From assembly GCA_021827495.1 (NCBI GenBank), contig JAKAVN010000014.1, positions 1-41,616 on the forward strand: DNA of 41,616 nt. The letters run 5' to 3'. The notes beneath the pieces are model-generated. The model made no database searches. It saw only the letters and a list, made by a program, of their open reading frames with translations, and was not told the DNA's origin. This DNA comes from Deltaproteobacteria bacterium (GTDB lineage: Bacteria; Desulfobacterota; Binatia; Binatales; Binataceae). A program made the translations under genes and the position numbers. Numbering within the stretch: position 1 is the stretch's first letter; every line of letters begins with the position of its first letter. Of the stretch, positions 1-41,616 are shown piece after piece.

Positions 1-429
1 GAAGCGGCCGCGCGCGTCGCACTCGATACGGGCATAATGGCCGGTGGCGACGTAGTCCGCGCCGATCGCGGCGGCGCGCTCGCGGAGCCGGTCGAACTTG
101 ATCTCGCGATTGCACATCACGCACGGGTTGGGCGTGCGGCCGGCCAGATACTCGGAGACGAAATTGTCGATCACGCGGGCGCCGAATTCCGCGCGCAGAT
201 CGACCACGTAGAACGGAAAGTCCATCCGCTCCGCAACCCGGCGCGCGTCCTCGAAATCCGCGTACGAGCAACAGGTCCCGCGCCGCCGCGCCGCCGCCGC
301 CAGCGGCGGTCCTTCCGGCGCCAAGCGCATCGCCACGCCGACCACGTCATAGCCGCGCTCACGCAAGATCGCCGCGGCCACCGAGCTGTCCACCCCGCCC
401 GACATCGCGACCAGCACCCGCGCGCTCAT
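1..429 (-). CDS. mnmA: tRNA-specific 2-thiouridylase MnmA (N-terminal part, truncated by window edge)
   Basis: Reverse strand from ATG at 429 reads [45 protein letters not shown]-loop typical of MnmA/TrmU. Start overlaps the upstream desulfurase stop (ATGA). Not in the ORF track because it runs off the window. Confidence 0.9.
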
Positions 430-1649
430 CGCGTAGCCTCGGCGATGGCGGCCGGCGTGGCCGGTTCGGCCGTGGTCAACGGCTCGGCCGCTCTGACCCG
501 CCGCCATACGCGCGGGATAATCTCGGCCACGCGCTCGATCTCGCCCTCGGTCGTGCTCCAGCCAAGGCTCAGCCGAAGCGAACTGCGCGCTTCGTCACGG
601 CTGAGACCGATGGCGAGCAGCACGTGCGAGGGCTCGACCGCGCCGGCCGCGCACGCCGACCCCATCGAGACTTCCACCCCCTCGAGGTCGAGCGCGATCA
701 GCATGCTTTCGCCGAGCACGTCCGGAAAAGTCAGATTGAGCGTGTTGGCAATTCTTCCGACGACCGGGCCGTTGCCAACGGCCGGACCGTTGAGACGAAG
801 CCCCGGAATTGACGCGGACAGCCGCTCGAGCAACCGCCGCGCCATCGCCGCGACGCGCGCGGACTCCTCGTCCAGATGCGCCCGCGCGGCCTCGGCCGCC
901 GCGCCGAAAGCAATCGCGCCGAGCAGATTAGGAGTCCCGGCGCGCATCCCGGCCTCCTGCGGCCCGCCCAGCATCGCGGGCGCGAGCGCCACGCCGCCGC
1001 GCACGTAAAGCGCGCCGATTCCCGCCGGTGCGCCCAGCTTGTGGCCGCTGAGCGTCAAAAGATCGCAGCGCAAATCACCGGCGCTCAGCGGGATTCGGCC
1101 CGCGGCCTGCACGGCGTCGATATGAAACAGCGCGCCCGCGCGTGCGATCGGTTCGGCCATCGCCACCAGATCCTGGACCGTGCCGACCTCGGCGTTGGCG
1201 AGCCCCAGCGTCACCAGCGCCGTGTCGGCGTCGAGCGCCGCGGCCACCGCCGCGGGCGCGATTCGCCCTTCGCGGTCGGGATCGATCCGGACGATCTGGA
1301 AGCCCGGCTCGAAGCCGCCGCCGGCGAGATATTCGAGCGGCGCCAGGATCGACGAATGCTCGATCGCCGAGCTGACGATCCTGCGCCGCGCCGCGCGCAT
1401 CTCCGCCACGCCGCGAAGGGCGAGGTTGTTCGACTCGGTGCCTCCGCTGGTGAAGACAATTTCGCGCGCGGCGGCTCCGATGAGGCTGGCAACCTGGGCG
1501 CGGGCCTGCTCCAGCGCGCGGCGGGCGCGCTGGCCGCCGCGATGGATCGCGGCGGGATTGGCCTCGCCAGCCTCGGCGAAGCGGGCGATGGCGGCGCGCA
1601 CCTCGGGCCGCAATGGCGCGCCGGCGTTATGGTCGAGATAAATGCGCAT
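426..1649 (-). CDS. Cysteine desulfurase (NifS/IscS family, PLP-dependent)
   Basis: 407 aa; [61 protein letters not shown] (PLP Lys), [15 protein letters not shown]. Confidence 0.95.
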
Positions 1650-1732
1650 ACGGGTTTGATAGGCCCAAGGCGAACGATTAACTTAGCCTAGCGGATCGGT
1701 CGGCAAAAGTCGTCGCAACGCAAGTCATCAAT

Positions 1733-1852
1733 ATGGCGATGCCTGAAGTAATCGTGGTGGGCGCGGGAATCGTGGGATGCAGCCTCGCATTCCATCGCGC
1801 CCGTGCCGGGACGGGAGCCACAATGGGCGCCAACTTCGGTCACAAGCTCTGA
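1733..1852 (+). pseudogene. Relic of an FAD-dependent (DAO-type) oxidoreductase N-terminus
   Basis: 39-codon ORF MAMPEVIVVGAGIVGCSLAFHRARAGTGATMGANFGHKL*; starts with a good GxGxxG Rossmann motif, then stops. Confidence 0.55.
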
Positions 1853-1869
1853 GCCGCCGTGATCCATAG

Positions 1870-2961
1870 ATGAAGCGCGCTCGCCCCAGACGGCCGCGGA
1901 TAGCCGTGCTGGTCGCGGCCTGTTTGGTGGCCGTGCTGGCCGTGGGATGCGTGGTCGAGAACCCGCCCCTGCCGCCTCCACCGCCGCCGCCGCCGGCCCT
2001 GCCCACCGGGCTGGTGATCCAGCCCTCGTCGCTGGCCGAAGACGCACAGGGGAATCTGTGGTTTACGATCCTGGGAATTCCCAAAGTCGGACGGCTCGAC
2101 CGCAGCGGATCGCTGACCGAATTCGCACTGCCGCCGGTCAGCTTCGGCGCCAACATCGTTTACGGGCCCGATGGCAATCTGTGGATGGTCGGGATTACGA
2201 CGCTCGGCTTGGCAGTCGCCGGCAACATCATCAAAATGTTGCCCGCTGGGACAAGTACGTTTTATGAACTGCCAGGCACCTGGGTGCCCGAGGGGCTGAC
2301 CGTGGGGCCCGACGGTAATCTGTGGTTCACGGCATGGGCGGGCGCGAATCCGGACGGAGCGGTGACGATCGGGCGAATCACTCCGGCGGGCGCCTTGACC
2401 ATCTTTCCGCTGCCCGAGGCTGGCACCGGTCCCGCCACTATCACGAGCGGCCCCGGGCCTAGCCTGTGGTTCACCGAATCGCCGGTGGGACGAATTGGCC
2501 GGGCCACGCTCGACGGCAAGGTGGTCGAATATCATCTGCCCCGCAAGGGCGCATTGCCGGCGCAGATCGCGGCCGGCTCGGACGGCAACGTCTGGTTCAC
2601 GGAAAATTTCAGCGACCGGGCCGCGCGACTGACGCCCAAGGGCCAGGTCACCGAATTCACGCTGCCGGTGCGCGGCGAGTACGAGGCAATCGTGGCCGGC
2701 CACGACGGCAACCTGTGGATCGCCGTCAATCGTCCCGGCTCGGCGCCGAACTCCACGGCAGGCGCGATCGTCAGGATGACAACCACGGGCGTGGCGACCG
2801 TATTCCCGATCCCGAACAGCGCCGACGTGACCGGTCTTATCGCCCGGCGCGACGGGACGTTGTGGTTCAGCGAGCGATGGGTGACCGGCGGACCGACCTA
2901 TATCGGACGCATCACCACCGCCGGCCAGATCACCGAGACTTCGCTCAGCCTCAAGAAGTGA
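1870..2961 (+). CDS. Vgb-like (virginiamycin B lyase-type) beta-propeller lipoprotein
   Basis: 363 aa; lipobox-like LAVGC, poly-Pro linker, repeated DGNLWFT(E) blades typical of streptogramin lyase-like propellers. Confidence 0.85.
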   Translation: MKRARPRRPRIAVLVAACLVAVLAVGCVVENPPLPPPPPPPPALPTGLVIQPSSLAEDAQGNLWFTILGIPKVGRLDRSGSLTEFALPPVSFGANIVYGPDGNLWMVGITTLGLAVAGNIIKMLPAGTSTFYELPGTWVPEGLTVGPDGNLWFTAWAGANPDGAVTIGRITPAGALTIFPLPEAGTGPATITSGPGPSLWFTESPVGRIGRATLDGKVVEYHLPRKGALPAQIAAGSDGNVWFTENFSDRAARLTPKGQVTEFTLPVRGEYEAIVAGHDGNLWIAVNRPGSAPNSTAGAIVRMTTTGVATVFPIPNSADVTGLIARRDGTLWFSERWVTGGPTYIGRITTAGQITETSLSLKK

Positions 2962-3187
2962 CGCGGCGCATTCGCGCGGCGCGCGCCGGCGCGACATGCG
3001 GGATCCCACTTGCGCCCACCGTCGCCATCGCGACCAGCCGCACGCTCTGCCAGCACTCGACGAACTCGGCCGCCGCCGGGCCGGCCGACGCGCTGCACTG
3101 AAATCGATCAACCTCTGCAAGGCCCGCAAGCCCTGCAAATCGGCTAAATCCTTGCCTCAGGTGCCATCGTAGTGTTCGCGCGCCAGC

Positions 3188-6100
3188 CTAGCGGTGGATC
3201 GCGGCGCGCGCGGGCGCCGGACCGGGCAATCCGTCGTAGACCAGCGCGCGGCCGTCGGAATGAAACCCCATCGCCGCCATCGCGCCGACCCGTGTCGAGC
3301 CGAGCGCGGCGGCGCCGTCGATCGTCTCGACCACGACTTTGCGCCTGAGCTCGATAAGGGCTCCGAGCGCGGCCGAGAACGCCTCATCGTCGAGCGCATC
3401 GATACTGATTAGCGTGCGCCCCGCAAGTCCCAGCATCACGCGTCCGGCCCGCAGGACGACAAAGTTGCCAGCCTCGCGCGCAACGCCGCATCCGGGCAGC
3501 ACTGCGCCGTACGGATTGGCCGGGTCGGCGGCGCTGAGCGCGACCGGGCGCGCGCGCTCAGCGCCGCGCACCGCCGCGAGCATCTCGAGTGCGGCGGGCA
3601 GCGCGTACTGCTCGCCCGAAAGCGCGCGAACGAAGTAGCCACGCCGGATCGCGCCGGCGTACTCCATCCTGCGCAGCGCGAATGAAACCTCGCGCCACGC
3701 CAGCGGCTCGCGCTCGAGCCCGAGCATCTCGCGCGCCACGATCCCATTGCGCTTGAGCAGCATCTCGGCGCGCTCACGCGCCCGGTCGCGCGCCGCGCCG
3801 TCGCCGGTGCCGGACTGCGGCGCCGCCACTGCGGCGGCGCCCGCGCCCAGCGCCGACCAGCGCCCGCTCACGCTCGAGCGCAGACGCGCGCGCAGCGCCG
3901 CGTCGTGGCGAGTGCGGCGATGGACGCCCGGCGCCATCGCGCGCACCACCTCGGGCGCGGCCCACAGCAGGCGCAGCGGCGCGAAGCTGTCGTTGGAGAC
4001 GCGGCCGGCGGCCGCGAGCCGCCATAGCGCGGCGAGCGCCGTCCGCTCCGCCAGCCCGGCGCGCTCGGCGAGCTGATCAAGGTACTGCGCGCCGCCCGCG
4101 GCCAGCGCGAGAAAGACGCTGTGCTCGTCGCGGTCGTCGAGTTCGGCGGCAGCCGCGTCCGCCGCTGCCGCATCGAAGTGCGCGCCGCCGGCGCGCCGGC
4201 GCCTCAAGAACGTGATTCGCGCCGGCACTTCGCCGCCGGCGTCTTCGCCGGGGACGGCGGCCCATACCACCTCGCCCCCGAGGCAGAGCAAATCGAGCCA
4301 TTCGGGGCGGTAGCCGACAATACGCGCCGGCAGGATCGCACGCTCCCACAGCTCGGGACTCAACGCGATGCCCGAGAGCTGTTCGAGCACGGCGGCGACG
4401 CCGGACTGGCCGGCGGCGATTCCCGCGCCGCCCACATGATTCCATCGCAGCCGAAAAGCGGCGTACTCGTGGTCGGCGCAGGGCTCGGTTTCGGAGCGCA
4501 GCCGGCTAAGCGTCCGGCGATGAATCTTCTCCAAGTTGTAGCGGTCGCACCATTGTTCGGCGCCGGCCGTGGCGTGCGCGCGGATGGCGCCGAGCGCCGG
4601 GCGGCGCGGCGTGAAATGGCCGCGGAAGACCAGCCCCTTCGCTTCGAGCGCGAGCAGATGCCGCTCGAGCGCAGCCGGCGCCATCCTTAGCCGCTCGCCG
4701 AGTTCCGCGGTCTCGAGCGGTCCCGACGTCGCCATCGCGCGGCGAACGATCTCGCGTTGCGCGTCGCCGGCTTCGGGTGCGCAGGCCTCGCGGGTCGCGG
4801 CCGCCGGCGGCGCCTCGGCATGGCGCTCGATGCGCGCTTCGGGATAGGCCGCGGCGAAAAGCGCGGCATCCTCGGCCGCGATCAGCAGCTCGGGCGCGCC
4901 GGGCGCCAGGTGCGCGCGCACCACGCGGCCTTCGCGCTCCAGCGCGGAGAGCATCGCATGCGCCTCACCGGCGACGCGCTCCTCCAGCGCGCCGGTGGCG
5001 AGCGCGCCGTGCGCGCGGATCAATTCATACAGCTCGTCGCGATCGCGCGCGCGGCGCGCCATCGCCCGGCCGCTGGCTTCGGCCGCGACGCTCTCGACCG
5101 CGTCCGCCGCGAGCATCGTGGACAGGTCCTCCGTTCGCAGCACCTCCTCGGCCATCGTGCGGTTGAGCGAGACCGTGCGGCTGCGGCGGTTGGCGCGCTC
5201 GCCGTCGTCGAGGAACGAGTAGTCCCAGGCGAGCAGGATGCGATGGGCAAAGACCGAGGGCGCCACGGCGTCGACCGTCACGACCCGCATCGCGCCCTGC
5301 TCGATCCCGCGCAGCAGCTCGACAATACGACTGATATCGGCCGACTCGGTGAGGCACTCGCGCATCGTCTCGGCGATGATGAAATGGTCCGGCAGTTCGA
5401 CCTCGGGCGGGCGATTCTCCAGGCAGGCCTCGCGCTGCGGGAAAATCGCGGCGGCGAGTTCCTGCGCGCGCAGCCGCTGGATCTAGGCCGGCACCTTGCG
5501 CCCCCGCGCCGAGCGCATCACCGCCAGCGCCCGCGTCGCGACGTGGCGCATGCGGACCTCGAACATCGGCGCGGCCAGCAGCGCCTGCTCGAGCACGCGG
5601 CGCACGCTGCGCGAGGAAAGCATCGCGATGAGCGAATCGAGCGGGAAACTGTGGCGCGCGTTGAGCGCGAGCAGCACCGCGTCGTCAATCGCCGAGGCCT
5701 GAATTTCGAAGTCGAACGACTGGCAAAGCCGTTTGCGCAGCGCCAGCCCCAGCCCGCGGTTGACGCGCATCCCGAACGGCGAGTGAATCACCACCTGGGT
5801 GCCGCCGAGGCCGTCGAAGAAGCGCTCGACCACCAGCGTGCGCTGGTTCGGAATCGCGCCGAGCGCGCCCTGGCCGCGGCGCACATAGGCGACGGCCTGA
5901 GTCGCCGCGCGCTCGTCCATCGCGCAGTCACCGCAAAGGAAGGCGGCAGCCGCGGCCACGCCGGCGCGCGTAATGCGCTCGAAGATTTCACCGCGCAGCT
6001 CCGAGACTTCCGACGACAGCGCGGGCGAGCGGCCCGCCGCCTCGGTCTGCCAAAACGGCAGCGACGGCGCCATCCCAGGCGCCGGCTCGACCAGGAAGCG

Positions 6101-7816
6101 GTTGCGCGAGATTCCGAGCACCCGCCACGGCATCGAGCCCAGCGCGAAGATGTCGCCGCGCGAGGACTCCTGGGCGAAGTCCTCTTCGACCTCGCCGATC
6201 TTGCGCCCCTGCGATTCGATCACGACATCGAGGTTGCCGCTTTCGGGAATCGTGCCGCCCGCAGTGATCGCGGCCAGGCGCGCGCCGCGTCTGGCGCGCA
6301 CGCGAGTGCCGATGCGGTCGTGGAAGATCTTCGGCGCCGCGCCCTGGATCCGCGCCGGCAGTTCGGCCGCCATCTGATCGAGCAGCTGCGCCAGCGCGCC
6401 GCGGTCGAGCTCGGCGAAGTTATACGCGCCGCGCAGAACGCGCAGCAGGTCGGCCTCGCCGATTTCCTCCTCCTCGGCGGCGATCGCGACGATTTGCTGG
6501 GCCGCGACGTCAAGGCATCCGGCCGGAATCTCGACCTCATCGAGCCGGCCCTGGCGGATCGCGCGCACCGCGGCGGCGCATTCGAGCAGATCGTCGAGCG
6601 TGAGCGCGAAGAGGCGCCCTTTGGGCGTCGCGCCGAGGCGATGGCCCGAGCGGCCGATACGCTGGATCGCGGCCGCGATGCTCTTGGGCGAGTCGATCTG
6701 GCAAACCAGCTCGACCGCGCCGACGTCGATCCCCAGTTCCAGCGACGCGGTCGCAACCAGCGCGCGCAGCTCGCCGCGCTTGAGGCGCTGCTCGGCCTCC
6801 AGCCGCTCGGCGCGCGCCAGACTCCCGTGATGCGCCATCACGGCGCCGGCGCCGAGGCGCTTTTGCAAGTTGAGCGCGATGCGCTCGGCCCAGCGCCGGC
6901 TCAGCGTGAAGACCAGCGTGGTGCGATGCTCCCTGACCAGCGCGGCGACCGCGTCGTACATCGCCTCCCAGTGCTGATGAGTCGCAAGCGGGCCGAGCTC
7001 GGGCCCCGGTGCGATAACCTGGAGATCCATCCGGCGCGCGGGATCGTCGGCGCGCACCACTTTCACCGGGCGCGGGCTGTGTACGCCGTCGGCGCCGATC
7101 TCAGCGCCGGCGAGAAACCCGGCCAGCCGCTCGATCGGATTGAGCGTCGCGGAAAGCCCGATTCGCGCCGGGCGCGGCGCGCCGGTTGCGCGCACCATCC
7201 GCTCCAGCCGCTCCAGCGTGAGCATCAGGTGCGCGCCGCGCTTGTTGGGCGCGAGCGCGTGCAGCTCATCGACCATCACGTAACGCACGGCGCTTAGGCT
7301 GTGACGGAAGCGCGGCGAGGTCAGCAGGATGAAGAGCGATTCAGGCGTGGTGACCAGGATATGGGGTGGCCGGCGCAGCATCGCCGAGCGCTCGCTGGCC
7401 GGCGTGTCGCCGGTGCGCAGCCCAGCACGTACTTCAAGTATAAGTTTAATTTCTTCGGAGCGGCCCGCGTCCCCGGCCAGGCGCCGCGCCGTCCGCCGAA
7501 TCCCGACCAGCGGCTCTTCGAGATTTACCCGAATGTCATTGGCGAGCGCCTTGAGCGGCGAGACGTAGAGCACCGAGACGCGGTCGCCGAGTTCCCCGCG
7601 CTCGGCGTCGCGGAAGAGCCGGTCGATGGCCCACATGAAGGCGGCGAGCGTCTTGCCGCTGCCGGTGGGCGCGCACAGGAGTACGTCATGGCCGGGGGGC
7701 GCATCGCATTGGGCGATTACCGGCCAGCCCCGGCTCTGGGCCGGCGCAGGCTCGCCGAAGCGCTCAACGAACCAAGCGCGGACGGCGGGATGGAAGGCGT
7801 CGAGCACGGAGGCCAT
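3188..7816 (-). CDS. lhr: Lhr-type ATP-dependent helicase, interrupted by one in-frame TAG (5483-5485)
   Basis: ORFs 5483-7816 (CAPTGSGKTLAAF, VDELHAL, IGRSGHR) and 3188-5365 (Lhr C-terminal region) are in the same frame; the sequence between reads ...RGRKVPA*IQRLRAQELAAAIFPQREACLENRPPEVELPDHFIIAETMRECL..., continuous Lhr-like sequence apart from the stop. Confidence 0.9.
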
Positions 7817-7858
7817 CGGCGCTCTTTATAGCATCCTGGCGGGTTGGTAAAAAAACAC

Positions 7859-7961
7859 GGGCCGTTCACGAACGGCCCCTACGGAAACAGAATGGCGGCT
7901 CCCGCACAAAACCCCGGCCGTTCACGAACAGCCCTTACGGCAACACCACGGCGGCTCCCGA
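7859..7961. repeat. Two tandem copies of a palindromic intergenic repeat (period 56 nt)
   Basis: Copy 1 GGGCCGTTCACGAACGGCCCCTACGGAAACAGAATGGCGGCTCCCG; copy 2 CGGCCGTTCACGAACAGCCCTTACGGCAACACCACGGCGGCTCCCG. Copy 1 has a perfect 8-bp stem (7859-7866/7871-7878). Confidence 0.8.
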
Positions 7962-7990
7962 CGGAAAGGGAGGCAGAAGTCGCGCGTCTC

Positions 7991-8338
7991 CTAAGACTTG
8001 AGCAACTCGGGCAGACGCTGGGTGAACTCGCTGCGCGAGAGCGTCATCTCGAAGCCCGCGTCGCGCGCCGCGCGCAGCGCCTTGAGGTCGACGTGCGAGG
8101 CGAAACCGATAAGCCGCGCGCCGGGCGCTGCGGCGCGCATCGCGCCGGCGGTGTCGAGCGCGGGAAACTGCGGGTCGGCGAGGTCGGCGAAGATTATCGC
8201 CGGCGGCTCTTCGGCGCAGCGCGCGTTGGCTTCGTCGAGAGAGCTCGCGTACACCACGTCGACACCCAAGGCGTGGGACACCGCGTCCACCTTGGAACGA
8301 AAGAGCAAATCGTGCATCAAGCCGAGGATCCGGTTCAT
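7991..8338 (-). CDS. Degenerate response-regulator receiver (REC)-like protein
   Basis: 115 aa; alternating beta/alpha pattern with IIFADLADPQF as candidate beta3-Asp; starts 3 nt after the thiO stop. Confidence 0.6.
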   Translation of the reverse strand: MNRILGLMHDLLFRSKVDAVSHALGVDVVYASSLDEANARCAEEPPAIIFADLADPQFPALDTAGAMRAAAPGARLIGFASHVDLKALRAARDAGFEMTLSRSEFTQRLPELLKS

Positions 8339-8341
8339 GGG

Positions 8342-9451
8342 CTATTGCTCCCTGAATCGCGCGGCGGAAAACGCGCCCAATTCTATCGCGGGGCGGCGCC
8401 CCTTGACCAAATCGGCGATGATCTCGCCGGTGATTGCGGAGAGCAGGATACCGCTGCGAAAGTGGCCGGCGGCCCATAACACGTTGGGCACGCTGGGCGA
8501 AAAACCGAGCACGGGCAGTAGATCGCGGGTGGCCGGACGCAGGCCGGCCCAAGCCTGGCGAAAGGCCGCAGTCCCCAGCCCGGGCACGATCGCGGCCGCG
8601 CCGCGCGTGATCTTCTCGATCCCCGCCAGCGTGACGGCCTTGTTATAGCCCGCCTCCTCCGTGGTCGAGCCGGCAAGCAGGCGGCCGTCGCGCCGCGGCA
8701 CCAGGTAGCCGCGCAGCGAGAACAGCGCGGGGCCGATGGTTCCGGGCGCGGCCTCGAGGCATACGATCTGACCGCGCACCGGACGGAGCTTCACCCGGTC
8801 GGCCTCGAGGCCGCGGATTTCACCCGCCCACGACCCGGCCGCGTTGATCACCACGTCGGCCTCGCGCGTCGCGCCGTCATCCATCAGCACACCGGCGGCG
8901 CGACCGCCGCGAATCGCCAGGGCCTCGACCAGCGCCCCTTCGGCGAATTCAGCGCCCGCCTTGCGCGCGGCGGCGGCGTAGGCCTGCGTGAGCTTGCGGT
9001 TGTCGGTGCGCCGGTTGGTCGGCATGTGGATGGCGTAGACGGTTTCCGGCGAGAGCATCGGTTCGATCCGCCGCGCCTCGGCGCCGCTTAACTCCTCGAC
9101 CTCGGCGCCGGCCGTCCGTTGCCACTTGGCACGCCGCTCGAGCTGGGCGCGCTCGGCCGCATCCAGGGCGACGTAGAGGATTCCAGCGCGATCATATTCG
9201 GGGTCGATGCCGCCGTCGCGCATCAGGCGATCGACAATCGCCTCGAAGGCGTCACGCGCCTTCATGCAAAAATCGAAAAAGGGGCCGGGGCCATCGGCTT
9301 CGGCCTGCGGTGCGATCATCCCGGCGGCGGCCCACGACGCCTCCTGCCCCACCCGGCCGCGCTCGAGCACGGTGGTGGCGACGCCCTCGGCGGCCAGCCG
9401 CCATGCCACCGAGCATCCGATGATCCCGCCGCCTATGACGATCGCCTTCAA
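8342..9451 (-). CDS. thiO: Glycine oxidase ThiO / DAO-family FAD-dependent oxidoreductase
   Basis: 369 aa; MKAIVIGGGIIGCSVAWRLAAEG, EASWAAAGMIAPQAEA, VINAAGSWAGEI, GLRPATRDLLPVLG, AAGHFRSGILLSAITGEIIADLV. Confidence 0.88.
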   Translation of the reverse strand: MKAIVIGGGIIGCSVAWRLAAEGVATTVLERGRVGQEASWAAAGMIAPQAEADGPGPFFDFCMKARDAFEAIVDRLMRDGGIDPEYDRAGILYVALDAAERAQLERRAKWQRTAGAEVEELSGAEARRIEPMLSPETVYAIHMPTNRRTDNRKLTQAYAAAARKAGAEFAEGALVEALAIRGGRAAGVLMDDGATREADVVINAAGSWAGEIRGLEADRVKLRPVRGQIVCLEAAPGTIGPALFSLRGYLVPRRDGRLLAGSTTEEAGYNKAVTLAGIEKITRGAAAIVPGLGTAAFRQAWAGLRPATRDLLPVLGFSPSVPNVLWAAGHFRSGILLSAITGEIIADLVKGRRPAIELGAFSAARFREQ

Positions 9452-9540
9452 TCCCTTGCGCTCCCTGCCGCGGCCGCGCTCACGCGCATCTTCAACGATT
9501 CAGCTTAGCTGCGCCGGGCGCGGCGCGAAAGCCAGCGGCG

Positions 9541-9667
9541 CGGCGGTGTGAAAGCGCCAAGGGTGATGCTAAAAGCCCTCACTGGAAAGGGTCCGCTGGA
9601 GAATCGGAAGGGAGCGAGAGGCCGCACGGCGGGCGGCGGCCTCGGGCTATGCCCGCGGAGGAACGCC
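9541..9667 (+). promoter_or_regulatory. Candidate structured 5' leader of the downstream PLP enzyme gene
   Basis: Consecutive hairpins: GAGGCCGC(9618-9625)/GCGGCCTC(9636-9643) and CGGGC(9643-9647)-TAT-GCCCG(9651-9655), directly before the GGAGG ribosome-binding site. Confidence 0.4.
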
Positions 9668-10828
9668 ATGGCAAAGGTCATCCGGGCGATCGAAACGAAA
9701 CTCATCCACGCGGGCGAGCCGGAGCCGCTCATCGGCGGCGCGGTCGCGATGCCGATATTTCAGTCGGCGACCTTCGCCTATCGCGGCGAGCAAACCTACC
9801 ACGACCTGCGCTACATCCGGCTCAGCAACACGCCCAATCACGAGGTGCTGCATCGCAAGCTGGCGGCGCTCGAGAATGCCGAAGCGGCGCTGGTAACGGC
9901 GAGCGGGATGGCGGCGATTTCGACCACGCTGCTGGCGCTGCTCGGCGCGGACGGCCATCTGCTGGCCCAGGATTGCCTATACGGCGGCACTCACGACCTG
10001 CTCACGTCCGATTTGCCGGCGCTGGGGATAAAGACGGATTTCATCGACGGCAACGACCCGGCCTCGTGGCGCCAAAGGCTAACCCAGCGCACGCGTGCGA
10101 TTTACGTCGAGACGGTTTCCAATCCGCTGATGGGCGTGGCGGACCTGCGCGCGGTGGTCGAGTTCGCCAATGCGCACGGGCTGGTGTCGATCATCGACAA
10201 CACGTTCGCAAGCCCGGTGAACTTCCGTCCGGCCGAGATGGGCTTCGATCTCTCGCTGCACAGTTGCACCAAGTATTTAAACGGCCACTCGGATATCGTG
10301 GCCGGCGCCGTGATCGGACGCTCCGAACTGGTGCGGAAGGTGGCGCATAAGCTCAACCATCTGGGCGGCGTGCTCGATCCGCACGCCTGCTTTCTGCTGC
10401 ATCGCGGGATGAAGACGCTGGCGGTGCGGGTGCGCTACCAGAACGAGAGCGCGCTCAAGATCGCGCGTTTTCTGGAGGCCCATCCCAAGGTCCGCCAGGT
10501 CAACTACCCGGGCCTGGAGAGCAGCCCCGACCATCTGCGCGCCTGCGAGCTGCTCGATGGTTTCGGCGGGATGCTGAGCTTCGAAGTGGAGGGCGGAGTG
10601 GCCGCCGCCAACGGCTTTATCGCGCATGTCACGCTGCCCATCTCGGCGCCCAGCCTGGGCGGGGTCGAGAGCCTGATCACGCGGCCTGCGACGACCTCGC
10701 ATTCCGGAATGTCAGCCGAGGAGCGCTCGCGCGCCGGGATCGCCGAGGGGCTGATCCGTTTCTCGGTGGGACTCGAAGCGACCGAGGATTTGATCGAGGA
10801 TTTTACGCGCGCCCTGGCCGCTTGCTGA
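9668..10828 (+). CDS. Cys/Met-metabolism PLP-dependent enzyme (cystathionine gamma-synthase/-lyase or methionine gamma-lyase type)
   Basis: MAKVIRAIETKLIHAGEPEP...; LVTASGMAAISTTLLALL, YVETVSNPLMGVADL, IDNTFASP, LHSCTKYLNGHSDIVAG (PLP Lys), SLGGVESLITRPATTSHSGMSAEER. RBS GGAGG upstream of ATG 9668. Confidence 0.92.
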   Translation: MAKVIRAIETKLIHAGEPEPLIGGAVAMPIFQSATFAYRGEQTYHDLRYIRLSNTPNHEVLHRKLAALENAEAALVTASGMAAISTTLLALLGADGHLLAQDCLYGGTHDLLTSDLPALGIKTDFIDGNDPASWRQRLTQRTRAIYVETVSNPLMGVADLRAVVEFANAHGLVSIIDNTFASPVNFRPAEMGFDLSLHSCTKYLNGHSDIVAGAVIGRSELVRKVAHKLNHLGGVLDPHACFLLHRGMKTLAVRVRYQNESALKIARFLEAHPKVRQVNYPGLESSPDHLRACELLDGFGGMLSFEVEGGVAAANGFIAHVTLPISAPSLGGVESLITRPATTSHSGMSAEERSRAGIAEGLIRFSVGLEATEDLIEDFTRALAAC

Positions 10829-11049
10829 GGCTCGCCCGTCAACGCGACACCGCCCGCGGCGCGCTTTATGCTTCTCCTCTGATCGCGGGCAGATTTCGCA
10901 CATGGATTGCGTCTGATTCGAGACGCTTGGCGGTCTCGATGCCTCAATCCTGAGTCATAGCGGAACAGAAACATTCGGCATAGGTCGGCGGGACTCGCCG
11001 GTGGTGGACACTCCCGCACAGGTTAAACCGTTTAAGAGCGGGATCGCGC

Positions 11050-14000
11050 TTGTTACGACGAATTGCTACGATTATGCGGCTTTTCCGTCTCGGGGGACCG
11101 TTGGCAAAGAGCCAGCCTATGGCAGTCAGGAAAACCGGGCCGACAGCTTCGAGCGTTGACGCGCGTACGTCGGCCGATACGCTGACGTGCGCAGCGCCCA
11201 CTCCAGCCATAGAATTTGAGCCGCGGGAGGGCGGGCGGCTGGCCGAGGCGTACGATTCCGCGACGATGAGTCGGGGCTGGAGCCTGCGCCTGATGCGCTC
11301 GGGCGCGGCCCTGCTGGTCATCTTCGAGGTCATATACTTCATCTTTGATCGCTATATTTCTCCACCGCTGACGCCGGCAACTACAGCGCTGCACGCTGGC
11401 GCGGTGGGCCTCACGGTGCTTGTGCTGGCGCTCACGACGTCAAAACGTTTCGAGCGCAAGTGGCAGCCGATCTGCCTTGCGAACCTGCTGGCGATCTATG
11501 GAGTAACGCTGGCACTACGGCTGCTCAACGGCGAGACCGAGCCGCTGTTCATCACTGTGGCGCTCAGCCTGGTTGGCACTGGCGCGCTACTGCCGTGGTC
11601 GAATCGCTGGCAGGCCGGGCTGAGCGCGGCTGCTTTGGCCACGATGGGGATGCTGGCGTTAGTGCCTGCGCCGGCCGACTCGCAGGTCGGCTACCAATGC
11701 GTTGGCGTGCTGACAGCAGCCATCCTCGGGCACTTTATCCTGCTGATGCGCCATGGGTACCAAGCCGAACTGGCCGGGTGGATGAGCAGCCTGCGCGACA
11801 GCCATCAGGACTTGGCCGACGCGCTCGCGCGCAGCGCGGCGGTAATGGCCGAGCGCGAGCTGGCCGAGCGCCGCCTGCGCAACAGCGAAGCGAAGCTGCG
11901 CAAGGTGTTCGAGGCGAGCTGCGACGCGATCACCATCAACCGGCTGAGTGACGGCCGCTATCTCGACCGCAACCAAGGCTTCTGCGACGAAACGGGATAC
12001 ACGCGCGAGGAGACCCTCGGGCGCACCCCGGGCGAGATGGGGCTCTGGGCCGACCTGGAGCAGCTGCGGAGCTTCTTGCGCCTGCTCAAGGCCGAGGGGC
12101 GAGTGCGCAATCTCGAGTGCACCTTCCGCGCGAAGAACGGCCGCCTCGCTCAGCACCTGATGTCGGCCTCGGTGATGGAGCTCGATGGCGAGGCCTGCGT
12201 GGTGTCGATCATGCGTAACATCGGCGAGCTCAAGCAGACCCAGCGCGAACTGGCCGAGGCACGCGAGGCGCTCTCGGCCGAGGTGCGCGAACTCGAAGCG
12301 AGCCAGCGCCACTTGCGCAACCGCGAAGCCGATCTGCACAAGGTGTTCGAGGCCAGCGTCGACGCGATCGCGATCAGCCGCATCCCCGACGCCCGCCTGC
12401 TCGACTGCAACCTCGAGTTCCTCAGGATAACCGGGCTCAGCCGCGAAGAAACGCGGGCGTTGACCATACCCGAGATGGCCATCTGGGCCCGTGTCGAGCA
12501 GTACCGGGATTTCGTCCGCCAGCTCAAGGAGCACGGCTTCGTGCGCGGCATGGAGATCGACCTGAGAAGGCGCGACGGCGTGGTGATGCCCTTCCTCCTA
12601 TCGGCGGTAAAGACTGAGATCGACGGCCAGCCCTGTGTCGTGACCGTCACCCGCGACATCAGCCAGCTCAAGCGCACGGAGTGCGAGCTGGTCGCCGCGC
12701 GCGAGGCCGCGCTGGCCGGGTCGGAGGCCAAGTCCGAGTTCCTCTCGGTCATGTCGCATGAGATCCGCACGCCGATGAACGCGATCCTCGGGATGGCCGA
12801 CCTGCTGTGGGAAACGCCGCTCGGGGCGGAGCAGCGGCGCTATCTCGACACCATGCGTAGGAACGGCAACTCGCTGCTCAGCCTGATAAACGGCATCCTC
12901 GACCTGGCCAAGGTCGAGAGCGGGCGGCTGAGCCTCGAGCGCGTCGGCTTCAACCTGGTCGAACTGTGTGAGGATGTGATCGAGACGCTGGGCGTGCGCG
13001 CCCACGAAAAGGGCCTCGAACTGGCACTGCGCATCCGGCCCGGCGTCTCCACCGCGCTGATCGGCGATCCGCTGCGCCTGCGCCAGATTCTGATCAATCT
13101 GCTCGGCAACGCGATCAAATTCACCAAGCACGGCGAAGTGACGTTGACCGTCGAGGCGGCCGCCCCCGCGCAGTTGAGCGAATTCCTGGTCCCGCCGCCC
13201 GGGACCGAAGCCGCCTGCGGACCCTTGGACGCCGACACGCCGCAGACCCGCCAGCTCCTGCGCTTCGTGGTCCGCGACACCGGCGTAGGGATCGCCGCCG
13301 ACAAGCTGGAGGCAATCTTCTCGAACTTCACTCAAGCCGATTCGACCATCGGCCGCAAATACGGCGGCAGTGGCCTCGGACTGGCGATCGTCAAGCGCCT
13401 GGTCGAGTTGATGAACGGACAGATCGAAGCCGACAGCCGTCTCGGCGAGGGCACCACTTTAAGCTTTGTCGTCCCGCTCGACATTCAGCCTGGAGCCGCC
13501 ACGGGATCGCCTGCTTGCGCCGCCGCAGCCGACGGCCATGCGTATCGCAACGGCGGCGCGGCGACTGGGGCGGCGGATGCCGCCGCTGTCCCGCCCGGCG
13601 CCGCCAGGCCGCGCGCGGTGGCGCGCGGCGCCACCGCGATGGTCACGCGGCCGCTCAGAATTCTGCTCGCCGAAGATTCCCCGGATAACCGCCTCTTGAT
13701 CGAAGTCTATCTCAAGAGCACTCCGTACCGGCTCGATTACGCGGAGGACGGCGAGGCCGCGGTGCGCAAGTTCATGACCGCACAGTATGACGCGATCCTG
13801 ATGGACCTCCAGATGCCCGTGATGGACGGCTACGAAGCGGTCGCCGAAATCCGCCGCCTGGAGCAAACCGGCCATCGCCGCCGCACGCCGATCATCGTTT
13901 TGACAGCCTCCGCGGACGACGAAGCGGCCCGCATGAGTTTTAAAATGGGATGCGACGCCCACGTGACCAAACCGGTGAAACGCTCCACCCTGCTCGAAGC

Positions 14001-14400
14001 GATCCGCGACGCGGTCGAGCCGGCCGCGCAAGCCGCGCCCTCCAGCATCGGCAACGGCGGCTCCGCAGACCCCGCCGCAAAGGTCCCGCAGGAGCCGCTC
14101 GTGGTTCAGCTCGACCAGGATCTGCGCGACCTCGTCCCGGGCTTTCTCGCCCGCAAGCGCGAGGACGCCTGCGCTATCCTGGCCGCGGCGGAGCACGGCG
14201 AATCCGAAGCCATCGCACGGCTGGGCCACAACATGCGGGGCGAAGGCGGCAGCTATGGACTCGACACAATCAGCGAAATCGGCCGGGAACTCGAGCAGGC
14301 GGGCAAGGTAAGCGACCTCGACGCGGCAAGGCGCCTGGCCCGCAATCTGATTAGCTTCCTCGACCGGATCGAGATCGTATACCACCCGACGGAAGACTGA
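11050..14400 (+). CDS. Membrane hybrid sensor histidine kinase (TM region - PAS - PAS - HisKA - HATPase - REC - HPt)
   Basis: Hydrophobic N-terminal segments; two tandem PAS units (RKVFEASCDAITINR.., HKVFEASVDAIAISR..); SVMSHEIRTPMNAILGM H-box; GTGVGIAADK, GGSGLGLAIVKRLVELM; REC ILLAEDSPDNRLL..DAILMDLQMPVMDGYEAV; HPt-like HNMRGEGGSYG. Exact start uncertain (11119 or 11266 also possible). Confidence 0.92.
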   Translation: MLRRIATIMRLFRLGGPLAKSQPMAVRKTGPTASSVDARTSADTLTCAAPTPAIEFEPREGGRLAEAYDSATMSRGWSLRLMRSGAALLVIFEVIYFIFDRYISPPLTPATTALHAGAVGLTVLVLALTTSKRFERKWQPICLANLLAIYGVTLALRLLNGETEPLFITVALSLVGTGALLPWSNRWQAGLSAAALATMGMLALVPAPADSQVGYQCVGVLTAAILGHFILLMRHGYQAELAGWMSSLRDSHQDLADALARSAAVMAERELAERRLRNSEAKLRKVFEASCDAITINRLSDGRYLDRNQGFCDETGYTREETLGRTPGEMGLWADLEQLRSFLRLLKAEGRVRNLECTFRAKNGRLAQHLMSASVMELDGEACVVSIMRNIGELKQTQRELAEAREALSAEVRELEASQRHLRNREADLHKVFEASVDAIAISRIPDARLLDCNLEFLRITGLSREETRALTIPEMAIWARVEQYRDFVRQLKEHGFVRGMEIDLRRRDGVVMPFLLSAVKTEIDGQPCVVTVTRDISQLKRTECELVAAREAALAGSEAKSEFLSVMSHEIRTPMNAILGMADLLWETPLGAEQRRYLDTMRRNGNSLLSLINGILDLAKVESGRLSLERVGFNLVELCEDVIETLGVRAHEKGLELALRIRPGVSTALIGDPLRLRQILINLLGNAIKFTKHGEVTLTVEAAAPAQLSEFLVPPPGTEAACGPLDADTPQTRQLLRFVVRDTGVGIAADKLEAIFSNFTQADSTIGRKYGGSGLGLAIVKRLVELMNGQIEADSRLGEGTTLSFVVPLDIQPGAATGSPACAAAADGHAYRNGGAATGAADAAAVPPGAARPRAVARGATAMVTRPLRILLAEDSPDNRLLIEVYLKSTPYRLDYAEDGEAAVRKFMTAQYDAILMDLQMPVMDGYEAVAEIRRLEQTGHRRRTPIIVLTASADDEAARMSFKMGCDAHVTKPVKRSTLLEAIRDAVEPAAQAAPSSIGNGGSADPAAKVPQEPLVVQLDQDLRDLVPGFLARKREDACAILAAAEHGESEAIARLGHNMRGEGGSYGLDTISEIGRELEQAGKVSDLDAARRLARNLISFLDRIEIVYHPTED

Positions 14401-14509
14401 TTTTTTCACCGACCCTCGCGGCGCGCCTCCACTGGCGGCGCTTCGGCAACTCGCGCGCATGCGCCCATCGCCTCGCGATCCATCCTCGCGTGCGCGCCCG
14501 CACGAACGG

Positions 14510-14908
14510 CTAGGGCAATGCGGCGACGGCCTCGATTTCGATCAGCAGCCCGTCGATCGCCAGCGCCGCCACGCCGATGAGCGTCGACGCGGGCGCGTTC
14601 TCCTTGGGAAAGAACTCGCGGCGCATGTCGGCAATCGCCCGGTAGTCGTCCGGTTTGTAGTTGACCACGTAGGTGTTCATCTTGACCACGTCGGCGAGCG
14701 ACGCGCCGGCGCTCTTGAGCGCCGCGGCCAGGTTCTCGGCCGCCTTGCGCGCCTGCGTTTTCAGATCGCCGCGGCCCACTATCTGGCCCTCCTTGTCGAC
14801 CGCCACCTGGCCCGCGACGAACAGCATCCGGCCGCCCGCAACCGTGACGACGTGAGTGTAGCCGCGCGGGGCATGGAGGGTGTCTGGGTTGATGAACTTC
14901 TTTTCCAT
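14510..14908 (-). CDS. RidA/YjgF family protein
   Basis: 132 aa; FVAGQVAVDKEGQIVGRGDLKTQARKAAENLAAALKSAGASLADVVKMNTYV, APASTLIGVAALAIDGLLIEIEAVAA. Confidence 0.93.
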   Translation of the reverse strand: MEKKFINPDTLHAPRGYTHVVTVAGGRMLFVAGQVAVDKEGQIVGRGDLKTQARKAAENLAAALKSAGASLADVVKMNTYVVNYKPDDYRAIADMRREFFPKENAPASTLIGVAALAIDGLLIEIEAVAALP

Positions 14909-15020
14909 CGCCGGTCTCCTTACTCATGCGCCGGGGAGCAGTTGCGCAATTCGCCGGGCAACGCGCTCACGGCCTGTCAGCTTTGAGCCTTCGATACGGC
15001 GTCACAACCTCGCCGGGGCC

Positions 15021-16922
15021 CTAAAACTTCGAGTACCAGGGCGAGCGATGTGGATCCCGGAGCTGGAAGTCGATCTGGAAGGCCCGCAACAGCGTGCCCT
15101 GCTCGTGCTCCAGCGAGAGCCGGGCGTCCTCGAGGTCAACCTCGGCCTGCACCTGGTTGCCCTGCGCCGAGATCAACTGCTCCTGGAACTGCAACAGGTC
15201 ATGCGTGGTCGCCATGCCGACCTTGAAGCGCACTTCCTCGTCGTGGAGCGATTGCGCGGCGTAGTAGGTCGCCTCGCGGGTGGCCTGGACACGCTTCTGG
15301 TCGGCCCCGAGGTTGGCGAGCGCGGTCTGCACGGCGACCACCGCGGTCGAGATCGACGCCCGGTACTGCATCCTCATCGTCTCGTACTGCACACGGGTCT
15401 GCGCCAGCACCGCGCGCGCGGCGGCGTTGTCGATCGGGAACTCGAAGTTCATTACCGCCGCGTAGTTGTAAAAGCTGAAGCCCCACAGGCGACTGAGCGC
15501 GTCGCCGTAGAGGCCTTTGAACGGCAGCCTGATGCCTTGCGTCGCCAACCTTGTAGTGCAGTTGGGCGTGATGCCGGGAAACACCGAGAGGCAGTTAGTC
15601 GCGCCGGCGGTGGAGGTGAGGCCGAACTGCGCGCCCAGGTTGAGTTGCGGCAGGGTCTGGTTCTCGGAGAACTTGACCTGCATCAGGGCGCCGCGGATCG
15701 CCTCGCGCATCGCCGCCAGCGAGGGCCGATACTGAATCGCGGTCTCCAGTGCGACCTCCTCGTTAGGGTTATTCTCCCTGGCCGGATTAGGCTTGTCGGT
15801 CGGCTCGATCTCCTGCGGCATGAAGGTCGACGACGGGTTCAGCATTATGTCCTGGCGCAGCGCCGCGCGCGCGGCGCGCGCCGCCGCTTGGGCGGTGTAG
15901 ACGTTGGCCGCCGAGGTCGCTTCGGCGGATTGCGCCTCCTGCAGATCGATCGGCGCGAGGGTGCCGACCTGCAAGGCGATCCGGTTCTGGCGCACCAGAT
16001 CACTGTTGAGCCTGAGCGCATACTCGGCCACTTGCAGGTTCTCCTCGGCCTGCACCAGGTTCCAATAGTCGGTGCCGACCCGGAGCACGAAGTCTTCGAT
16101 ATTCTGCTCCATGTTCCACTGCGACTGCTTCTGCGAGGACTGGGCGATACGCACGTTGAGCGTGGCGAAGTTCCAGCCGAAGTTGCGCAACAGCGGCTGC
16201 GACACCGACAAATCGAGTTGCGGAACGTATGCCGGGTTGACCGAAGAGAAGATCGAGTTGGAATAGAGGCGCTGGTTGTCGAAGGTGATGCCGAAGGTGC
16301 CGTTAGTCAGCGCCGACACCTTGTTGAGCCCGAAGTTCCAGTCGTACAACTTGTTGGTAAACGCGTTGCCGCTGGCCTCGAATGGCGAGGTGACCGGCAC
16401 CACGCTCTTCATGATGTCGCTTTCGGCGGCGAGCGACGGATCGAACGCGCCGTTGGCGGTCTTGACCGCCTCCTCGCTGGCCAGCGGATCAAGCTCGGCC
16501 ACTTTGACGCTGGGATTGTTCATCAGCGCGATATAAATCGCCTGCTTCAGCGACAGGCCGCGCACCGTGTCGTCGCGCGAGCGCAGGTAGGATTGGCTGA
16601 TGATGCTCTCGGGCGGCACCTGCTCGGTGGGCGACATCTGCTTGGCGAAGATTCCGGGCAGCGACAGCACCGAGGCGCCCTGCTCAAACGGCGCGGTCTG
16701 GCTCGAGGGCGTGTCGAGGTCGGGCGCGGGCTGCTCGGGCACCGGGATGACCTGTTGGTTGCGCGGGGTGGCGATCGGCGGCAACTTCGGCACGCCAACG
16801 GCAAGCCCCGACGGTGGCGCGGCCGCTGGCATCGGCGCCGTCTGTGCGCGCGGCGAAGAGGCTCCGCCCGCCAGCGCCGGCAAAATCAACATCATGAGCA
16901 CGGCAAAGGTCTTGCGCAACAT
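15021..16922 (-). CDS. TolC-family outer membrane efflux protein
   Basis: Start MLRKTFAVLMMLILPALAGGASS (signal peptide); paired OEP-type regions (GLSLKQAIYIALMNNPSVKVAELD; EVALETAIQYRPSLAAMREAIRGA); Ala/Gln-rich coiled coils. Confidence 0.88.
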   Translation of the reverse strand: MLRKTFAVLMMLILPALAGGASSPRAQTAPMPAAAPPSGLAVGVPKLPPIATPRNQQVIPVPEQPAPDLDTPSSQTAPFEQGASVLSLPGIFAKQMSPTEQVPPESIISQSYLRSRDDTVRGLSLKQAIYIALMNNPSVKVAELDPLASEEAVKTANGAFDPSLAAESDIMKSVVPVTSPFEASGNAFTNKLYDWNFGLNKVSALTNGTFGITFDNQRLYSNSIFSSVNPAYVPQLDLSVSQPLLRNFGWNFATLNVRIAQSSQKQSQWNMEQNIEDFVLRVGTDYWNLVQAEENLQVAEYALRLNSDLVRQNRIALQVGTLAPIDLQEAQSAEATSAANVYTAQAAARAARAALRQDIMLNPSSTFMPQEIEPTDKPNPARENNPNEEVALETAIQYRPSLAAMREAIRGALMQVKFSENQTLPQLNLGAQFGLTSTAGATNCLSVFPGITPNCTTRLATQGIRLPFKGLYGDALSRLWGFSFYNYAAVMNFEFPIDNAAARAVLAQTRVQYETMRMQYRASISTAVVAVQTALANLGADQKRVQATREATYYAAQSLHDEEVRFKVGMATTHDLLQFQEQLISAQGNQVQAEVDLEDARLSLEHEQGTLLRAFQIDFQLRDPHRSPWYSKF

Positions 16923-17131
16923 TTGGGTCCGAAACCTCCTTGAGTAGCCTGCGGACTTACACCAAGACGAAACTGCTGGCTGGTGCGTTTCGCAAATCGG
17001 GCGAAAGGCGCACAGGGCACTTTTGCCCAAACGCGCCGCGCTTGCAACGCGCCGCCGCCTTCCGGATCATAGCCGGGCGCGCTATCGATTCGCCGGATGC
17101 GCCCGCGCGAAAGCGACCGCCGCATCATCCG

Positions 17132-17719
17132 ATGAGAATTTCTTCGGCCTCGAGCGGAATCACTCGCTTCGCACCCGCCATTGCGCTGGCACTCGCCATC
17201 GCGGGACACGCCGGCATCGCGCACGCGCAAGCGCCCGCGCCACCGCCTGGTCCCCCGCCGCTGACGCAGCCCTCGGTGCCGGTTTTGCCCGGCGCGCCGG
17301 CGCCGCTGGTGAGTGTGCCGCTGGTGGTGTCGACGCCGCTGGCAACGCCCGTGCCCATTCCAACCGCGTTGCCGACGCCTGTGCCACGGCTATTCAATTG
17401 CAGTTGCTTTACCACGGCCTCGGGTACGCAATGGTCGGGCACTGTGACGGCGCCCGATTATGCGGCGGCGCGCGCCGCCGCGTCAGGCGCCTGTTTCAGC
17501 TACCTCATGCGCACGCCGCAGTCGCCTTTTATTCCGCCCGTACAGTCTCCGGGGCTCAATGCCGAGACCGAAGCCAATGCCGCGGCTGCGGCCACGCCCG
17601 GCGTTGGAGCGATGGCTGGGGGACCGTTAACGGGCGCCTCAAACTCGCCTGCCGCGGCCTTGCAGAACTCCCCTTCGCTTACCGGGCAGACCTTCTGCAA
17701 CGTCTGCGCCTGTAACTGA
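17132..17719 (+). CDS. Secreted Pro-rich protein with Cys-containing termini, function unknown
   Basis: Signal peptide (FAPAIALALAIAGHAGIAHAQA), Pro/Val/Thr-rich linker, FNCSC...GACFSYL... and C-terminal TFCNVCACN*. Confidence 0.65.
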   Translation: MRISSASSGITRFAPAIALALAIAGHAGIAHAQAPAPPPGPPPLTQPSVPVLPGAPAPLVSVPLVVSTPLATPVPIPTALPTPVPRLFNCSCFTTASGTQWSGTVTAPDYAAARAAASGACFSYLMRTPQSPFIPPVQSPGLNAETEANAAAAATPGVGAMAGGPLTGASNSPAAALQNSPSLTGQTFCNVCACN

Positions 17720-17775
17720 GCTCCGCGCGGCGATGCCGCGGCGAGGCCGTGAAACCCGCCGCCCTCGCCACGCGC

Positions 17776-18024
17776 CTACTCGATGTCGTCCTGGCTGGGC
17801 GGCGGCGAACTCTGGCTGGGCGGCGGCGAACTGTTGGGTGGCTTAGCCTGGCTGGATTGGTGATGGCCCGACTCGTACTTGTAGCCCTGGTAGGCGAGAC
17901 TCGGAACCGCAAGCCACAGGCAGCCGCTGCATCCCGCGCTCATCGCCAATAGCGCCACCGCCGCCGCCAACCGCGCCGCCACCGACCTCCATCCATCTTT
18001 ACGCTTGCCACCTTGGTATTTCAT
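17776..18024 (-). CDS. Small lipoprotein, paralog A (MKYQGGKRKD...)
   Basis: 82 aa; lipobox-like LAMSAGC; shares N-terminus and upstream DNA with 20391-20633. Confidence 0.7.
   Translation of the reverse strand: MKYQGGKRKDGWRSVAARLAAAVALLAMSAGCSGCLWLAVPSLAYQGYKYESGHHQSSQAKPPNSSPPPSQSSPPPSQDDIE
17791..17832. repeat. Perfect 21-bp tandem duplication (CTGGCTGGGCGGCGGCGAACT x2)
   Basis: Encodes SSPPPSQ x2 in lipoprotein A on the minus strand. Confidence 0.95.
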
Positions 18025-18216
18025 CGGTATTTCATCCTGGCTCCCCTCTTGGCAAGGCCACCATCAAAAAGTCGCAAGAACCCTGCATGGCCACGCCCTG
18101 CTGCTTGAGTTGCGCCCGAGAAGAGACGTATGTTCTGAGCGCTTGGGCCCGGAGTAGTACGCAGCGATTTAAGACGCGCAAGACCCGACGGCTCAGTTTG
18201 CGGACGGAGGTATATC

Positions 18217-20172
18217 ATGGCGGGCCAGTTTCAGTACCTTTTCAGCCCCATCCAGATCGGTCCGGTCAAGATTCGCAACCGCATCTTCTCGCCGCCCTAC
18301 GAGACCAATTTGGTCGAGGATGAGGCGCGCGGCTGGTGGGACCGCCTGGCGCATTACCATGCCGAGCGGGCCAAGGGCGGAATCGGCCTGATCGTGATGT
18401 CCGATATCTGCGCCCATCAGGCCGCAGTAGTATATACGATGACGCCGATCGACGACCGCCACACGCCCCATCTGCGCAAGGTCACCGACATGGTTCACGC
18501 GCACGGGGCGAAAATCTTTCAGCTTATCCACAACCCGGGACGGCAAGCGCAGCCAATGTGGTCGCATCATGCCAACTGGGGCCCCTCGCCGATCCGCGGC
18601 CCTTTCAACGTCGAAATCCCGCACGAGATGGACCAGGACGACATCCGCGAGATGGTGGCTGGCTATGCGCGCACCGCGCGGATTATCAAGGAGGCGGGCT
18701 TCGATGGTATCGAGCTGCAAGGGTCGCACGGCTTCATGATCGGCAGTTTTCTGTCGCCGGCCAGCAACAAGCGCAGCGATGAATACGGCGGATCGCTTGA
18801 GAATCGCATGCGTTTTCTCAACCAAATCCTCGAAGGGATACGCGAACAGGTCGGGCGCGACCTGGCGCTGGGCGCAAGCATCAGCGTCGACGAGCTGAAC
18901 CCTAACGGGCTGAACATCGAAGGAACCCAGGAGATCGCGGCCCGGCTCGATTCAGGCGGCATGGTCGATTACCTCAATACTCGCATCGGTGATTATGCGG
19001 CGGTCCCCATCTGGATCGGTGACATGAGCGTAGCGCCGGGTGCGGCGGTGCCCTATGCGGCGGCCATCAAGCGTGTGGTCAAGATGCCGGTGGCGACCGT
19101 GCTGAGGATCAAGGATCCACTGCACGCCGAGCAAATCCTGGCCGACGGAGCGGCGGACATGATTGGGATGGGGCGGGCGACCCTGTGCGACCCCGAACTT
19201 GCGCGCAAGGCCGAAACCGGCCGCCTGGAGGAGATTCGCCTTTGCATTTCGTGCAACCAGGGCTGCATCAGGCGCGTGCAGATGGGGCTTACCATCGAGT
19301 GCGTGCTCAACCCGGTGGCCGGCCTGGAGCGCCAGTACGGGACCGGCAAGATCAACCCCGCCGCGCGCAGGAAACGGGTGGTGGTGGTGGGCGGTGGCCC
19401 CGCGGGGCTCAAGGCGGCCGAGACTCTGGCGCTGCGCCAGCATAAGGTTATTCTGCTCGAGCGCGAGGCTGAGCTGGGCGGCCAGATTCTGCTTGCGGGG
19501 CGGCTGCCGGGCCGCGAAGAGATAACCGAATCGGTTTCCCACCTGGCCGGCCAGATTCGCCGCCTGGGCGTGGAGACGCATCTAAAGGTCGCCGCAACAC
19601 CCGAGAAAATCAAGGAGTTAGCCCCCGATGCGGTCATCCTGGCGACCGGCTCGGCCCCACTGGCGCCGAAGATTCCAGGCATGAACGGCTTCCCAATCTA
19701 TCACGCGATACAGGTGATCAAGCGCGAGGTCGAGCCGGGCAAGAACGTGCTGGTCTACGATTGCGGAGAAAGTCACTGGAAGTTCTGCGGCACCGCCGAG
19801 CTGCTCGCCCAGCAGGGCCGGAAGGTAACGGTCGTCACGCCGCGGCTATTTCTCGGCTTCGGCATCCCGCCGACCGCGGTGCCAGGCGTCTACGAACGGC
19901 TGGCGGAACACGACGCCACAGTGATCGAGCATACGGCGCTAGTGCGCATCGATAAGGGCGCGGTCGTCCTGATGGACGTTTTCTCGCACAAGGAGAGGGT
20001 GCTCGCCGGGATCGATACGGTGGTATGGGTGGGCGACGACCACGTGGTCAACGACCTTCACGGCGTGCTCAAGGGCACCGTGCCGGAAGTCTACGCCGTG
20101 GGCGACTGCGTGGCCCCGCGTAAAATCGACGCCGCCATACGCGAAGGATTTTTCACGGCCCTGAAAGTTTGA
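18217..20172 (+). CDS. OYE/2,4-dienoyl-CoA reductase-type FMN-[4Fe-4S]-FAD oxidoreductase, paralog 1
   Basis: 651 aa; FSPIQIGPVKIRNRIF, GFDGIELQGSHGFMIGSFLSPASNKRSDEYGGSLENR, CISCNQGCIRRVQMGLTIEC (C-x2-C-x3-C-x11-C), VVVVGGGPAGLKAAE, VYAVGDCVAPRKIDAAIREGFF. Confidence 0.95.
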   Translation: MAGQFQYLFSPIQIGPVKIRNRIFSPPYETNLVEDEARGWWDRLAHYHAERAKGGIGLIVMSDICAHQAAVVYTMTPIDDRHTPHLRKVTDMVHAHGAKIFQLIHNPGRQAQPMWSHHANWGPSPIRGPFNVEIPHEMDQDDIREMVAGYARTARIIKEAGFDGIELQGSHGFMIGSFLSPASNKRSDEYGGSLENRMRFLNQILEGIREQVGRDLALGASISVDELNPNGLNIEGTQEIAARLDSGGMVDYLNTRIGDYAAVPIWIGDMSVAPGAAVPYAAAIKRVVKMPVATVLRIKDPLHAEQILADGAADMIGMGRATLCDPELARKAETGRLEEIRLCISCNQGCIRRVQMGLTIECVLNPVAGLERQYGTGKINPAARRKRVVVVGGGPAGLKAAETLALRQHKVILLEREAELGGQILLAGRLPGREEITESVSHLAGQIRRLGVETHLKVAATPEKIKELAPDAVILATGSAPLAPKIPGMNGFPIYHAIQVIKREVEPGKNVLVYDCGESHWKFCGTAELLAQQGRKVTVVTPRLFLGFGIPPTAVPGVYERLAEHDATVIEHTALVRIDKGAVVLMDVFSHKERVLAGIDTVVWVGDDHVVNDLHGVLKGTVPEVYAVGDCVAPRKIDAAIREGFFTALKV

Positions 20173-20390
20173 GCGCGCGGCGGCGTTGCGCTCGGGCAGA
20201 CTAGTGACCTGCAGTGAGCACCACCAGAGTGCGCCGGCGACCTTTTACGATCGGGTCGGTGAGCCCGGCGAAGCTCTGATCTATGCCCAACGCCTCCATG
20301 AATTAAGGCCCGGAAATCCACCCGTGCGGTAGCTACGCAACCGCTAAACGACGAGTCGCAAGGGCTACCGGCTGGCCCCCAACCGACCAC

Positions 20391-20633
20391 CTATGGAGTA
20401 CGGCCCTGGCCCTGCGGCTGCGTGCCGCTTTGTTGCTTGTTCTGATTGGCCTGGTCGTTCGCGGGCTCGGCCGGCTGGCTATCGGAGGGCTGCTGATATG
20501 TGGTGCTGGGGCCGGCCATCGCCGGAATCACGGTGTACAAACATCCACCGCACAGCGCCGCCGCCAACAGCGCCGCTCCCGCGACCGCCATCGACATCCA
20601 TCGATCCTTACGCCTGCCACCTTGGTATTTCAT
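20391..20633 (-). CDS. Small lipoprotein, paralog B (MKYQGGRRKD...)
   Basis: 80 aa; lipobox-like LAAALCGGC; N-terminus and 5' DNA match paralog A. Confidence 0.7.
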   Translation of the reverse strand: MKYQGGRRKDRWMSMAVAGAALLAAALCGGCLYTVIPAMAGPSTTYQQPSDSQPAEPANDQANQNKQQSGTQPQGQGRTP

Positions 20634-20720
20634 CGGTATTTCACCCTGGCGCCCCTTTTCGCAAGGCCAACATTTGCACGTCCAAAACGTGTCACCGCCG
20701 AGACCCGTCCCCTTCGCCGC

Positions 20721-21749
20721 TCAGCGCCGCTCGTCCGCGGCGCGCAGTCCCAGACGCTGCTCGATCGCGCGCAAGCGCCGCATCGCCGCCGGCAGCCGCG
20801 GCACGATCGCGGCCATCCGCCGCCAGGTGCGCACGTCGACCGCTGGCGTGCCGCCGACAGTGGCGTCGTCGGCGAGATCGTGCGGGATTCCCGACTGCGC
20901 GACCACGCGCACGCGATCGCCGATTTGCGCGTGGTCGGCCACTCCGGCCTGTCCGCCGAACTGGCACCAGCGGCCCACCTTGACCGAGCCCGAGAGGCCC
21001 ACCTGCGCGGAGAAGCGCGAGTATTCGCCCACCTCGCAGTTGTGGCCAATATGCACGTGGTTGTCGAGCTTGGCGCCGCGCCGGATCAAGGTCGCGCCCA
21101 TCGTGGCGCGATCGATAGTGGCCAGCGCGCCGATCTCCACATCGTCCTCGATCGCGACCGCGCCGACCTGCGGAATCCTGACCAGGGAGCCCGCGTGCTC
21201 GATGAAACCGAAGCCTTCGGCGCCAATCACCGCACCGTTGAGAATCGTCACGCGGTCGCCAATCGTTACGTGCTCGCGAATCGACACGCCGCTGTGGCAG
21301 ACCAAACCGTCGCCGGCGCGCACACCGGGATAGATCGTGACGTGGGGATGGATGACCGCGCCGCGGCCGATCTCCACCCCCGCGCCGATCACGCAGTAGG
21401 CGCCCACCGAGGCGCCCTCGCCCAGTTTCGCGCCGGGCGCGATGCGTGCGGTCGGATCGATCCCGCCGGGCGGCCGATACGGCGGAAAGAAAATCTCCAG
21501 CACGCGGGCGAAGTCGGCGTAAGGGTTGTCGCTTACCAGCACCGCGCAGGGCGCGTCCGCGGCAAACTCGGCGGGCACGATGGCGCAGGCGGCGGCGGTG
21601 GTGCGCAGCGCTTCGAGGTACTTGGCCGCGGCGACGAAGATAATCGTCCCCGCCGCGGCGGCCTCCAGCGGGGCCGGCGCGCTTATTTCGATCTCGCCGC
21701 TGCCGCGCAGCGGCAAGTCAAGCCGGGATGCGAGTTCCTTGAGTTTCAT
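20721..21749 (-). CDS. lpxD: UDP-3-O-acylglucosamine N-acyltransferase LpxD
   Basis: 342 aa hexapeptide-repeat protein; ILNGAVIGAEGFGFIEHAGSLVRIPQVGAVAIEDDVEIGALATIDRATMGATLIRRGAKLDNHVHIGHNCEVGEYS. Confidence 0.95.
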   Translation of the reverse strand: MKLKELASRLDLPLRGSGEIEISAPAPLEAAAAGTIIFVAAAKYLEALRTTAAACAIVPAEFAADAPCAVLVSDNPYADFARVLEIFFPPYRPPGGIDPTARIAPGAKLGEGASVGAYCVIGAGVEIGRGAVIHPHVTIYPGVRAGDGLVCHSGVSIREHVTIGDRVTILNGAVIGAEGFGFIEHAGSLVRIPQVGAVAIEDDVEIGALATIDRATMGATLIRRGAKLDNHVHIGHNCEVGEYSRFSAQVGLSGSVKVGRWCQFGGQAGVADHAQIGDRVRVVAQSGIPHDLADDATVGGTPAVDVRTWRRMAAIVPRLPAAMRRLRAIEQRLGLRAADERR

Positions 21750-21864
21750 ACCAGAGCCCCATCGCCGCCCTTGCCGATCAAGCTTGGCGGGCGCTTCAAA
21801 GCGTAGCGGGTTTTTCGCCCCAACGCTCGCGTCACGAGGCGGCCAGCGCGGGCGCGTGCAGCGG

Positions 21865-23031
21865 CTAGGCGAAAACTCCGGACTCCTCGAGCGCGCCGGC
21901 GATCTCTTCGGCCGCGATGCCGCACAGGCAGTTGTAATGTCCGAAGCGGCAGGTCCGTTCCAGGCAAGGGCTGCATTCGAGCGCGCGGTAGACGATTCGG
22001 CAATGCGGCCCCATCGGACCCGTGCGCGCGGGATTGGTCGAGCCGAAGATCGCCACGGTCGGCACCCCGAGCGCGCCCGCCAGATGCATGCATCCGGAGT
22101 CGTTGCCCGCGAACCCGTGGCAGAGCGAGAGCAGCGCCATCAGCTCGCCCACCGTGGTCTCGGCGGCGGCGACGATCGCGCCACGCTTGCACTGCGCGGC
22201 GATTTGCTCGCACTGCGGACGATCGTCGATCCCGCCCACCAGCAGGCACTCGGCGCCATGGCGGTCGGCAAGGAGGTCGGCCAGCGCGGCGTAGCGCTCC
22301 GGCGGCCATTCCTTGGCCGGCCCATAGGCCGCGACCGGCGCAAGCGCGACCAGCGCGCGCGCCGGCCGGGTGCGGCGGTTGGCGAGCCAGGCGCGCATCT
22401 TGTCGCGGCTCTGGACGTTCACGTCGAGGTGATAAGCCTCGGCGTTTCCCTCGGCGCCGATCGTCTCCGCAACCATCACCAGCCAGTGATGAGCCTGGTG
22501 GACGCGCTCGAGTTCGGCGCGTGGCGCCGCCTTGTGCGTCAGCATGATGCCGCGGCGGTCGGCCGCGTAGCCGGCGCGCCGCTGCACCCCGGCGAGCGTC
22601 ACCCACAGCGCCGACTGGAAGCTGTTGGGCAAAACCACCGCGAGATCGAAGTGGCCTCTGCGAATCCGGTTGATGATTGAAAGCTGATCGAGCAGCCCGG
22701 CCGCGCAGCCGCGCAGCCGATAGGGAATTACCTCGTTCACCCACAGCGCGCCGTCGAAGAAGCTTGCCAACTCGCGGCGCACCAGCACCGCCAAGTGCGC
22801 GCCGGGAAAAGTGTCGCGGATCGCATGCAGCGCGGGCCCGCTCATCACCAGGTCGCCGAGCCAGTTAACCGCCTTGACCAGGATGCGATGCGGCGTTGGC
22901 GAAGGCAGCGGGCGCAGCCTGCGCAGTGGCGGGAGCGGCACGCCCTCCGCCGACCACTGCGCCTCGAGCGGCGGCGGCAACGCCGAGTCAGGATCGGCTG
23001 TGTCGAATAACTGCGGCTTGCTCGTAGCCAT
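21865..23031 (-). CDS. Lipopolysaccharide heptosyltransferase (WaaF/RfaF type, GT9)
   Basis: ILVKAVNWLGDLVMSGPALHAIRDTFPGAHLAVLVR; VALAPVAAYGPAKEWPPERYAAL; GNDSGCMHLAGALGVPTVAIFGSTNPARTGP; ECSPCLERTCRFGHYNCL. Confidence 0.92.
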   Translation of the reverse strand: MATSKPQLFDTADPDSALPPPLEAQWSAEGVPLPPLRRLRPLPSPTPHRILVKAVNWLGDLVMSGPALHAIRDTFPGAHLAVLVRRELASFFDGALWVNEVIPYRLRGCAAGLLDQLSIINRIRRGHFDLAVVLPNSFQSALWVTLAGVQRRAGYAADRRGIMLTHKAAPRAELERVHQAHHWLVMVAETIGAEGNAEAYHLDVNVQSRDKMRAWLANRRTRPARALVALAPVAAYGPAKEWPPERYAALADLLADRHGAECLLVGGIDDRPQCEQIAAQCKRGAIVAAAETTVGELMALLSLCHGFAGNDSGCMHLAGALGVPTVAIFGSTNPARTGPMGPHCRIVYRALECSPCLERTCRFGHYNCLCGIAAEEIAGALEESGVFA

Positions 23032-23050
23032 CCCCACCGAGACAGTAAAT

Positions 23051-23089
23051 GCGCTTTGCGGCGGCGCGCAAGCCGCCGCCGCAAAGCGC
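23051..23089. terminator. Perfect 16-bp inverted repeat, candidate terminator/attenuator
   Basis: GCGCTTTGCGGCGGCG (23051-23066), loop CGCAAGC, CGCCGCCGCAAAGCGC (23074-23089); between the enoyl-CoA hydratase stop and the heptosyltransferase start. Minus-strand continuation is ATTTACTGTC (weak T-tract). Confidence 0.5.
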
Positions 23090-23109
23090 CCGCGCACATC
23101 CCGCGCACG

Positions 23110-23907
23110 CTAGTTGAAGCGAGCGGGCCGGCGCTCGAAGAATGCCGTGATACCCTCGCGGAAATCTGGAGTGCGTGTCGCGGCGACGAAGCCTGCTTTT
23201 TCCTGATCGAGTTGCTGGTCCAACGTGCACGTATCGGCGGCGCGGACAAGACGCTTCACCGTGGCAAATGCCTTCGCTGGACCTTCAGCGAGGCGCTGGG
23301 CTACGTCCAGAACCCTGGACTCAAGAAGATCGGCCGGCACCACCTGATTTACAAGACCAAGCTCCAGTGCCTTGTTCGCGTCAATCACGTCGTTGAGCAG
23401 GATCAGCCCCAGCGCGCGACGCGCACCGAGCAGGCGGGTAAGCGTCCAAGACCCGCCGCCATCGGGATTCGTACCGAGGCGAGTGTAGGCGGACAGGAAG
23501 GTGGCATCTTGCGACGCGATGCTCAGGTCGCAGGCCATTGCGAGGCTGAACCCACCGCCCGCAATGGAGCCTTGCAGGGCGGCGATAACGGGCTTTGCCA
23601 TGTCGCGGATCGACCGGATGCACTCATGAAACCGTCCGACCATATCCTCTGCCACCTTTGGCGCCCTCTCAAAATCGGCACGAAACTCGGTCAGATCGCC
23701 TCCTGCGGAGAAGGACCGGCCATCTCCCTTGAGGATAACGGCTTTGATGGACGGGTCGCTGGCGACTGCCACAAGCGCCTCATTCAAGCGTCCCACGAGG
23801 TCTACACTCAGCACGTTGAGCCGCTTCGCGCGGTTCATGCAAATAACGGCCACCGCACCAGAACGTGTCATCGTCACTGCATCTGTCGAATTAGCTCTTT
23901 CACTCAT
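23110..23907 (-). CDS. Enoyl-CoA hydratase/isomerase (crotonase) family
   Basis: MSERANSTDAVTMTRSGAVAVICMNRAKRLNVLS; GRSFSAGGDLTEF; AALQGSIAGGGFSLAMACDLSIAS; YTRLGTNPDGGGSWTLTRLLG. Confidence 0.93.
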   Translation of the reverse strand: MSERANSTDAVTMTRSGAVAVICMNRAKRLNVLSVDLVGRLNEALVAVASDPSIKAVILKGDGRSFSAGGDLTEFRADFERAPKVAEDMVGRFHECIRSIRDMAKPVIAALQGSIAGGGFSLAMACDLSIASQDATFLSAYTRLGTNPDGGGSWTLTRLLGARRALGLILLNDVIDANKALELGLVNQVVPADLLESRVLDVAQRLAEGPAKAFATVKRLVRAADTCTLDQQLDQEKAGFVAATRTPDFREGITAFFERRPARFN

Positions 23908-24005
23908 AGCCTTGACTGCTCCATATCGATGAAACCGCGCAGGTGTGTAGGCGAGATCGGCTGGCACGGCGCTTGCGGCCGATTTTCTCGACTTCGACCG
24001 AAAAT

Positions 24006-24473
24006 TCATGCACGGTGGCGTGCTACCTCCGGCCGCGTTAGCAGCAACGCGCCTTGGCGCCCAAGAATCTTGGCCACCCGCTCCGGCGTGAAGCCCATAT
24101 CGAGCAGTGCCGGTCCGGTGTTTGCTATTTCGCGATACTTTGCGATCAGCCCCCCTTCCAGCTCCATGAGGCCCACCCCCTCGAACAGCACGCGCCGACC
24201 TTGCGCTTCGGGAAGAGTGGACACATAGCTGAACACGTATCGCGTATAGAGGTTGCGGCCATCACTGACCGGGTCAATCATATCCCATCGGAGATCACGG
24301 GCGTGCCGATAGAACCAGTCTTCAATCATTTCGGCGATGCGCGGCCGCCCTTCGAAAATTCCATAAAACACATCGTGGTAAATACCCTTTTCCGTAAATA
24401 GGGCAGCCATTGCCGCGCCGTTGCGATCTTCGGCGGCTCTCGTGAACGCTTTCACTAAATCCTGCGGGGTCAT
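24006..24473 (-). CDS. SnoaL-like / NTF2-fold (ketosteroid isomerase-type) protein
   Basis: 155 aa; MTPQDLVKAFTRAAEDRNGAAMAALFTEKGIYHDVFYGIFEGRPRIAEMIEDWF. Confidence 0.8.
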   Translation of the reverse strand: MTPQDLVKAFTRAAEDRNGAAMAALFTEKGIYHDVFYGIFEGRPRIAEMIEDWFYRHARDLRWDMIDPVSDGRNLYTRYVFSYVSTLPEAQGRRVLFEGVGLMELEGGLIAKYREIANTGPALLDMGFTPERVAKILGRQGALLLTRPEVARHRA

Positions 24474-24489
24474 ACCCTCCTCCTCTAAC

Positions 24490-24523
24490 CAATTGTTCTT
24501 TTATCCCAATTGTCCCTTTATCC
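24490..24523. repeat. 17-bp imperfect tandem repeat upstream of the SnoaL-like gene
   Basis: CAATTGTTCTTTTATCC / CAATTGTCCCTTTATCC, adjacent copies with two mismatches. Confidence 0.85.
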
Positions 24524-24785
24524 TGAACCTGACAACCACTGCTTTCGTCCTGATCACCAGCAACTGCGCGCCGATCTTCAAGGGGCCTATGGAGATCGCC
24601 ACACCATCGACCCGCATGGTCCACCACGCGATCATCACGGCATGTCAATCTGCACACTTACCACACTAGCAGGGCAAAGACCCGTACAATCAACGGCCCG
24701 GACGCGACCGGCTAGCGCAGCCGCGAGGCCATGTGAAACCCGCGCTTTGCCCGGTGGGCGATCCGCGCAAACCTCGCTATAAGAT

Positions 24786-24815
24786 TTGACAACTACTGCG
24801 CAGGGCAACGATACT
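24786..24815 (+). promoter_or_regulatory. Candidate sigma70-type promoter for acyl-CoA dehydrogenase
   Basis: TTGACA (24786-24791), 18-nt spacer, GATACT (24810-24815), 33 nt before ATG 24849. Confidence 0.5.
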
Positions 24816-24848
24816 CGGTCCATCTTTCACGGAGAAGAATAACGACTT

Positions 24849-26045
24849 ATGGATTTTTCGCTGTCGGATGAAATCAAGGACTACCGCAACCGAGTGCGCA
24901 CGTTCGTCGAGCAGGAGCTTATTCCCTTAGAAGCGGACCGCGCGACTTTCGATGAGTATGAAAACATCCGAGCCGACCTGTTGCAGGAGGTTCGCGCCAA
25001 GGTCAAGCGGGCCGGCCTTTGGGCGCTTCAGATGCCCAAGAAATACGGCGGCCAGGGGCTCAGCACTGTCGGCATGGCGGCCTGTTACGAGGAGATGAAT
25101 CGTTGCCTCTTTGGGCCCGTCTGCTTCAACTGCGCGGCGCCCGACGACGGCACCATGATGGCGCTCAACAAAGTTCTGCCGGAGGAGCAAAAAGCCCGCT
25201 GGCTCCAGCCGATCATCGACGGCAAGGTGCAGTCCGCCTTCGCCATGACCGAACCCCACCCTGGAGCCGGTTCAGACCCTTCGATGATGAAGACGCGGGC
25301 TGAAAAGAAAGGGAATAAATGGGTGGTGCGCGGCCGCAAGTGGTTCATCACTGGCGCCGCCAATGCCAAACATTTTATCCTGGTGGCCCGCACCTCCGAT
25401 GACCCGCGCAAGGGGCTCACCGCTTTTCTGTTTGATGCTGACCAACCCGGCTGGCGCATTGAGCGGCGCATCGAGATTATGGGGCCAGAAGACCACGGCG
25501 GGCACTGCGAAATGGTGTTCGACGGCCTGGAGATCCCCGAGGAGAACGTCATATTGAAGGTGGGCGACGGCCTCAAGTTGACCCAGATTCGCCTCGGCCC
25601 AGCTCGCCTGACTCACTGTATGCGCTGGACCGGCCTGGCCCGCCGCGCGCTGGAGATCGCCACGGAATATATCTCCGAGCGGCAAAGCTTCGGGATGGGC
25701 TTGCACCAGCATGAAGGGGTGCAGTGGATGCTGGGGGATGCCGCTGTGCAAGTGGACATCGGCCGGCTGCTCATTATGCGGGCCGCCTGGCTGCTCGACC
25801 AGAACGACCGCGCCAGCAAGGAAATCTCCATGGCCAAGATGGTGGTTTCCGAAGCCCTGAACCACGCGGTGGACACCGCCATCCAGTTGTGCGGGGCCAA
25901 GGGTTATTCCAAGGACCTGCCCTTGGGATGGATTTACCGCTATGCACGGATGGCGCGGATCGGTGACGGGGCTTCGGAAGTACACAAGATGGTGCTGGCT
26001 GGGCGCGTCCTCAAGGAAGGCAAGGACTTCTATTCGTGGCGGTGA
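24849..26045 (+). CDS. Acyl-CoA dehydrogenase
   Basis: 398 aa; MDFSLSDEIKDYRNRVRTFVEQELIP; AFAMTEPHPGAGSDPSMMKTRAEKKGNKWVVRGRKWFITGA; GAKGYSKDLPLGWIYRYARMARIGDGASEVHKMVLAGRVL. Confidence 0.95.
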   Translation: MDFSLSDEIKDYRNRVRTFVEQELIPLEADRATFDEYENIRADLLQEVRAKVKRAGLWALQMPKKYGGQGLSTVGMAACYEEMNRCLFGPVCFNCAAPDDGTMMALNKVLPEEQKARWLQPIIDGKVQSAFAMTEPHPGAGSDPSMMKTRAEKKGNKWVVRGRKWFITGAANAKHFILVARTSDDPRKGLTAFLFDADQPGWRIERRIEIMGPEDHGGHCEMVFDGLEIPEENVILKVGDGLKLTQIRLGPARLTHCMRWTGLARRALEIATEYISERQSFGMGLHQHEGVQWMLGDAAVQVDIGRLLIMRAAWLLDQNDRASKEISMAKMVVSEALNHAVDTAIQLCGAKGYSKDLPLGWIYRYARMARIGDGASEVHKMVLAGRVLKEGKDFYSWR

Positions 26046-26283
26046 AGGTCGCAGACCATCGCGATGCCCTGGGCTGTTTTCTGGCTCAGGCGGTGGAGCG
26101 GCCGGGGTTGAAAATCACCAGCGCCCGCGCACCGTACCCTTGCGCACACTTGGCACTTAAATGTAGATAAACGACCAGGTTCGTGACAGCAGCCGAGCCG
26201 GGGCATCAAAGAGTAGCGCGCCGAGTTAGACGCGCTGCGAGCCAACGACCCGGCGGTTGCACCACAGAATTCGGAGGAGATTA

Positions 26284-26868
26284 ATGCCGCACATCAGTTC
26301 TATTCCTTTAGAAGAGGTGACGCCGGAACTGCGCAAGATAATGCGCGCGTATGACAGCTCCATCGGAGCGTCGGATTTCGTGCGAATCTTCGCCCACTCG
26401 CCCGAGGTCTCCAATGCGTTCTTCCGATTCTACCTTCCCGCCATGGTGGCCACGCGCGGCCGGATCGATATGCGGATCACCGAACTTGCGCGGCTGAAAG
26501 TCGCCGAAAGAAGCAGTGCCAAGCCTTGAATGGGCGTACGGGTTGCCTTGGCAAGGCAACAGGGAGTGACCGAGGAGCTAATCTCCGAAGTTAAGAACTA
26601 TCGCGAAAGCAAGATTCTTGCGCCTCACGAGAAGGCTGCAATTCACTTCGCCGACGTGCTCGCGGGTGACCATTTGTCGGGTGGCAAGGAACTGTTCGAC
26701 GAGCTGCGCGAACATTTCAGCGAGTCGGAAATCATTGATCTCGGGGTCCGGATGATGGCCTACGTCGGTTACACGCGCTTCCTCGCAACGATGGAGGTCG
26801 AGACTTTCGGCGGAACCTGTCCGCTGTCGGGTCAGCCGGCGGAGGTTCCAGGTTCGGCCGCCTCGTAA
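26284..26868 (+). CDS. Carboxymuconolactone decarboxylase/AhpD-like protein with in-frame UGA (candidate selenoprotein or UGA-disrupted gene)
   Basis: ORFs 26257-26529 (usable ATG 26284) and 26530-26868 are in the same frame: ...RIDMRITELARLKVAERSSAKP(UGA)MGVRVALARQQGVTEELISEVKNY.... The CMD/AhpD pattern ELxRLxVAExxxCxxCxxVRxALAR aligns without gaps, with UGA at the second Cys. Confidence 0.7.
26527..26560 (+). promoter_or_regulatory. Candidate bacterial SECIS-like element (UGA plus downstream hairpin)
   Basis: TGA 26527-26529, then GTTGCCTT(26542-26549)-GGC-AAGGCAAC(26553-26560): perfect 8-bp stem, apical loop GGC beginning with G, 20 nt between UGA and loop. Confidence 0.5.
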
Positions 26869-26930
26869 GGTCCAGTGCGCCGCCGCTGCCAACCGGTGAC
26901 GGGCTCAAGCTGGCGGCGGTTGGGCGCGAT

Positions 26931-27014
26931 TTAGATTCTGCGGGCGGTGAAAAATCCTTCGCGGATCGCAGCGTCTATCTTGCGCGGGGCCACGCAGTCG
27001 TCGGTTGAGTAAAT
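26931..27014 (-). pseudogene. 3'-end relic of an OYE/2,4-dienoyl-CoA reductase-type gene
   Basis: Minus strand reads IYSTDDCVAPRKIDAAIREGFFTARRI*, nearly the C-terminus of 18217-20172 (VYAVGDCVAPRKIDAAIREGFFTALKV*); no flavoprotein body upstream. Confidence 0.8.
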
Positions 27015-27155
27015 CCTGGGCGCGGCCCCCATGCAACGCCGAGAACGACTCGCCTGCGGTACGGTTATCGCCCGCTCACCCCAGCGTGTTGACCCCAGCC
27101 AACAGCCGGTGGGCAGCCGTTTCGTGCTCCAGCCGCCGGCTTCGCGGGAGGCCTG

Positions 27156-28490
<1,335 letters not shown>

Positions 28491-28504
28491 GCGCCGCGCC
28501 GCAT

Positions 28505-28598
28505 CTAGCGAAAAGCCGGGAGGTTCAGCGCGCACGCGACCCGCGAGCCGGTCTCGTTGACCACCCGTTCGTCGCTGAGCTTTTCGCCGGGCCACAGC
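28505..28598 (-). pseudogene. Internally deleted relic of an LLM oxidoreductase gene
   Basis: Minus strand reads PGEKLSDERVVNETGSRVACALN-LPAFR*, matching intact LLM gene PGEKLSDERVINETGSQVACALH...(deleted)...MPAFR*. Confidence 0.8.
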
Positions 28599-28626
28599 TG
28601 AGCGGCCCTGCGCAGTCAGTCCGGCC

Positions 28627-30618
28627 TTACAGGCTTCGGGCGAGGCGGTGTCCCTCGAAAATCGCCGCGCCAATGTCGCGCGGCGCCACGCAATCGCCGA
28701 TCGCGTACAGTCCGTTGACCTTGCCCTTCATCTCGGCGGACAGGGCACTCCTGGTCTCCTTGGTCGTGACCAGGATGACGCTATCGATGCCGTCGAGACT
28801 GGTCTCAACCTGCGGCGCGTACACGTTGAAGAGTTGAACCAAGCTTCCGTTGATTTTCTTGATATAGTGAGTGGGCAGGACTTCCACGCCACTCTCGGCC
28901 AGCCGGGCCAGCACGTGAGGCAGGACCAGTGTGAGAACCAGGTCCCTTCCCACGGATGGTTGGCTGGTTACGAGAGTCACTTTCTTGCCCTGCCGGGCCA
29001 ACAGCTCGGCCAGGCCTGGAGCCACCTGATTGTATTCCTCGTCGACAATCAGGACCCTGTGCCCCGGCTGCTTCTCTCCGCGCAGCACTTGTTCCGGCGT
29101 AAGCACGTGCGGCTGATCCCATCCCGGGATGGGATCGGGGATGACGCCCGAAAACCCGGTCCGATTGAATTCAGCGCCGGTAGCGATCACCAGCGCGTCG
29201 GGAGCCAGCCGACCGATCAGCTCTGGCGTCACCTCGCAGCCGAGATTCACCTCGACGCCGCATTTCGGCATCTGCCGGATGAGCCAGCCCGCGACCTCGC
29301 CGATTTCTTCGCGCCCGGGCAAGAGTGCAGCGAGATTCACCTGGCCGCCCAGCTCTTTGGCTCTTTCGTACAGCGTCACGTTATGTCCGCGCAGCGCCGC
29401 CACCCGCGCGGCCTCCAATCCCGCAGGACCGCCTCCCACCACCATCACACGCTTTTTCTTGGAGGCCTTGGTCAGCGTGCCGATGCCCCATTCTTTCTCC
29501 CTTCCGGTTGCAGGATTCTGAATGCATCCGATCGGCAGGCTGCCGAAGAGGCGAGCTATGCACTGCTGATTGGTGTAGGTGCAGTGGCGGATATCTTCGG
29601 CGCGGCCCTGCTGCACCTTCAAGAGCCATTCGGGATCGGCAATCAGCGCGCGCGCGACTCCAACCATGTCGGCCTGACCGTCGGCGAGCATCCGCTCGGC
29701 ATCCTGAGGGGTCCCGAGCCTGCCGGGAGCGCATAGCAGTGGCAGTTTCTTGAGCGCGGCCTTGATCGGAGCGGCGGCCAGAAGATTGTAATGCGGGGCG
29801 ACGTACATCGGCCCGATACCGATGTGGTAGTTGTGATAGCTGCCGACATCGATATCGATGAAATCCAACTGGCCCGTTTCTTCCAGTCTTCTGGCGATTG
29901 CCGTGCTCTCTTCAACGCCAAGCCCGCCAGGCAAGAGCTCCTCTCCCACCAGCCGCAGCCCCAAGGCCAGCTTTCTTCCTATGACTCCCCGTACCCGCTC
30001 GATGACCTGGAACAGGAAGCGCATCCGGTTATCCAGCAAGCCGCCGTATTCGTCGTGGCGCTTATTGAAGAACGGGGACAGAAAATTCTCGATCAGATAG
30101 CCGTGCGTGCCGTGCAGTACGATCCCGTCGTAGCCCGCTTCCGGCACGACGGCGGCGCTGTCGGCGAAGGCCTGGACCATTTCTTCGATCTCTTCGTGGT
30201 CCATTTCCTTGGGCGTGGTGAACGAATTGGGAACCGGTGAAGGCGCCAACGCCGGCCGGCCGGTGAGGAAGCAACTGGAGGCCTGCCCGGCGTGCCAGAT
30301 CTGGATGAACATCTTGGCCCCGTGCCGGTGAACTCTGCTGGTGACGTCCTTTAGCAGAGGAATGACCCGCTTGTCGTACAAACGCATCGTAGGCAGAGTT
30401 CCGTACTCGACTGTCGGATGGATATCGGCGACCGACTGGCAAATCAGTCCGACGCCGCTCTTGGCCCGCTCCTCGTAATAGTACGGCATCTGCGCATTGG
30501 GTAGCCACGTCTGGCGGTCTACATATACAGTGTAGTGCGGCGACATATAGAACCGATTCTTGATGTGCACCGGCCCCAGGTCGATTGGAGTGAAAAGATG
30601 ACGAAACTCATTAGCCAC
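28627..30618 (-). CDS. OYE/2,4-dienoyl-CoA reductase-type oxidoreductase, paralog 2 (one Fe-S Cys missing)
   Basis: 663 aa; FTPIDLGPVHIKNRFYMSPHYTVY; GYDGIVLHGTHGYLIENFLSPFFNKRHDEYGG; HCTYTNQQCIARLFGSLPIGC; VMVVGGGPAGLEAARVAALRGHNVTLYE; YAIGDCVAPRDIGAAIFEG. Confidence 0.93.
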   Translation of the reverse strand: MANEFRHLFTPIDLGPVHIKNRFYMSPHYTVYVDRQTWLPNAQMPYYYEERAKSGVGLICQSVADIHPTVEYGTLPTMRLYDKRVIPLLKDVTSRVHRHGAKMFIQIWHAGQASSCFLTGRPALAPSPVPNSFTTPKEMDHEEIEEMVQAFADSAAVVPEAGYDGIVLHGTHGYLIENFLSPFFNKRHDEYGGLLDNRMRFLFQVIERVRGVIGRKLALGLRLVGEELLPGGLGVEESTAIARRLEETGQLDFIDIDVGSYHNYHIGIGPMYVAPHYNLLAAAPIKAALKKLPLLCAPGRLGTPQDAERMLADGQADMVGVARALIADPEWLLKVQQGRAEDIRHCTYTNQQCIARLFGSLPIGCIQNPATGREKEWGIGTLTKASKKKRVMVVGGGPAGLEAARVAALRGHNVTLYERAKELGGQVNLAALLPGREEIGEVAGWLIRQMPKCGVEVNLGCEVTPELIGRLAPDALVIATGAEFNRTGFSGVIPDPIPGWDQPHVLTPEQVLRGEKQPGHRVLIVDEEYNQVAPGLAELLARQGKKVTLVTSQPSVGRDLVLTLVLPHVLARLAESGVEVLPTHYIKKINGSLVQLFNVYAPQVETSLDGIDSVILVTTKETRSALSAEMKGKVNGLYAIGDCVAPRDIGAAIFEGHRLARSL

Positions 30619-30691
30619 AGCAGCCTACTCCCTTAATCCGCAATTTCCATTTTTGAATCCTGATATACACTTGCACCGCTCTGCGATGCGC

Positions 30692-31774
30692 TTAGCGAAA
30701 AGCCGGCATGACCATCTCGGCGACGTCGCGGAATACCTTGCGCTGGTAATCGGCCGGCGGCAGCAAGGCGACTTCCTTGATCCCGGCCTGCTCCAGCGCG
30801 CGCAAGCGATGGATGACCTCCTCGGGCGTTCCCACGATGCAGACGTTCGCGATCGCCTCGGGCGTCATGAAGCGCCGCTCCTCGGGCTGCAGGAACGTGC
30901 AATGGCCTTCGTGGATTTGCCGGAAGCGCGCGGTCTCGGGCAGGCTGAAATTCTTCACCCGCTTGACGTAATCGTCCCAGATGTTGGCGAAGAACCGCGG
31001 TATCAATTCGTCCTTTTCGCCGCGCTGCTTCCAGATCTCCCAGGTGAAGTGCAGCGCGCACGCGACCTGCGAGCCGGTCTCGTTGATCACCCGTTCGTCG
31101 CTGAGCTTTTCGCCGGGCCGCAGCACGCACGCGGTGGTCAGGCAGCTGGTTAAAAAGTCCGGGCCGATTGTGCGCCCGGCTTCCTTCGCGCCGGCCTCGA
31201 CCGCCTGCATCGAGCGGCGGAAACCCTCGGCGCCGCCGGTCAGCGTGATCCATCCGTCGCCGTATGCGCCGGTCGCACGCAGCGCCTGGGGTCCATTGGC
31301 CGCGACGTAGATCGGGATGGGCTGGTCGAGGTTGATGAAGTAGCGATCGCGATGGAGAAATTTTATCTGGCGCGTCTTGCCGGCATAGGTGTATTCGACT
31401 TCCTTGCCCTCGAGCAGCGCGCGCACCACCCGCAGGTATTCGCGAAACTCGCGCGGCGGCATCGGCTCCTGCCCCATCACGCGCATCGCGGTATGGCCGG
31501 TGCCGATGCCGAGGAAGACGCGCCCGGGCGCGAGCTGGGCGATGCTGGCGATGGAGTGCGCGGTGACCGGAGCGATCCGGGTGCCGGGAATCGCCACCCC
31601 GGTGCCGATCCTGATGCGCCTGGTGTTGAACGCCGCCAGCGCCAGCGTGGCGTAGCAGTCCGACCAGATCATCTGCGAATCGGGAACCCAGGCGGTATCG
31701 TAGCCAAGCTCCTCGGCGTAGCGCACCAGTTCCCACTTGTCGATGTGCGTGTCGAACATGATCCCGAATTTCAT
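30692..31774 (-). CDS. LLM-class (luciferase-like/F420-dependent) oxidoreductase
   Basis: MKFGIMFDTHIDKWELVRYAEELGYDTAWVPDSQMIWSDCYATLALAAFNTRRIRIGTGVAIPGTRIAPVTAHSIASIAQLAPGRVFLGIGTGHT. Confidence 0.93.
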   Translation of the reverse strand: MKFGIMFDTHIDKWELVRYAEELGYDTAWVPDSQMIWSDCYATLALAAFNTRRIRIGTGVAIPGTRIAPVTAHSIASIAQLAPGRVFLGIGTGHTAMRVMGQEPMPPREFREYLRVVRALLEGKEVEYTYAGKTRQIKFLHRDRYFINLDQPIPIYVAANGPQALRATGAYGDGWITLTGGAEGFRRSMQAVEAGAKEAGRTIGPDFLTSCLTTACVLRPGEKLSDERVINETGSQVACALHFTWEIWKQRGEKDELIPRFFANIWDDYVKRVKNFSLPETARFRQIHEGHCTFLQPEERRFMTPEAIANVCIVGTPEEVIHRLRALEQAGIKEVALLPPADYQRKVFRDVAEMVMPAFR

Positions 31775-31902
31775 TGAGGCACCTCTTTTTGTGAGATCGG
31801 CTCCGTGGCCTGCCGGGACGAAGCCTAACGAAGCCTTATGTACAATCTTTCGGCGCGCGAGCATACCCCGCAGCGCAGGCGGGGCGCCGGATAGCAGGAC
31901 GC

Positions 31903-32499
31903 CTATTGCGTGATCGACAGTCCGGCCTCGCTGAGCCGTTGCTCGAGCAGCGCCACGCGATCGTGGCCCCAGAACGGCTCGCGCTCGAAGAAGAACAGCG
32001 GCACGCCGAAGACGTTGTCGGCCGCCGCTTCCTCCTGCGCGCGCGCGTAGGCCCGCGCGCCCTCGCCGCTCAAGTACTCGCGGTAATCGCCGGCCGAGAG
32101 CCCCAAGCCGGCGATCAGCGCGGCCACCGCCGCGGGCTGGTCGGCCTCGAACTCGCGGCGGAAGAACAGTTCGTAGGCCTTACGGCTGTACTCCAGCAGG
32201 AGGCCTTGCGCTTCGGCGAACAGGCCGCCGATCAGCGCGGGGGTCGTATCATAAACTTTCCGCGGCGCGCGGATCAGAATCCCACGCGGCTTGGCCCAGC
32301 GCCGCGCGTCGAGGTAGGAGTACTTCGCCTTGTAATCGGAGTAGACGCTGCGCTGGCCGCGGTCCTTGATCCGGAGCTGGAACGGAATCCATCGCACGCG
32401 CACGGCGAAGCGCTCTTGGAGCGCGAATGCCGGATCGAAGGCGAGATAGGCGAAGGGACTCTTGTAGTCCGAATACATCTTCAGTTCCTTGCGTTCCAT
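31903..32499 (-). CDS. 2-hydroxychromene-2-carboxylate isomerase / DsbA-like (kappa-class GST-type) protein
   Basis: MERKELKMYSDYKSPFAYLAFDPAFALQERFAVRVRWIPFQL...NVFGVPLFFFEREPFWGHDRVALLEQRL. Confidence 0.88.
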   Translation of the reverse strand: MERKELKMYSDYKSPFAYLAFDPAFALQERFAVRVRWIPFQLRIKDRGQRSVYSDYKAKYSYLDARRWAKPRGILIRAPRKVYDTTPALIGGLFAEAQGLLLEYSRKAYELFFRREFEADQPAAVAALIAGLGLSAGDYREYLSGEGARAYARAQEEAAADNVFGVPLFFFEREPFWGHDRVALLEQRLSEAGLSITQ

Positions 32500-32528
32500 G
32501 GCGCGTCTCCGGATGTTTTGCCACCGGC

Positions 32529-35387
32529 CTATACTTTTAGATTGAGCACCTGGGCGAGATGGAGAGGACGGCGCCCGGGACAAAAATGGCGAATCTGGGT
32601 GCGGCAGGCAAACCCGTCGGCGACGATCAGCGTGTCGGGCGCGCTTTGCCCAAGCGCGGGAATCAGCACCCGCTCCGCGATCGCGCGTGAAACCTCGAAG
32701 CGCTCCGCGCCGTAGCCGAACGACCCCGCCATCCCGCAGCATCCCGCATCCGGCGCCTCGACTTCGAGCCCGCCAATCCCGCCCAGGATAGCCATCTCGC
32801 TCTTCATCCCAGCCAGCGCCTTCTGATGACAATGCCCGTGGACCAGCGCGCGCCCGGTAAGCGCCGGCCCGGCGAAGCCCGGCGCCTCGCGGGCGAGAAA
32901 CTCGTCAAACAGCATGGCCCGCGCCGCGAGCGCCGCGGCCCGCTGATCGCCGGAAAACAAAGCCGGCAATTCGCCGCGAAATGTAAGCAGACAGCTCGGC
33001 TCGAGCCCGACGACCGTAGCGCCACGCTCGACCATCGGCGCCAGCGTATCCATCGCCTGCCCAAGCCGCCATCGCGCGCGATCCAGCATCCCGGCGTCGT
33101 ACAGCGGCCGCCCGCAGCACAGATCGCGCGGCGGGATCACGACCTTGAAGCCCGCGCGATCCAGCACCTCGGTCGCCGCGATTGCGACCTCGGGCTCGAA
33201 AAAGTTGTTGAAGGTGTCGGGAAACAGCACGACCTCGCGCCCTTCGATGCTCGCGCGGCGCGGGCGGCGCGCGAACCACGAACGAAACGTCGCCGGGGCG
33301 AAGCGTGGAAGTTCGCGGGCGCGATGGACGTTCAGCAATCGCCGCGCTAGCGCACCCAGCCCCCTCGCATGCGAGAGCGCATTGGCGAGGCCCGGCGCGG
33401 CGGCGCCGACGCGGGCGAACTCGTGGAGGCGCGCGAAGAAGCGCACGTCCAGCGGGCGGCGGTTGCGCCGATAATAGTTGGCAAAGAACTCGGCCTTGTA
33501 GGCCGCCATATCGATCGCCGCGGGACACTCGCTCTTGCATGCCTTGCACGACAGACACAGTTCAAGTGCTTCTTTAAGGGCAGGATCGGCCAACCCGCCC
33601 TCGAGCAACCCGTTGCCGCTCAGCGCCTCCCACAACAGATGGGCGCGCCCGCGGGTGGAATGCAGCTCCTCGCGCGTCGCCATATACGACGGGCACATCG
33701 TGCCAGCATCGGTCTTGCGGCACTTGCCGATCCCCACGCATTTGAGCGCGGCGCCCGCTAGTCCGCCCTCGGCGGCGAAATCGAAATGCGTCTCGGCCTG
33801 CGTGGGGCGGTAGGACGGCGTGACCCGCAGATGGGAATCGAGCGGAACGGGCGCCACGATCACGCTCGGGTTCATCATCGAGTCCGGGTCGAAGATGCGC
33901 TTGAACTCCGCGAAGGCGCCGATCAGTTGCGCGCCGAACATCGTGGGCAAAAGCTCCGAGCGCGCGCGGCCGTCGCCATGCTCGCCCGAGAGCGAGCCGC
34001 CGAACTCGGCCACCAACTCGGCGATCTCGAGCATCGCGGCGCGAAATGTCGCGACCCCCCTGGCCGTAGTGAAATCGAAATTCACCCGGCAGTGGACGCA
34101 GCCTTCGCCGAAGTGCCCGTAGTAGGTCGCCGCCGCGAGATCGTGCGCCTCGAGCAGCCGCACGAAGCGGCGCAGGTAGTCGCCCAGACGCGCCGGCGGC
34201 ACGGCGGTGTCCTCGGCGCCCGGCCAGGTGCGCGGATGGCCCGGGATGAGCGCGCCGGCGCCGAGTCCGGACTCGCGTAGGCTCCACACCGCGCGTTGCT
34301 CAGCGGCGTCGAAGAGCGGTGCGACTCCCGCGCACGCGCGCACCCGCCGCGCCTCGGCAGTAAGCCGCTCCGCGGCCGCCCGCGCGGCGTCGTCGGTGTC
34401 GGCGCCAAGCTCGACGATCAGGAACGCGCGCCCGTCGGGCAACAGCCGCACCGCGTCGAGTCCCTTGGCGCGCGCGAAAGCGGGCAGATGATGATCGAAG
34501 CCCTCGAGCGCCTGCGGACGATGCTCGAGAATCCACGGCACCTGGTCGGCGGCAAGATAGACGTCATCGAAGCCAAGCACCACCAGCGCGAGGCGTCGCG
34601 GGCGCGCCACCAGCCTGAGGGTCGCGGCCAGCGTGACCGCGAGCGTACCCTCCGAGCCAACCAGCGCGCGCGCCAGGTTGTGCCCGCGCTCGGGCAGCAG
34701 TTCGTCGAGGTTGTAGCCGGAGACGCGGCGCGGAATTCGCGGATAGCGGCGGCGAATCTCGTCGCCGTAGCGCCTGGCGAGCGCGCGCGCCCCCGCGTGA
34801 ATCTCGCCCTCGCGCCCGCCGCGCGCGGCGAAGGCTTCGCCCTCCCCACCGGAGCCCAGCGAGAGCCGGGTGCCGTCGTAGAGCGCGACTTCGAGCGCCT
34901 CGACGTTGTCGACGGTCTTGCCGTGGGCGGCGGAATGGGCGCCGCAGGAGTTGTTGCCGACCATCCCGCCGATCGTGCAGCGGTCCTTGGTGGAAGGGTC
35001 GGGCGCGAAAAACAGCCCCCGCGGCGCAACCGCCGCGTTGAGCTGCGCCTGCACCACGCCGGGCTCGACCACCGCGAGGCCGCGCGCGACGTCGATACGG
35101 CGGATCGAGTTCATGTACTTGGAGAAGTCGAGCACGATGGCGGCGTTGCAGGTCTGGCCGGCGAGCGCCGTGCCGCCGCCGCGCGCAAGCATCGGGAGCC
35201 GGTTCTCGCGCGCCAGCGCGAGCGTGCGGATCACATCGCCCTCGTGGCGCGGAATCACGACGCCGAGCGGGACCTGCCGATAGACCGAGGCGTCGGCGGC
35301 GTAGAGCGCGAGCGTGGCGTTGTCGGCGCGCACCTCGCCGTCGATGGAGCGGCGAAGTTTATCCCATAGCGCGCGCGGCGGAGTCAT
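32529..35387 (-). CDS. FAD-linked oxidase fused to Fe-S/CCG domains (D-lactate/D-2-hydroxyglutarate dehydrogenase-type)
   Basis: MLARGGGTALAGQTCNAAIVLDFSKYMN; CTIGGMVGNNSCGAHSAAHGKTVDNV; SGEHGDGRARSELLPTMFG; CLSCKACKSECPAAIDMAAYKAEF; CCGRPLYDAGML, CCGMAGSFGYGAERFEVS. Confidence 0.93.
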   Translation of the reverse strand: MTPPRALWDKLRRSIDGEVRADNATLALYAADASVYRQVPLGVVIPRHEGDVIRTLALARENRLPMLARGGGTALAGQTCNAAIVLDFSKYMNSIRRIDVARGLAVVEPGVVQAQLNAAVAPRGLFFAPDPSTKDRCTIGGMVGNNSCGAHSAAHGKTVDNVEALEVALYDGTRLSLGSGGEGEAFAARGGREGEIHAGARALARRYGDEIRRRYPRIPRRVSGYNLDELLPERGHNLARALVGSEGTLAVTLAATLRLVARPRRLALVVLGFDDVYLAADQVPWILEHRPQALEGFDHHLPAFARAKGLDAVRLLPDGRAFLIVELGADTDDAARAAAERLTAEARRVRACAGVAPLFDAAEQRAVWSLRESGLGAGALIPGHPRTWPGAEDTAVPPARLGDYLRRFVRLLEAHDLAAATYYGHFGEGCVHCRVNFDFTTARGVATFRAAMLEIAELVAEFGGSLSGEHGDGRARSELLPTMFGAQLIGAFAEFKRIFDPDSMMNPSVIVAPVPLDSHLRVTPSYRPTQAETHFDFAAEGGLAGAALKCVGIGKCRKTDAGTMCPSYMATREELHSTRGRAHLLWEALSGNGLLEGGLADPALKEALELCLSCKACKSECPAAIDMAAYKAEFFANYYRRNRRPLDVRFFARLHEFARVGAAAPGLANALSHARGLGALARRLLNVHRARELPRFAPATFRSWFARRPRRASIEGREVVLFPDTFNNFFEPEVAIAATEVLDRAGFKVVIPPRDLCCGRPLYDAGMLDRARWRLGQAMDTLAPMVERGATVVGLEPSCLLTFRGELPALFSGDQRAAALAARAMLFDEFLAREAPGFAGPALTGRALVHGHCHQKALAGMKSEMAILGGIGGLEVEAPDAGCCGMAGSFGYGAERFEVSRAIAERVLIPALGQSAPDTLIVADGFACRTQIRHFCPGRRPLHLAQVLNLKV

Positions 35388-35577
35388 CGTGGAAGGGCGC
35401 CGGGTCTGCGGCCCGCGCGGGCGCAATTGTAGTGGATCGCGTAGCTATGCCGGTAGCACCACAAGCGGACGACGCCATCGATGGCCGAAAAGTCATTTGA
35501 CTGGATTGGAGCACGGTGATAGCGATCTCTCGATGCTAAACTCACTAGCGCGCAATTGGACTACGGGGAACAAAATC

Positions 35578-35997
35578 ATGCCTGACTACTCTCGTGCCAT
35601 TTCCTTTACCACATTGGCCGCCGCTGCACTGCTCTTGGCACTTCCGGGGCTTTCATCCGCACAGGGGGGGACTGGAAAGGCCCGATTCGAGCAGTATTGC
35701 TCCAGTTGTCATGGCACTGACGCAAAGGGCGACGGGCCGCTCGCCAATCTGCTGACGACGAAGCCTATTGATCTGACCCAACTCGCGAAGAAAAACGGCG
35801 GCAAATTCCCTGGGACCAAGGTGATGCACGATATCGACGGGCGCGACACGGTCAGAGCCCACGGCACGAGCGACATGCCGGTGTGGGGTGAAAACTTCAA
35901 GATTGCGGGCACGCAGCCCGCTAACGTTCGTGAAACTGCCACGCGCGCCAAGGTCCAGCGGATCGTTCAGTATATCCAGTCTATTCAAGAAAAATAG
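35578..35997 (+). CDS. Secreted c-type cytochrome (monoheme)
   Basis: 139 aa; signal peptide, FEQYCSSCHGTDAKGDGPLA (CxxCH), later Met-containing SDMPVWG. Confidence 0.92.
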   Translation: MPDYSRAISFTTLAAAALLLALPGLSSAQGGTGKARFEQYCSSCHGTDAKGDGPLANLLTTKPIDLTQLAKKNGGKFPGTKVMHDIDGRDTVRAHGTSDMPVWGENFKIAGTQPANVRETATRAKVQRIVQYIQSIQEK

Positions 35998-36059
35998 ACT
36001 GTTCTTGTCGGCATGAGCCGCCGACGCGCCGGTAGCGCCGCGGGCCGCCGCGAAAAATG

Positions 36060-36101
36060 GCGTGCGGCCGCGAGCGTCCTATTGCGCTCGCGGCCGCACG
36101 C
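36060..36101 (-). terminator. Rho-independent terminator for the 36167-37207 gene
   Basis: GCGTGCGGCCGCGAGCG(36060-36076)/CGCTCGCGGCCGCACGC(36085-36101): perfect 17-bp stem, 8-nt loop; minus-strand continuation CATTTTTCG (T5). Confidence 0.75.
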
Positions 36102-36166
36102 ATGGGTTTGCCCCTCAGATCGTCACGGGCCGGGCGTTTGCTGCCACGGTCCGCGACGCCTTTTTC

Positions 36167-37207
36167 TTATGCGGGCAGCATCACGATCTTTCCGGCCACC
36201 GCGTTGGTTTCCATCAGATCCTGCGCCCGGCCGAGATCCTTGAGCGCCATCGTGCGGTCGATGACCGGCTTGATCAGTCCGCGTTCGACAAAGCGCATCG
36301 CCTCGATCAACTCACCCTTGTTGCCCAGATGCGAGCCGAGATAGTTCTGCTGCTTGTTCCAGAGCAGCCGGATATCCATGTGGGCGTCGAAGCCGGACGT
36401 GGCTCCGCAGGTCACAATGGCGCCTCCCCACTTCAGACACTGCATCGAAAGAGGCCAGGTGTCAGCCCCAGTGTGCTCGAGCACGATGTCGGCGCGGCGG
36501 CCGTCGGTGATGCGCCGGACCTCGGCGAAGATGTCGTCACGCTTGCGGTTAAGCGTGAATTCGGCGCCGAGCTTGCGCGCCAGCTCGAGCTTCTCATCGC
36601 TCGAGGCGACCGCGATCGGCCGCGCGTTGAACAGCTTGGCGATCTGGATCGCCATCACGCCCAAGCCGCCGCCCGCGCCCCAAATCAGCACGAAGTCGCC
36701 GGCCTGGACCTTGGCCCGCGACACCAGCATCCGCCACACCGTGAGCAGCACCAGCGGCATCGAGGCGGCCTCTCCCCAGCCCAGGTTCTTGGGCTTGGCC
36801 AGCACGTTGACCGCCGGCACCTTGCAATATTCGCCGTGCGCGCCGTCGAGCGGGCCGGTTTGAAAGCCCCAAATCTTGAACTCGTGGCAGAAGAACTCTT
36901 CGCCACGGGTGCAGTAGTAGCAGTGGCGGCACGCGATGCCGCAGTGGACCATCACTTCGTCGCCGATCGCAACGTCTTGCACCTCGCTGCCGCGGTCGAC
37001 GACCACGCCGGCCGCGTCCGAGCCCGAGATGTGCGGCATGATGATCTTCATCCCGGGCAATCCGCGGCGCGCCCAGATATCGTTGAAATTGCACGCCGAA
37101 GCCTTGACTTTGAGGACGACCTCGTTGGGGCCGGGCCTAGGTTCGGCAATATCCTTGTACTGTAGGACTTCGAGGCCTCCGTTGCGCTCGAAAACAATCG
37201 CTTTCAT
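36167..37207 (-). CDS. Zinc-type MDR alcohol dehydrogenase / quinone-oxidoreductase-like protein
   Basis: 346 aa; MKAIVFERNGGLEVLQYKDIAEPRPGPNEVVLKVKASACNFNDIW; HISGSDAAGVVV; CRHCYYCTRGEEFFC; LIWGAGGGLGVMAIQIAKL. Confidence 0.92.
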   Translation of the reverse strand: MKAIVFERNGGLEVLQYKDIAEPRPGPNEVVLKVKASACNFNDIWARRGLPGMKIIMPHISGSDAAGVVVDRGSEVQDVAIGDEVMVHCGIACRHCYYCTRGEEFFCHEFKIWGFQTGPLDGAHGEYCKVPAVNVLAKPKNLGWGEAASMPLVLLTVWRMLVSRAKVQAGDFVLIWGAGGGLGVMAIQIAKLFNARPIAVASSDEKLELARKLGAEFTLNRKRDDIFAEVRRITDGRRADIVLEHTGADTWPLSMQCLKWGGAIVTCGATSGFDAHMDIRLLWNKQQNYLGSHLGNKGELIEAMRFVERGLIKPVIDRTMALKDLGRAQDLMETNAVAGKIVMLPA

Positions 37208-37605
37208 CGGTTATTCCACAATTCCTGGGCCATCGCGCTCATGCGCGGGCGATGCGCAATTAGGTATATGTTTAGGGCGCCCTTGGCAACTGGGGGCATG
37301 CCCGGATACGCGCGCCCGCTCCGCATCGGGTTGACGACGGGTTATCAATCCCGTAAAAACCATCCGCGAATCGGCCAGATTGTGCCGGTCGCCTATGAAG
37401 GCCGCCTGCTCTGCGGCGCGAGGCCCGGCTGGTCAATCGCCCTCCCATTTCGCCCTTTGGCAGGTGGAGCAGCAATCGCAATGCCAAACGGCGGAGGGCC
37501 TTTTCGCAGGGCCAGAATGTTTGTCGGCGCAGTATGTGTGCCGACGCTGGCCGCTGGGGCCGTAAACTAACGTGGCAAAAAAGACCATCGACGGAGAAAT
37601 TAACT

Positions 37606-38643
37606 ATGTACGTACTCGATAACGGCACCCGTTTCGTCATCCCGCGCACCGAGATGACCTATCCTGGCCACAACATGAAACTCCATCAGACCGCCGCTGA
37701 CGCCGTGAAGGCCCCGGTGGACCATGTGATGGCGGATTTCGAGGACGCCTGCCCTTACGAGTTCAAGGGCCTTAAGAGCCACAAGGTGATGGTCGAGGCG
37801 CTGAACACGCTCGACTTCGGCCGCAAGGTGGTCACGGTGCGGCCCAACAATATCCACTCGCCGTTCTTCAAGGGCGACATGGAGGCGGTGGTGCTGGGCG
37901 CGCCCAACCGTTTCCACGGCATCATGCTGCCCAAGACGCGCGGTCCCGAGGAAATCCGCGAGGTCTCGCGCCTGCTCGACGAACTCGAAAAGCGCGGCGG
38001 ATGGAAGTACAAGATTCAGATCGAGTCGCTGGTCGAGACGCCGCAGGCGCTGATCAACGCCTACGACATCGCGACCGCCTCCGAGCGGATGTGCGGTCTG
38101 GTCTTCGGCATCGCCGACTTCGCCGCCAACCTCGGGGTGCGCGAGATCGTCGAGAACCAGAACCAGAACTTCCATTACGCCAAGCAATCGATGGTAGTCG
38201 CGGCCAAGGCCGCCGGACTGCACGCGATCGACAACGTTTACCTGCGGCTGTGGCGCAAGGAGGACTCGCCCGAGCGGGTGGCCCAACTGCAACGCGGCCT
38301 GCGCGAGAAGAACGTCGGCGCGGCCAACCTCGGGATGGACGGCACCTGGGTCATCCATCCGCAACAGGCCGAAATCGCCAACGCCTGCTACACGCCGAGC
38401 TCCGAGCAGGTCGAGGACGCGCGCCGCGTGGTGACGCTCTACCATCAGAAGGGCGGCGGCTCGATGGCGGATCCCAAGAGCGGCGAGATGATCGACGAAG
38501 CGACGATCAAGATTGCGCTGATGGACCTTGCCAAGGGCGCGCAGGCAGGGATCGTCAGCGAAAAGGAGCTCAAGGAGTGGTCGGCCAAGAGCCGCTCGAT
38601 CACCGGCTACGACATCCTGGAATTCATGCGCCGCGTGGTGTAG
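37606..38643 (+). CDS. HpcH/HpaI aldolase / citrate lyase family (malyl-CoA/beta-methylmalyl-CoA lyase-like)
   Basis: 345 aa; VDHVMADFEDACPYEFKG, RPNNIHSPFF, IMLPKTRGPEEI, IQIESLVETPQALINAYDIATASERMCGLVFGIADFAANLG, GTWVIHPQQAEIAN. Confidence 0.9.
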   Translation: MYVLDNGTRFVIPRTEMTYPGHNMKLHQTAADAVKAPVDHVMADFEDACPYEFKGLKSHKVMVEALNTLDFGRKVVTVRPNNIHSPFFKGDMEAVVLGAPNRFHGIMLPKTRGPEEIREVSRLLDELEKRGGWKYKIQIESLVETPQALINAYDIATASERMCGLVFGIADFAANLGVREIVENQNQNFHYAKQSMVVAAKAAGLHAIDNVYLRLWRKEDSPERVAQLQRGLREKNVGAANLGMDGTWVIHPQQAEIANACYTPSSEQVEDARRVVTLYHQKGGGSMADPKSGEMIDEATIKIALMDLAKGAQAGIVSEKELKEWSAKSRSITGYDILEFMRRVV

Positions 38644-38664
38644 CGGCGCGAGCGCGATTGTTTC

Positions 38665-39483
38665 TTAATGCCGATCGACCGCGCGGTAGCGCGCCGCCAC
38701 CACGTCCCAATCGATATGCTCAACGAAGCGCGCGATGTACTTCGCGCGATCAGGATAGTTGAGCAGGTAGGCGTGCGAGGCCACGTCGCAGACCACCAGC
38801 GGATTGGCGCCCACCCAGCCCCCGGCGTCGCCCTCGCCTGCCGGCAGGTTGTGCCATCGATCGTCGTAGGGATCGTACACCAGGATCGCCCAGGTCTGCG
38901 CGATCCGCGCGCACTCGATGAAGTCCGCGCGCCAGCTCTCGATTGAGCCCATGTGCTCGTTGAGGTTGTCGAGCACGTAGCGCGGCGGCCTCGTCGGTTT
39001 CACCGCCAGGTTGCGGAAATAAAATTCGTGCAGCAGCACGGAGTTCGCCGCTTCGATCTGCTGGCGGCGGATCAGGCCGTAATCGTTGCCCTGGGCGGCA
39101 TCGCGCGCCATCGTGGCGAGCACCCGTTCGGCCACCACCAGGCGCTGGAAGTCGCGGCGATAGGCCTCGCAGTTCTGCGCCAGTTGGTCGTGCGAGAGAA
39201 AGCCGAGAATCTCCGGATGCGGCAGCGCCATCGGCTTGCGCGGCTGAAATCCCGCCTCGCCCTTGAGCAGACCCTCGTTGCTGAGGCCGCTTTCCGGCGG
39301 CGCAGCCGGCAGTGCGGCCGCGGCGCGGGAAATTCCGTTCGCCGCGGCGGCCGCGCCGAGCGTGATTGCCGCGCCCAGAAGCTCACGCCGGCCGACGCCG
39401 CGTCCGGTCGCCCAACCGGCTTCGCCGCCAGGTGCGTAGCGGGCTTCGCCCTTCTGTAGCTGACGGGCTTCGCCCTTTTTCAC
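38665..39483 (-). CDS. Tat-exported Fe/Mn superoxide dismutase-like protein
   Basis: GTG start (39483) overlaps argC stop (GTGA). Tat-like GRRELLGAAITLGAAAA; LLHEFYFRNLAV, WAILVYDPYDDRW, DVASHAYLLNYPDRAKYIARFVEHIDWDVVAARY. Confidence 0.8.
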   Translation of the reverse strand: MKKGEARQLQKGEARYAPGGEAGWATGRGVGRRELLGAAITLGAAAAANGISRAAAALPAAPPESGLSNEGLLKGEAGFQPRKPMALPHPEILGFLSHDQLAQNCEAYRRDFQRLVVAERVLATMARDAAQGNDYGLIRRQQIEAANSVLLHEFYFRNLAVKPTRPPRYVLDNLNEHMGSIESWRADFIECARIAQTWAILVYDPYDDRWHNLPAGEGDAGGWVGANPLVVCDVASHAYLLNYPDRAKYIARFVEHIDWDVVAARYRAVDRH

Positions 39484-40538
39484 GGCACGGCGGCCGCGCC
39501 CAGCAGTCCGGCCGCCTCGTCGTGTCCCAGCATCAGGTTGAGATCCTGGATCGCCTGGCCGGCCGCGCCCTTGCCGAGATTGTCGATCGCGGTCAGCACG
39601 CACAGCGTCTGCGAGCGGCGCTCGAGCACGAAGCCGAGTTCACAAAAGTTGGTGGCGCGGACGTTTTTCAACTCGGGCAACTCACCCGGCTTGAGCAGGC
39701 GCACGAAGCGCGACTTGGCAAAGGCCGCCTCGAAGGCCGCGCGCACGTCTTCCTCGGTGGTGCCGGCACGCGGGCGCATGAAGATGGAGCTTAGAATGCC
39801 GCGGGTGACGGGCAACAGGTGCGGCACGAACATCACCGCGACCTCGCGTCCGAGGGTGAAGCCGATCTCCTGCTCCATCTCGGGCACGTGGCGATGGTTG
39901 CCGACTTTGTAGGCGCGGAAGTTTTCGTTGACCTCGGCGAAGAGCTGGTCGATTTGCGCCGCGCGGCGCGCCCCGGTGGTCCCCGACTTGGCGTCGATCA
40001 CGATCGACGCCGGGTCGACCAGGTCGCGCCGGATGAGCGGCAGCACGCCGAGCAGCGCGCCCGTCGGATAGCATCCCGGCACCGCCACCAGCCGCGCCTC
40101 GCGCAATTCATGGCGATGGAACTCGGCCAAGCCGTAAACCGCTTCCTTCAGCAGCGCGGGCGCCGGATGCTCGGCGCCGTAGGTCTGCCGGTACTGGGCG
40201 GGATCCTTGAGCCGGAAATCGGCCGAAAGATCGACGATCTTAAGCCCGGCCGCAGCCAGCTCGGCGAGCAGCGCCGCACCGACCCGCTCGGGCAAACACG
40301 ACATCACGACTTCGGCGCGCCCGGCGACCAGATCGGCGCGCAGTTCCTCGAACGGCGGCAGATCGATCCCGGCCAGATGGCGATAGACTTCGGCCACCTC
40401 GCGCCCGGCGTAATGCTCGGAGGTGAGCACGCTCAGCTCGACGAATGGGTGCCCGGCCAGGATGCGCACCGCCTCGATACCCGAATAGCCGGACGCTCCC
40501 AGCACCGCTACCTTGATCTTGCTGCGCGACGACACCAT
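39480..40538 (-). CDS. argC: N-acetyl-gamma-glutamyl-phosphate reductase
   Basis: KIKVAVLGASGYSGIEAVRILAGHP; VAVPGCYPTGALLGVLPLIR; DAKSGTTGARRAAQ; HRHVPEMEQEIG. Upstream ATG at 40550 also possible. Confidence 0.95.
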   Translation of the reverse strand: MVSSRSKIKVAVLGASGYSGIEAVRILAGHPFVELSVLTSEHYAGREVAEVYRHLAGIDLPPFEELRADLVAGRAEVVMSCLPERVGAALLAELAAAGLKIVDLSADFRLKDPAQYRQTYGAEHPAPALLKEAVYGLAEFHRHELREARLVAVPGCYPTGALLGVLPLIRRDLVDPASIVIDAKSGTTGARRAAQIDQLFAEVNENFRAYKVGNHRHVPEMEQEIGFTLGREVAVMFVPHLLPVTRGILSSIFMRPRAGTTEEDVRAAFEAAFAKSRFVRLLKPGELPELKNVRATNFCELGFVLERRSQTLCVLTAIDNLGKGAAGQAIQDLNLMLGHDEAAGLLGAAAVP

Positions 40539-40721
40539 CGGAACCCCCACCCTCCTTGCCGTGTGTGGATAACGCCTGGCCGATGCAACCGCTTAGCTGT
40601 TGCCTAATGACCTAGCACTAACGCGCGATGCGAACCAGTTGGGCCGGCGCGCAAGGCGGCAAAAACAGCCATGCGCCCGGCTGCGAAAAGCGCATCCCGC
40701 GCCAGCGCGCCGCGGCGTGTC

Positions 40722-41120
40722 TTAGCGCTTGGAGTATTGAGGACGCTTGCGGGCCTTGTGGCGGCCGTACTTCTTGCGCTCGACCTCGCGCGGGTCGCGC
40801 GTAAGCATCCCGCCCTTGCGCAATGCCGGGCGCAGCGCCTCGGAGGCGACGACTAGCGCGCGCGAGATGCCGTGGCGCACGGCCTCGGCCTGCGCCGCGA
40901 TCCCGCCGCCGCGGACGCTGACGATCACGTCATAGTGGCCCTTGGTCTCGGTGAGTTCGAAGGGTTCGAGGATTTTCATGCGCGAGGTGTCGCGCGGAAA
41001 GTAGACCTCGAGCGCGCGCTCGTTGACACTGATGTTGCCGCTGCCGGGCGCCAGCCGCACCCGCGCGATCGCGCTCTTGCGCTTGCCGACCGTCCAGATT
41101 TCCGCCTTCTTGTCTGCCAT
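40722..41120 (-). CDS. rpsI: 30S ribosomal protein S9
   Basis: WTVGKRKSAIARVRLAPGSGNISVNERALEVYFP; VRGGGIAAQAEAVRHGISRALV; RKKYGRHKARKRPQYSKR*. Confidence 0.98.
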   Translation of the reverse strand: MADKKAEIWTVGKRKSAIARVRLAPGSGNISVNERALEVYFPRDTSRMKILEPFELTETKGHYDVIVSVRGGGIAAQAEAVRHGISRALVVASEALRPALRKGGMLTRDPREVERKKYGRHKARKRPQYSKR

Positions 41121-41154
41121 CTCGTCTCGTTCCCCGTTGAGCGCGCTTGCCTGC

Positions 41155-41601
41155 TCAGACCTTCATCTGATGGGGCTGCTGGGCGGCATGCGGATGATCC
41201 GCTCCGCGATAAATCTTGAGCTTGGTGAAGAGCCGCCGTCCAAGCCGATTCTTGGGCAGCATCCCGCGCACCGCCGCCTCGAGCAGCCGCTCGGGCCGGG
41301 TCTCCATCAGGCGCGCCGCGGTGGTCGAGCGCACGCCGCCGGGATAGCCGGTGTGGCGGCTGTAAACCTTGCCCTCGAGCTTGGCACCGGTAAGGCGCAC
41401 CTTGCCGGCATTGATGATGATGACGAAATCGCCGGCGTCCTGGTGGGGCGTGTAGTCGGGGCGATGCTTGCCGCGGAGCACGCTGGCCGCGCGCGTCGCG
41501 ACGCGGCCCAGCGGCCGCTCGCTGGCGTCGATCAGCACCCAACGCCGGTCACGCAGCGCATTCTCGTGCGAAACGCTTCTGGTCTGTTCGCTCAGCTTCA
41601 A
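41155..41601 (-). CDS. rplM: 50S ribosomal protein L13
   Basis: WVLIDASERPLGRVATRAASVLRGKHRPDYTPHQDAGDFVIIINAGKVRLTGAKLEGKVYSRHTGYPGG; AVRGMLPKNRLGRRLFTKLKIY. Confidence 0.97.
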   Translation of the reverse strand: MKLSEQTRSVSHENALRDRRWVLIDASERPLGRVATRAASVLRGKHRPDYTPHQDAGDFVIIINAGKVRLTGAKLEGKVYSRHTGYPGGVRSTTAARLMETRPERLLEAAVRGMLPKNRLGRRLFTKLKIYRGADHPHAAQQPHQMKV

Positions 41602-41616
41602 CCATTCACCGTTCGT

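Follow-up and report, generated by a model that had tools for sequence, protein, structure and literature searches.

Gene structure and reading frame

The window analysed here, a stretch of 41,616 nucleotides from the bacterial contig JAKAVN010000014.1, contains on its forward strand an AhpD/CMD-like gene (26284..26868), assigned by Pfam CMD and full-length homologue alignments. The frame is open from the ATG at 26284 to the TAA at 26866-26868, and its sole interruption is the TGA at 26527-26529 (codon 82). Read through this predicted selenocysteine codon (U82), the joined protein has 194 residues. A Shine-Dalgarno-like GGAGGAG (26273..26279, forward strand) lies 4 nt upstream of the ATG, and the ATG at 26530, just after the TGA, has no such sequence before it. 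A first-pass annotation had described two ORFs in one frame, separated by this TGA and jointly encoding 194 residues, and both its coordinates and its protein were confirmed. In isolation the TGA junction is unremarkable, since long open frames are common in GC-rich DNA: the window contains 47 in-frame TGA junctions flanked on each side by some 70 open codons or more.

Two other genes of the window are noteworthy for their reading frames. An Lhr-type helicase gene on the reverse strand (3188-7816) has one in-frame TAG, at 5483-5485, within the DEAD/H-associated domain (...KVPA*IQRLRAQEL...); its two halves share one frame and together carry the Lhr domains. Pyrrolysine was considered for this TAG and rejected, as no pylS C-terminal match was found in the genome, and the codon is therefore likely a nonsense mutation or a consensus error. 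The SOD-like gene at 38665-39603 (reverse strand) has an N-terminal extension, and Pfam recognises only its SOD C-terminal domain; a suspected frame break there was dropped because the frame reads through.

Family membership and predicted fold

The joined protein matches the Pfam CMD family (PF02627) with 26.6 bits, over the cut-off of 23, and its predicted structure (pLDDT 82) retrieves in Foldseek the AhpD-like and peroxidase-related structures 6ohj, 7xw1, 2prr and 6k40, which together place it in the CMD/AhpD fold. Against TIGR01926 it scores 36.8 bits, under the cut-off of 81.8, and against its best NCBIfam match, NF053654 (GroundWater_YciW), 48 bits, under the cut-off of 310; each of these two models is matched by 28 of 28 aligned members.

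Knowledge of AhpD-like CxxU selenoproteins (COG2128) goes back to the Sargasso Sea study (PMC1088965, PMC2398784), and reviews cover them (PMC9312934, PMC13188914), so that the first-pass statement that such proteins had been described is borne out (PMC1088965, PMC2398784, PMC13188914). The window protein shares fold and length with these proteins (COG2128 YciW-like, TIGR01926; 'AhpD-like 1' in ocean metagenomes), as well as the position of Sec at the second residue of CxxC and a SECIS element right after the UGA, but differs from them in falling below the TIGR01926 cut-off and in having Ala as the first Cys. As assembled, the window reads AKPU where CxxU is found in all 32 relatives with UGA. 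The score far under the cut-off of NF053654, a 'YciW-related (seleno)protein' model, points to a sister group rather than to that equivalog. Cys-containing AhpD and peroxidase-related CMD proteins (7xw1, 2prr, 6k40 and the debrominase Bmp8, 6ohi/6ohj) share the predicted fold and profile similarity, but have Cys in place of Sec and 17-29% structural sequence identity. The gene is a predicted member of the known AhpD-like (COG2128/YciW, TIGR01926-type) CxxU selenoprotein group, and none of the curated models searched is dedicated to its subgroup.

Homologues and the UGA column

Searches of genome collections and of related whole genomes yielded 33 relatives that were aligned with the window gene, with protein identities of 31-56% to the window protein. 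The window's TGA column is occupied by TGA in 32 of the 33 and by TGC in the remaining one (L005). The in-frame UGA therefore falls on a column held by Sec or Cys in the homologues, as is expected of members of bacterial selenoprotein families, and the first-pass assignment of the UGA to the second Cys of CxxC agrees with the 32 CxxU forms and the single CxxC form. No further internal stop was found in the aligned coding stretches of the relatives, where second TGAs are the 3'-end stops. A wider sample of the phylum gave no additional homologue at E <= 1e-30.

The Cys form (L005:3001-3561, JACQWY010000035.1) comes from a groundwater gammaproteobacterial MAG and carries CRLC. It is nested among Sec forms, within the Sec clade of the family tree (weak support), and probably represents a Sec-to-Cys replacement in which the hairpin was lost. 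One related genus (G045, G052, G059-G063) has three UGA paralogues per genome, located in three separate clades of the tree (loci L010, L011, L017-L020, L037-L041 and L049-L053). The CMD paralogues of the window's own genome (L002-L004) were considered as Cys/Sec pairs and set aside: these proteins fall in another CMD group and lack Cys at the columns in question. The gene neighbourhood is not conserved, the flanks differing among the three genomes compared (G001, G024 and G037), and gives no functional hint.

Conservation and covariation of the SECIS hairpin

A putative SECIS hairpin, GTTGCCTT-GGC-AAGGCAAC, occupies 26542..26560 on the forward strand, with stem arms at 26542-26549 and 26553-26560 and the GGC loop at 26550-26552. 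A 12-nt spacer follows the TGA, the 8-bp stem is perfect and the loop starts 20 nt after the UGA, exactly as had been claimed from the sequence. The bacterial SECIS model calls for a loop of 3-9 nt, a stem of 4-16 bp, an MFE <= -7.5 and a G as the first or second loop nucleotide, at a distance of 16-37 nt from the UGA (PMC13188914). The distance and loop limits that the first-pass annotation gave match this model, and the window hairpin satisfies it throughout (3-nt GGC loop, 8 bp, 20 nt, -11.5 to -12.9 kcal/mol). The stem codons were also confirmed to be disfavoured, GTT, TTG, GCA and AGG making up 9%, 8%, 5% and 6% of the codons of their amino acids in seven long window ORFs. Rfam returned no match inside 26450-26650.

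Judged from the single sequence, the hairpin is not significant: synonymous recoding of the same peptide gave a stem of 8 bp or more in 16% of trials, and the energy of the hairpin is weaker than the mean of this null. The evidence comes from the homologues, whose 48 nt 3' of the UGA give a gap-free alignment. At the eight pairs of the window stem, 91.8% of alignment cells show standard pairing, and seven of the eight were changed on both sides among relatives. Such doubly changed cells number 52, compared with 17.2 +/- 3.1 in shuffles and no more than 6 in slid registers, and the stem scores 0.664 for covariation, where shuffles score 0.205. All 32 UGA homologues have the hairpin in the identical register with an invariant GGC loop, so that the conservation looked for across related genomes was found. 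In the Cys homologue only three of the eight positions pair in the window's register and the GGC loop is gone, a loss that would be expected if the hairpin serves Sec insertion rather than protein or DNA composition. We regard the conservation and covariation across homologues as decisive, taking the UGA/hairpin pattern far beyond chance.

Selenocysteine machinery of the host genome

The host genome (264 contigs, about 92% complete) contains profile matches to selA (552 bits, cut-off 268) and selB (381 bits, cut-off 242), a tRNA-Sec with anticodon TCA (68.6 bits) and selD (382 bits), all above curated cut-offs. None of the four lies on the window's contig, which is why no selA, selB or selC had been visible in the window. 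The presence of selA, selB, selC and selD in the genome is what a selenoprotein-encoding organism would need, and the search proposed for these genes recovered them all. The selD gene (L054:1501-2430, contig C51 of the host genome, G000) has its own in-frame TGA, which falls on the active-site position near the N-terminus (AAGUAGK), and the host SelD is predicted to be a selenoprotein itself. Many SelD proteins are selenoproteins with an in-frame TGA near the start.

Because the homologues share the UGA column and the covarying hairpin, the Cys homologue is hairpin-less, and the genome has selA, selB, tRNA-Sec and selD, the gene almost certainly encodes one predicted selenoprotein that reads the in-frame UGA as Sec, and the first-pass interpretation is supported.

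Apparent loss of the first cysteine by two putative indels

Three columns upstream of U82, the window reads Ala (AKPU), in contrast to Cys in each of the 33 relatives; at column -5 the relatives have Asn (33/33) and the window Ser, and at column -1 Leu or Thr in the relatives is replaced by Pro. From column -15 to -6 the window agrees with the relatives. The alignment locates a stretch shifted by one nucleotide at 26506..26526 (forward strand), which reads RSSAKP against [RKIL]N[DEQG]Cxx in the relatives. The frame one nucleotide earlier reads KKQCQA, its Cys falling in the first-Cys column, and the out-of-frame TGC at 26517..26519 (forward strand) corresponds to the first-Cys codon of all relatives. 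The Ala in this column and the Cys in the neighbouring frame had both been noted before and were confirmed by the alignment. For the 24 nt that precede the TGA, allowing gaps raised the score of DNA alignments between the window and its relatives by a mean of 8.5; the same gain among relatives reached a pairwise maximum of 4.0, and the highest mean for one relative was 2.2.

The best account of these differences is a pair of putative compensating 1-nt indels within 26506-26526, a loss before the TGC and a gain after it. Because the second indel would fall after the TGC, the reading frame is back in register before the UGA. The first-pass annotation had offered such indels as a rival to the selenoprotein reading. 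The indels themselves stand, given the alignment gain, but the rivalry does not, because they alter codons 76-81 only, upstream of the UGA, and relatives without indels share the UGA and the hairpin.

Natural variant, assembly error or decay

An ordinary stop, at which the UGA terminates and leaves two ORFs or a CxxC pseudogene beside a chance hairpin, would fit the unremarkable single-sequence statistics of the hairpin and the TGA junction, but is very improbable in view of a UGA and covarying hairpin common to 32 homologues and of the full Sec machinery in the genome. As to the indels, we tentatively favour, at slightly less than even odds, a functional AxxU selenoenzyme in which the resolving Cys was removed while the UGA and SECIS are still selected, leaving a one-selenol catalyst. 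Sequencing error is not the default reading, because about twenty other Pfam-recognisable genes of the window are full-length without a frame break. Compensated pairs of indels are what selection leaves, which speaks in favour of a real change.

An ordinary CxxU selenoprotein gene in which both indels are errors of the contig is possible, though we would not bet on it. The change falls on an invariant motif, the adjacent frame has a Cys exactly in the first-Cys column, and the nonsense TAG in the otherwise intact lhr marks at least one other disruptive base in the same contig. The lhr defect, however, is a substitution and not an indel, random errors would be more likely to break the frame than to preserve it, and beside some twenty intact genes it would be a striking coincidence for two indels of opposite sign to fall within about 20 nt. 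Decay of a real gene, through truly inactivating indels so recent that the UGA and hairpin persist, is unlikely. It would explain why a Cys that is invariant in the catalytic motif is gone, and a stop also interrupts the window's lhr gene. In the family tree no terminal branch is longer than that of the window gene (0.82; the next two measure 0.42 and 0.35), and the window has changed at 15 of the 63 positions that its nearest relatives keep invariant; the long branch and the lost positions suggest that constraint on the window gene may be relaxed. Against decay stand the restored frame downstream of the first indel, an ORF that is open elsewhere, a perfect stem, and a conservation that is far higher at codon positions 1 and 2 than at position 3 (0.64-0.78 vs 0.34-0.50).

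Proposed mechanism and significance

We estimate a probability of roughly 0.9 that the gene encodes an AhpD-like selenoenzyme with UGA82 decoded through SelB and the hairpin, where the data show the UGA conservation, the hairpin covariation, the genes of the machinery and the indels, and Sec insertion, enzyme activity and the resolving partner are what we infer. SelB and Sec-tRNA would bind the hairpin 12 nt past the UGA and decode the UGA as Sec; of these steps, the predicted insertion through SelB at the hairpin has good support. The product would be an all-helical CMD/AhpD-fold protein of 194 residues whose Sec occupies the second position of the ancestral CxxC/CxxU motif. In AhpD-type enzymes it is the second motif Cys that attacks and the first that resolves. 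In members of this family, a peroxide or some other electrophile would be attacked by the Sec selenolate, and the product would be resolved by the Cys located three residues before the Sec. In the window gene, the loss and gain of one nucleotide within about 20 nt would have converted the motif from CxxU to AxxU. Should the sequence be correct, the nucleophile would be kept and the internal resolver gone, and an external thiol or another Cys, for example C180, would have to take its place. C180 belongs to a CP motif near the C-terminus that the nearest relatives conserve; in the model it is carried by the C-terminal tail (174-194), which is unstructured (pLDDT below 50), and this has no bearing on a resolver role.

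A standard annotation pipeline would call two truncated CMD fragments here instead of one selenoprotein gene. In this lineage, up to three paralogues are found in relatives (G045, G052 and others). The group scores far under the named NCBIfam (seleno)protein model, so that its members will probably escape notice. If AxxU is real, the gene would serve as a natural experiment on whether AhpD-like selenoenzymes can do without a resolving cysteine.
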